The notes under the pieces are model-generated. The model searched no databases. It saw nothing but the letters and a program-made list of their open reading frames with translations, and was not told the origin of the DNA. Position numbers and translations under genes: made by a program. A stretch of DNA of 64,000 nt from Edaphochlamys debaryana (taxonomy: Eukaryota > Chlorophyta > Chlorophyceae > Chlamydomonadales), in assembly GCA_016858145.1 (NCBI GenBank), contig JAEHOE010000012.1, positions 1,178,001 to 1,242,000 of the forward strand, in the 5' to 3' direction. Position 1 is the first letter of the stretch, and every line of letters starts with the position of its first letter. Positions 1 through 64,000 of the stretch are shown one piece after another.

Positions 1-197
1 GGGGGGCGCTGAGGGTGTGGGCGGAGGTGGAGGCCTGTCAGGGGCGACAAGGTGCGGGCCGAGTGCGCTAGATCACTAGGCTATCCCCAACCTCGTATGC
101 CCAACTTCGTGGGCCCACTCGTGCAAGCGGTCATCGTCCGCAACCCCTAGCCCCCGGCCCGTCTCTCCACCGCCTGCCCCCCCCCCCCGGGCCCCAC

Positions 198-3100
198 CTG
201 GACAGCAGCACTGCCAGCATGGTGCGCACCTCCATGAGACCCAGGGCCTGGGGGGGAGGGGGGGAGGGGAGGGAGAGGGGGGGGCGAGGAGTTGCAGTGT
301 TGGGAGGGGGGTAGAGGGAGAGGCGTACAGGCAGCGGGTAAACGCAGAGTGCGAGTACGGCACGATCCGGTCCACCAGGCGCCGGCCACGGCAGCGAGCA
401 CAAGTAGGGCGGGAAAGCGCTGGAAGCCGGCACACGTGAATCAGCTGCGGCCCTCAGCCACCCACCCACCCACCTGCCCCAGGCAGCTCTTCATTCCGTC
501 GCTGAAGGGCATGAAGCGCTTGCCGCCCTCCCGCTCGCCGCCCGCCCGCCCGCCGCCGGCAGCGCGGCGCGCGGGGGAGCGCGGCGTCGCCGGCTGCGAC
601 GGCGGCTGCCCGCCCTCGCTGCCGCTGCCGCTGCCGCCATCCATGCCCTCCCCGGCGGTGCCAGATCCAGATCCAGATCCAGATCCGGACTCGGCGCCGG
701 GATCGAGCCAGCGCTCCGGTTGGAACTGGTCCGGCGCCTGCCAGTTGTGGACCGAGTTGTGCAGGGCGTACAGCATGGGCCACACGATGACACCGGGGGG
801 GATGACGTAATCGCCCACGCGCGTGGGCGTGGTCACCTCCCTGCAGCAGTGTGTGTGTGGGAGAGGGGTGAGGAGGACCGCTGGAGCCAAGCTGGGGCGT
901 CAGGGGACAAGACTGGCGGCACGCTCAAGCCGACTCCAGAACCTCTCTTCAAGGCGCGCACTGCAACAGCGCTTCCTCCCACGACGCCCTCGCATGGGAT
1001 CCCGACCCGCCATAACTGCTAGCCGAACGACCCGCCCGCCCGCCGCACCCTCACACTGATCCCTCTCCCGTCCTCAGCTCTCCCCACACACCGCCCCTTC
1101 CCCGCCCCCACCTGACCGACGCTGTCCCCCCCACGGGGAACATGCGCATGGCCTCGTCCACGCAGGCGCTGAGGAAGGGCAGCTGGGGCAGGTCGTCCAG
1201 GGTGGGGGGGCGGGGGGGCGCGGGGGAGCCTGGCGGAGGGGGAGAGGGCGGTCAGGGCAGCGGGTGGGGTCGTGTGGATCTAGCGAGACAGTCCGGCAAG
1301 GGTCAGGGCCGTGTGAGTGAAGACGCCTCGGCGAAGTCAGATACGGAAATGGTCCTGGACAAAGGCCAGTAGAGGCAGACGCAGACGCGGACGCCCTGGG
1401 GAGTTCCCCCCACACACACGCACGCACCGGGCTCCTTGGCGAGGCCCCGGCTGGCCAGCTCCCGCCGTGCCTCCTCCTGCGCCTGGGGGTGTGAGGCCAG
1501 GCAGAAGAGCGCCCACGCCACGGAGTGGGAGGAGGTGTCGAACCCCGCCATCACCAGCGCCCCGATCTCGGGCACCAGCTTGGGCTTAGTCAGCAGCTCG
1601 CCTGGGGGGAGGTGGTGGCGGGTGCGTGGGACGGGTGGGGGCAGCGTTGTTGGCCCCAACAAATGGGGGGACGTGGGGAGCAACGCTGGGTTGTGCAAGG
1701 GTGGAAGGGTACGGTGCCTAAGGCTACGGTGCCTCCGTCCACGCAAGTCGGGCATGCATACCAGACGGGGCTCACCGGTCTTGGGGTGGCGCACGCGGCC
1801 CAGGCAGGCCCACAGGTCCGTCACGGAGTCCGGCTGGGGCCCACGGGCCCGGATGGTGTCGTACAGGCTGCCGTACACCGCGGCCAGGCGGCGCTGGGCG
1901 GCGCGGATACGGGCCTGGGCCTGCGGTTGTGGGTGTGGGTGTGGAGGGGTGGGTGGTGCATTGCGGCCGAGGAACGCCTCAGTTCCCCCATGCCTCCCAT
2001 GTGGCCTCGACATCTGGTCTCCCTCGCAATGTCCCTCCCCCCCGAACCTCGCTCCCCCACAGCACCCCTCACCCGGGGCGCCACCAGGCCCATGGCCAGC
2101 TTGCGCAGGGGCACCTTGAGCCGCTCGTTGGCCTCCTCCAGCACCAGGTTCATGTCCTCGGCCACCTGGGGGCCTGGGGGGGATGGAGAGGGACGGAAGA
2201 GGGGTGGTAGAGGGGTGGAAGAGGGGGTGAAGCGGCGGGGCAGCAGCGTGGGTCAAGGAGTTGGCTGGGCAGCACAGGCGGTGACGGGTGAGCGCGTGCG
2301 ATGGCAGCTCCGACCAGGCGGCCGGGGCGGACCAGTTGGAGGTACGGTCCGGTACGCCATAAAGACCCTCGTGACTACTGGGCTATGACGCGCGAAAGGG
2401 GGTCAGTACACAGCGAGCGTGCCTAACTGCCCACGCACCCGGGAACTCGTCGGGCCGCACGTCGAACAGCGCCTCGATAAACACGTGCAGCAGCGACAGC
2501 TCCAGGGCCTCCTGGATGTCCACCACCACACCGGCGGCGGCGGCGGCGGCAGGGCTGGCGGAGGTGGAGGTGGCGGAGGTGGTGGACCCGACGTCGCCGC
2601 CGGGCCGGAGGAGGCAGCCGCCGTCGAGCTCGTCGACGGGGCCGGCGGGCGCCGCCGCGGCGGGGGCGGCGGAGGCAGGGCGCTTGCCGTCGCAGTTGCC
2701 GCAGGTGCAGGGCTCGGGCAGCAGGGCCGACGAAGAGGACGACGCTGCGGCGGGGCCGGTGGCGGCGCCACTGTCCGCGACGCGGCTGCCGAAGCCCAGA
2801 CGGGAGGCCAGCCATCCGAGCCGCCCGGCTCCGGCGGTTGACGCGGTGTTGGTGCTGGAGCTGGTGGAGCTGGGGCTTGGCTTCCCTGCGGGCTTCTGCA
2901 CCTGCTTGGCGCTCGAGGACGCCTTGCCGTTGGCTGCCACTGGCACGCCGACGGCCGCTGCCTCGACGTGGGCAGTGCCGCCGGTGCTGCCGTTGACGCC
3001 CTTGGCGGGGAGGCTGGCGGCGGCGGAAGAGGTGGGCGAGGTGGGGGAGGTGGAGGAGGGCGAGGCGGGGGCGGCGGGGGGCTGCAGGGAGTGGGCGTGC

Positions 3101-4584
3101 AGCAGGCGCGTGTAGGGGTTGGCGGGGTCGGCGTTGGGGGGGTCCAGGGAGTCGGCCACGAGCAGGGCGTGGCGGAGGGCGATGGGGAAGGCTTTCCTGC
3201 GGAAGGGGGAGGGGTGCGTAGAGGGGGGCGGCGGGGAACAGTGGAGGACGGGCGTGCGACATACAGGGGAGTGGCGGACGGACGGTAGAGGGCTCTGGCT
3301 GCAACGAGCATGGGATGGGAAGCACGGGCAGCGGCTGCCTAGTGTGGTAAGGGCTGCCCCGCGGGGGTGCTCACTTGACGTTTGCCGATGAGAAGGCCGA
3401 GGCGGCGGCCTTGCGTATGGCCATCCACTGCCCCTCGTCCGAGGTGGTGAAGAAGCTGTGCGCCCCGGAGGCGTTGGTGGCCTGCGGGGGACGGGGTTGC
3501 GGGGTTGCGGTGGAGGATTGAGAGCGGGCAGGGGGGAAGAAGGGGAGACGTTGGCCAAGATGAAGGATCCCCGGACTCCAGACTCCCGGACGCCCGCACC
3601 CCCGGCCAACGACCCCGCTTCGCACCCGCCCCTCACCAAGTCGAAGAACTTGTAACCCACGCACTTGCGAGGGATGGAGTTGGGGCCACGGCCTAGGACC
3701 TGCAGAATGACAGAGTCGCAGAGCTCAAGTCACAGAGATGGATGAGTGTTAGGCAGCGTTCGCCACACGCTTGTGTCTTGAGTGGGCGGAGCGCGTTCAC
3801 GCCTTCACCACTCCACCGGGCCCACTACTGCCCCCAAGCCACCCCGTCCCCACCTGCACCGCCACTGCCGGGTCACTCACGACCACCACCCACTGCAGGG
3901 CCGGGAAATGCCGAGCCAGGGGGTGAGCACAGTACATAGTACGCTAGGATTCCGCTGACCCCCATTGCAGTTGGCAGCTAGCAGTCGCATCCGCATCGAT
4001 CATCCCATCTTCTTCACCACGTGCCTTACTACCACAGCCCTCTTGGCCCCCGCACCTGGAAGCCCAGAGAGAACTTGAAGATTCCGCCGTACTGGTTGGC
4101 CCAGTCGAGCATCTGCGCGCGAAGAGAAGCGGGCGGGGGGGATTGAGCTATCGGCAATGCGGAGGTGAGCAAACGGCATGGGGACTACCAGCTGCCAGCT
4201 GCCAGCTGCGCTCCGCAACAAAACGCCCCTACCCCTAATCCCCCCCCCCCCCCCCCCCCCCCACCTGCACGTGGTAGTCTGGCCGCATGACGGCCGTGAT
4301 GTTGCCCAGCGCAGAGTGGCCTGAGAGGGAGCAGAAGGACCGGCCGGTTGGGAGGGGTTGCATTTCGCGGCCCTCGCGAGGAGCCTGGCATTTGATCAGC
4401 GGTGCCCCTGCCTGGCATGTGTTCAGCAGCCCAGGCCAGCTCGCACCCGGGGACCAATCGGGGGCTGTGCCTCCCGCGGGGGCTCACCTGGCGGTCCCGG
4501 CACCTTGGGCAAGTCATACTTGGGCTGGAACAGCGTGGAGGCCAGGGTGCCATAGAAGGCGAGCTCATCCCATGTGCTCGACAT
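198..4584 (-). CDS. Cytochrome P450 monooxygenase, C-terminus outside the window
   Basis: This is a heme-thiolate monooxygenase whose substrate and CYP family I cannot name. Exons on the minus strand: 4488-4584, 4265-4320, 4056-4112, 3854-3892, 3637-3699, 3375-3481, 2439-3196, 2073-2173, 1776-1920, 1428-1601, 1112-1229, 474-840, 198-247. Frame is kept across every junction. The protein begins MSSTWDELAFYGTLAS and has the VPGPPGHSALGN proline hinge. It carries an I-helix AGFDTSSH near residue 495, a K-helix ExxR (EAMR) near 557, the PERW motif, and the heme loop FMPFSDGMKSCLGQ near 690. Two low-complexity insertions are unusual: about 180 Ser/Ala/Pro/Gly-rich residues in exon 7, and a Gly-Ser repeat of about 60 residues between PERW and the heme loop. 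The start is the first Met of the frame after a possible acceptor, so an upstream exon with a targeting peptide is possible. The last helix and stop lie to the left of exon 13. Confidence 0.88.
4240..4262. repeat. Poly(C) tract of 23 bases at a splice donor
   Basis: An uninterrupted run of 23 C sits directly inside a P450 intron. On the coding strand this makes the intron begin GTGG followed by a long G run. Such a tract can form a quadruplex and is prone to length error in sequencing. Confidence 0.95.
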
Positions 4585-6778
4585 CCTCCTGGACCCTTCA
4601 GCCGCTGCAATGATTGTGGCTGTTGTTAGCGCCGGGAGGAGGCTAAAGGGGGAGGTGGGCTAGGCTAGGGTGTGGCTATTAGGCCGCGGATCGGCAGCAG
4701 ACGGGGGGCGAGGGTGGCTGCGAGAGGTGTGTCGCCGCCTGTGTGCGAGGGGAATGCGGGTGCCGGCCGAGCGTTAGCGGTAGGAGTGCGCGCGCCCCGG
4801 CGCCCCGCCCAAGGCCAAAGCTTGCGCAGTGCAGCCGAGGACGCGGCTAAGGCGCCCGGTCAGCGGCGCCGGCTTACGGGCGGTACAGGCGGGACGTGCG
4901 GGCGTTTGCGCCGCACAGGCGTTCGCTCGCGCTGCCGCACCTGCTCCCTGCCTCTGCTCCCCGCGAACAACGGATGCTGCTGTAGGGATGCTGCTGCGCT
5001 GTGGCTATGCAGTCGGTGGTTGCGCGCCGCCCAGTGACGTGACGGCACAGGGGTCGTGTCGCGCCTGGGTCGCCGGAAGCGCGGCGGCTCGGCGGCTGTG
5101 CGCGCCTCTCCCGGGCCTCTGCTGCCGCCGGTTTGGCAGCGGAGGTCAATGCGGCTGCGGGCGAGTGCGCGTGGATGCGCCCAGCAAGTGCTGAAGGCTC
5201 CTGGAGTCGACGGGCCTAAGGGTCCGGGGAGCGGTGAAGCGGTCAACGCACGCGCTGCGGTGAAGTCGGGGAAAGCAAGCAGCAGCTTTGTGGACAATCC
5301 ACGGCTCTTTGTGGGCGCTGGGGCACGTTTGCGCGGCGCAATGAGCCCAAGGCCGGATTGCGTAGGGGCGCCGCGGGAGCAGCGCGGCCCGCCGCGCGGC
5401 TTGCAGAGCACTGCCGCAGCGCGCGAGCTTGCAGCCCTCTTCTGTGTGAAGCATATAATTTGCGAGCTGGGTCAAGGGGCGGCGCTAGCTAGCTGCACAG
5501 AGGGGCTGGCGGCCAGCTGACGGCGGGGCCACACCCGTGGGTCGGCTGTGCTACCCGCAACCCCCCTGCTTCCCCTGGGGAGCCGCCGCCGCGCACGTGC
5601 GGCCAAGTGCGAATCCCAAGCGCCACGTTACACCCACAGGGTCGGCAAGGGCTCTCGGAGTCCCGGCAAGGCTGCGCCGGGCCTCCTAGCCTCCCGAACC
5701 CTGAGCTGCCTGGCGTTCCCGCCAGCCCTCGTGCCAGCTTCCCCGCCCTGTGCCTGGGACTTTTCCCCGCCCAATGAAGGCCCAGCCCCGCTCACGCTAA
5801 CCGCACCACCAGGCCTCAATGCAGCCCCACCTCGTCCACCACCTACTCTCAGCCTGCGACAAGAAGCGACCAACACGGCGTGCATTGCCGAAACTAGGAG
5901 CTTAGTAATCCGCCCTAATGCCTGCAGGCAACTCAGCCAGCCCGGTAATACAACCCACGCATGCCCGCACATCCTCTTGCGTCCCGCTCCTGCCGTGCTT
6001 GCATTCTCTAAACGTATCACGATAAGTAACAGCGCAGCAACCACAGGGCCCCCGCAAATGCGCGGCGCACTGACGCCGAGATTCCATGCGTGCAGGAGTC
6101 CCCTGAACCATGCCCCACAGGAACCAGCCGCCAGACCGTCGGCCGGAGCCCAGAAGTTACTAGGTATTTCTGCGTTAGTCGTGGGCCTTTGCATAAGGCT
6201 GACCAATAGAACTGATAACCGCGATCCGCGGTACAAAAGACGATGCCCCGCGCCCACAAACGTTGCGGCGCCTGGGGGCTGCTTCCTACCCAAGCCGTTA
6301 TGCTGATGCGCCGACACACGCATCAGTCGTCACGTTAATACAGTCCGTACTAAGCCGCAAGCGAGGGGAGCAAAGCGCGCGGCCACACCCAGAAGCTCCG
6401 GAACGCGCATGGCAAGGGCGGCCGCACGCCCCGACCCCTGAACCCCGCACGGCAGCATTACGCATTTTGGCTCATGACCAACACCCTCCTCCTCTCGAGT
6501 ACCCTTCTATGCTGGGGACTCTCCAGCCACCTCCACCCTCCGATCAATCGGGGCCTGAATTTGATGCTCTCATGCCCTACGAGAAAGCTTCGGCCTCCGA
6601 CCGACGGACGACGATCCCATCGCGCCGGCTTTAAGCTGTTGACTCGAGAGTCTCACACGGCAGTCTCCCATTCCTAGGTCCGCATGCGTACGCCTTATTG
6701 CTACCACCTGAGGCCGGGGCTCACCAAGCACAGCTGTTGCCATGGCCCCGCCAAGTTTCTCCTCTCCGCCCTCGCTCG
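4585..6778. other. Intergenic: P450 upstream region and kinase gene 3' region
   Basis: This stretch lies between the first recognised P450 exon and the stop codon of the ankyrin-kinase gene, both on the minus strand. It should hold the P450 promoter, 5' UTR and possibly a further upstream coding exon, together with the 3' UTR of the kinase gene. Open frames on both strands here have no recognisable domain. From about 5.9 to 6.7 kb the GC content is lower than in the flanking genes, as in untranslated DNA. Confidence 0.6.
5628..5632 (-). terminator. Candidate TGTAA poly(A) signal for the kinase gene
   Basis: TGTAA on the minus strand is the usual volvocine poly(A) signal. It is the only one I found between the kinase stop codon at 6779 and the P450 gene, and it would imply a 3' UTR of about 1.15 kb. 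Confidence 0.4.
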
Positions 6779-9700
6779 CTAAACCTTTGCGGGCTTGATC
6801 GCCTCAGCTGCAGGCGCCGTCGCCGGCTTGCCGGGCGTGGTCCGCCCTACCCCGCCAGCCACACCCCCTCCCGACTGCTCCGCGCCTGCTCCCGCCCCAC
6901 CCACAACCCCGCCTCCCACCACCGCACCCGCTCCCGCGCCCACCTCATCCGCAGGCCCGGGCGACGCCCTGGGCCCAACCGCCGCCGCCGCCGAAACCGC
7001 CGCCACCACCGCTGGCGCGCCGCCGCCAGACAGGGGCGCAGGCGGCTGCGCCGCCGCCGCACCGCCCTGCTGCGGCTGCGGGAACTCCCGGACCCCGGCG
7101 AGGCGCGTCACGACTGAGGCCATGGAGGGACGGTTGCGCGGGTCTTCGTCCACGCAGTCCCGCACCAGCGCCGCCACCGCCGGGTCGATGGCGCTGGTGA
7201 GTCGGTCCTGCAGGCGCAGCAGACCGTGCACCACCTGGCGGGGGCGCGGGAGGGCGGAAAGAGGTGCGTCAAGTGAGGTTGCATCTGTAGCGGAGGACCC
7301 TCGGCCCCGACCCCTGCTCCTAGACACCAGCCAAGCCAGCTGATGTGGCTGCCGGGCCCCGCCGGGATCCTGGGCAGCCAACAGTCTAGAGCTAGCTGTC
7401 CCCAGCTTCGTGCACCCCCACGTGGCCCACGCCGCCATGTAGAGGCTAGCCAGGCCAAGCCAGCCCCGAGCCAGGCCCCACCTGAAAGTCGACCTGGGCC
7501 TTGTTCAGACCGCCGTACAGTTGGTCGTCCACCCAGTACGCCAGCTGGTACAGGATCACACCTGAGCCGTACACAACGGGGCACAGGGCTTCAGTCAATC
7601 CGCTTGCTCGGCTAAGCAACAGACGGTAGCTAAGCGCGGATATGAGCAGAAGCCTGCAGCCCAGCGTCAGCGTGCATACACCTCAAGCGAACTCACCGAA
7701 CGAGTACGTGTCGACTTTCTCGTCGTACGGCCGGCCCCGCAGCAGCTCGGGCGCCATCCAGAAGGCGTGCCCCGCGGCGCTGCTGCTCTGCACGTCGTTC
7801 TCGGCCAGGATGCGGGACAGGCCGAAGTCGCAGATCTGTACGGCAGCGCAAAGCAGAGTACGACAGTGTCGCTTTAGACGCGGGATCAGCCGAGCGGGTT
7901 GCAACGGGCGTAGAGCGGTATAGGCATGTGAATGCGGTGTGGCGGGAAGGGGAGCGCGTCACGGGTGTCGACGCACGCACGCGAGGTTCGCACGCACCTT
8001 GACGTCGAGCGAGGGCGGCGCCTCGAGCAGCACATTGTTGGGCTTCAGGTCGCGGTGGATGAGGCGGCAGCCGGGCAGCGAGTGCAGGAAGGCCAGGCCC
8101 TCGGCCAGCTGCCGGGCGATGGCGGCGCGGCGGGAGGGCGTCAGCCAGCTGCGGCGCAGCCGCTCCGTCTGCATCACGCCCTGTGGGGTGGCGGGTGGAC
8201 ACAGGTGTTCAGGCAGGGGCAAGGTATTTAGGGAGGAGAGGGTGGACTGGCGGCGTTGCTCCGACAGCTCAGGCCCCGACGGCTTGGCAGCCCCGGCTGC
8301 AAAACTGCGCAACCAGCAAGCCCTGCAGCACCCAGCCCTGCGGCACCCAGCAGCCCCGCCCACCTGCAGCGTGTGGGGGTAGTAGGCCATGACGAGGCAC
8401 AGCCCCTCGCCCGGGAGCTCCACGCTGCCCAGCATGCGAGCGATGCGCTCGTGCGGCGGCAGCGCAGCCAGGATCGCCACCTCGCGCTCCAAGCTGCTCG
8501 CCTCCGCCTCCACACCCGCACCCGTGCCCGGCCCCGCTGCACCACCCGCTGCCGCTCCGCCAGCTCCGTCGGCGGCCGGCCCCGCCGCAGCAGCCCCGTC
8601 CGCGGCACCCGCTTCGCCCGCCGCGGCGGCGTTGGAGCGAGCGCCGCGGACGATCTGCTTGATCGCCACGCGTGCTCCGCACCAGGTGCCCTCGAACACG
8701 GCCCCGAAAGCGCCCTGCTCGATCAGGCGACCCCGGACCAGCTGCCCAGCGCCCACGCGCCATTGCTCCGCCAGCGATGGAAGGTGCCGAGAGTCCGCCA
8801 CGCGACCGTGTGGGTCCACGTCAGCATCCTCGTCCGTGGCGGCCCCGGTCTCGGTCGTTCCGGGCGTGGGGCCGCCATCGCGCCACTGCAGAGCCTGCGC
8901 CTGGGCCTGAGGCTGGGCTGCAGCGGACGCGGCGCCGCGCGGCTGCGCTCCGGTTGCGGCGGCGCCGTCGCGCTGCCTGCGGCCCTCCCCCCGCTGCGCC
9001 GCCTGCGCGTTCCGGAGCAGTCGGAACACGGCGCCGTGTTGGCCCGCGTACTGCTGCGCCTCCCGGTCCTGGTGGTCTGTGGCCGAGGGGTCGACTCCTG
9101 CACACACGAAGAGTCGCAGAAAACGTTTAGGAAGAAGGGGCCGGGGTTGAGGAGCGCCAGCCAGAGCGAGCATGCCCTGTCCCGCCCCACTCCCGTGCCC
9201 TCAGGCCCCTGCCCCGTTCTGCCCCTCTGCCCGCTGCCCGTCCCCAACCAGCCGCACGCACCTCGGTCCAGCAGCAGCTGCACCATGGCCAGGCTTCCCG
9301 CCTTGGCCGCCAGCATCAGCAGCGTGCGGCCGCGGGCGTCGCGGCAGGTCAGGTCCGCGCCCGCATCCGACAGAGCCCGTACGAGCGCCACGTGGTCACG
9401 GCTACGGCCGTACTTGGCTGCGGGCACGGGGCAGTACGGGGTGAGGTGTACGGCGTGCTGTAGTACAGCGCTCTGGGTGAAGCGGGTTGGTGTTTCCAAC
9501 CTGTGCCCCTGACTGCGGAACACACCTGCGAGCATGGCTGGCGTGGCTCCGTAGCGGCTCCGCACGTCTGGTGACGCCCCCAGCCCGAGCAGCTCTCGGA
9601 CTGCGTCCAGTCGCCCGGCGAGGGCAGCGAAGTGCAGCGGAGTCCTGAGGGAGGTAGCAGGGACGGGGGCAGTGAGGGCTGCAAGGTCAAGGGGAAGACC

Positions 9701-12700
9701 AACAGGCAAAGGAGCCGTGCCTTTCAGCCGGCGATGAGGGCAGAGCACCCGTACCCGGTTCGCGAAACCCAGGACCCAGCCTCCGCCCGCCACGCACCAT
9801 CCGTCGGCGTCTGGTTCGTCGGGGTGGAAGGCCCTTGTGCGCACCAGCTGGGGCAGCACCCGCAGGTTGCCGCCCCAGGCTGCGAAGTGGAGCGACGTCA
9901 TCGACGGCTCCTGCAGGTGCAGGTGGCGTCACGGACACAAGGATACATTGGTACAGATCAGCGCTTGGGGTCGAAACCCCTTCTCGTAGCCCCAGACCAA
10001 CCCGCCCTCACAGCCCCGTCCTGCCCCACGCCAATCCCGCCCAGACCCTGCCCCAGCCGCACAGCCCAGTACGGACCAGCGCCCCGGGCCTTGCCGCACG
10101 CAAAGCCCGCCTCAAGCAGCCCACCTTGCACTGCCACGGCGTCTCGGGGTCCTCGTGCAGCATCTGCTCGCGGACCATGAGCCCATCCACGTTGGAGCGC
10201 CGCCCGCCCGCGCCCGCCGCGCCGCCGGCCGGCGAGGAGACCCCGCAGCGCCAGCGGAAGGCGAAGCCGCCGCACTGGATGCCGATGAGGGGTGCCAGGG
10301 AGTCCTCGGCGGGGATGTCCGCCAGGCGGCCGCAGTAGTGCCCTGCGGACGTGGAGGCGGGAGCGCGCGTTACGATACGCCTGATAGCTACACCCGATAG
10401 CAACACCAAGGCCGCCAAGGTTCCGGTGATGCCGGGACAGGATTGTGACCTCACCGTTGAGCGTGAAAGCCACCGCACGGCCCTTGCGGTTCCAGAAGAG
10501 GGCGACCGTGTCCCCGTTGCGCGCCTCTAGCCTAACCGCTGAGCCCAGGGAGGGCACAACGGCGCCGCCACGGAAGGCCTGCGCAGGGGGCAGCGGCAGA
10601 CGAAGGGGGTTCAGCGCAAGGACCCCTCCACACGACCCGGACTCAACCGCAGGCTCAAGCGGCGCAGCCAACACGCCCCCGGCGTCAGTAGCCAGGGCAC
10701 GGCTCGCGGGGGGTGGCAAGCTACACTGCGCAATGATGGATGCGCCGTCCGCAAGGAGCCACGCCAGGCATCGTGGCAGGCCTGCTGCTGCTAGACCTGC
10801 GGCCCAGCTGCTGACGTGGCTCACCTGACCGTCCTTGATGCAGACCACGTGCGTGGCCGGGTTGTGCATGATGGGGCACGACCCCATGCCCGTGGCGGCG
10901 CCCGCGCCCCCGCCGGCGGCCGGGGAGGGCAGGGCCATGGCGCCGCTGCCGGTGCTGCCCTGACTGCCCAGGGACGGGCTGAGGTCGGGAAGCGGGCCCA
11001 GGCCCAGCCACACGTGCCCGCCCGGCGTGCCTGCGGGGCGGCCGAGGCAGGAGGCTCGTTTGTTGGTACACGCACGTGTGTCCCGGGAGTTTGGCCCCAA
11101 GCAAGAGCAGTACCGAGCCCCTGCCCCCAGCTGCCTCCCTCATGCCATGTGGGGCCCCAAGCAAGAGCAGTAGCAAGACCCCACACTGCCCTCAGCAGCT
11201 CCCTCTGCCTCTGCAAGCGCGATGCACGCACCTGTGTCCACCACGACCATCTCCGCCAGAAGCCACCCCGTGGCAGGGTCGGGCACGCCCGGCCACTGCA
11301 GCCACACGCGACTGACGTGGTTGAGTGACGTGGCGCGAAACGTGTCCGACGGCTCGTCCCACGCCACCAGGCCTGGGGCCAGGCCCGCTGCAGACGGCGC
11401 CACCACGGGTCCCACGCAGGGCCCCGACACGGCAACGAGAGGTGCGTTGGAGGTGGAGAGGCTGGCCCCGAAGCGAGAGGACGGCTCGCGAGGCAGCGCG
11501 TTGGAGGGCGGCCGGGCCGAGGCGGCGCTGCCTGCGCCGCCCTGGTGGTACGGCAGCTGTTGCGATGCATATCCGTACGGATGCAGCAGTTGATGCGTGG
11601 GCTGGATGTGCAGATGCGAATGCGAATGCGCTGTGGGCTGCCGCGACGGGGCCTCGTGCTGCACTGCCTGCGTGCTGTGGCCGTTTGCGTGCGACTGGTG
11701 GTGGTTGGGATGCTGCAGGAGCGGTTGCTGTTGTGGGTTGAGGTGCTGGGGGTGGCGGTCCCGTTCCTTGGTGGACAAGAGGGCCCGCAGTCGGTCCGAG
11801 GCCCTGCGGCCCTTGCCCTTGCCCTGGCGGCCGCTGCCAGGGCCCCCGCTCGGGCCTGAGTCGGGGTTGCTGTGTCCCCCGGCCTGTTGTCCGGAGGAGC
11901 CCCCGGGCATGAGCGCGAGGTGCTGTTGGCTCTGCGTCGGGGACAGCGCCAGGCTGTGCCTCGGGGAGAAGCCCGCCTGCAGGGGACGGCAAGGGCACGC
12001 ATGTTTATTTGCAGCTGTGCAAGCAGGCTACCTACGCGGTTGTGCTTCATCAATCCTGCTTGGACCCAGATGGCATGGGACTCCACCCAACAACGCCCAG
12101 AAACCGCACGCACCCCTGCGCTGGGGCCGGCACTCGCCAGACCCGGCGTCTGTGCCACGGAAGCGTTCAGCGCCGTCGAGGTGAACCGCGCCGCCCCCGC
12201 CGCCATCACCACGGTGCCGCCGCGGCCTCGCGGTGGCAGCGTCGACATGAGCGCAGCAGCTATGAGGTTGCGCTGCAAGAGAATCGCCCGGTTGAGGGTG
12301 CTGTACCCAAAGGGGCTGTTAATGGGAGAGATTACGTACAGCGCAGCGCTGCCAATGCTGCTGCTGCTGCCCGATGCGGACTGGCCGCCGCCGGTGCCCG
12401 CGGTGACCAGGGAGCTGTCCATAACGCCTGTGCCGCCGTACGGAGAGCATGCGGCCGTGGCGAAGGGTGAGGTGCCCTGAGCCGAGGAGTCTGCTGCAGG
12501 CTGCTGGGAGGTGCCCTGCCGAGACACCGGGAGGTTCCCTGACTCTCGCCGGCCGGGCGCTTCCGGAGCGGGAATGTCCCCAAGCGTCTGGAAGGGGCCC
12601 GGCGCAGAGGTGGAGCCTAGCGGTCGTTTGGGGAACTCCTCCGCCACCGCGAGCAGGGCCGGGTGAGGGGCCGGCGGCGGCAGCGGCTGCACCGATGCGG

Positions 12701-15486
12701 GGCGCGCGTTCGCGTGGCCCTGCGGCTGGAAGGGCGACGCCCGCCGTGCAGGGCCGAAGGGCGAGGGCTTGGTCGACTGCACTGGCGCGCCCGCCACCAC
12801 CGCCGTCCCTGGCCCTGCCGGTGCGCTGGGGTGCGAGCGCTCCACGCCGTCCTCTGGCCCCAGCGTCGCTACAACCACCTGCTCGGGCTCGGCCGCTGTT
12901 GCGTCCGCAAGCTTGGGCGGAGCGCCCGGCGGGCCGAAGGGCGACGGCCGCGGGGCGGAGGGCTTGGGGCCGAAGGGCGAAGGGCGGGTGACCTGGGCCC
13001 GGGCAGCGGGCTGCGGGTTCGCTTGCGGCTGCGGCGGTAGCGGGGGCAGCGCGGCCGGGGCGGCGAGCATGTGGGCAGCGAAGGCCAGGGCCAGCGATGG
13101 GGGCTCGGCAGGGGAGCCCGCTGGCTTGTGTCCGACGCCCACAGGGGCGGAGACCCGCTCGATCGAGCCCCGGTCGGCGGAGGCCCTGCCCGCCCCGCCC
13201 TTGATGGGGCCGAAGGGCGATGGCCGCGGCGGCGTGGCCACGATCAGCGTGGGCGCTGACTGCGAATGGGCTGCTGAGGAGCTCTTGCCGCTGCTGTCCG
13301 TGGACTGGGGGGCTGCCGCAATGGCCTTCACGCCCCCTACCTCCGCCGTGGACGGCCCGTGCGGCTCCTCCAGCCGCAGGATGACGTCTGCCTCCCCCTT
13401 GGTCTGGACCACGGGATCGTACGACGGGCGTTGAAAGGCCACGGCCTCGTCGTTGCCGCCAGTCGCCTCCGCGGGCGGCGGCGGCGGGGGTGGCGGCGCT
13501 GCAGCCGCCGGCCCCGCCGTGGTGGTGGCAGCCGTGCTGGTCGTGCCCAGCGTGCCCGACTGCAGCGGCACCGGCGCGTGTACGGTCGACGACGTACGGA
13601 GCGGATCATGCAGCAGCCGTACGAACGTGAGGATCACGTGCAGCGCCTGCGGCTCGTCCAGCCGGTCGTGCCCCACCACGTCCATGCCCGCGCCGCCGTG
13701 CGCCCCCAAGCTCGGCCCACGGAAGATCCCGTCACTGCCCGCCCCCACCAGCTCCGTTCGCGTCGACGCCAGCGGGCGGCGGGTGGTCTCCGAGGCCGTG
13801 GGTCCGCTCCCCGGCCTGGCCGCACCCCCGGCCCCAGCCCCTGGCTTGCCGTCCTCCTCCTCCTCCGGGTCCGGGACTGGCTCCTCCAAGCGCTGGACGT
13901 CGCCCTCCACCACGCCGTTCGCGTCACGGGCCGCCGCCGTCGCGACGGCGACGACCAGGTCACACGGGCTGCGCCCCCGCGCGTCCTTGGCGTAGGGGTC
14001 GGCCCCCAGCTCCGCCACCAGCACCTCGATTGTGGCCAGGTCGCCGCGCCGGACGGCGCAGTGGAGCGGCCGCCAGCCCTCGCAGTCGCCGGGGACGTTG
14101 GCGACCGCGCCGCCAGCAGCCGCCGCCGCCAGCGCCGCGGCGGCGCGCGCTGCGCTCGCGTCCATGCTGACCCCACCGCTGGCCAGCGTCCGCAGCGCTT
14201 CCAGTCGGCCCGCCGCCGCCGCCAGGTGGGCCGCAGTGAAGCCCTCGTCGTCCCGAAGCTCGCGCTGCTGGGGTGTGCTGTGCCTCAGCAGCATCTGCAA
14301 CATGTCGGTAGAGCCCTTTAGCGCGGCCAGGTGGAACGCGGTTCGGCCCACGGGCCCGCGCGTGTCGACCGGGAACACCAGGTGCAGCAGCCGCCGGGCG
14401 GTCTCGACGCCGCCGCCGTGGAGCACGGCCACGTGCAGGGCGGTCTGCCCCGCGGCGTTGGGTCGGAGCAGCACGGCCTGTGCGGCGCGGAACCCCGCCT
14501 GCGCTACAGCGTGCCGGAACAGCGCCTCCACGCTGGCTGGGTTGTTGCCGCACGCCGCCAGGTGCAGGGGCAGCGCGCCCTCGGGGGGTGCTGACACGGC
14601 CGCAATGTCCGCTCCGGCTTTGAGGAGCAGCCTGCAAGGTTAGGGAGAGGAATGGTTGGTATGGCTACCCAGGCGCGGCATGCGCCCTGTCGGTACCGGT
14701 ACCGGTACCTTGGCTCACAGCTGATACAGCGAGGCAGCCCCCCGCAACCTGTGACAGCTCCACACATCAAGTTTTGGGCAAAGCGCCAGGCGCACGTGCG
14801 GTCTCGCACCTGCAGCACTCAGCGTCCCCCACCAGAGCCGCCTGGTGGAGCGGAGTGTGGCCGTTGTGGTCCGTGATGTTAACCCCGCTGCAGGGCCGCT
14901 TGACGACCAGGCTGGCCCGATGGCTGTCCCCGCTGCTGCTGCTGCCGTCCTCCAGACCGCTGATGAACTGGAGGAGCAGGCGCAGGCTGGCGGTGTTGCC
15001 TCGGGACACGGCGTAATGGAGCAGCGTCCATCCCCGAGCATCCCTGAGCTCCAGCAGCGCTGGGTGTGGCCGGCTGCTCAGGGCGATCCCCAGGAACGAT
15101 GCCCCCACGCTGCTCAGGGAGCTATGACTAAGGATGATACGCAGGATGGCTTCATTCCGCTCAGCAGCCAGGTGGAGGGGTGACGGCCGGGCGGGGGCGG
15201 GGCCGGGTGCAGTGGCCAGAGCCCACGGCGAGGCCGGCGCCTGGGACGGGTCACCCTTGGGGCCCCGTAGCGGCCGTGTGACCTTGCTAGCATGGTCAAG
15301 AAGCACTGTCACGGCCTCCGCGTTGCCAGCGAGCACGGAAATGTGCAGAGGCGTGCGACCCTGGAGGTCAGTTGCGTCCACAGAAGCTCCAGCTTTCAAG
15401 AGCTTCACCAGAAGTCGTGGCGGCTGATGTTGTTCGATCGCAGCAGCGAGCTGGCTCGCGCCGCTGGTTGCAGGGCCAGCTGCCAT
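6779..15486 (-). CDS. Ankyrin-repeat / SPRY / TKL protein kinase, about 2155 aa
   Basis: Fourteen exons: 14810-15486, 12114-14631, 11232-11976, 10825-11030, 10455-10578, 10125-10342, 9798-9910, 9526-9644, 9262-9417, 8364-9097, 7998-8180, 7697-7835, 7482-7561, 6779-7234. Their sum is 6468 nt, an exact multiple of three. An in-frame TAA two codons before the ATG fixes the start. Residues 20-520 hold about nine ankyrin repeats (DLQGRTPLHISVLAGN, DARGWTLLHYAVSRGN). A long disordered region with PSPFGP repeats follows. About 1270-1480 resembles a SPRY domain (NGDTVALFWNRKGRAVAF), and about 1500-1625 has three more ankyrin repeats. The kinase domain starts near 1742: IEQGAFGAVFEG loop, VAIKQI lysine, IHRDLKPNN, ICDFGLS and FWMAPELL. 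All catalytic residues are present, so it should be active. The order of domains suggests a TKL-type cytosolic signalling kinase; its ligand is unknown. An Ala/Gly-rich insertion follows beta-3. Confidence 0.9.
12751..13220 (-). repeat. Four PSPFGP-encoding repeats inside the kinase gene
   Basis: The same 14-base core occurs at 12751-12764, 12931-12944, 12967-12980 and 13207-13220. Read on the minus strand it gives (R/K)PSPFGP each time. Weaker relatives (SPFQP, SPFAT, NSPFGY) follow towards the C-terminus. The segment is otherwise Ala/Pro-rich and probably disordered. The motif looks like a repeated short linear motif or proline-directed phosphosite. Confidence 0.8.
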
Positions 15487-16024
15487 CCTTTAAAAGCCCC
15501 GCTTCGCAAGTAGAAATGGCAACGCATCGTCAACTACATGTCAGGAGCACAGCGGCTTCGCACCACGCAGCCGGCCCGGGCGCGGGTCATAGTGCAAGAA
15601 GCTCGAGATGACGCGTTGCAATATTAGCTTCACTTTGCGAGCCGCCGGGTGTGACTATGTGTGTTCATACGTGTGAGCTATGGCGGCAGTCGAGCAGCGT
15701 TTACCCCACGCGGTTCCCTCACCATCGATGCACTACACACATGTCACGCACGGGGGTCGGCCTGCGTCGCGAAGCCCAGACGTCGGGAACTCTTACAGGC
15801 GGCGCACACGCAGAGGAGTGTCAGGACCCGAGGGGTTTGCCGCGGCCTCGACAGATCCAGCCTTTGCCCGCGCGTTAGGGCGGTAACCATGTTAGTAACA
15901 CTCGTCGTCGTCCCCGCGCCCCTTTCGGCCCCACCACGCGTCGCCCTCCAACCTCTCGCTCTCACCCCGCGCTTTCACACCTCCCCGCCGCCGCCCGCCC
16001 AACCAACAGCGCTGCCCTTTCATC
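15487..16024. other. Intergenic: PF15 3' UTR and kinase gene promoter
   Basis: This short same-strand gap lies between the PF15 stop codon and the kinase start codon. It holds a TGTAA poly(A) signal (minus strand, 15793-15797) about 230 nt after the PF15 stop. The rest should be the kinase promoter and 5' UTR. I see no gene in it. Confidence 0.7.
15793..15797 (-). terminator. TGTAA poly(A) signal of PF15
   Basis: TGTAA on the minus strand lies 228 nt beyond the PF15 stop codon, a normal 3' UTR length in this group, and about 300 bp before the next gene on the same strand. Confidence 0.7.
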
Positions 16025-19000
16025 CTACAATGCCGACAGCTGCGCCGCCAGGTCCTTGGCGCGCATCCCGAGCGTGTCGTGGCGCGACATCTTCTGCAGC
16101 CTGGGCACCAACTCCAGCAGAGCCGTGCGTGCCTTGGCCGCCCGCTCGCGCCGCTCCTCGAAGCTCAGGTCAATGCCCACGCCCCGCTGCGCCCCCATCA
16201 TGTCCTTGATTGTGCCGCCAAAAGCACGCACCAGCATGGCGGCCATGTCGAGCCCCGCCGACACCTGCCGGTCGTTCGGTAGGAACAGCACGGTGTCGAT
16301 TGCGGACACCACCTGCGGGGAAGGGGGGAGGACGTGGAGGTGTGTGTCGGCCGCATTCCAGGGCCGGCCGCTGTAGGCAGCTGACTTGTGGCTGGCCACC
16401 CTGCCGCCCTCCGGTTCTTGCAGCTGAGTCAGTTTGTGTAACTCTCTCCTAACCTCCGTACCCCTTCCCACGGCCCATCAGTAATTGCGGCCCGTCAGTA
16501 TGCAAAGCCTCCCGGTTCCTTGGCATGTCCCCGCCCCTGCCCCAACCGCCCCGCGGTTTCCAGGGCCGGCTTCAGCGGGCAGCTGAACTGCGACTGGCTT
16601 CTAGCCTCCGTGACCCTCCCCGCCGCGCATTAGTCATCACGGCTCGTCCGTATACGGAAAACCCCCGTCCCTTGGCCCCCGCCCCACCCGCCCCGCCGTC
16701 GCTCCGTCCCGCCCGGCCCCGGCCTTGCTCTATCCCCAGTAGACCCCACCCCAGTAGACTCCCCAACTCACGTCCCCCACGAGGTCCAGCGACACGCCGT
16801 CCCTCCGCTCCTGCATGGCCTCCAGCAGGTCGGCCATGACGGCGGGGTCGTCGCAGCGCCGCACGCAGTTGATGGCGCCGCGCCAGTCGTTCTTCGCCGC
16901 GAAGTTGCGCGTCAGCTTGAGCGCCTGCGCGCGCTTCCTCAGCAAGCCCGAGGCTGCCCCGTGTTTCCCCAGCAGCGCAGTCGCCACTTCGAGGTCCGAC
17001 TGAGACACAGACGCGTAGGCTGCTCCGCCGCCTCCGGCCCCGACCCCACCGCCAAGGCCACGGTCTCGGTCTCGGTCCCGGTCCCGCTCCCGGTCGCGGT
17101 CCCGGTCGCCGCCAAGTGGCCCCGCTTGCCCCTGCCGGTCCTGCCACTGGTACCGCTGGTCCCGGTCCCGGTCCGCGGGCCCGCCCAGGTCCACCGCAGC
17201 CTCCCGCTGCCGTGGGTACGGCGGAGCGTGCACCTCCACCGGCGGTTCCCGCTGCCGATCGCCGTACGAGCGCGCGCGCGCGGGCGGCTGGGAGGGCTGC
17301 GCCCGGCCCGCATCGCCCCCCGGCGCACCGTCCAGCGCGCCCCGCATGAGGCTGTCGCCCACCCCCACGCCCACGGACACCATGGGCGGCCGTGCACCCG
17401 CGCTCGACCCCGACGCTGCTCGCCCCGCGTCCCGTACGTAATCCGAGGCCGCGCTGTCGCCCGCGCCGGCTCCGTAGTCCGCATACCGCCCGGCGCCCGA
17501 CGGCGGCAGGCCCACGGGCGGCAGCATGCCGCCCATCACCACGGGCGCTGACGGCCCCGCGGGCGGAAGCCGGCCCGCGCTGGCTGATCCTGACCCGCTC
17601 CGGGAGGCAGGTGCTGCGGCCATGGCCGGCGGGGCCGCGGAGCTGGCGCTGGAGGACCGCCCCCCGCCTGCCCCCGGCCCCGACCCAGATCCGTTGGAGT
17701 AGCCGTCCCCGCTCCGGTCGTGGCTGCGGTCGTTGATGGCCATGCGGCGCATGGCGCCCTCGGGCGGCAGCTGCGCGGCTGCGGCCACGGCCGCAAGCGT
17801 GGGCTGCGAGCCGCCTCCATTGCCGCCGCCGCCGCCCTGGCCGCTGTACACGCTGCCCTCCACGCTGGCGCCGCCCTCGCGCGCCATGAAGTCGGGATCG
17901 TCGCAGAAGGGCCGCACGTTGCGGAGCGTGATGTAGAAGAGGCCGACCATGGTGGAGTGGAAGGAGCAGCCCAGCAGCCGCTGCGCGCCGCGTAGCGAGT
18001 TGACGGTGAGGTCCGAGACGCGGTACCAGGGCACGTCGATGTAGTCGTACGACTCCATGGGCTCCGCTGACCACACGCGGCAGCCGTCCTGGAGCGTGGG
18101 GCAAGGCGGGCACCTTCAGTCTACTAGGGACGGGTAAGCGTGAGCGGCGTGCAGATTGCAGGTCAGAGGCAGGGCTTGATGTGCTGGTCATGACCAGTTG
18201 AGGCCACTGGGGGCAGGGAAAGCAGTTAACGACCCCCAGGTCGCCCTGCACACGGCCGGGGCCTCGCCCCACGCCTCTTCCTCGCCCGACCGTAAGGCTA
18301 GAGCCCACCTGCACCGCGCTGAAGATGTTCCGTCCGTCCTTGGACCAGCAGATATTGCGCACGGGCGTGGCCTCGGGCGAGGTGGTGTCGTAGTTGCTGA
18401 AGTTCTCCAGGTCCCACAGCCGCACCACCTTGTCGCGGGCCGAGGTGGCCAGCACGTACTCGGTGGGCGAGAACTCGAGGCCCGTGACTTCGTGCTTGGT
18501 GGGCTGGCACAGGTCCGTCACCAGCTTGCCCGCCTTGATGTCCCATATCTACGGGCATGGGACCGAAGTGTGCAGGGAGAGGGGTGAGGGCGGGATCGGG
18601 CCAAGCCGTCGAGGAGAAGACGGTCCAGGACCCCAGGATTGCTGCGTCTGTGACAATGACTGGTGGGACAGGGCCTATTGGCGCGTGTCGCAAAGGTATC
18701 GTGTGGGCAGGTACCGGTACAGCGTTGGCACCAGGCATGCACCCTGCCTTCGAGGCCTCAAAGGCTACGTGTCGACCGCTGCCCACAGCCCACAAGCGCT
18801 GGGCGGCGTAGTTGTCAACACCGGTGCTGCCCAAAGGCCAGTGTCTCTTAAGCAGAAAGGAGGCGGAGCGCACCTTGACTGCCCCGTCGCTGGAGGCTGA
18901 GGCCACCCAGTTGCCGTCGGGGCTGAAGCGCACGTACGAGACGCCCGCGTTGTGCCCCTTGAAGGTCATGATCGCGTCCTTGTCCCGAAGAGACCAGACC

Positions 19001-19747
19001 TTCACGTTCGTGTCCATGGACCCAGACACGATTGTGGGTGCAAACGGGTGCCAGGCAAGGCACACGACGTTGCTCTTGTGCCCGGGCAGGCTCTTGGTGA
19101 CTGGGCGGTGAGCAAAACGGGTGCATATCAGGCAGGTGTCAGGCAGCACCTTCAGCTCAGTCGCGGAGCAAAATGAGCACGTGCGTGGTCTTTCATATCA
19201 TTTCGCAACAGGCTAACTCATGTGGGATGTGGGTTGAGGGCCTGACCGTGGCGCCGAGGGTCGCCCGCCCCCAGGGGACCCTGGGGCACATACCTTTCCC
19301 CGACTGCAGCTCGAAGACCTTGATGCTCCCATTTGCGCCACCCGATGCCACCACGCATTCGTCATTGTCAAAGGACACACTCTCCACGGAGGATTGGTGC
19401 CCGGTGAGGCTCTGCAGGGGCAGCCCGTCGGTCACCTCGCTGCAACCCCCACGCGGCCACCCGCACCCCTCCCCTTTAAAGCACACTCACGAAACTCGCT
19501 GTAGTCCGACCAATCGCCCAAACGTTGACCTTCTTGTCGTCGCCGCCCGTGACCAGGACACCGGCTGTCTTGCGTCCAATTCGGACGCACCTGACATCGC
19601 CAGCGTGCGCTGCGAACTCGACTGAGGGAGAGCAGGACAAAGCACCGGACTTCCTTTAGGTATGGCTCCTGGGGCCTAGCTCGCTGGCCGGGGCTCAAGT
19701 TCCACAAAATGCGTACCGAGCTTATGGTAGCGCGGTTGATTGCTCAT
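16025..19747 (-). CDS. PF15: Katanin p80 WD40 regulatory subunit (PF15/KATNB1)
   Basis: This is the non-catalytic subunit of the microtubule-severing katanin complex; in Chlamydomonas PF15 is needed for central-pair assembly in cilia. Seven exons: 19717-19747, 19491-19621, 19294-19411, 18874-19100, 18309-18548, 16772-18088, 16025-16312, totalling 2352 nt (783 aa). Residues 10-320 form six WD repeats, including VTGGDDKKVNVWAI, SLTGHQSSVES, GSMDTNVKVWSL, ASASSDGAVKIWD and DKVVRLWDLE, in the order typical of KATNB1. A long low-complexity middle section follows (Gly/Ala/Ser-rich, with an Asp-Arg run near 580). The last 165 or so residues match the conserved p80 C-terminal domain that binds p60 (ALKLTRNFAAKNDWRGAINC and VVSAIDTVLFLPNDRQVSAG). 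The first exon codes for only ten residues. It shares a 273-bp divergent promoter with the lysyl-tRNA synthetase gene. Confidence 0.93.
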
Positions 19748-20020
19748 GGCTGCTTCCTGGAATCGCGCCAAGGGATGGCTGCTATGTTATGTGCATCGGA
19801 GCGGGCCGAAGCGGCTCAGGAAGGTCCGAAGGGAATTTGCAGCTTGAGAGGTCTAGCAAGCGAGATAGGGCGCAGGGCGTGATGCAGTGGGCGTAGATCT
19901 ACATGCACACGCTGTTCTTGCTGTTTGTTTCAGCGACTTGCTGGGCTTGCAGCCCAGGCCCATCCCGCTTGCCCTGCATCCCGCGGCAAAGGCCCCCGCG
20001 TGCACCGCTCCGCTGCCCGT
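19748..20020. promoter_or_regulatory. Divergent promoter between PF15 and lysyl-tRNA synthetase
   Basis: Only 273 bp separate the two start codons, which face away from each other, so both 5' UTRs and both core promoters must fit here or overlap. A pyrimidine stretch ending in CAG near 19932 could be an acceptor of a 5' UTR intron of the synthetase gene. No clear TATA box is visible. Confidence 0.6.
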
Positions 20021-25523
<5,503 letters not shown>

Positions 25524-26486
25524 GCGTGCCCAGCTGGGCGGCTGCAGCAGCAGCATGAGGAGGAGGAGCGAGGGGCGGCTGCTGGAGGCGGCGGGAGTGC
25601 TGAGCGGCAGCCGAAGGGAAGGAGGAAGAGGGGCGCTGGGGCGTGGAGCTGGAGGCAAGGAGGGCCCGGGCCCCGCTCCAGCCGTGACGAGGAGCGGGAG
25701 GAAGGGCGGCCGCTGGGCTGCGCGTGAGTCGTGTGAAGCAGGCAGGGGCGCGCCTCAATGGCGGATGTACAGTCGCCAGCTGGGCGGCTGCAGAGACCGG
25801 CGCCCGGCTTACCGTAGGTTCCGGCGGGCGGGGAGCAGTAGGGAGCCATACGGCGCCGTGAGGACGGGGCCTAGGACGTGCCAGACGCACTCGGGACTGG
25901 ACTGCAGGTAGGGATGGAGGCAAGGACGAGAGGCGAGTCAAGCGTAGGGCAGACGACTGCGTGTCGGCAGAGCGCCGGGTGACGTCTAGGGTTAGGTAGG
26001 AGCACTGCTTGGGAGACTGGGAGGGGAATGGTCTGGGAGCTAGCGGGTAGGAGGTGGACACGCTGCAACCTGCAGCGTACGGGCGTTCGCAAATATAGAG
26101 TGCTGCCAGTTGGCTGTACCGCAGGTGTGTGGCGGTTGCAGTGGGGAGGCGCAAATGCAGGTGCGCGCAGGATGGGGCTTGTAAGTGCCTGTCAGAGTGC
26201 GCGCAGAGCCAACTCAGCCATGCCCCCCGGAGAGCCATCGCTGTGCGGTACCGTACGATATGCGGTACCGTACGATTCATGTGCTTCTCAGGCTATTTGC
26301 TGCGCAAGGCGCCTTAGCCTTACACCCTGTAATATACCTTGCTGCAGATGCTGACAACGCTAGCCGCCGTGCGTGCCACGGACAACACAACCGTCCCGAA
26401 ATCGCCTCACCACAACTCCCGAAACTCTTAATCCTGGGGCTGTACTCGTATTACTCTACTGTGTGGCTAGTTAGTGTACATAAGTG
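25524..26486. other. Intergenic: synthetase 3' UTR and promoter of the lectin-propeller gene
   Basis: This tandem-orientation gap ends in a TGTAA signal at 26328-26332, so about 800 nt would be synthetase 3' UTR. Only about 155 bp remain as promoter and 5' UTR for the next gene. A 15-bp sequence (GCGGTACCGTACGAT) is repeated at 26245 and 26262. Open frames here look like chance frames in GC-rich DNA. Confidence 0.6.
26328..26332 (+). terminator. TGTAA poly(A) signal of the lysyl-tRNA synthetase gene
   Basis: TGTAA on the plus strand lies about 805 nt after the synthetase stop codon and is the only copy seen before the next start codon. Confidence 0.65.
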
Positions 26487-29400
26487 ATGCACAGCTGGTG
26501 TTCATTGCGGCTTTGGGGCGCGCTTCGTCAACGCGCAGTTGCGGTGCCTTCCGCGACCGCGTTGTACCTCGCCTTGACGACAGCTTTATTGATAGCCATT
26601 ACCAGAGCAGGTACGCTGCTTGTTAGCACAGCGGGGACGGCGGCCTCCGAGAGTCTCGGCGTCCGGAACCGCGTCGCTCGCGTCGTTTGCTCTCCCGAGT
26701 CCCGACCCGAGCCGACTCCCGGCACGCACTAAGCTGTCGCCGCGCAGGCAAAGTGATGTGCGTTATGCCTATGTCCCTCGCCCTTCCAGGCGCCGTCCCA
26801 TGTGGTTCCACTGTCAAGTGCTACAATGACCCGGGCGCCATCTGCAACCTGGACGCCAAGGGATGGCCCGACTGTAGCATGTGGTGCGTGCGCTTTCAGG
26901 GGATAAAACGCTGTGGAGGGGTATCACCTCCGTTGCCTATGTCGGCAACACTTCCTGAGGAAAGCCGGTTGAACCCTCACCGTGCCGTGCCGTGCCGTGC
27001 CTGCCCTTGCCTGCCCGCAGCCCGCTGGGCAAGATCAAGGACAACACCAACCGCTGCTCATGTGGGTCTGCAGGGGTAAAAGCCAAATGCAATGCGAGTC
27101 TTTGCAGAGGCGCACCGCGGCATGACGCTGATCTGCCGTGCGCTGAGACCTGTTTCCCTTCCCCCAGCCGTCATCCTGCGCCTCCCCTTTGGCGCAACCT
27201 GCTCGAATGCGCGGACTGTGGGGTGTGCGGCCCGTTGCGGCCTGTACGCAGACAGTGGCACAGAAACTGGATGCTCGGGTAAGGCGGCCCCGGCGACCCG
27301 TCACACATGTCATGGCCATGCTCATTCCCTGAATGTCCTCCACGGAAGATATCTTGCTGGGGCCCTTTAGCCATGCTTTCCTTGCACTGAACCCCTTGGC
27401 TGTCCCGCCCCGCCCTGCCCGCCAGCGCTGCGCTCCCCCGGCAACTCGCACTACCTGCAGCTGGAGAGCAACGGCGCCCTGGTGCTGTACAAGAGCAACC
27501 CCAAGACCAAGGTTTGGGCCAGCAAGAACACGCCCCGCCCTTCGTGGCCCTGCCGCTGTTTGTGCTAAACCGGGACGGCAGCTGGACCGTGTGGGCGGCG
27601 CAGCAGCGGAGCGCCACGGGGCAACCCCTGCTCCAGAAGTGCACCACCGCTGGCGATGCTGCAGCCTTCGGCGTCAGCTTCTGGCGCCCGGAGCTGGCGG
27701 GCGTCGCCAACGGACCGTACACAGCGGTGAGGGGCCGAGCAGAAGAGGATACATCTATGCCGTGTGCACCGAAAGTAGCCATGCCAGGGCGGCCAGGCTG
27801 GGCGGGCCAGCTGGGCTGAGGGCCACCGCTTGTCCCCAACCGCCTGTGCGTGAGATGACCTGGAGACGCCACGAGCCGAATGTGCTTTTGCTCCTTGCCA
27901 GTCTGCCTGTTCGCCCCCTCGCCCCCCTCCCGAGCCCAGCACGTGCGTGACGACGGCTCCTGGGTGGTCCTCAACAAGCGGGCGGCGGCCGTGTGGGCCT
28001 CCTACAGCGGTGAGGGGCTGCTGGGTCCAGAGTATGGGGCCGAAGGTTGCCCTGGCGGCGAGCTGCTTGTCCATGTCTGTGGTCAGGCCCTGGAGGCCAA
28101 GGAGTGATTCCACGCTTCCTCTTCACGCCCGTTCCACCGCAGCGGGGCCGCTCACAGCGCCGCCCGAATGCCTCCCCAACATCACGCGGGCACAGGTGGG
28201 GGGGCAGGGGGCCAGACCTCAGCGCTGTGGAGTGCCGGGCCGGCCGTGTGGCCTCGCTCTGAGCGCTATGCAGGCAGAGCGTCCCCGACCTGAGTCCCGC
28301 CCGCCCGCTCACCGCAGGGCTGCAAGTTGCGCTGCGGGCTGTGGCACAGTCCTACCTCGGCGGCAGACGATGGCTGCAACAGTGAGCTAGGCGCTATGGT
28401 TGTGCGTGGCTTGGCTTGGGGTCAAGGGGATACACAGTACGGCCTGCCCCCTTACGCTGCCATCTGCTGCCAAACCCGTACACCGCTCCGCCCCGCCCCC
28501 ACTTCTGAACCAGGGCTCTGGTCTGCCAGCCGCACCACCTACCTCTCCCTGGAGGGCCCCGTGTCTTCGGGGTCCATCGTCCTGCGCAACGCCTCCAGCG
28601 GCGTGCGCTTCGCCGCCACCGCCCCCGGCGCCGACCTGCGGCTCATTACTCAGACGGCCGGCACGTGGACCGCTTACGTAATCAACGCCCTCAAGCAGCC
28701 GGTCGCCGTACGGGCGTCGCGCAGTACCACGGGCGTCACCGGCCTCAGCCGTACATACACAGCCAACGCGGGGCCCGCAAACGCGCCCTTCTCTCTGCAC
28801 GTGGTGGACACGGCGCGAGGCAATGCCGTACTGCTGAATAAGTACGGCAAAGTGGCATGGGCCACGTACGACGGTAAGGGGCCCGTGCCATATACAGCGC
28901 ACACTGGTGTGGCTGGCGAGCGTGCTAGGGCTAGGAGCTAGGCACGGGGTCCAACCGTCTTCCTTGCCGAATCCGCACCGCGCAGTCCAGCCGCCGTACA
29001 TACACTCAATCTGGTGCGGGGCAGAGGGGGAGGCCACGTTCGCCATTATTTACGACCCCGTGTACGACCTGTACCGCATCAAGTGAGGGGGGCAGCATCA
29101 GGTCCTTGCGGCGGTAGCAGTGCACGAGTGCAGCTTGCAACGGCAAAGGAGAACACCAAGCAACACGCGCTAGCTCCGTGTACTGTATACTGCTGCTCAA
29201 GCCTGGCCATCCCTGTCACCCGTGTCTGCTCCCGTACGTCGCCCTGCTGCGCAGGGGCTGGGGCTTCAACGGCGCGAGTGAGTAGAGGGGGGCTTAGGAG
29301 GGAGGCCTCAAGCCATACGGTACTTGTTGTACCCCCCCCCCCCCCCGCCCCCGCCTCCCCATACCCCGCCCCCGGCCTCACCTTTGATGCACCGCCCGCT

Positions 29401-32400
29401 TCGCCACGCCGCAGGCCAGTGCGGGCAGCCGGCCCTAGATGCCAACGGCACCCTGGTGCAGGAGTGGATCGGGGACAACCTGACGGAGATGGGCGACGCA
29501 CTGCCGTACATCGATCTGGGTACGGACGTCAACCGCCAGTACCCGCTTTCTGTCAAGGCGGTCGCGTCCGGCGAGTGGTGAGCTCCTGGGCGCTAGCCAT
29601 CTACCCAGGTCCCATGCCCATCCATGGGGGGGGGGAGCGGGAAGCCCTGGTTTGCCGTCGACAACACTGTGGATGCCTGTCCGATGCTGAGAGAGGCCAC
29701 AAGGCCCATGCCAATCTGTCAACTGCTAGGTATCTCCGATCACACCGAACAAGGGGGGCCGGGGCACGGTGGCTGACCCGAACGCACCCGCCCCGCTTTC
29801 CGGGCAGGCACTCCTGCGCCCTGACAAGCAACGGCCTGGTCAAGTGCTGGGGCGGAAGCGACATGCTACAGGTGGCTGCCTGGGTGGGAGAGGGGGGAAG
29901 GTGCCCGTAGGCACCCGGCTTGCAGGCAGATACGAAGACAGGCATAGCATAGGATGGGGGTTCCAGGCCTGTCCCGTCAACGCTCTGCTTGCCGCTCGTC
30001 CTCTCCCTGCAGCTCGGCTATGGCAGCTCCAACGCGTCTGTGGGGTCCAAGCCTGACCAGCTAGGGGACGCCCTTCCGCCGGTGGAGGTAGGCACTCACG
30101 GGGCGAGAAGCCAGCCAGGGCCTGAACCGGAGGGGTCTGACCTCAAGGCCAAGTAGACATGGAGCTGTATATTGAGGGATTTGACCTCAAGGCCAAGTAG
30201 ACTTGGAGTATGAGCTGGGCGTTTGCAAACACGGTGCGGACATGACGGCCTGTACATATCGGAGGGCCTTGGCTGGAGCAGTGCTTGGCGGCGCCAAGCG
30301 CTGCTGGTCCTATAACCATTCGCAACTGGCTGCACCGACATCCTTTCCATGCCTTCCCTCCCCATCAACACATACCCGCCGCTGCCCCACAAACTGCGCT
30401 TTCCACCACCCCCAACCCCGCACCCCGCCCTGCAGGTCAACTTCGCCTTCCCCGGAGGCGTTCGGGTAGTTACCGTGGCCACGGGGGACGAGCACACGTG
30501 CGTCATCGTGGAGCCCCTGCCGTACAATGGCATCACGCCGGCCCGGCGGCTGCGGTGCTGGGGCCAGAGCGCCTTTGGCCAGGCGGGGCCCCCCAACTCC
30601 ATGTGCAAGGGCTTCCCGCCCACGCCCTGTGTGGCTAACATTGCGTCCCAGCCGGACGTGGATGTGGGGCCCTTGTCACCCCGCATCGACGCCCTGTACG
30701 CGGGCTCGAGGCACACCTGCGTGGTCCTCAACGGCAACACCATCAGGTGCGTGGCTACGGCGGTAACTGGAGGGGGAGCGCTAAAGCCGCGTGGGACACG
30801 TGAATTAGAGGGGACACGGCCTGCTGTCTCCGCTTCATTCCATGCCATACGGCCTCAGCCGACAAGCCAGCCCTAGGAGGACAACCAAGAGCGGTAAGGC
30901 TCTCCACGAACCTCTGTTCCGTGTCCACTTGCTCAGCATTCCGCCGCGGGGTGGCCCGCCTCCCCGTCACCCCACCACAGGTGCTTTGGGGACAACAGCG
31001 ACGGCCAGGTGCGTGTGCGGCGAGGGCGGGAGCCGGAAGGGGTGCGCACTCGGCCAGGCGAGAAACACCGCACGACCGCAACCCCATGCCACGGCGTTTC
31101 TATGAATATTCTTCCCGCGCCCCTACCTCCCTCGCAGCTCGGCTACGGTGACATCCTGAGCCGGGGCCTCAACGCCTCCACCCTGGGCGTCCACCTGCTC
31201 AACGTCAACCTGGGCGGGCCCGTGTGGCGTGTGGTCAACATGGCCCTGGGGCAATGTGCGTACCTGGCATCCAGCGTGCAGGGTGTTCGCGGGGAGCGTT
31301 CTGTCGTCGTGCCGCCTCGATGGCGGGGGCCGGGCCGGAGGGGTTCCGTGGGGTTGCGGGGGTTCGGCAGAAGAGTGGTGCGTGGCCAGGTGTGGCAGAG
31401 GTGTCTTCACATGATTGAGTCCTCCCCGCGCGCTATGCTCCCCCGCAGCTCACACATGCGCCGCGTACCAAGCGACGTCGACTGGGGGCATGAAAGTAAA
31501 GTGAGCAGTTGCAATCGGGATGGGGAATGGGGGGATGGTGTAGGGCGGCTGTGTGACCGATCGGGCTGCTGACGAGCCCTGCGCTCTGCCGCAACTCCTG
31601 GCGACGCGCCTCGTAACCCCGGTTGCTCTCGCTGCTGTGCAACTGCGCAGGTGCTGGGGGTGAGTCCAGCTCAACGGTGCTGTGTGCAAGAGGTGACGCG
31701 TGGGGCCGTCGCAGAGGGTGGTGCGGGTGCAGCGTACCGTAGGGTGCACCATGGCCCCGAGATGGGCGTGCCTGGGCGCTGGGATGGGCTTGCCTATTCC
31801 ACCCTAATCCACGTGCCCGCCTGCCCGCCCCCGAAAGGAACAACCGCTGGGGCCAACTGGGCCTGGGCGACGCAGCGCCGCGCGGCAATACGCCCGGGAC
31901 CATGGGCCTCAACCTCACGGCGGTCAAGCTTCCCTGGGTTGACCAGGTCAACGACATGTGCGCCGGCTGGGGCTACACGTGAGTACTCACCTCGACCCGA
32001 AAGACCCTGGAGCTAGCCCAAAGCTATTAGCTCCCCTTCGCACGCGAACACGCACGCACGCGGTTTCACCCGTCTCCACGTACAGCCCACCGCATACACG
32101 CGCCCCCCGCTCCTGCCCCCCGCGCTCGCAGGTGCGTGCTGGGACGCCTGCGCGACAGCCTGCTGGAGGACAGGGTCTACTGCTGGGGCCGGCACAGCGC
32201 TCTGGGCATGGGCGGCCTCATCGACCACAACGCGACGCTGCCGGACGTGGGCGACGAGCCGGGGGACATGGGGCTGGCGCTGCGGGCGGTGCCGCTGGGG
32301 ACCAACCTGCTGCCCAAGAGCATTGCGTGTGGCTGGTCGGTGAGTGGGGCTGGGGGGGGGGGGAAGGCGCGGTGGAGGGGAGCGCAAGGGGTTGCCGCAG

Positions 32401-32847
32401 GAGGGGGCCGGAGAAGGGCAGCAGGGCGAGCAAGCGCTCCGGCTGGGGTGGGGAGCAGGCCTGTGTCTGTGCAAAATGCGCCTGGAAGCTACCAGTACCT
32501 GTCAGACCATTCCAATCGTCCCCTCCCTGCCCCCCACGCCCCCACCTCCTGGCAGCACTGGTGCGTCAAGCTGTACGACACTCTGGTGAGTCGTGCGGGT
32601 GCCTGAGCCGCGCTCATCCCTACACCGCAACATCTGCGCCGCCACCATGGCCCTTGCCACCCCGCCTGAGTCCATACCGCCCTGCCGCTGCGCGCTCCCA
32701 TCGCTCCAGGCCCGCGTGTACAGGGTCAAGTGCTTCGGCCAGGCGGGATCCACTGGGCAGGGCCTGCCGTACGGTTACAGCAGCTATGTGGGCGACGACT
32801 TCCTGGAGCTGGAAGCCCATGTGCCGTACACGAACCTGGGTGTGTAG
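26487..32847 (+). CDS. Predicted secreted B-lectin / RCC1-like propeller protein
   Basis: An unnamed extracellular-type protein of about 905 aa. Exons: 26487-26610, 26748-26883, 27021-27061, 27168-27278, 27426-27726, 27940-28009, 28143-28195, 28318-28381, 28514-28873, 28986-29082, 29255-29277, 29415-29577, 29808-29871, 30013-30087, 30436-30746, 30981-31008, 31138-31255, 31449-31500, 31651-31659, 31838-31978, 32132-32339, 32556-32585, 32710-32847. An in-frame TAA at 26481 fixes the start. Residues about 20-40 form a hydrophobic signal peptide or anchor (ATALYLALTTALLIAITRAG). A Cys-rich part and bulb-lectin-like segments follow (HYLQLESNGALVLYKSN, DDGSWVVLNKRAAAVWAS). Seven RCC1-type blades then carry paired cysteines (HSCALTSNGLVKCWG, HTCVVLNGNTIRCFG, VYCWGRHSALGMG). 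Exon 5 needs a one-base shift between about 27515 and 27560, or an extra weak intron (27511-27605). Ligand and role are unknown; adhesion or recognition is only inference. Confidence 0.75.
31651..31659 (+). other. Nine-base micro-exon encoding the C-W-G core of a blade
   Basis: GTGCTGGGG lies between a good acceptor (ACTGCGCAG) and a good donor (GTGAGT). Exon 31449-31500 ends GTA-AA and exon 31838 begins G-AAC-AAC. Inserting these nine bases gives V-K-C-W-G-N-N, which restores the blade motif found in all other repeats. Without it the blade loses K-C-W. Confidence 0.75.
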
Positions 32848-34904
32848 CCGTACGGCATGTACGGCAGCGGCAGGGGCGCGAGGCAGGAGCGGGTCGAGTT
32901 CTGAGCGGCCCAGGGCTGGGGGGCGGAACCTGGCGGCTGAGTAGAGGACGCGCGGGGTCCTTTCAGGCGTGTGAAGGCGCGTGGCAGCGCCGTGGGGAAC
33001 AGGTGCCAGTGCTTGAGGGCGGTGGGTGGGCGTCCACTGGAGGAGGTGTTCAGGAGCACGCAGCGTGGAAGATGAACTGCAACTGTGAGGGGGACCATCG
33101 GGCCATGCCTGCGCACGCCCGGGCCCCGGGGCCTCTCCTCAGGCTTGCCTGCTTGCCAGATGCCCAAGTGAGGAAGCAGACCTGGCTGATGTGCTGACGT
33201 GTTTAGTCCTTTGGGGGCCGTAGCTTGTCCACACAATTGAAGCGGCCAACCCAACGGGCCCCTGAACTGGCGTGGGCCTATTCTGCCTCATCTGGCGCGC
33301 ACGCCAGGGGGGGGGGTACAAACAAAGTTGCCCGATACCATGCCCCAAAGTCCCCCGACCCCCCGGGACCGACGACCGACCGACCCGTACAGTGTACGAC
33401 ACTGTCGTACAAGGCCTGTACGTACTCCACTTCATGCCTTTCGCGTTTCGCTGGACTGCGGACCGTGTGCTCTATCCATGGGCGCGCACAGCACTCCCGG
33501 TGGCCCACGTTGGTCGGGTACCATCAACCATGCCACGGACCCCGACCCGTCAATTGACCAACGGCTCGGCACCGAGGGGCGATATCAGGGCTTTAGTTTG
33601 CTAGTACTGTGCGATCTGAGGCGCGGGAGTGGAAGGCGGGCTTCCGGGAGCACCTGGGAGACGCCTTTGGGTGGCCGCGTGTGTGCCCGGGGCCCGGCAT
33701 GCCGACATGTCCCACCGGTCCCGACTCCCTAACACCGCAGGAAGGGTACCAGTGACTTGCCAGCATAAGTTCTTGCCATGCTGCATGCTCAGGGCGTGTG
33801 GTATGATGCTGGGCGCTGCTCTACGCCGCGGTGACAAAGTCCCGCCACACAGCCTCCCAAAGTCCCCCCACCCCCCCCGACCGACGACCGACCGAGAACT
33901 TTGGGCCCCCATAACTTTGCAATAAAACCTTCTTTTTTATTTCTGAAAGCGGATTTGGGATCCTCTCGGCAAGCTCTGTACAGATGAGGCATGATGTATG
34001 TCTGAGGAGGACCTACCCCCCCCCCTGCGCACGCGTGCAGGGCTCGAGGCTACGGGGCATAAGGGGGGAAGGGCTGGTAGGTGCGACTGCTTGCTCCTTC
34101 CTCCTTGGCACTATTAAAGGGCTTTGGTCCGAGGGGCCAATAGCCTCCGGGAAGTGCGTCGGGGGCGGGGGGCCGACTCGCAGGCTGTGGGCCAAGGTTG
34201 GTGGGCCTGCCTCGGCGTGCCTCCTTCGGCGTGACTCCGCCAGGCTCCTCCCAAGCTGTAGAAGACATCACTTGAAAATGCAGGCCGGACAAGCTTCCCC
34301 CCCTCCCTCGACGCGTCCAGGCACCTCCCGCCCCCCGCCCGCCCGAGCCCGCCTCGTCCCCATCAATACCCATCCATCCCCGCTCGCCATCCTCGGCAGG
34401 CTCGTTATCCAGGACAACCTTCCCCATCCTGCCCAGCCCCTTTGACGGAATGTGTTCGGCCTGCTACCGCCATCACGACCTTGCGCGCCTGACGGTCACG
34501 GACATCCAACCCATCCAGCATCCAGGCCCGGGCGCGCTCGCAGCGTTTCAACGATAGCTGGGTGCTTTTGACGATGTCACAAACCCCCAGACCAGCATTT
34601 GAGCCCCAAAGGTAGCTCGTGTGCAGAGGCTTACTCCTCCTCGGCACTTCCTCAGCGCTGGAGTGCCGATGGCTTCTCTGAGGCCACCTTTGAGGCGTTC
34701 CTCAGTCGTTTGGAAGTCCCCGGGGGCCCGTTTCGCAAGGGGAACCGCCTGTACGACCCCCATCGCGCGCGCGCAGTCCGTTTTGGGCCCTGGGCCGCGC
34801 CGAGACGGGGCCTTTGACCAGCTGAACCCACACGGGCAGCTTGGAATCACCCGCTCGACCCTTACCAGTATCTCTTAGGGTCTTTCCCCCCAAAAACTAC
34901 AAGA
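32848..34904. other. Repeat-bearing intergenic region, about 2 kb
   Basis: This is the 3' side of the lectin-propeller gene and the promoter of the DEAD-box gene. No TGTAA signal was found. It holds two copies of a 40-bp pyrimidine/GACCGACGACCG sequence (33343-33384 and 33856-33895), a perfect short palindrome (33394-33410) and a lower-GC stretch around 33.9 kb with an A/T-rich tail. An open segment at about 34441-34556 (FDGMCSACYRHHD, with a CxxC and His pair) has no recognisable partner exons. The mix suggests decayed transposon DNA; I cannot name a family. Confidence 0.5.
33343..33895. repeat. Direct repeat pair with CAAAGTCCCCC...GACCGACGACCGACCG core
   Basis: Copy 1 is 33343-33384 and copy 2 is 33856-33895, about 512 bp apart. 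They differ mainly in the length of the C run. Between them lies the palindrome GTACGACACTGTCGTAC (33394-33410). These may be the ends of a small non-autonomous element. Confidence 0.55.
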
Positions 34905-38115
<3,211 letters not shown>

Positions 38116-39379
38116 GCAACCGCACCAAACGGCTTCTGGTGCAGCCGCGGAGGCCAGGAGCCGGGGCGGGCCTCCGCACTTCGACAGACGCTTGGCGGAG
38201 CTTGAGCTCGGAGGACCGCTTATGCACGGTTAGCGACGACTTTGATTCCCGCGTGGACGGTGACGCGGGTTAACAGTTGAGGGTAGCGGGTGGATTGGAT
38301 AGTTACGTGGACTGCGCTGCGGGAGCAACGAGGGCGCTGTCACACCAGGCGCCCAGCACTGAATGGATTGGCTCCTGCGCCCACCGAGGGAGACGGGGCG
38401 CGACGCGATAGCCTTGCGGCGCACTGAGCGCTGCAGGGCCTCAAGCTTTGGCGTAACACGAACGAGGCCCCCCTAACGCCATGGGGCCATTGCTGCGGAC
38501 GACGCGGCGCAGCTCGAGAGCCGCCTCGGGTGCGGCGGAGCTGCGTGGCGGTGCCACGCTGCGCACAGTTGGAAGAACCTCGGACGGCGTAGCGCCGTGT
38601 TGCGTGGGCAGAGCGGCGCGTGTTGTGAGGACGAGACCGGGGTTTACGATGATCGCACCAAGTGCAGAGGAGCGCAGAGAAGACAGAATTATCATAGCTG
38701 CCCCATTGATACTCTCCTATTAGCTCACCCACAGAGCGCAGGAGGGAGAGCGAGCCGCGCATTTAGCACGTGAGAGGTAGAGGGGCGCGGGGCAATTGCC
38801 TTGCTATTCAGGCCTGCAGTCTAGCGTTATAGCGCGTAGGGGGTTGTGAACGCGCTATGGCGCTGCGGGCAGATCTTGGCCCCTGCCTCGTGCTCACGTG
38901 TGTGCGGCGCGCCATTCTGGCGGCTTGGTCATGTCTGCTGCTGATGTGAGACTGCTTATGCTTCTGAGAGGGCTTGAGAGGAGCCTATGCATGGCCGAAG
39001 CCGAGGCCTTTGGGTCCGGTCCACCCCGAAGTGAGGGTGTGGGCTGCGGGCTCTGGGGCCGTGGAGGGTGGCGTGTCGGCCGGGGCCCGCGCGGGACTCG
39101 TTTCCTGTGCGGCCCGTCCGGGCTCTGGCGACAGCCCCCTGGTCAATGTTTTAGCGCTGAACCTCATACGCTTGCCCGCTGCCGGCGTGATTCCGCTGGC
39201 CAAGCACTCTCGGAAGCTGCTTTCTTACTTCGTTCTGCACTGCTCTGCTCTGTTGCTTGGTACGGTCATGTCGTGTGTCTTCCCCGCTGGCCATTGCGCG
39301 GGGGGGCGTTCCATGCAGGTGGTGCGGGTTTTGCTGCCATTCGGCCACAGTTAGGCCAGTTTTGTCACTTGGTTTCTGC

Positions 39380-39384
39380 TGTAA
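39380..39384 (+). terminator. TGTAA poly(A) signal of the DEAD-box helicase gene
   Basis: This plus-strand TGTAA is the only one between the helicase stop codon at 38115 and the convergent gene. It implies a 3' UTR of about 1.27 kb. Confidence 0.6.
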
Positions 39385-39694
39385 TGCTGCCCATTGCCCG
39401 CTGCCATCCGTCCCAGTGCCAGGACCCCGTCAACCTAACCTCAGCCCCCCCCATATTTGGCGGTCGTGGAGGGTCGAGGATGCAGGCTCTCAACTTGACG
39501 CTGGCTCTGAGCATGCCTTGCCCTCGCCGTGACCCGACACCCGAGCCACAACTGGATGTTAAGAAGATCAACTCAGCGTCAGCGACCACAATGGGGATAC
39601 GGGGGCTGAGCCCTTGGTGTTGGTCCTGGCCTCTGGCTGGGACGCCCAGCACAGCGGCTCTGGATGTCAAGTCACAACACCGTCATCACATAAG

Positions 39695-39699
39695 TTACA
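39695..39699 (-). terminator. TGTAA poly(A) signal of the coiled-coil gene
   Basis: The minus-strand TGTAA lies 256 nt beyond the stop codon at 39955, a typical distance. Confidence 0.7.
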
Positions 39700-39954
39700 T
39701 GCCGTTGAGGTCCGCTCCGGGGCCTCGCGTACTCGGCTTGACTATCCAACGCATGAATGTCTGGGGTCTACGTGCGCGCCATGCGCCACAGCTACGGATG
39801 ACTCCATCCTAGATACAGATGTCCTCCCTCATTGAGCTACCGGTACTAGCTACGTACAGCAGGCCAGTCAGTGGCCACTCCCCCGCCTGCCCTACCCTTT
39901 CTAAGCTGCTCCCAAGCTCTGCCCCTGCCCCTGCCTCTGCCCGCGCACGGCTCC

Positions 39955-42900
39955 TCAAGCCGGTGAGCCGCCCGGCGCAGCGCCGGCGGCGGAGGGCCCC
40001 GGCCGGATGGAGAGCGTGGGATCCTCCGCGGCAGCGGGGTTGCGGGCCTGCTCCATCATAATCTCAATGGGGCTGGGCGACCGGTTGCTGGGCACCTGCC
40101 ACTGCCTGCGCGACCCCGCCCGCTCCACCGACCGGTACGCACCCCCCGACCGCTGCACCGGCCCCGCCGACAGGCTCCGCCGCCACGACGCGCCCGCGCC
40201 GCCCTGGCTCCCCGGCCCCGCCCCACCGCCGCTGGTGCTGTACACGCCGCCCATGCTCCCGAAGGCGCCGTCGTCAGTGGTCGAGGCCACAGGCCCGGCC
40301 GTGCTCACCAGGGCTTCGGCGGCCGGGAAGGGCTGGTCGTGGCGCACGACATGTGTGAGGTGCATGGAGCCCACGTCGCCCGAGTAGGAGGCGTACATGA
40401 AGGCGCGCTCGTTGGCGGGGGAGGGCATGGTGGAGGCGAGGGTCTTGTGGTAAGAGCCGCGCGTGGGCGGGTTCTGGAGCAGCGGCGGCGGGCTCTCGGA
40501 GGAGGGCAGGGGCCCGGGCGCGAAGCCGTCGAAGGCGCCCTGCGGCGAGCTGGGCTGCGCCATGGCGGGGGACAGCGGCAGGCGGTCCGTGGGCGAGGGC
40601 GGCAGCTTGGTGGTGGAGCCGCCGGGGCCCGCGCCCGCTCCCGGCGCCTCGGCCCTTCGGAGCGCCGCTGCCAGCTGCGGCGGGCACAACGGGGGGAAGA
40701 TTGCGTCAGCGACAGAGCTTGCTCATGCCAAAGCATGCCGTACCCTAGCAGAAGGAGAAGGAGCCACGCTCGTGTCGTGCCCCGTCGCTAGCGGGCCTTC
40801 CCACCGCCCCCTGGCTCACCTCCTCCCGTGCGCCCTCCAGCTGCGCCATGGTCTCGGCCAGCTGCGCGCGCGTGCCCTCCAGCTCCTCCCGCAGCGGCGC
40901 CACCTCCCCCGCCACCAGCTGCTCCAGCTGCGCCCCCGTGGCGGCACCCCCCGGCAGGTTGCGGATGGCGCGCTTGAGCGTCTCCACGTGCCGCGCGTTG
41001 GCCGCGGCGCCCGCCTCCGCCGCCACCAGCTGCAGCTGCAGGTCCGCGGCCCTGGGAGGAGGCCAGAACACAAGATCAACATTCGTAAGGTCAACAATAC
41101 TCCAGCGCGGTAATTAAGGGTTGACTGCTTGGAAGTGTAGGTTGCGCCGGCCAGGAGCGGGGATGTGAAGGGACGCGCAGTAGCACCCACCTGGCCTTGA
41201 GCTCGGCGCGCTCCCGCTCCGCCGCCTCCAGGCGCTGCCGCAGCTCCGCCGCCTGCGCCTCCGAGGGCTCCAGCGCGGCGGCCGCAGCGGCACGCTGGGC
41301 CCGCGCCGCACGGTCCTCGGCGTTGCGCTTCTCCACCTCCAGGCTCGCCTGCATGGGGCGAAGGCGAAGGGTCCCCCACACGGGGTGGCTTAGTGGTTGG
41401 CACCCTCATCTTGCGGCAGGTGCAGCGGCACTACTGCTTCACATTCTACATGACTCCTCCAGCGCCATACCTGTGCTACCACCAGAACAAGATCCCGTGT
41501 GCGTGCCCGCCTGCCTGTCCCCCCGCACTTACGCATCTGCTCCGCGCCGAGTGCAGGTGCTTGTGCAGCTCCGCCCGCTCCGCCGCGCCCCTGTCCACCT
41601 GCCGCTGCAGGTGCTCCACATTCTGCACGGGGACAGGCCGGGCAACCGGGTTGTCAAGAGATTTGGTCGCTATGGCCCCCGCGTAGCACACAAGCAGCAT
41701 GGCCAATTGGCCATCGAGGCTACCGGGAGTGGCCGGGGTTGTCGGGCAGACATGCGTGCCACTACCGACATCAGCCCGGGCACAGCGCACCCAGTCCTGG
41801 TTGGCGGCTGCGCGCAGCCCTCGCCCTTCCCCCTTGGTCCCACACACCCCTGCAGGCCCCGCTCACCGCCCTCAGGTCCCGGACCGTGCGCCGCATGCGG
41901 TCCAGCTCGGGGTCGGGGCTGGTGGGGCTCAGTCCCGCGGCGGCCCGCGCCACCGCCACGTCCAGGTCCCGGCGCAGGTCCTCGGACAGAGCCGCGCGCA
42001 CCGCCTGCGGCACCAGACATGCGGTAGGAGGACACAGAGCTCACACAGACTGCCGGGCCGCTCGGATTGGACTCCAAGGCGTGAGAGGGGACCCTATGTG
42101 TGCTTTGCTCCCAGAGCTTGCCTCGAGCGACTGCTTTCTACGAGCAGTGCAGCACCCCTCGGCGCCCAGACCCGCGTGCAGCGCCCCGTGCCCTGGGGGC
42201 CCCCGGGCGCACCTGCAGGTCGGGCTCGCCTGGCGCCGTGCCGCCGCTGGACTGGTCGTAGGTGCGGGGGGAGTCCACGGAGCCCGCGGAGGCCAGGCGC
42301 GGTGGCCCGGCCTGCGCCTTGCGTGTGGCCGTGAGCTGCTTCACCTGCTGCCGCAGCTGCGCGCACTCAGCCTCCAGCTTCTGGTGGTCGGGGCACGGAG
42401 TCAAAGGCCAGGGGGGCAAAGTGAGTTGCGGTGGGGAGTCGACGGACAGCCCTGTCAATCATGACTTGGTGGCTCGAACAGGCGGTGCCCCGTTGATGCA
42501 CGGCGGCCAACAATTCGCAATGGCTGTCAGCGATGTCAAGCTTCGCCAGCGCACCTGGACGACGGCCGCCGAGTCCTCGGGGTCGTCGCGGAAGCGGTCA
42601 AACGCCACACGCCGCGCGCCGCCGGCAAGGCCCGCCCCGCCCCCGCCTCCGGCCCCACCGCCGGCAGCATTGCCGGTGGCCGAGTTGCGCTTGGCTGCGT
42701 CCCGGCCACCATACAGGTAGCCGTTGAGGCGCGTGTTGGCGGACTGCAGCTTGGCCTTGAGCTCCTTCTCCGTCTCCTCGGCCTTGTGCTTGGTGGCCAG
42801 CAGCTGGGGGCGGGGAGGGGACGAGGAGGCGTGAGTAGGGGACTGATGGTCTGGCGCTGGATGCCCCCTGATGGTTGGAGCGGGAGGGGCTCCGCTCGCT

Positions 42901-44083
42901 CCCGAGCGCCAGCGCTGTGGACCTGCGTTGCCGCATGTCAGCTGCACTGCCGCCCGGCTCAACCCGCAAAACGACCAGTGCCCCAGACCCGTGCTGGTTC
43001 CGCCTGACTCACACACCCTTACCGCAGGTGAGAATCCCCTGACTCGCACCAACCAGCCCCGGACTCCACCCGACCCCATCCCACCACCACCAGCAGTAGC
43101 CCCTCGCGACTACCCCCCCCCACACACACGCACGCACCTTGCCCTCCAGCTCCTTGACCTGCACCGCCAGCGCCCTGCGCGCCCGCTCCAGCTCCTCGCC
43201 CCGCTTCTGCACCAGCGCCAGGTCGCTGCGGCTGCGGTCCACCTGGTCGCGCAGGGCCTCGCGGGCGCGGTCGTCCTGCTGCTGCTGGCAGGCCTGGGGT
43301 GGGGGAGGGTAGGGAGGGGGGCACGGAGGGGTTAGGGAGGGGGGCGTTGGGGAGAGGGTGGTGGGGCGGGGGGCATTGGGGAGAGCACGGTGGGGAGGGG
43401 AGGGGAAGGGGAAGGAGGGGCGGGGGGGAGGAAGGAGGGGCGGGATGTGATGGGTGGGGGAGGCCGGTGCAGGGGCGGTTAAGGATGCGGTCGGAGAGGT
43501 GAGGTCGCGTGGCGCAGGGCACTGCTGAATTCCCAAGTGCGGGGAGCTGGTGGGCAGGAGAAGAGGGGAGGGCCTAGGCACGCTTGAGGAGTCGACGTGA
43601 GCGCCGCCCTCCGTTTGGACGGAGATTGCTGCCTTTTGCCCGCACGAGACGCACCAGGCGCTGGATGAGTTGGATGGTGTGTCGCGCGTCCTCCGCGGAA
43701 GCGCTGCAAAGGTTCAGAGCTACGCCAGGGGAGAGGTGACCTTGGCCTGCGGTGCACGAGGCGGCAGCGGGGGCAGATGGACTCGGCGGTTGGGGGGGAG
43801 GGGCGGACTCAGCCCCTGGAGGTGGGCGGCTACGTCCGAAGGCTGCAGAAGCCACCCGGAGTTTTTGCGTCTTTCCCCGCGACCAAGCATCGAGGTCTGA
43901 CAACGGGGGCGGCTCGCACGCGCGTGCTGGGACTCGGCCCAGTTGCAAGCATCGCAGTGACCTGCCTCGCAAGAACGCCTCCAAGGTTCGCGTCTCCTCC
44001 TCAAGGCTACGTTCATCAGTATAGTGCGGCTGGTAGGGTACATCGTGCCCAAACTCGCCCAGAGCTGAAGTCGCGAACTCCAT
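39955..44083 (-). CDS. Coiled-coil protein of unknown function, about 779 aa
   Basis: I do not recognise this protein. Exons: 43655-44083, 43138-43293, 42555-42803, 42213-42380, 41867-42004, 41533-41622, 41191-41348, 40820-41051, 39955-40674. They sum to 2340 nt with frame kept throughout. The N-terminal exon starts MEFATSALGEFGHDVPYQ; an in-frame upstream Met at 44350 would add 89 residues, and the first exon is the least certain part. Residues 145-600 are a series of predicted coiled coils rich in Glu, Arg, Ala and Leu, for example LVQKRGEELERARRALAVQV, KHKAEETEKELKAKLQS and VEKRNAEDRAARAQRAAA, broken by a Gly-rich loop. The last 240 residues are Pro/Ser-rich and disordered, with SNRSPSPIEIMMEQARN near the end. 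It is divergent from the katanin p60 gene. A cytoskeletal or ciliary role is plausible from this form and neighbour but unproven. Confidence 0.75.
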
Positions 44084-44634
44084 ATTTGACAGAAGCCCGC
44101 CAAGGCTGCGCAACTGGGAGTTTCTAGCTTCTAGGGACCGTGAGGAGGCATCGCGGCCAGGCGCCAGGCGGGGACGGGGACAAACGGGGGATGCCCGCAA
44201 GCAGTGTTCTCTGAAAGAAGGCCCACGAGGTAGGAAACGACGACAATGTGTATGCGCGTGTGAACAGTGAAGTGGCTGGGCAGTGGAAGCTCGCCTGTTT
44301 CTTTTGAAATGGACGCTACATGCCGACAGCGGCCACACCGTTGGGCCCAACCCTCGAGCTCAACTCACACCCACAGTACGTGCTGCATCGTTGCCATACC
44401 CAACGCTCATCTTGCTGCACTCCGCGGCTCTCCTGAAATGCTTCCCTCGGCAAGAACCTGAATCCGGGCCGTCGGACAAGCGCACGGACCCTATTAAAAC
44501 AGCTTGTTCTAGGCACGAAATTTGTTTTGGTAACTGGGCCCGCGCAGCGGGGGGCAACATCTGCGCGGACCCGCTGCGCCTGCTCTCGACTCCCCGCCGC
44601 CCCTGAGCTGGGCCGACTGTGGAACTAGGAAGCA
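44084..44634. promoter_or_regulatory. Divergent promoter between the coiled-coil gene and katanin p60
   Basis: The two genes face away from each other with at most 551 bp between start codons, or 284 bp if the upstream Met at 44350 is used. The GC content is lower around 44.2-44.5 kb. No clear TATA box is seen. Confidence 0.55.
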
Positions 44635-49611
<4,977 letters not shown>

Positions 49612-50620
49612 GCCAACCCGCCACGTGGGTCGGCGGCGGGGCCAGGCGCGGAGGCGCACTGGCTTGACCCCGGGACGTGTCTGCGTAGTCTGCGGAACAC
49701 GCCCTACGCCACAACCAAGCGCTTCGCTTCGTTGATGTCTTCTAACCCCGGGACGTGTTCAGGGGCGGACCCGGGGCGGACCCGGGGCGTGGGTGTGGCA
49801 CGGTGGGAGCGGTGCGGCGTGCTGGTGCGGGCAAAGGCGCGGCGCTGGAGCAGCTAGGTGGGGCGCAAGGAGGCGAGGAGGGGCGGAGTGCACGGTGTGG
49901 GGGGTGGAGAGGCGGGCGCGCATACTTGTTGCCGGGGAAGGTGGGGCCCACAGAGGCCGACTGCAGGAGGTGTGAGCAGGGATGTGCTGAGTGGGCTGGA
50001 CGAGGCCCGCGGTCATGACCGCAGCGGCGCCGAGCCATGTGGCCTGGAGGCAAGTCCGTGGCCGAGCCATGTGGCCGCGGCCGCGGATGTAATTCCTTAA
50101 CGAATGAGCGCGCGCCCGCCGCCCAGCCGGGGCCCGCCCTGTCGCCCGTCAGAGCGTGTGTCCGACCATCAGAATGCTCTCCCTTCTGTGTGGGCAGGCG
50201 CTTCCCTTGCTCGCCCGGCTGAGAGAAGCGGCAGCGCAATGCCCTTGACGAGTAACGAACACGCTTGCTTGCGGGCCGTGCCGACTCAAGTGCTCTCGGG
50301 ACTAAGAGTGTCCTCACTATCAACCCAGGTGGTTGTTGCGGGGCTTCGGCACCGCGCGGCGCCTCGCGACCCGCGCCGGTACGGACGCGAATGGCGGGCC
50401 TGCTTGCGCTTTGCGCGGCGCAGGTGTGGCGTGTCGCCCGCAAACCATCACCGCTGCACCAGTCGCTTGCATACAGCTCGTTACACCGATGATGCAGGCC
50501 AGACGAACGTCACGGGCAGTGTCGCGCGTCGACCGTTGCTCAAACTGAACACACGCTTACTGTGACGCCGCTGCATTGTTACCTAGATACATAACGCTAG
50601 TATTCTGCAGCCTGGATAGG
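49612..50620. other. Intergenic: katanin p60 3' UTR and SRCR gene promoter
   Basis: A TGTAA signal on the plus strand at 50088-50092 marks the likely end of the katanin p60 transcript (3' UTR about 480 nt). The remaining 530 bp, with lower GC near 50.55-50.62 kb, should be promoter and 5' UTR of the SRCR-propeller gene. I see no gene in it. Confidence 0.65.
50088..50092 (+). terminator. TGTAA poly(A) signal of katanin p60
   Basis: The plus-strand TGTAA lies about 477 nt after the katanin p60 stop codon. Confidence 0.7.
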
Positions 50621-53600
50621 ATGGGAGGCGCGGTTGCAATGTCTCGGGCTACGCATCCACTCCGGCGCACGCCCTTGCGACTGGTTCTTCTTTTAGCTTT
50701 AGGGGCGTTTCAAGCGTATGCCCAAGATGGTAAGTGATTTGCAATCGCGGGTACACTCTCTTGTTGCGCAGAGCACACGACCTTGCTCTAACTCCACGAT
50801 TGCCATCCACTCGGTAAACCGCGCGCCTGCCGCTCGCTCGAAGCCGCAGCCGAGGATCACTATGTAACCACATCCCCTATCGCATTGTGCTGGACTGCTC
50901 CGCAGGTCCCGCTTTGGTTCCGGGGCCAAGCCCGTCAGGGCCGACGGCAGCGGCGCAAGGCACATATCCGCCCCCGCCCGCGCCGACGCGCCCGCCCAAC
51001 CCATACCCTCCTCCTCCACAACCGCCCTCACCACCTCCCTCGCCGGCTCCCTCACCACCGCGGTAAGCACGGCCATCAGTCCTCAACAACCAAGCATGCG
51101 CTCGCCACCACGGCATGCGACAACCTCATGCTGTGTTGCTCACTTAGTTACTGCGGGTACTGCGGGCACGTGTAGCGTGCTAGCCACCTCAAACCCGCGA
51201 TGCGCAAGGCCGGCTTAGGCCCAGTGTGAAGTTTCCGTTGACGAGCCCTTCATCCTCTCCTCCTCGACCAGAAAACCGCCGTCTCCCAAGCCACCATCTC
51301 CCAAGCCGCCGGTGCCCAAGCCCCCGTCTCCCCGGCCGCCCACGCCGCGGCCCCCATCACCCTCGCCTCCGTCGCCTGTCCCTCCGCCCCCCGTGCGGCG
51401 GCCACCCCCTCCCTCACCCGCCCCCGTTCCGCGACCATCGCCTAAGATCCCGGATGCCAGCATCAACGGTGGATCCGGATTCAGCATAGTCACGTGGCGG
51501 TACAACACGGACGATCAGTCGTGGTCGGGATTCGGGCAAATGTCGCAGGATGCGCCCCTCATGCTGGGATACATATGGGCTGCCGTACCACGTGTCCTGG
51601 GGGTCGTACCAGGTGAGTGGCTAGGGACGGGACACTGGAGGCCCCGGCTTGGTCAAAGGGGGGGCAGGCAAGGGGCGTGGGCGGGCAAAGGGGAAGCCGG
51701 GCATCGCATTCGCCTGACCGCGAGGCCCGGTGCGCTCCCTCTTACTGCCGCGGCACCCGGACCCCACCGAACACCACACGGCCCACCCACGCCCCCTTCC
51801 ACAGCACCTTCCCAGCAGCTTCCGACTCCCCGGCAGCCCAGCCCCGCCACCCCAAACACGCCATCCCTTCCCCTTCCCCTTCTCCCCCCCCAACCTCCCT
51901 TCCGCCCCGTGCCCCACCCCCGCCCCAGTCTGCCTGCCGGGGCACGACGACACCATCGCCACCCTGGCCTGCCGCTCCGCCGGGTTCGTGTCGGGCCAGG
52001 CCGTGTTCACGTCCATGGGCTTCCCCGCGGTCAGCCGCCTGGACGCACCCGTCATCATCAACAGCCTGGCCTGCCCGGAGAAGGTGGGGGCGGGGGCACG
52101 TGGCAAGGGCCAAGGGAGCGGTAAAGGGGGGAAAAGGGGGGAGGGGAGAGGGGAGAGGGGGGCAAAGGTGGGGACGTTGTGGATGAGTGAAGGGGGAGGC
52201 CGTGTGAAACAGGCGGGCAGCGGCAAGGGGTGCGGCACGACACCTGGAGGCAAGAGGGAAGGCGGCCGAAGCTGGGGGCCTTGAGCGAGCTGACCGGCCT
52301 CCGACATTGTGTGTCATCTGCGTGCAGGCAAAGAGCATCGCGGACTGCAAGGCCAAGATCGTGGGCAGCGGCTTGGGGCAGTGCAAGAGCATTGCCGCCG
52401 TGCTGTGCAAGTTTGGTGGGTGGGGCTGTGGGTGCTGGAGGGGCTGAGAGGGGCGGGCGGCCAGAGGGGCCGGAACGCCACCGGCGGGAAGGAAAGGACG
52501 CGCGATGGGGACTGAGGGATGGGCGTGTGGACGTATGCCTCATGAAAAGGAAAGGGTGGACGGGAAGCAATACCAGGCACTACCTGAAGGCTGAAGCTGA
52601 AGTTGTCGTGTGCTCCGCGTTTGCAGGCGTGCCTCCGCCCCCGCCACCCTCGCCGCGGCCTCCACCGCCTCCGTCGCCGAACCCGCGGTCCCCATCTCCT
52701 CCTCCCCCCTTGCCCAACCCCCCTCGGGCTCCGCCGCCCAACCCCAAGCCCCCCAGCCCGAAGCCCCCCACGCCCAACCCGCCCAGCCCGTCGCCGCCGC
52801 TGCCCAGCCCGCCCTCCCCAGCGCCTCCCTACCCCCCGCCCCCGTCTCCCCCGCCGCCGTCTCCCCCTAGCCCACCGCCAAAGCCTCCCTCTCCCCCTCA
52901 CCCGCCCCCGCCCAGTCCCAACACTTGGGGTAAGATAGCAAGGACGGGGAGGGGCCCAGACAAACCAACTGTCGCAATGTATCAAGGGGTGCCGTGGGGA
53001 TGCAACCGAGGCTTGGAGGTCCGTGTTGCACGACTGGGGGCTGCGGAGCCGCCGCCTCAATCTTCCTAGACCGGGCAGCAACCCGCAGAGAGGGGCGGCA
53101 TGGGGGCCACATGCTGCGCCTGCAATGACTCACGTGACCGCATGCACGGTACGGCACCGCCCCCGCAGGCACCCCCGTGGAGGCGGTGTTCACGGGAGGG
53201 CGGCACACGTGCGCAGTGGCGGCAAGGGCGCTCAAGTGCTGGGGGTGAGGCGGAAGGCGGGGCCGGGGCGTAAGGTCGCGGGGCACGAGGCGGCGCTCGT
53301 TGGGACCAAACAGATCAGCTTGGAGCCGGTCTTGACTGGGCTGGGCGCAGCTGCCTCCGTCAGGTCAGGGGCTCAGGAGCCGTCCTCCTGCGGGGCTGGG
53401 ACCACGGGCTACACAAGCGTCTCTCCTTAGTCCTCACCTTACCTCGCAAAACCCTTTCGTGAAACCCCCAGCTCCAACGCCAACGGCGAGCTGGGCCTGG
53501 GCGATAAGTCCAACCGGGGCGATGCGCCCGGGGAGATGGCCGCGGCGCTGCCCCCCGTGGACGTGGGCGGGGGCCTGGCGGCCTCCGTGGTGGCCCCCGC

Positions 53601-56600
53601 CACGTCAGCCACGTGCGCCCTGCTGCAGCCGGGGGGCGTGGTCAAGTGCTGGGGGGTGAGGGGGGCGGGGGTGGAGCAGCAGGGCGGGGGGTGTGGTTGT
53701 GCTGGCGGAAGGGGGGGCTTCCAGGGGGCGGTCGGGGGTACGGTACAGGTACAGGTCCGTAAGCAGCAGGCAAGCAGGGGAGAAGAGAGAGGGGAAGGAA
53801 GGTGCTCTCGTCACGGCTCGTAGCGTGCGTGGGGGCTTCTGTGCCGTGTGGCAAGCTGTCTCACACCCTCACCTCCCAATCCCCTAGGTTCGCCGGGCTG
53901 GGCCCCACGTGGGTGGACCCGTGCTGTGTGGGCAACAACCCGGAGGAGATGGGCTCCGCGCTGCCGGTGCTGCAGCTGGGGGAGGGGCTCACGGCGGTGA
54001 GGGGGGGGGGGGGTCGCCGGGGGAGGGGGGGAGGGGGAGGGAAATGGGGAGGGGGAGGGGGTATCGGGAGGAAAAGGGTGGCGCCTGCGGGGTGAGCGTT
54101 CAGGTTGGGAGGGAGGAAGCTGAGGATGCCATGCAGGGGGCCTGGGACCATCTGTCGCAACGGGGCGGGGAGCTGGGAGCCTGGAAGCTCTACGGGCAGC
54201 TGGACTAGGGGGCTGGGCACTGCGTCCATCGAGCTCGAGGGAAGCATTGGAGGGGATTTGCGTGGGCGCTGACAGGGGGTGTGGTGGTGCAAAGGTTCCC
54301 TGGCTGATGCATCAACCGGGGGTATGCCACATCACGTCCGCTGCCCTCTTGCACCCCCATTTCCCCCCCCCCAGGTCCAGCTGGTGGGTGGATCCACGCA
54401 CTGGTGCGCGCTGCTGCAGCCGGGCGGCACCATCAAGTGCTGGGGGTGAGGCGGGACGGGGCGATGAGCCCGGCCAGTGATACGCCTGGTCAGGGCACCG
54501 CCAGTAGCAAACCGCGAGTCCGCTGCCGAGCTTCAGCTCCCGGCTTCCAGTCACCATCACAGCCACCCCGCGGCCCCTCCATTCCTACCGGAATGAGGCC
54601 TCAGATCAACCCATGGCGCCACCCTCCTGCCCTCTTTCCACTCCGCAGAGGCAACAGCCGCGGGCAGCTGGGCCGCGGCGACACCACGGCTGTGTACCCC
54701 CTCAAGGGGGACGTGGCCGCCGCCGCCGTGAACCTGGGGACGGGGGTGACTGCCTCTGCGGTGTTCGCTGGGGTGGACAACACGTGCGCCATCACGCAGC
54801 CGGGCAGCGTGGTCAAGTGCTGGGGGTGAGGCGGCAGGGCCAAGGGCAAGAGGGCAGGGGTGGTGGGCGATGGTGGTGGGAAACGGGCTGGATAAGGGGG
54901 GCTGGGGTCAGGTTGACAGGAAGTTCAACCACTTCAACCACCCCACCCTACCCAATGCAACCATTCTGCCTGCCAAAACCTTTCTTACTCCCGCAGCAAC
55001 AATGACGACAACCAGCTGGGGCTGGACGGCAACGCGCAGCCCTCGCGCGCCCGCATCGGCGACGCTGCCGCCGAGATGGGCGACGCCCTGCCCTCGTACG
55101 ACCTGGGCGCATGGGGCAGCGCTGAGTACCTGGCGATGGGGGACACGCTGACGTGCGCGCTGCTGCAGAGCGGGGAGGTGGTGTGCTGGGGGTGAGTGGA
55201 GGGTGGGGGGTGCTGGAGGGGGTGTGTTTGTTGCTGAGCGGGAATGCGCCGTCGCCGGGGTGCTGGAGGGGGGGCTGGGGGTAGAGGGGGATGGGGGCGG
55301 GCTGGAGGAGATTTGAGGGCGGGGAGGGGGGGGCCAGGCGGAGGGAAGGGCGTGGAGGGCAGGGTTTGGCGCATCAGAGGAAGAGACTGGCGGACGCGAA
55401 GAGACCGGGAAGGACACGGGCAAGAGGCGTCCGCCTGATGCCCTTACACCCCGCCCCCTCCCGTCTCCCCTCCCAACCAGCATCAACACGGACAACCGCC
55501 TGGGCCTGGACCTAGACCGGCGCGAGGCGGAGGTGAAATGCGGGGTGTGAGGGCGTGGGGGGGCAGGGGTCGGGTACCCGTACAGAGGCGGAAAAGACAG
55601 GGAGGAACTCTCATTCGGGCGGGCGTTACGTGGATAGTCGCAACTCGCAAGGCGGAGGAGGGGCGAACTCCTTTAGCGGGCCGCCCTCTCTTTTGAAGGA
55701 GACGCTGCTCCACCCACTGACATGCAACGCCCCGACGCCCCCGCAGGTCAAGATCCTGCTTGGGGATCCAGAGGCCGGCCCCACCGCCCCCGGCACCGTG
55801 GCCATGGGCCCCGTGGATCTTGGATCCAATCTCACCGCCACAGCACTGGCGGCGGGGCGGGGGCACGTGTGCGCGCTGCTGCAGCCCGGGGGCCGCGTCA
55901 AGTGCTGGGGGTGAGCGGGGGCGAGGGGGGAAAGAGGTCCAGAGGGCTGCGATAAGGCTGGACGGCCCAATACCCCACGCCGGCAAACGCCTGGCCTCCT
56001 CGCTGATCCCGACGCGCACCGGGTTGGCATCGACGCCTCACGACACCGCACGGCGCACCGACACCCCCACCCCTGCACCCATACATACCAACCCCGCAGG
56101 TCGTCCTCTCTGGAGGGGGAGCTTGGGCTGGGCGACCCCACCCCCCGCTTCGCCCCCGGCACCATGGGCAATGCCCTGCCCTTCGTGGACCTGGGCCCGG
56201 GCCTGGCCGCCTCCCAGATCACAGCCCACGAGTCGGTCACGTGCGCCCTGCTGCAGCCGGGTGGCGTGGTCAAGTGCTGGGGGTGAGCGGGGCGGGGGCG
56301 GAAATGATGCGGCTCCTGGGCTGGGCCCCTTGAGGGCACTGCAATCGCAGGGGTGGTAGAGCGGCAGGCCGGGCCGTCTTGAGGCTGGGGAAGGGGTTTA
56401 TACGCAGACTGAACTGTGTGCTTCGCCTTGTTATAACCTCGGTGCAGATTCAACCGCTGGGGCCAACTGGGTCAGGGCGATACCTTCAGCCGCGGCTCGC
56501 TGCCCTCGGACATGGGCCCCCGCCTGTTGGGGCTGGAGCTGGGGCCCTGGATGCCCATCGTGCACCCGCCCTCGCCGCCGCCGCCGCCGCCCAGCCCGCC

Positions 56601-59600
56601 GCCGCCGCCTCCGGTCGCTGGTGCGTGGGCTGCCAAGGCTTAGGTTTTGGGATGTCATGGTTGTCACCATCGGACGTCCCACAAAGTCGCTAGTAGTGCT
56701 GGCGCTGCAGGACGGAGTTGGTTTGGCTTGGTTATCGCGCTCGGGCTCAGTGTTGGTTGCGAGGCGGCTGGCCAAGGTGAAGCGCTGATCCCCCCGATGC
56801 CGCCACTCATTGCGCCACCGCAGAGAATGTGGCGAGCTTGGTGGCGGGGCGGCAGCACACGTGCGCGCTCGTGGCCGGGCGGATCAAGTGCTGGGGGTAA
56901 GCCGAGCTGACCGCAGCTTTGCCACGCTTGCGGCTCTGCGTCTGGAACCCAAACCCCAGTATCTCAGGCGCCAAAATTCAAGACTGTGCCTCCCCGTCCC
57001 CTCGCAGCGACAACGTGTTTGGGCAGCTGGGCCTGGGGGACATTGACAACCGGGGCGACGAGCCGGGGGAGATGGGCCCGGGCCTGCCCTGGGCCGACCT
57101 GGGCCCGGACCTGGTGGCGGACGCAGTGGTCGCCAACCACCGCCGGGCGGGCACGTGCGCCCTCTTCGGGGGCAGGGCCAAGTGCTGGGGGTGAGTTGGC
57201 GCCATGCGTGTGGCGCCGCGGTCACATGCCCGGAGGGGCCCAGGGGTGCGGTACACAGAGAGCGCGGACCCCACACCGCCATTGCCATGCCTACCGCATC
57301 GGCCCGCTGGCTTGGCCCCTACGCACCGGCCTCGCCGATTCGCTCGCCCAGCCTCGATCACCGCATCCCATCGGCTCCTCATCTCCCTCTCACCCCTCCT
57401 CCACCCTGTTTCGCCCCCCTGCAGCTCCAACGACAACGCCGAGCTGGGAATGACCACCGCCTTCCCCGTGGGCATATTCCGCACCGACCTGGGGTCCAAC
57501 CTCACCTTCATGGACCTGGGCTCGGGCCTGGCCGTGGCGCAGCTGGCGGCGGGGAAGACGCACGTGTGCGCGCTGCTGCAGCCCGGGGGCGTGGTCAAGT
57601 GCTGGGGGTGAGCGGGGCGGGGGCGGGGGGGAGCGAGGTTATCAGGGGGACGGGGTAGAGGACGGTAGGCGGAGGTTGGGGTTTCTCCGGAAGGGTGGAT
57701 CTGTGCGAGCGGCGAGGAGGGGAGAAGGGGCACTTTCGACTTCCCACTCCCAAGACACTGGTAGCCCGAATCCAAACTCCTTCCATTCGCCCGCGTGCGG
57801 CCCCCGCAGAGCCTCCAACAATGGCGCCCTGGGCTCTGGCGGCACCGCCACCATCGGGGCCGTCGCGGGGGAGATGGGCGACGGCCTCAGGCCGCTGGAC
57901 CTGGGGACCAGCCTGGCGGCGGTGCAGCTGGTGTCGGGGGAGGACCACAGGTGGGGGCGACCGGGCTGGTGTGTGTGTGGGGGGGGGGGGGGATGAGTCG
58001 TGGATGAGCCGACAGCCCTCGTTTCCCCTGCGCTGTGGCCTATGCCTAAGCGTCTTTCCCCCTGGCTGTGCACAGCTGCGCTCTGCTGGAGCCAGGGCCA
58101 ATCGTAAAGTGCTGGGGACTCAACCGCAACGGCCAGGTGTGTCTTGCGCGTGTGCTGCGCTGCGCTGCGGCTCAGCGTGGAGGGTCGGCCTGGTTGCCAC
58201 GGCCTCGTCCCCCTGCCCACCCACCTCTTGACCCCTCTCCCCCACGCTCCACCCACATCCCCTCCCACCTCTTCTCATGCACCTTCCCCACACCCGCTTG
58301 GCCCCGTCCTCCACCCTGCAGCTGGGCTACGGCGACACGGAGGACCGGGGCGACCAACCGGGGGAGATGGGGGACGCCCTGCCCGCCGTGGACCTGGGCT
58401 CCGGGCTCACGCCCCTGGCCCTGGCGGCGGGGGGGGAGCACACGTGCGCGCTGCTGGCCCCCGGCGGCGTGGTCAAGTGCTGGGGCTTCAACTCGTACGG
58501 GCAGCTGGGGCTGGGGGACCGGAACAGCCGCGGCGATGCGCCCGGGGAGATGGGCGACGCGCTGGTGAGTGGCCGCGGCCGGGGACCAGCAGGGAGGGGG
58601 GAGGTTGTGGCTGGTGCAGAGGCCGATTAATTGTGGTAGGGGTAGGCGAGAGTAAGGTTGGGTGGTGTCATGGCGTGAGAGACGCGGCCGCTGACAACCC
58701 TTTCTGAATCTGCGCGAACCTGAGGTCCCCTCTTGTCCCTTCCGCGCAGCCCGGCGTGTCCCTGGGCGCGGGTGTGGAGGTGGAGGCGGTGATAGCCTCC
58801 GACCACACGTGCGCGCTGCTCAAGGGCGGCAGCGTCAAGTGCTGGGGGTGAGAAGTCTGAGAACGATGGGCAGGCTGCTGGCCAGGAAGGCGCTGGGACC
58901 TGTGGAGAGCAGGGCAGGGTCCGCCTGAGGTTGAGGTTGTATCCGCGTGGCGGGGCAGCTAGTCAGCAAAGCGAGAGCCTGTGTTTGGATCCCCATTACT
59001 GCTTCTCCGCTTTCTCACTCCTGTCCTCCCTCCCTCCCTCACTCCCCCCAGTTTCAACCTGTACGGTCAGCTGGGCCTGGGCGATAAGGACAACCGCGGC
59101 GACGCACCCGGGGAGATGGGGGACTCCCTCGTGCCCCTGGACCTTGGGGAGGGCAACACAGCCACACAGGTGTGGCAGGGGTATGGGGGCTTGCCCTAGC
59201 TGTGTGCTTTGTAGCGGGGGCCTGCGGGCACGAGGCCAGTGTGAGAGGGCCGCACGTGCAGTCATGGTCAAGTTGAAGAGGCAGAGGTTGCGTTGACTTT
59301 TTGGCTTGGTGTCATGGTTGACCCTTCCTTTCTGTGCCCGTTCGTCTTCCCCAGGTGGCTCTGGGCTGGCTGCACACGTGCGCCCTGCTGCAGCCGGGGG
59401 GCAACGTCAAGTGCTGGGGGTGAGCGGGGCGGGGGTGGGGTGCGAGCCGGGAGGGCGGTCAGCAGGGGCCTGCGTAGCTGCGGCTTGGCCTGCTGGAGCA
59501 CAGATGCACGGTAGAGGAAGGGCTGCTGACTTGTGTGGATGGGCAGCATTGTGGACGTCCACGGCTCCGCGCCCTTACGCCCGTCCTCACACGTCCCTCC

Positions 59601-59731
59601 ACCCACGCCCCTGCCCCCCGCCTCCTCGCAGCCGCAATAGCAACGGTCAGTTGGGTCTCGGGGACGCCAGGGACCGAGGCACCACACCCGCTGACTCTCC
59701 CGCCAACCTGCCGTACATCGTGATCACGTGA
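50621..59731 (+). CDS. Secreted SRCR protein with two seven-blade RCC1-like propellers
   Basis: An unnamed extracellular protein of about 1266 aa. Exons: 50621-50729, 50906-51062, 51272-51612, 51929-52083, 52328-52415, 52627-52929, 53169-53244, 53472-53655, 53888-53996, 54375-54445, 54649-54825, 54997-55191, 55481-55532, 55747-55910, 56100-56282, 56448-56620, 56824-56896, 57008-57190, 57425-57607, 57810-57950, 58076-58136, 58322-58564, 58750-58847, 59052-59169, 59355-59419, 59632-59731. The signal peptide ends AYA-QD near residue 35. Then come a Pro-rich stretch, an SRCR domain at about 150-283 (LACRSAGFVSGQAVF, CKSIAAVLC), a pherophorin-like PPSP segment of 100 residues, and 14 blades with the pattern TCALLQPGGVVKCWG plus GQLGLGDxxNRGDxPGEMGD. 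A PPPPSPPPPPP linker in exon 16 divides them into exactly 7 + 7. Exon 8 seems to hold one extra G at 53651-53656. A cell-wall or cell-surface location is inferred; the ligand is unknown. Confidence 0.85.
51272..51470 (+). repeat. Proline-rich (KPPSP/PPSP) coding repeat, first block
   Basis: Exon 3 of the SRCR gene starts with tandem KPPSPKPPSPKPP-type codons, followed by PPSP runs, before the SRCR domain. This is the hydroxyproline-rich glycoprotein style of volvocine cell-wall proteins. Confidence 0.85.
52627..52929 (+). repeat. Proline-rich (PPPSP/PNPPSP) coding repeat, second block
   Basis: The whole of exon 6 of the SRCR gene codes for about 100 residues of PPPSP, PNPPSP and KPPSP repeats between the SRCR domain and the first propeller. 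It is likely a rigid, hydroxylated and glycosylated spacer. Confidence 0.9.
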
Positions 59732-60873
59732 TGAGTCAGCCCACGTGACGCATCGGAGGAGTCGGATGTGGCAGAGCTGCCGGTTGTCGGTTAGGCTCTG
59801 ACACCCGGCTGTTGTGGGTGCATGTGGCTGCGCCTCGGACTGACTTTGCGCACGACTCCGGCGTTGCAACTGTGCAAGGATACCATTGATTCAGCATTTA
59901 GGCATGTCCTTGCATGGTAGCGCGCGCCAGCCCGGGTGAAGGTATGGTAGGCCGTAGCAGTGACGGGCACAAGACCGATACAACCAGGGCTCAGAAGGGC
60001 TCAGACCCTGACTTCACATGTAGACAGCCATGCTCCACTGGGGTGGTGAGGAAGCCGCCTTGTGACGCTGAGGTGCTGTGCAGGGCCTTGTGATAAACTA
60101 AGGCATTAGGCCGTGTGGTGAGGCCATTGGATGCTAATGACCATCGAGCTGATGGCGGCCTGATTCTGGAGACGGAATGGGTAACAAACGACACGAATCC
60201 GGCATAGGGGTGATTACTGACGGAGTGCTGTCGCAACGCGCTGGGGGGCTGGGATGGCAGATATTATTGGTGGCGTACGGGCAGCGGTGATGCCTGGCTT
60301 ATGGTGGGTTGCGAATGGCAATGGGACGACGCGTGGCGTAACACGTGGATGGCACTTTGCCGGCCAGGCCCAGATTCGTGCCGCTCCGAAGATCCAGAAC
60401 CGGATAGCTGCACAGTGCACTTGCCCCCGAGGGATCTGCCCGTGATACACGTCTGCTTGACCCGGTGTGGAGCCCTTGCATGATGCCCCGGCGCTTCCTC
60501 CCTTCGACGCGACTCGGCAGCTGGACCCCCAGCCCACACAGCACGGATCAGCGCTTCCGATGAACCCTCTACTCCTTGCCAAAGAGCACATAGATGGGCC
60601 CTCAATACCAAGCCGATCTCACGATCACATCTTACTTTTTGGGCCCCACAACCAGCTGCACGTTGCATTGACCCACAGTGCCACAGCTTCAAAGTCTCTG
60701 CCTACGGCACCAGTAGCTCACTCCGCCCTCGTCAGTGACTCGCCTGGCAAACGCACTGGCTCCGCCCCATGCCCACCTAGCCTAGTCTGCAGGACTGGCC
60801 ACCCTCGCTCACGTGGTCCAAACCGAGCCTAGTCACCCCCGGCCTGGCTGCAGCTAGCGCCCCGCAGCTTCCC
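59732..60873. other. Convergent 3' region between SRCR and mTERF genes
   Basis: Both neighbours end here. The GC content is clearly lower than in the genes. I found no TGTAA on either strand at the expected distance, so the poly(A) sites are not placed. Open frames on both strands lack domains and splice support. The region is best read as two 3' UTRs with intergenic DNA. Confidence 0.5.
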
Positions 60874-63800
60874 TCAGCTTCCCTCGTAGATCCCCAGCTT
60901 CTTGAGCTCGTCCTGGAACTCAGAGGCAGCCTCCTGGTGCAGCTTGAGGCTGTACTCCTCGTCCCATACCTGCCGTACCATACAGCAGTCAACAAGGAGA
61001 ACAGGCGTCACTCAGACACGCAGCAGCAGCGCAAGGTCAGCCGACGGTCATGCACCACCCCTTGCTACGCCGCCTCTTCCCCGTAACTCGACACCCCTCC
61101 CCTTCCCCCCCTTCCCCCCTCTCCCACCAGTTTGAAGCCCTGGTACTCGTTGACGCTGAGCCCCAGGGAGGCGCACCAGTCCCCGTCCTCGGCCATCAGC
61201 AGCTTGTAAAACTGTGTGTTTAGGATGCGTAGGGTGGGCGCGTGATACGTATAAGTGCAGTTGTGAGCATACAGGCCGCGGGGAAGAAGCCCCAGGCAAA
61301 CCCGAAACCCCGAAGCAACGGTCCCGACCCGGTCCCGACCCGGCACCGGTGGCAAACCTGACCAGCGACTGGGCGGCGGACGCGCTGGGCGTGTAGAGCG
61401 CTCCACGGAGAAGTAGACGGAGCGGAAAAGCGAACAGCGCTAGGCGCCAACAGGCGCATGCCCGCAGCAGCAGCGCGACACGCCCAAACGCACCCGCGAC
61501 TAGCCCAACACCGCCCGAAACACACTGTGACTCACCTGAGCGGGAGTCCAAGAGTGCGGGGCGGAGAAGAAGCGCAACATGAAAGGGTGAGGAAGGGTGG
61601 GCCAAGAGGTGTTAATAGCCGCGAAAGCCGCGGGCAGTGTAGAGTGAAGAAGGACAAACACCTAAGCGCTAGCTGCGGGCAGTGTGCGTGTGTGGTGAGG
61701 GGGGGGGGGGGGAGGGGAGGGGAGGGGACGGGGGTCGATAGGGGCAGGGCACGGGGTAACGGAACGGGTGCAGCACGACAGGCGGGCCGCGCCGAGGAGG
61801 GAAGGGGCTGGGCTGGAGCAGCGTTCACGAGCCGCGCCCCAGCACACCCCACATCCCCAACTCCCTAACCCAAGTGTACCAAGCCCATGACCCCAGCCGA
61901 TCCCCCCCCCCCCCCTCTCACCTCGAACGTGCTGCCGTCCGCACCCAGGTACTTGTGCCCCAGGCCCTGCTTCTGCACGAAGCTGCGGCGGAGCGGGAGC
62001 ACGGGTGCGGCCAAAGCGGCCCAAGTAAGCCCCCATCGCCACTGGCTGAGCGCCCGGCGGTCACGGCCAGCTGGCCAGCCCACACCTCACACCGAGCCCC
62101 GCCCCAGTCCCCTTGCCCCCCGCCCCCCTCACCCCCTTGCACCCCTCACCTGTACCGCGGCCCCAGCGCCTGCCCCAGGGGCCGGGCCAGCAGCAGAGGG
62201 CAGGCCAGCACGGTGCCGTTGTCCCCCCCCACGGCCTCCCGCACGAAGCGCAGGGACCGCTCCAGGTCGTGGGGCTTGGCCGCCAGGAGCTCGGGCCGGG
62301 AGAGGGCCATGCCGCGGATCTGTGGGGGTGGGGGAAAGGGCACATGAGATGCGAGGGAGGGCAGGGCAGGAGGCTCAGACATGGAGAGAGGGCCATGGCA
62401 CGGATCTGGGGGGAGGTAGGGGGGGGGGAGGGCATGAGGGGTGAAGGGGGCAGACTGAGGGGCAAAGGGGAGAGGCGGAAGTTGAAGGCAAGGCAGGCTT
62501 CGGCAGGCAAGGTCGAAGGGGAGGGGCAATGCCAGACAGGGGGAGGGGGACGAGGGCATCGCACAGTTGTGTCGGGGGCAAGGGCGGACGAGAGGTCCGA
62601 GTCCGGAAGCGTTTCAGCGAGGGGCTTGGCCCTGGAGGGCCACCCTGCTCTGCCCACCACGCGCACCGCATCCACAACACCGCACCTCACCCCCCACCCA
62701 CCCACCCCACGACCGCGCACCGAGCCCCCCCGCTGCACCTGCTCGCTGCTGAAACCCTGCTGCTGCAGGCACTCGATGGCGGCAGTGACGGTGGCGGTGG
62801 CGGAGGGCGTGATGAGGAAGGCCAGGGACACACCGGCCATGGCCTTGACGTCGCCCGGGCCCAGCCCCACAGCCTCCAGCGCCCGCAGGACGCCGCTGAA
62901 GACCTCCTCCGGCGGGAAGCCCAGCAGGTGGGGGCACAGGCAGATGACGTCGGCCACCTGGGGGGAGCGTGTGTGGGTAGGGACGAGCGTGTGCGGGGGC
63001 GGGGCGATACAGAGTGGGAGGCAGGCGCAGGATGGAGGGGTGCGCGCGTTGTCGCATGCCGAAACTCCGCACGCGGCCCCGGCCCTCCCCGCTGCGAAGG
63101 CAGGTAGGCCCACCGCCCCTCAGTTATACTGCACAAGCCCCTCCCTCCCTTTCCTCCCTCCCGCCCTCCTTTCCTCCCCCCACCCCGCTTCCTGTCCGCT
63201 CGCCTGTGCCGTGCTGAGCCCCAGCCCCCGCAGGTACGCCACCCAGCCCTGCAGCGTGGCCAGGCTCTTGAGCAGCAGCTCGGGCCAGGCAACCGCCAGG
63301 CGGCCCACGTCAGCAACCTCCAGGCCCAGCGACATGAGGTACGACACCACGGGCCGCAGCTGGCCCTCCACGTCGCGCCTGTGGAGTGGGGGGGTGGGGT
63401 TGTGGTGGTGGGTGGTGGTGTGGAAAGTGGGATGCAATCAGGGGGGGGCAAGGATAAGGTGTGTGTTCGGGGCCTTGTCGGCAGCGCACAGCAGCGCGCT
63501 TGGGCGGCGAACGGCACCCACAAGAGCTTCCCTCGGCGCTGAGGAGCCCCCCAACCCAGTCACCCATCCCCACCCACCCCAGCAGCTCGGGCCACACGCA
63601 CAGCACTCGAGCCGCCAGCATGTCGTCCTTGAGCCCCAGGGACTTGAGGAAGGTCACCACCGTGCCGGCCTGGGGGCGGCGGGGGCGGGTGGGTGGGTTT
63701 GAGGGTGAACGCCGTGGCAAGCAGCCGCACCGGGGTGGGTGGGTGGATGGGTGCCGGCGTGTGGGCGGGACCGGGCAGGGTATGCAGGACAGCAGGGGGC

Positions 63801-63931
63801 GTGCACCACCTGGTGTGCACCCCGAGACCCGCTCCTACCCACCCATGCATCCCACCCACACCCGCCTGGTAAAGGGTGACGCTGGACAAGAAGGTGGGGG
63901 AGGAGCGGAGGAGGAAGTTCTGGCAGTCACG
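60874..63931 (-). CDS. mTERF-family organellar nucleic-acid-binding protein, N-terminus outside the window
   Basis: A member of the mitochondrial transcription termination factor family, which binds nucleic acid and acts in plastid or mitochondrial gene expression in plants and algae. Exons seen: 63866-63931, 63578-63669, 63204-63378, 62739-62957, 62150-62319, 61922-61982, 61128-61211, 60874-60969, together 963 nt (320 aa); more lie to the right. The leucine/proline-rich helix repeats of about 32 residues are clear: VVTFLKSLGLKDDMLAARVL, VVSYLMSLGLEVADVGRLAV followed by WPELLLKSL, CPHLLGFPPEEV, and MALSRPELLAAKPHDLERSL. The C-terminus ends LKLHQEAASEFQDELKKLGI followed by YEGS. Two introns seem to use GC donors (63203 and 63865). 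An intron carries a partial copy of the start of exon 62150-62319. Organelle targeting cannot be judged without the N-terminus. Confidence 0.85.
62365..62420 (-). repeat. Partial duplicate of an mTERF exon start inside its own upstream intron
   Basis: The plus-strand sequence GAGAGAGGGCCATGGCACGG near 62384-62403, followed by ATCTGGGGGG, repeats the acceptor and first codons of exon 62150-62319 (AGAGGGCCATGCCGCGGATC at 62301-62320) with a few changes. It is a decayed tandem copy that could act as a decoy acceptor. Confidence 0.65.
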
Positions 63932-64000
63932 CTGGGGGGGAGGGGCGGGAGCGGGGGGCGGGGGACAGTGGCTGGGCGGCGAGGGGAAGACAGGCGCCTG

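Follow-up and report, generated by a model that had tools for sequence, protein, structure and literature searches.

A gene of Edaphochlamys debaryana joining an SRCR-like domain to two predicted seven-blade RCC1-type propellers

We describe a gene of Edaphochlamys debaryana, at positions 50621..59731 on the forward strand of a 64,000-nucleotide stretch of genomic DNA (the window, C12:1178001-1242000, to which all bare positions refer), whose product combines an SRCR-like domain, proline-rich spacers and two predicted seven-blade propellers of the RCC1 type on either side of a polyproline linker. Computation yielded the gene structure except at two joints, the order of the domains, the predicted 7 + 7 fold and a set of related loci. 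With a probability of about 0.6 we propose that the product is a secreted hydroxyproline-rich binding protein associated with the wall or the cell surface, where it would act in the extracellular matrix as a multivalent module for recognition or adhesion.

Results

The coding span is predicted to comprise 26 exons with GT-AG introns throughout and a single open frame of 1277 residues (model A), which reproduces the span and exon number given by the first-pass annotation. A gene finder returned 26 exons and 1306 residues, a structure not identical to model A, and its exon number is circular as support because the finder had been trained on the window gene. Database searching with the blade region gave HYH03_004221 of E. 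debaryana as the best match; this protein of 1100 amino acids, 99% identical over the region searched, corresponds to model residues 179-1277. Both sequences are the same except for the start (the annotated one is Met179) and 11-12 residues at the junction of exons 8 and 9, the offset from HYH03_004221 to the model being 178 residues before this junction and 177 after it. The UniRef name of HYH03_004221 starts with “SRCR domain-containing”; the databases already cover most of the gene under an SRCR name, and Pfam recognises the propellers. The SRCR part and the repeats, which had been claimed to form one gene, appear to do so, as both stand in this one annotated protein. Exons of an AAA ATPase gene, presumably katanin-like, lie just upstream at 47912-49664 on the forward strand (PF00004 with 55.9 bits, AAA_lid_3 with 43.2 bits).

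The junction of exons 8 and 9 (53655..53888, forward strand) is unsettled. If the exon 8 donor after a run of six G (53655) is joined to the obvious exon 9 acceptor (53888), the frame is lost; model A keeps the frame by placing the acceptor 32 bases upstream of 53888, and HYH03_004221 reads as if the donor were at 53690. This choice of acceptor would account for the 1277 residues of the model against the 1266 given earlier. An intron directly after the CWG motif is found in 12 of the 14 blades (it is absent in blades 11 and 12), and 11 of these introns are phase 2, the sole exception in model A being the phase 0 intron of blade 2. Due to this regularity, a likely cause of the frame problem, and its simplest reading, is that the G run differs in length by one base.

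With a phase-2 intron right after CWG in 11 of 14 blades, the gene is a clear case of blade-by-exon organization. Exons 11, 12, 15, 18 and 19 (177-195 bases) are phase 2 at both ends and hold one whole repeat each, which makes gain of blades through such single-repeat exons plausible. Identity between blades is 29-66%. A recent duplication of a whole ring found no support: blades seven positions apart share 46.3% mean identity, compared with 45.5% for the other between-ring pairs, and thus the rings do not look like recent copies of each other.

The blade core C-x(8-10)-[KV]CWG occurs 14 times, 13 times as KCWG and once as VCWG, with seven cores before and seven after the linker at residues 835-856, the same 7 + 7 count as in the first-pass annotation. 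Propeller 1 (exons 7-16, 53169..56553, about residues 386-834) has core starts at 53210, 53614, 54405, 54785, 55154, 55870 and 56242; propeller 2 (exons 17-26, 56824..59731, about residues 857-1277) has them at 56862, 57156, 57567, 58077, 58445, 58810 and 59379, all on the forward strand. The forward frames of the window hold 15 core matches, 14 of them the blades and the fifteenth in a different frame, and its reverse strand has none; 200 dinucleotide shuffles gave a mean of 0.2 cores and a maximum of 2. The Cys pair ascribed to each blade was found in all 14, and each blade is probably held by its own disulfide.

Profile searches placed the repeats far beyond the curated cut-offs of RCC1-type families (RCC1_2, PF13540, 216 bits against 22; WD40_RLD, PF25390, 297.7 against 150; Pfam RCC1, 155.9 against 21.7). 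The AF2 prediction consists of 7 + 7 three-stranded blades in two seven-blade rings, so that the two closed rings supposed earlier were obtained in the predicted structure. Among the Foldseek hits compared, UVR8, HERC2, HERC1, RPGR and RCC1 are the solved folds closest to the rings. In a second comparison of the Foldseek hits by structural alignment, each ring aligned with a seven-blade chain over 364 of 372 residues (UVR8) or 324 of 398 (RCC1). The modelled fold also resembles that of the BLIP-II-type inhibitor. Since the pTM of the model is 0.57, the placement of the domains relative to each other is not predicted.

The SRCR-like domain is encoded by exons 3-5 (51450..52415, forward strand, about residues 149-284) and was located by Pfam, a local profile and cysteine columns. 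PF00530 scored 25.9 bits for the domain alone (E 1.3e-5) and 21.5 bits in the whole protein (E 3e-4); because this is just below the cut-off of 26.1 bits, we call the domain SRCR-like. A local algal profile, built from ten SRCR exon matches of the E. debaryana genome and one SRCR domain of a gene model on contig C104, gave 47 bits (E 2.6e-15, search of 21 gene models), although it is not wholly independent because two of its ten exon members (L024, L025) had been found with the domain of the window gene itself. The group-A SRCR pattern comprises six conserved cysteines. In an alignment of 12 sequences, all six cysteines of the window domain (residues 204, 217, 251, 261, 273 and 281) occupy columns where 11 or 12 of the sequences have Cys; one aligned sequence, C104_1, lacks two of them. 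We assign the domain, by these sequence features, to the group-A type. The SRCR domain announced by the first-pass annotation is thus upheld by its cysteines and by the local profile, while it narrowly misses the Pfam cut-off. Against solved structures the sequence gave seven weak matches in all (best E 0.022), six of which we take to be SRCR-bearing proteins. The AF2 model was uninformative over this part (HYH03_004221 residues 1-205, mostly pLDDT < 50); its alignment had been chosen for the blades and contained no SRCR proteins.

Exon 1 (50621..50729) encodes an N-terminus with a hydrophobic stretch (LRLVLLLALGAFQAYA) that is signal-peptide-like by hydropathy. It is followed by a first PPSP spacer (exons 2-3, 50906..51449, about residues 37-148), a second one after the SRCR-like domain (exon 6, 52627..52929, residues 284-385) and the polyproline linker between the rings (exon 16, 56554..56620, residues 835-856, PPSPPPPPPSPPPPPPV), all on the forward strand. 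The signal-peptide-like start and the first spacer were read from the nucleotide sequence, because HYH03_004221 begins at Met179 and lacks both; the signal peptide proposed earlier agrees with the hydropathy of the N-terminus but not with the annotated protein. Proline-rich runs of 12, 79, 68, 31 and 22 residues add up to about 210 residues, and the PPSP and SP(n) segments that are a hallmark of hydroxyproline-rich glycoproteins are present. By this likeness the proline-rich segments may carry glycosylated hydroxyproline. After residue 40 hydropathy revealed no obvious membrane anchor (the best 19-residue value, 1.7, is at residue 187, the start of the SRCR-like domain), so that attachment at the surface is an assumption.

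A search with the blade region matched 7730 proteins; the following figures are from the best 120, within length limits. Exactly 14 cores occur in 91 of these 120 including HYH03_004221 (90 of 119 without it), a count biased by the query itself having 14. The spacing between cores is less biased by the query. In the 90 relatives with 14 cores, the distance from core 7 to core 8 averages 71.9 residues (s.d. 25.9, median 61; 23% above 72), in comparison to means of 59.8-60.3 for the other twelve spacings (s.d. 0.6-1.7; none above 72), and the seventh gap is the longest in 41 of the 90. As spacing varies at this position only, added linkers occur only after core 7, although about half of the 90 have no added linker there (median 61). 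This spacing supports the 7 + 7 division. The split by a polyproline linker is present, but 14-core relatives are frequent among these 120, and the rings of a second eukaryotic protein, P0013, are also separated by polyproline.

Bacterial 14-core RCC1_2 proteins (those named include Bdellovibrio, Acidimicrobiales, Ilumatobacter and Myxococcota, among others) have in common with the window protein a 60-residue repeat, CWGxNxxGQLGxGDxxxRGDxxGEMGDxLPxVDLG, the identity being 38-48% for 54 chosen relatives. In contrast, proline tracts were seen only in HYH03_004221 and P0013 among 60 proteins examined. P0013 (EukProt gene17434-23737_t, 1983 aa) resembles the window protein in that proline-rich linkers divide its 28 cores into four groups of seven, but it has no SRCR label and ends in a hydrophobic stretch with a basic tail which, by eye, suggests a membrane anchor.

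No SRCR Pfam label was found among the best 120 of the 7730 blade relatives, HYH03_004221 included, and the SRCR-like region of the window protein matched only HYH03_004221 among 95 candidates. The best 120 matches to the paralogue on contig C104 included none labelled both SRCR and RCC1, a weak negative because no protein of E. debaryana was among these 120. Across the three queries, none of the 235 distinct proteins among the matches listed carries both labels; the label test can miss such fusions, since HYH03_004221 itself has no SRCR label.

Within the 141.9 Mb E. debaryana assembly, a genome scan gave at least 125 SRCR matches at exon level and at least 63 RCC1_2 matches. Twenty other blade or RCC1_2 loci (22 pieces) were compared, by rough models that run into neighbouring genes; further RCC1_2 matches lie outside them, for example on contigs C2, C8, C120, C123 and C183. 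SRCR-like exons and Cys-CWG blades on the same strand, as in the window gene, were found at C3:402-420 kb, C104:222-232 kb and C73:43-53 kb. The rough models scored 137.7 bits for SRCR and 80.7 for RCC1_2 at C3, and 180.2 and 123.6 bits at C104. Each of these two has six recognisable cores; a seventh, to judge by eye, is either degenerate or was missed. Unlike the window gene, both crude models show a single ring, two or three stretches matched by Pfam SRCR and a C-terminus that is long and rich in repeats. At C73 the SRCR match (E 1.1e-4) is on the strand of the blades, and the gene model left the two unjoined. Models of the other 17 loci contained no convincing SRCR match (best E 0.047). SRCR-propeller fusions thus seem to recur in the genome, with at least two more modelled loci. 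Proline-rich tracts accompany the blades on the same strand at 9 of the 19 compared loci with two or more cores.

Several of these loci, and one neighbour, have features of their own. In the C3 (L027 and L030) and C104 (L028) models the ring is followed by long repeats rich in Gly, Ala and Ser, which by eye resemble a right-handed beta-helix; no beta-helix-type Pfam family matched these C-termini at E <= 0.01. C139:37001-53000 on the forward strand (L043, L048) contains ten Cys-CWG cores, among which a start motif recurs (C[TA]LWSGRLKCWG followed by C[IV]IVQPGGxVKCWG), and is perhaps a second double-ring gene. The seven-core loci L038 (C121) and L039 (C37) are closely similar, both with proline tracts and with four of seven core strings identical, which suggests a recent duplication. 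In the window itself, RCC1_2 repeats also mark a second gene (28942-33000) on the strand of the first, some 20 kb upstream of it; its cores are at 29815 and 32689, and two open frames score 24.5 and 34.7 bits for RCC1_2.

Discussion

All parts of the protein are of known kinds, and only for their combination did we find no description. The open-licence full-text literature yielded neither an account of SRCR together with RCC1 nor anything on CWG-type RCC1 proteins in Chlamydomonadales. Within that literature this agrees with the earlier remark that the combination is not a described family, while the claim of novelty does not extend to the extracellular seven-repeat propeller with Cys pairs, which is already described for CRINKLY4. 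According to PMC4617170, the crinkly repeats of CR4 follow the pattern C(X10)CWG, their cysteines are believed to pair in disulfides within a repeat, and CR4-like proteins that lack the kinase occur in Chlorella and Micromonas. Like CRINKLY4 (CR4/ACR4), whose propeller type is represented by the solved structures 7a0k and 7a0j, the window protein has seven Cys-CWG repeats per ring and a propeller fold; such a set of seven occurs twice, with 8-10 residues between the cysteines and in a putatively extracellular position. CRINKLY4 has one ring of ~39-aa repeats together with TNFR, transmembrane and kinase parts, whereas the window protein has two rings of ~60-aa repeats, an SRCR-like domain and PPSP rods. 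Since Pfam gave no match to a TNFR-like domain or kinase at E <= 1 and no clear transmembrane stretch follows residue 40, we do not assign the protein to the CRINKLY4 family.

The other comparison is with the SRCR proteins of green algae, here as given in excerpts of the papers cited. More than 20 SRCR proteins, with lectin domains and putative hydroxyproline-rich ones, are known from C. reinhardtii (PMC6704257), and the most expanded orthogroup of E. debaryana is SRCR/CTL with 16 genes, a role of green algal SRCR proteins in immunity or chemoreception having been suggested (PMC8226300); these excerpts name no ligand for them. Six scavenger receptors were found in mating ectosomes of C. reinhardtii (PMC6919629), and some of its polyproline-bearing PKD2-like proteins also carry SRCR domains (PMC11015965). 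Algal SRCR and SRCR-C-type-lectin proteins share with the window protein the SRCR domain, putative hydroxyproline-rich segments and a second binding domain (PMC6704257, PMC8226300), which in the window protein, however, is a propeller pair and not a lectin or TRP channel.

We infer secretion, location and ligands of the protein from this architecture. We hypothesize that the PPSP segments anchor the protein in the wall or lengthen it, and that stiff polyproline rods keep the SRCR-like domain and the two rigid seven-blade propellers of RCC1 type apart. Ligands, for instance glycoproteins, peptides or surface molecules of microbes, would be bound by the SRCR-like domain and by the faces of the discs, the propeller standing where Chlamydomonas proteins are reported to have a lectin domain next to SRCR. 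The gene would belong to a broader group in E. debaryana, made up of SRCR-propeller genes and proline-rich propeller genes. A role in surface recognition or adhesion, as conjectured in the first-pass annotation, may follow from such an arrangement.

The main rival to a binding protein is a mainly structural wall component, in which the SRCR-like domain and propellers would be rigid spacers or cross-link sites without specific recognition. The roughly 210 residues in proline-rich runs and the proline-rich tracts at 9 of 19 multi-core loci are in line with such a role. However, the low blade-to-blade identity of 29-66% goes beyond what inert spacers would need, and SRCR domains and RCC1-type propellers are usually protein- or ligand-binding folds. 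We consider a purely structural role rather unlikely. An SRCR-PPSP gene and a propeller gene could also have been fused wrongly, or the frame could be broken at exon 8/9, where an unusual splice site or a one-base difference is required and where the annotation and model A differ in their solutions. Yet the splice from exon 6 (PPSP) to blade 1 is in frame, HYH03_004221 joins the SRCR-like part and the blades too, and two other loci have SRCR upstream of blades on one strand. The genome annotation as a whole, moreover, drew on RNA-seq with BRAKER (PMC8226300). This makes an artefact improbable. With UVR8, HERC2, HERC1, RPGR and RCC1 as nearest solved folds, one might also think of a regulator of the RCC1 type inside the cell, either a Ran exchange factor or UVR8-like, whose N-terminus is out of the ordinary. 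This is very hard to credit, because closeness of fold shows no function and because the hydrophobic N-terminus, PPSP segments, SRCR-like domain and Cys pair per blade point outside the cell.

Returning to the reading as a secreted binding protein, the added value of the finding is the apparent recurrence of SRCR-propeller fusions in one genome. More tentatively, and with some doubt, we speculate that they form a family of surface receptors in E. debaryana and perhaps related algae, in which animal-type SRCR domains and bacterial-type 60-residue Cys-CWG propellers of one or two rings are fused, set on hydroxyproline rods and diversified for pattern or cell recognition. If this is true, SRCR-propeller receptors would be a recognition system parallel to the known SRCR-C-type-lectin proteins. 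The apparently recurrent fusion with a CRINKLY4-like propeller provides a concrete and testable candidate set for algal surface receptors.
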